From a bacterium (GTDB taxonomy: Bacteria > DYJV01 > JALVYZ01), in contig JALVYZ010000445.1 in NCBI GenBank assembly GCA_027037705.1, forward strand, positions 1 through 6,111: a stretch of 6,111 bases of DNA, given 5' to 3'. The notes under the pieces were generated by a model. That model searched no databases and had not been told where the DNA came from. It was given only the letters and a program-made list of their open reading frames with translations. Numbering within the stretch: position 1 is the first letter of the stretch; every line of letters starts with the position of its first letter. Below are positions 1 to 6,111 of this stretch, one piece after another. The translations under genes were made by a program, and so were the position numbers.

Positions 1-473
1 TCAATTTCCCTGGGACTTAGAATATTATCAACTTTTTCATTTTCATTATTTGAAAAATAAATTTTTTGGAAAATTGGTATGGATTCTAATGAGGATGAAA
101 CAAATTTTTTTCCTGACTTAACCATTTTTATTGCATCTATCAATAATTCAAAACTATCCTCTTTTAACATATAACCACATGCACCTGCTTTAAACGAATT
201 TATTACAAAGAAAGGATCAGCATGCATTGATATCACTAAAATATTTATTTTCGGTTTGTATTTTTTAATTCTTTTAATTACTTCTATTCCATTTAATTCT
301 GGCATTGTTATATCAATTAGAGCTACATCTGGATTTAACTTTAAAATTTTGTCAATTGTTTCTTGTCCAGATGATGCTTCGCCTATTATCTCAATATCAT
401 TTGATTTTTTTAAAAGGGATATTAATCCATCTCTGAATAATTTGTGGTCATCTGCGACAAAAACCTTTATCAT
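1..473 (-). CDS. NarL/FixJ-family (LuxR-type) response regulator, C-terminus cut by window edge
   Basis: The first 157 residues of a two-component response regulator are present and the frame is open to the window edge. The receiver domain (about residues 1-120) has all its key positions: acidic pocket D8-D9, phosphoacceptor D54 in LIDITMPELNG, the Thr/Ser switch position S82 and the invariant K104 in GYMLKED. After a linker, LSPREI at about 152-157 matches the usual start of the GerE/LuxR helix-turn-helix, so this is a DNA-binding NarL/FixJ-type protein, normally about 210 residues. The DNA-binding helices lie outside the window. Its ATG shares one base with the kinase stop (TAATG), and AGAGGA at 480-485 gives it its own ribosome binding site at 6-base spacing. 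It is the presumed partner of the adjacent kinase. Family assignment is firm; the target genes are inference. Confidence 0.95.
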   Translation of the reverse strand, partial: MIKVFVADDHKLFRDGLISLLKKSNDIEIIGEASSGQETIDKILKLNPDVALIDITMPELNGIEVIKRIKKYKPKINILVISMHADPFFVINSFKAGACGYMLKEDSFELLIDAIKMVKSGKKFVSSSLESIPIFQKIYFSNNENEKVDNILSPREI

Positions 474-2275
474 TAATTGTCCTCTTTGTTATAAATCTCA
501 ATTATTACTCTTGTTCCATTTCCATGTTGGGATTCAATAATAAACTGGCCATTCATGTCTTGAACCCATTCTTTAATGCTGAATAATCCTATACCATTTA
601 TTTTGCTTTGTTTAAACACTTCTTCAGGTTCAAATCCGATTCCATCATCATCTATAATTAATCTTACCTTGTCTTGATTTATAACAATGGATATTATAAC
701 TTCTTTGGCTTTTGCATGTTTCCATACATTATTCATAATTTCTTTAAACGCCCTAAATATATATATTTCTTTTGCTTTTGAGATCTTTAAATCAGATTTT
801 ATATTTTTGTTTAATGTAACTTTTATATTTGTCTTTTCAACATATATTGGGATATACCATTCTATTGCATCAATTAATCCATGTTTATATAAAACAGCAG
901 GGTAAAGTTCAAAAATTGTATTCCTTATTCTTGAAATTATCTTTGTTGTAAGTTCTTCTAAATTTTTAAAATCTTCAGTTGTATCAACACATTTTTTTTC
1001 TTGAATTTCTTTTAATTTAAATTTTAGATAAGCTATATCTTGAGCAAGTTCTTCATGAATAAATTCTCCAATTTTTCTCCTCTCTTTTTCTTCTAAAAGG
1101 GTTATCTCTTCTCTTAATCTTTTTTTAAATTCATCAGATTCTTTTAATTTTCTAATCATGCTATTAAATGTTTCACAAAATTTTCCAAATTCATCATTTG
1201 AAAAAACAGGAACTTTAACATTTAAATTTCCATTTTTTACTAATTCTGCTTTTTCTGTTAATTCTTTTAATGGTTTTACAAATTTTAAGGCAAAAATGAT
1301 TGCAGGGAAAAAGCAAAAAAGAGTCATCACAAGAATTAGAATTATAATATGTTTAAAATATGTCTGAGACTCAGGGAAAAATGAATTATATCGTATTGAA
1401 TGAGCAATATACCAAAATCTATAAGGTGAGAGTTTAACTTTTTTATATACAATTATCTTTAAGGAAGAAAGTATGCCTTTTTTTTCTATAATTGCACCAT
1501 AATCTTTGCCTAAAAACTTGGTTAAATTTAATTTATACTGTTTTTTATTATGAAACATAAAAGAGAAAGTTTTTTTAAAGTCTGGATGATAAAGATAATA
1601 TCCATTTTTATTAATTAAAAAATAGTCTCCAAAATTTTGTTTTTGTCTATTACTTAAAATTTTTAAAATTTCGCAACCAAGCACATTTAAAACAAGATAT
1701 CCTTTTTTATTCCCAAATATGTCATATACTGGTGTTACATATCTAATAACAGGTTTAAAAGGTATTTCTATTTTATTATTTTCAATATTCAAATCTAATG
1801 GAGAAATATATATTTCATTTTTATGAAGTTTTTTGGCTTCCTGAAAATAGTATCTTTGGCCTTTGTATTGTAATTTATTTTTGGGAACAATAATACTGTA
1901 ATTGTTTTTATAATTTATTCTTAAAATTTCAAAACCATTTAAATCAAGAAACCTTATTTGATCATAAATCTTATGGGTATTCGCAACTGTTATAAAACTT
2001 TCAAGAACTCTTTTTCTTAAATAAAAAAGAGGCGAATTTAAATAATCTTTAAAATCTGGTAGATTTTTTATTAGGTCTATATCTCTTATAATCCATTTAT
2101 GTAGATCTAAAATTTCTTTTTCTGCAAGACTTAAATCATTTAAGGCAATTCTTTCAATTTTTTTTATAAAAAAGTTCCGCTGGAAATAATATTCATGAAC
2201 TGCTGTGATGATAATTGAACCAGCGGAAATAATAAAAAAAACAAATAGAAATTTGTTTTTTAAATCAAGTTTCAT
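473..2275 (-). CDS. Membrane sensor histidine kinase, Cache-HAMP-HisKA_3-HATPase (NarX/DegS type)
   Basis: This 600-residue inner-membrane kinase passes a periplasmic signal to the adjacent regulator. TM1 is at about residues 8-26. A long periplasmic region (about 30-305) looks like a double Cache domain, with RYVTPVYDIFGNKKGYLVLN near 179-197 and a second part with YFLINKNGYYLYHPD. TM2 is at about 308-332, followed by HAMP at about 330-385. The HisKA_3 dimerisation domain carries EEKERRKIGEFIHEELAQ, with H407 as the phosphoacceptor. The ATPase domain has its N box near 512-520 (E512, N516), DDDGIGF at 542-548 and GIGL at 561-564. Its ATG lies inside the stop of the upstream HMA gene (ATGA). 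The bases before it form an A/T run without a Shine-Dalgarno sequence, unlike every other gene here. No ATG occurs in frame until residue 240, and starting there would lose TM1 and most of the Cache region, so this start is favoured. The ligand is unknown. Confidence 0.96.
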   Translation of the reverse strand: MKLDLKNKFLFVFFIISAGSIIITAVHEYYFQRNFFIKKIERIALNDLSLAEKEILDLHKWIIRDIDLIKNLPDFKDYLNSPLFYLRKRVLESFITVANTHKIYDQIRFLDLNGFEILRINYKNNYSIIVPKNKLQYKGQRYYFQEAKKLHKNEIYISPLDLNIENNKIEIPFKPVIRYVTPVYDIFGNKKGYLVLNVLGCEILKILSNRQKQNFGDYFLINKNGYYLYHPDFKKTFSFMFHNKKQYKLNLTKFLGKDYGAIIEKKGILSSLKIIVYKKVKLSPYRFWYIAHSIRYNSFFPESQTYFKHIIILILVMTLFCFFPAIIFALKFVKPLKELTEKAELVKNGNLNVKVPVFSNDEFGKFCETFNSMIRKLKESDEFKKRLREEITLLEEKERRKIGEFIHEELAQDIAYLKFKLKEIQEKKCVDTTEDFKNLEELTTKIISRIRNTIFELYPAVLYKHGLIDAIEWYIPIYVEKTNIKVTLNKNIKSDLKISKAKEIYIFRAFKEIMNNVWKHAKAKEVIISIVINQDKVRLIIDDDGIGFEPEEVFKQSKINGIGLFSIKEWVQDMNGQFIIESQHGNGTRVIIEIYNKEDN

Positions 2276-2290
2276 TTTTTATTATTAATA
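2272..2290 (-). promoter_or_regulatory. ATGA coupling junction without Shine-Dalgarno before the kinase
   Basis: The terminal TGA of the HMA gene (2272-2274) overlaps the kinase ATG (2273-2275). The preceding bases on the coding strand are ATTAATAATAAAAA, with no purine-rich ribosome binding site at normal distance. The other six genes in the window for which a start is visible, apart from this one, all have a GAGG/AGGAG-like site at 5 to 7 bases. This layout is typical of translational coupling, in which ribosomes finishing the upstream gene re-initiate on the next. Confidence 0.65.
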
Positions 2291-2559
2291 ACATGAGCCT
2301 TATACCCAGCTTTTTCAAGAGCAATTAAAATCTGTTGCAAAGAAACTTTAGAATCATCATATTTAATATAAGCTTCTTTTTGAGGGACTGAAGTATTAAC
2401 TACTTCTACTCCATCTAAACTTTTAAGAGTTGAACTAACTCTATAAGCTGTACCAGGTCATGTTATCCCTGGAACTTTTAACAGAATATTCTTATCAGCT
2501 GCAAACATCATAGCTGAAAATAAAAATACAAAAATTGTTAAAAGTAAAAATTTTTTCAT
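2272..2559 (-). CDS. Exported HMA/MerP-like small protein with predicted selenocysteine (in-frame TGA at codon 34)
   Basis: This frame encodes 95 residues if the TGA at 2458-2460 is read as selenocysteine; a standard ORF caller would miss it. Residues 1-21 form a signal peptide (MKKFLLLTIFVFLFSAMMFA, cleavage near A20/A21), so the mature protein is periplasmic. The remainder is one heavy-metal-associated (HMA) domain: LLKVPGIT-U34-PGTAYRV is the metal-loop helix, followed by LDGVEVV, AYIKYDD, and LEKAGYKAHVI at the end, matching MerP and copper-chaperone folds. U34 sits where the first Cys of GMTCxxC belongs, and the second Cys is Thr37. AGGAGG at 2565-2570 precedes ATG by 5 bases. The final TGA overlaps the kinase ATG. 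Role: binding or sensing of a soft metal or metalloid, or selenol redox chemistry, is inferred. The alternatives are a Cys codon misread by sequencing or a nonsense-mutated pseudogene; the intact downstream frame and SECIS-like hairpin argue against the latter. Confidence 0.85.
2423..2446 (-). promoter_or_regulatory. Candidate bacterial SECIS hairpin downstream of the Sec UGA
   Basis: In the mRNA, AGAGUU pairs with AACUCU (six base pairs) around the loop AGUUC. The stem continues past a single bulged U with three more pairs (AUU with UAA). The loop begins 21 nt after the UGA and has a G among its first two bases. This fits the general description of bacterial SECIS elements (hairpin inside the coding region just after UGA, G near the start of a small loop). 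The bulged U and loop recall the E. coli fdhF element. The pairing was found by eye and no folding energy was calculated. Its role would be recruitment of SelB with Sec-tRNA. Confidence 0.7.
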
Positions 2560-2587
2560 AAGATCCTCCTTTAATTTAATTTGATAA

Positions 2588-2617
2588 ATTATACTACAAA
2601 ATAAAACATTATTTGAA
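2588..2617 (-). promoter_or_regulatory. Predicted promoter of the HMA-kinase-regulator operon
   Basis: On the minus strand a perfect TATAAT (-10, plus positions 2588-2593) lies about 30 bases upstream of the HMA start codon. An imperfect -35 (TTCAAA, plus positions 2612-2617) is separated from it by 18 bases. The TACC/GGTA dyad cluster begins immediately upstream of the -35, a common position for an activator. In so AT-rich a sequence TATAAT can occur by chance, so the call is moderate. Confidence 0.5.
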
Positions 2618-2618
2618 A

Positions 2619-2648
2619 ATACCATAAAAACGGTATAGTAAATTTACC
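2619..2648. promoter_or_regulatory. Cluster of TACC/GGTA half-sites, candidate operator
   Basis: ATACC (2619-2623) and GGTAT (2632-2636) form an inverted repeat with an 8-base spacer. GGTA (2632-2635) and TACC (2645-2648) form a second one. Within this lies a perfect 10-base palindrome, GTAAATTTAC (2638-2647). These are among the few G/C-containing patterns in an otherwise A/T-only intergenic region. NarL-family proteins recognise heptamers with a TAC core, so the regulator encoded at the left end is a plausible binder, but no binding protein can be named from sequence alone. Confidence 0.4.
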
Positions 2649-2651
2649 TTT

Positions 2652-2657
2652 TATAAT
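2652..2657 (+). promoter_or_regulatory. Predicted -10 box of the cytochrome/NrfD operon
   Basis: TATAAT lies 31 bases before the first cytochrome start codon. No recognisable -35 is present at 16 to 18 bases upstream; that position (about 2628-2635) is instead occupied by the GGTA half-site of the dyad. A good -10 with no -35 and a dyad at the -35 position is typical of a regulator-controlled promoter, whether activated or repressed. Confidence 0.45.
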
Positions 2658-2688
2658 TTAATTTATCATAAAAAAAAGAGGAGTTCAA

Positions 2689-3303
2689 ATGAATAGAAAT
2701 GTTAAATTATGGTTGTTTATAACTGTTCCTCTTTGTTGTCTTTTAGTAATTGTATTTATTGTTAGTGGTTTTACCTTTAAAAGTCCAGTTCCCCCAGCAA
2801 AACCTTTAAGTTCAAAATGGTATATCCCTGAGACTCCAAGAGAAAATATTATTGAAAATGAAGTTGTTGTGGGGAATTGCTGGATTTGTCATGCGATGTG
2901 GGTCCCGATCCCAGATCCAAATGTTATTAGACCAATTGGAGCACATCCTGAAGTTATATTGAAACATGGTAAAAATAAAAGATGTTATAATTGTCATATG
3001 ATAACTGATAGAAGTAGGTACACATCAGATGATGGTAAGGGGTTGTTGTATACAAATGTAGCCCAGTTATGTGGGAGATGCCATGGTATTGTTTACAGAA
3101 ACTGGTTAAATGGAACTCATGGAGTCAATAGAGGAAAATGGGCTCCTAAAAAACCTTTTGATGTTACAAAATTTCAATGCAATTACTGTCATGATCCTCA
3201 TCAGCCAAAATATAAATTCAGACATATGGCTCCTCCACCAACCTGGGATAAAAAGTTTATAAGAACAAAAAAGGTTGAAATTTTTAAAGAAGGAGAAATG
3301 TAA
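2689..3303 (+). CDS. Membrane-anchored tetraheme cytochrome c
   Basis: This 204-residue protein carries electrons between a membrane quinol-oxidising module and periplasmic partners. An uncleaved-looking N-terminal helix (about residues 7-28) precedes a periplasmic domain with four CxxCH heme sites: C64-H68 (CWICH), C99-H103 (CYNCH), C128-H132 (CGRCH) and C164-H168 (CNYCH). Histidines H86, H93, H144, H171 and H179 are candidate distal ligands. The last site sits in CNYCHDPHQPKY, a pattern common in NapC/NrfH and NrfB-like cytochromes. GAGGAG at 2678-2683 lies 5 bases before the ATG. The stop overlaps the start of the Fe-S gene (TAATG). Its place before Fe-S and NrfD genes is like DsrJ in DsrJOP, but DsrJ is a triheme protein, so that name is not applied. 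A multiheme cytochrome is certain; the exact family is not. Confidence 0.93.
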   Translation: MNRNVKLWLFITVPLCCLLVIVFIVSGFTFKSPVPPAKPLSSKWYIPETPRENIIENEVVVGNCWICHAMWVPIPDPNVIRPIGAHPEVILKHGKNKRCYNCHMITDRSRYTSDDGKGLLYTNVAQLCGRCHGIVYRNWLNGTHGVNRGKWAPKKPFDVTKFQCNYCHDPHQPKYKFRHMAPPPTWDKKFIRTKKVEIFKEGEM

Positions 3304-4229
3304 TGGGAGATAATAAAAATAAACTTTCAAGAAGAGAGTTTTTGACTGCTGCTGGGATAGGGGCAGCAACATGTGTTGCTTCTGCGGCTGCTATTTCTCC
3401 ATTATTAAAACTTACTAACAAATTTTCTTTAGAAGAATTTTTACAGAAAAATTATAGAGAACTAACTCCCGAAGATAAAAAAAGGATATTTAAAAGATTA
3501 GAAAGAGAAATATCAAAAAAATATGGTGTTAAAGCAAAAATTTCAGATCCCCCTCCATTAAAAGGTGTTAAATATGCGATGGTTATAAATGTTGGTAGAT
3601 GTATTGGTTGTAGAAAATGTGTTTATGCATGTATGAAAGAGAATAACAATTCAAGAAGTCCTCAAGTCCAATATATTCGTGTAATGAGAATGGAAAAAGG
3701 AAAAATTGATTTAGAAACAGCAGTTCATGATTATCCTGAAAGTGAAGCTGGCCAAACTGACAAGTACTGGTATATGCCAGTTCAATGTCATCAATGTGAA
3801 GATCCTCCTTGTGTAAAGGTTTGTCCAGTTAGTGCAACATGGAAAGAACCTGATGGTATAGTTGTAGTTGATTATAATTGGTGTATTGGATGTAGGTACT
3901 GTCTTGCTGCATGTCCATATTATGGAAGAAGATTTAATTGGGCAGAACCTCAGATTCCTAAAAATGAATTAAATCCAGATATGGCATATCTTTCTAATAG
4001 ACCAAGATATAAAGGTAATGCTGAAAAATGTACATTTTGTCTACAACGGACAAGAAATGGCAGATATACTGCATGTGTTGAAGCTTGCCCTACAGGAGCA
4101 AGAAAATTTGGAAATCTTTTAGATGCAGAGAGTGAAGTCAGGAAGATAATAGATAAAGAAAGAGTTTTTATTTTGAAAGAAGAATTAAATACAATTCCAA
4201 AGATGTATTATGTTTTTAGCAAAGCATAA
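3303..4229 (+). CDS. Tat-exported ferredoxin-like subunit with four [4Fe-4S] sites (NrfC/DsrO/HybA type)
   Basis: This 308-residue periplasmic electron-transfer subunit has a twin-arginine signal, SRREFL at residues 9-14, followed by a small-residue hydrophobic stretch to about 36. Sixteen cysteines form four cluster motifs: C100/103/106/110, C162/165/170/174 (CHQCEDPPCVKVC), C194/197/200/204 (CIGCRYCLAAC) and C243/246/258/262 (CTFC with CVEACP). This is the usual pattern of NrfC, DsrO, HybA, PsrB and DmsB-like proteins, which pair with an NrfD-type membrane subunit, the next gene here. AGGAG at 3291-3295 is 7 bases before the ATG, which shares one base with the cytochrome stop. The protein would take electrons from the NrfD quinol site and pass them to the cytochromes. 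No molybdopterin subunit is visible in the window. Confidence 0.95.
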   Translation: MGDNKNKLSRREFLTAAGIGAATCVASAAAISPLLKLTNKFSLEEFLQKNYRELTPEDKKRIFKRLEREISKKYGVKAKISDPPPLKGVKYAMVINVGRCIGCRKCVYACMKENNNSRSPQVQYIRVMRMEKGKIDLETAVHDYPESEAGQTDKYWYMPVQCHQCEDPPCVKVCPVSATWKEPDGIVVVDYNWCIGCRYCLAACPYYGRRFNWAEPQIPKNELNPDMAYLSNRPRYKGNAEKCTFCLQRTRNGRYTACVEACPTGARKFGNLLDAESEVRKIIDKERVFILKEELNTIPKMYYVFSKA

Positions 4230-4240
4230 TGGAGGAATAA

Positions 4241-5434
4241 ATGATAAATTTAATATCAAAATTTACAAAAGTTTTAATCAATGGAAATAAATACTATATT
4301 TTATGGGTAACATTTCTTTTAGTATTAGTCTTGATTGGTCTTCATGCATATTCTCGTCAGTTAATTTATGGATTGTATACTACAGGTATGGGAGATGAAG
4401 TATCATGGGGATTTTATATTGCAAATTTTGCATTTTTAGTTGGAATGGCAGCTGCTGCTGTAATGATTGTTATCCCTGTTTATATCTTTAAAGATAAAGA
4501 TGTTAAAAAAATTGTTATTTTTGCAGAACTTTTTGCAATTGCAGCTGTTATTATGTGCTTAAGTTTTGTTTTAATTGACTTAGGAAGAATTGATAGAATG
4601 TGGCATTTAATTCCAATAATTGGAATTTTTCACTGGCCAGAATCAATGTTAACATGGGATGTTATAGTTTTAAATGGTTATCTTTTCATAAATATTTTTG
4701 TATGTTTCTATTTTTTGTATAAAAAATACCACAATCAAGAGCCAAAAACATGGATTTATTTATCAGTAGTATTTCTATCAATTATCTGGGCTCCAAGTAT
4801 TCATACAGTTACGGCATTTTTATTCCAAGGGCTTGGTGGTAGACCTTTCTGGCATTCACCATTAATTGCTCCAAGATTTTTATCATCAGCTTTTTCAGCT
4901 GGCCCTGCTTTTATTTTAATTGTTTTAATTTTATTAGATAAATTTAAAGCAATTCATATATCTGAACATACCATAAAAAGAATTAGACAGATAGTAACAA
5001 TATGTCTTTTGATAAATATTTTTTTCTTCTTTTCAGAGGTATTTGCAGATTTATATATGCCAACTTCTCATTCAATAAATCTTGCATTCCTTTTGGGAGT
5101 TAAAGGAAAATCAATTTTAACTCCATGGATAAGATTATCTGTGGCTCTTTCAATTATTGCAGCAATTATGTTTTTAACACCAAAATTAATGAAAAATAAT
5201 GTTTTCGTAGTAATAGCATGTATACTTACTGATATTGGAATATGGCTTGAAAAAGGACTTGGATTTGTAATTCCTGGATTTATTCCAACTCCATTAGGAG
5301 ATTTTGTTCAATATAAACCAACTTTTAATGAAGTTTTAATCACAATTTCAGTTTGGGCAGGTGGTTTATTATTATATACTATTCTTGTTAAAATTGCTTT
5401 ACCAATTATTAATGGGGAAATCAGAAAAGAATAA
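4241..5434 (+). CDS. NrfD/DsrP/HybB-family integral membrane quinol-oxidising subunit
   Basis: This 397-residue polytopic protein has about ten hydrophobic helices (near 18-36, 57-82, 91-113, 139-161, 170-190, 208-232, 247-270, 293-314, 320-336, 366-390). Recognisable family features are WGFYIANFAFLVG at 56-68, LGRIDRMWHLIP at 114-125, the HWPESMLTWDV segment, LIAPRFLSSAFSAGPA near 208-223 and WLEKGLGFVIPGFIPTPLG near 335-353. These resemble DsrP/HybB-like members more than the shorter NrfD of nitrite reduction. Such proteins bind menaquinol and pass electrons to a partner Fe-S protein, here the gene 11 bases upstream. GGAGG at 4231-4235 sits 5 bases before the ATG. The family is certain; the direction of electron flow (quinol oxidation toward the cytochromes) is inferred from context. 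Confidence 0.94.
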   Translation: MINLISKFTKVLINGNKYYILWVTFLLVLVLIGLHAYSRQLIYGLYTTGMGDEVSWGFYIANFAFLVGMAAAAVMIVIPVYIFKDKDVKKIVIFAELFAIAAVIMCLSFVLIDLGRIDRMWHLIPIIGIFHWPESMLTWDVIVLNGYLFINIFVCFYFLYKKYHNQEPKTWIYLSVVFLSIIWAPSIHTVTAFLFQGLGGRPFWHSPLIAPRFLSSAFSAGPAFILIVLILLDKFKAIHISEHTIKRIRQIVTICLLINIFFFFSEVFADLYMPTSHSINLAFLLGVKGKSILTPWIRLSVALSIIAAIMFLTPKLMKNNVFVVIACILTDIGIWLEKGLGFVIPGFIPTPLGDFVQYKPTFNEVLITISVWAGGLLLYTILVKIALPIINGEIRKE

Positions 5435-5468
5435 TGAAGGGAGGTGAAATTTTAAAGCTAAATCACAG

Positions 5469-5486
5469 GTTAAATTTATATTTAAC
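5469..5486 (+). repeat. Short perfect hairpin between the NrfD and cytochrome genes
   Basis: GTTAAAT and ATTTAAC form a perfect 7-base inverted repeat around the 4-base loop TTAT, in the 75-base gap between two operon genes. It is A/T-rich with no following T-run, so it does not look like an intrinsic terminator. It might affect mRNA processing or be chance in AT-rich DNA. The rest of the gap (5435-5509) holds a Shine-Dalgarno-like GGGAGGTG at 5439-5446 with no standard start codon at proper distance. Confidence 0.4.
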
Positions 5487-5509
5487 AGAAAATAATTGAG
5501 GAGGGAGGT

Positions 5510-6111
5510 ATGAAGCCTAAGTTTTTTATTTTATTTTTTGCATTACTATTTCTGGCATTTACTACTTCAGTTTATGCTCAGGGGAGTGGCTGTACCACAG
5601 CAAAATGTCATAAAGGAATTGAAAATATTATGCCAGAAAAGTCTCAAATGATGATTGCTATTAAAAATAATGGAAGAATGCATGGAGACCCTGACGGATG
5701 TGTTGTCTGTCATGGAGGAAATCCTCAGGAAACAAAAGACAAAAATAAAGCTCACATGGGAGTCCCTGCAACATTGAGAATTGCTCCTGGACCTAAAGAT
5801 TTTTATCCTGACCCAGGTTCAATCTGGATTGCTCAAAACACATGTGGTGTTTGTCACGTAGGGTATGTTTATAGAATGCAACTTGCATTAATGAATACTG
5901 AAGCAGGTAAAATTCAGGGGAACCTGCATACATTTGGTTTTAAAGAAACTCAATTCTATAAAGTTCCTTATGGAAATCATAATGTTAAAGATTTAGATGG
6001 GCTAACTCCAATGGTTGGCTCTCAAACCTATAAGATGTATATGAAACAGCAGATTAATATGTATCCTTTTGCATATCCTAAAGAATTGAAAAAGCTTCCA
6101 TTACCAACTGT
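5510..6111 (+). CDS. Exported multiheme cytochrome c, C-terminus cut by window edge
   Basis: The first 200 residues of a periplasmic cytochrome are present. A signal peptide (about 1-23, ending SVYA) is followed by three heme-binding motifs: an expanded C28-x4-C33-H34 (CTTAKCH), C64-x2-C67-H68 (CVVCH) and C112-x2-C115-H116 (CGVCH). H58, H82, H140 and H157 are possible distal ligands. CX4CH sites are known in cytochrome c3-type proteins. The section after residue 117 (TEAGKIQGNLHTFG and beyond) lacks further heme sites up to the window end, so more hemes or a catalytic section may follow. GGAGG at 5500-5504 lies 5 bases before the ATG. As the last visible gene of the operon it is the likely electron exit or terminal reductase of the module. 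I do not recognise the exact family. Confidence 0.88.
   Translation, partial: MKPKFFILFFALLFLAFTTSVYAQGSGCTTAKCHKGIENIMPEKSQMMIAIKNNGRMHGDPDGCVVCHGGNPQETKDKNKAHMGVPATLRIAPGPKDFYPDPGSIWIAQNTCGVCHVGYVYRMQLALMNTEAGKIQGNLHTFGFKETQFYKVPYGNHNVKDLDGLTPMVGSQTYKMYMKQQINMYPFAYPKELKKLPLPT

Follow-up and report, generated by a model that had tools for sequence, protein, structure and literature searches.

The window (the whole stretch of 6,111 nucleotides that was analysed) carries on its minus strand a predicted selenoprotein gene that opens an operon and is followed downstream by genes for a sensor histidine kinase and then a response regulator. The features needed here are the following, in window coordinates unless another contig is named:

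2565 to 2570, minus strand: Shine-Dalgarno AGGAGG of the selenoprotein gene (duplex −11.7 kcal/mol)
2272 to 2559, minus strand: HMA/MerP-like selenoprotein gene (95 aa), ending in TGA at 2274-2272
2500 to 2559, minus strand: predicted signal peptide, residues 1-20, judged from sequence
2458 to 2460, minus strand: in-frame UGA (U34), its column also TGA in three further genomes
2426 to 2442, minus strand: bSECIS hairpin AGAGUU-AGUUC-AACUCU, its loop 21 nt from the UGA
473 to 2275, minus strand: sensor histidine kinase (HK sensor/dCache, HAMP and HATPase), 600 aa
3 to 473, minus strand: response regulator, truncated at the end of the contig
1859 to 2947 of L078 (contig C202 of the same genome): SelD, whose HASGUAAK contains an in-frame TGA; no clear Shine-Dalgarno

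Upstream of the selenoprotein-gene ATG (2559) lies AAAGGAGG, which contains a strong Shine-Dalgarno. The frame has only one internal TGA, codon 34 (2460-2458), and standard annotation would miss the gene because the open frame is cut there. The coordinates, the ATG, the AGGAGG, the signal peptide, the TGA at codon 34 and the HMA frame had all been given correctly in a preliminary description of this DNA; the strand, which it left unstated, is minus, and the overlap of the histidine kinase with the selenoprotein gene is an addition to it.

With TGA read as U, the product is MKKFLLLTIFVFLFSAMMFAADKNILLKVPGITUPGTAYRVSSTLKSLDGVEVVNTSVPQKEAYIKYDDSKVSLQQILIALEKAGYKAHVINNKK. Residues 27-87, which span the TGA, match Pfam HMA (PF00403; E 2e-10, 41.4 bits compared with a gathering cut-off of 24.8), and a profile built from the collected HMA proteins matched the solved structures of MerP (1afi, 1osd) and CopZ. 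As judged from sequence profiles, the predicted fold is HMA (ferredoxin-like, MerP/CopZ-type). In the alignment, U34 occupies the column of the first ligand Cys of the HMA CxxC loop, as the preliminary description had proposed. The GMTCxxC loop that it invoked, however, is not present: the window loop reads VPGITUPGTA, and Thr37 takes the second ligand position, which gives the motif UPGT (UxxT). The related idea of a simple exchange of Cys for Sec at a metal site therefore holds for the ligand column at which Sec stands, but not for the second ligand Cys, which is missing. The window protein contains no Cys at all, and U34 is its sole thiol or selenol.

Among 386 genomes, the top match besides the window was a protein of G215, again with one TGA, and G244 and G391 encode two further proteins of the same type. 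Their loops, with TGA as U, are VPGITUPGTAYRV (window), VPGCVUPGTAARV (G215) and VPGVVUGSTAARA (G244 and G391), so that V29, P30, G31, U34, T37, A38 and R40 (VPG..U..TA.R) are invariant in the four UxxT proteins. These span three phylum-level sets (that of the window, that of G215, and that of G244 and G391), and the matches listed included no UxxT-type protein with Cys in place of Sec. The TGA falls in the same column in G215, G244 and G391, not at the random stop positions that the preliminary description had associated with a decaying gene. When G244 was compared with G391 over the 58 codons after the TGA, pN was 0.20 and pS 0.59; this stretch is thus translated in these relatives, and its sequence is under purifying selection. 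In a tree built without the two motif columns, the four UxxT proteins fell on one side of a branch with weak support (52/80). No relatives of the window selenoprotein were found in the viral contigs searched, a scan of genome contigs gave only CP070719.1 (apparently the same genome as G244), and the 84-genome phylum of G317 yielded no further UxxT member (E 1e-12; a search with no positive control there). In G391 (L073 3900-3905, minus strand), the UxxT gene has a second in-frame TGA directly after its apparent start (ATG TGA AAA), which may reflect a misplaced start, an assembly error or something else.

Other HMA selenoproteins carry UxxC (G317, G108 and G386) or UxxU (G074, G344, G049 and G363). 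G138 has two with a UPFTU motif (loop UPFTUP, two Sec each; L059, about 5478-6250, minus strand), one joined to a MerT-like membrane segment and the other encoded just upstream of a MerA/glutathione-reductase-like flavoprotein. In G365 and G098 (L052 5919-6179; L061), an HMA protein with CEKUP (CxxU) lies near an all-Cys paralogue, the two making a Cys/Sec pair in one genome. Scores against the NF041115 model ranged from 68 to 95 bits for the UxxU and UxxC proteins (three scanned) and from 23 to 55 bits for the four UxxT proteins.

The published bSECIS model has a loop of 3-9 nt with G in the first two positions and a stem of 4-16 bp, 16-37 nt from the UGA, with an MFE of −7.5 or lower (PMC13188914). 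The window hairpin lies within these limits (loop AGUUC, 6 bp, 21 nt; MFE of UGA plus 60 nt, −8.4), and is the weakest of the four UxxT genes, at −3.8 kcal/mol alone. Since 132 of 2,000 dinucleotide shuffles of the window stretch attained the same hairpin energy, it is modest evidence when taken by itself, and conservation carries the argument. All four UxxT genes have the hairpin in one and the same codon register, with 87.5% of cells paired and four pairs altered on both sides; the covariation score (0.646) was reached in none of 500 shuffles. Pairing falls to 38-53% when the alignment is slid by 1-3 columns. Among 175 registers, that of the hairpin has the most compensatory changes and ties for the most paired cells, the tied register being this hairpin with its loop widened. 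As it comes from only four sequences, of which two are closely related, this covariation is good but not large evidence. Comparable hairpins are rare: at any allowed spacing, an equally stable one follows 74 of the 2,188 TGA trinucleotides on the scanned contigs of the window's genome, and an equally strong one with a GG/GU loop at a spacing of 20-24 follows 18 of the 2,188, a background whose contigs overlap slightly and which includes the true sites. Similar hairpins also lie 3′ of the TGAs of other HMA selenoproteins and of SelD. An Rfam search at the selenoprotein gene gave nothing convincing, and a near-palindrome around the TGA (CCAGG...CCTGG) is probably due to chance (z −1.43).

The window's own genome (G000) is a draft of 2.05 Mb in 496 contigs, 92.8% complete. 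It contains tRNA-Sec (SelC; 82.3 bits), called tRNA-SeC(tca) by ARAGORN, and a SelD (345 bits) with its own internal TGA within HASGUAAK, where SelD proteins usually have Sec or Cys. SelB is present as a fragment (model positions 187-580) that ends at a contig edge. Thus, of the four genes selA to selD for which the preliminary description had proposed to search, selC, selD and a contig-end piece of selB were recovered; SelA, searched with two models, was absent from the matches in this draft. It was found in G001, another genome of the same order (511 bits), and its absence from G000 is probably a gap that results from genome incompleteness. That a contig gap beside selB accounts for the missing selA is unsupported, as G001 shows no recognised selB beside its selA.

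Could the in-frame TGA be something other than a Sec codon? A single in-frame stop in a draft of 496 contigs might be a base-call error (TGC or TGT read as TGA) or the mark of a decaying or truncated MerP gene. This is very improbable, and was rejected, given that the TGA column is kept in three more genomes from two other phyla, the SECIS hairpin covaries, the relatives show signs of selection after the TGA, and SelD of the same genome has a Sec codon of its own. Readthrough of the TGA would equally be expected if UGA were reassigned throughout the genome to another amino acid. But the selenoprotein gene itself terminates at TGA, no in-frame TGA occurs in the other window genes or in those for EF-G, EF-Tu and NusG, and the other internal TGA is the Sec site of SelD, in a genome with tRNA-Sec(tca). 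In the contigs examined, no tRNA-Trp or tRNA-Gly had the anticodon TCA, and no conserved genes with many in-frame TGAs were found. Reassignment was rejected as well, and is the more improbable of the two. The TGA at codon 34 exceeds chance, on account of both its recurrence in one column and the rarity of comparable hairpins. Hence, on the evidence of the conserved column, the SECIS covariation and the Sec machinery recovered, the claim of a real selenoprotein that standard annotation loses stands, and the window gene is almost certainly a genuine selenoprotein gene.

The start of the kinase gene overlaps the stop of the selenoprotein gene (ATGA) and has no Shine-Dalgarno (duplex +1.0 kcal/mol, compared with −5.8 to −12.1 for the other six window genes); a missing Shine-Dalgarno is not unique to the kinase, as SelD elsewhere in the genome likewise has none. 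Because of the overlap and the missing Shine-Dalgarno, synthesis of the kinase may depend on Sec insertion through termination-reinitiation, in which case only ribosomes that had read the UGA as Sec would go on to translate it. A selenium-gated two-component system of this kind, in which the selenoprotein would serve the kinase as periplasmic ligand receptor and also gate its synthesis, is rather unlikely. That the selenoprotein is simply a partner of the downstream kinase is somewhat more probable, though still less likely than not, and the idea is weakened because the kinase neighbour is not common to the other three UxxT loci (G215, G244 and G391), where it was sought and not found. In G215, the UxxT gene adjoins an AhpC/TSA gene that likewise contains an in-frame TGA (RGKWUTYCN); this gene (L051 4420-5076, plus strand) is divergent to the UxxT gene and has a SECIS-like hairpin. 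In G244 and G391, the gene before the UxxT gene encodes a DUF3192-like lipoprotein, and a DUF4197 gene lies close by. Not one neighbour is common to all four UxxT loci.

Divergent to the selenoprotein operon, at 2689-6109 on the plus strand of the window, lies an operon with genes for a multihaem cytochrome, DsrO-like and DsrP-like proteins and another cytochrome. The DsrO-like Fe-S protein scores 190 bits against a cut-off of 200, the DsrP-like NrfD protein exceeds its own (369.6 against 350), and the second cytochrome weakly resembles ExtM. This operon possibly encodes a respiratory complex under control of the kinase pair.

What might a lone Sec do on this fold? Metal binding by the HMA fold is usually attributed to a pair of soft ligands. 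The genome's own machinery would insert Sec at the UGA, directed by the hairpin just 3′ of it. After export, the U34 selenolate, predicted to sit in an exposed loop beside Thr37, would be the only soft ligand or nucleophile of the mature protein. It would probably bind a soft metal or metalloid, or reactive sulfur or selenium species, and a small thiol, another protomer or a partner could complete the one-ligand site. In this genome, the protein may in addition assist, from the periplasm, the sensor kinase whose gene comes next in the operon. As a whole, this account (an exported HMA selenoprotein with a UPGT loop, Sec inserted via the bSECIS, putatively a soft-ligand binder and maybe a kinase accessory) is likely to be right; within it, we lean only slightly towards soft-ligand binding rather than catalysis. 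Because Sec plus Thr makes a poor two-coordinate metal site, a redox role is possible. U34 and Thr37 could form a one-Sec peroxidase, a thiol reductase or a persulfide or selenide carrier on an HMA scaffold, a notion favoured by the absence of a second thiol, by the UxxT motif of GPx-like and OsmC-like selenoproteins (PMC13188914), and by the AhpC/TSA neighbour with in-frame TGA in G215. That neighbourhood is a single case, however, the window has neither a resolving Cys nor an adjoining reductase, and the known members of the HMA fold are metal-binding; a redox selenoprotein is the less probable reading, though one to be taken seriously.

Sec-containing HMA/MerP proteins as such are already known (UxxU, UxxC and MerT-CopZ fusions), and the UxxT subgroup, which scores below the cut-offs of these families, is a new variant of them. 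The preliminary description had mentioned such relatives, and the literature bears it out: MerP is among the Sec-containing families of the GOS survey, with two sequences in its table (PMC2398784), and a 2026 census lists NF041115 UxxU, MerT and P-type ATPase selenoprotein entries (PMC13188914). By a term search of the census text, UxxT there denotes GPx-like, OsmC-like, Grx-like and (as UxxC/T) DUF3179 proteins, and a UxxT HMA protein does not appear (PMC13188914). The metal-binding HMA fold thus gains a subgroup with Sec in every case, from four genomes in three phyla. That one Sec is kept while the second cysteine is dropped raises the question of the role of a lone selenolate in this fold, and the operon suggests a coupling of selenium supply to a signalling system.

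Compared with known systems, the window protein resembles MerP (TIGR02052, periplasmic, Hg(II)-binding) in having a signal peptide and one HMA domain. MerP is its best NCBIfam match (56.7 bits, alignment 1-90 of 92; below the cut-off of 92.55), but has the two-ligand CxxC loop GMTCxxC in place of VPGITUPGT, and the window lacks the merT and merA neighbours of the MerP system. The Sec-containing MerP of the GOS survey is similar in being MerP-like with Sec, its table entry giving no motif (PMC2398784). The thioredoxin-like VPGUxxT selenoprotein NF041383 (PMC13188914) shares a VPG near Sec and the UxxT motif; its U directly follows VPG, whereas the window protein has an HMA domain and does not match that model. 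The MerT/CopZ fusion heavy metal transport selenoprotein NF045683 also has an HMA domain with Sec, but fused to a membrane domain, whereas the window protein is predicted to be free-standing and exported (23.2 bits compared with 375); the MerT-like fusion of G138 carries the related UPFTU loop and has no NCBIfam match at E 1e-20. NF041115 (UxxU_metal_bind) is, like the window protein, a small HMA selenoprotein with Sec at the first ligand position, from which the window protein (54.5 bits; cut-off, 95) differs in having Thr, rather than Sec or Cys, as the second.
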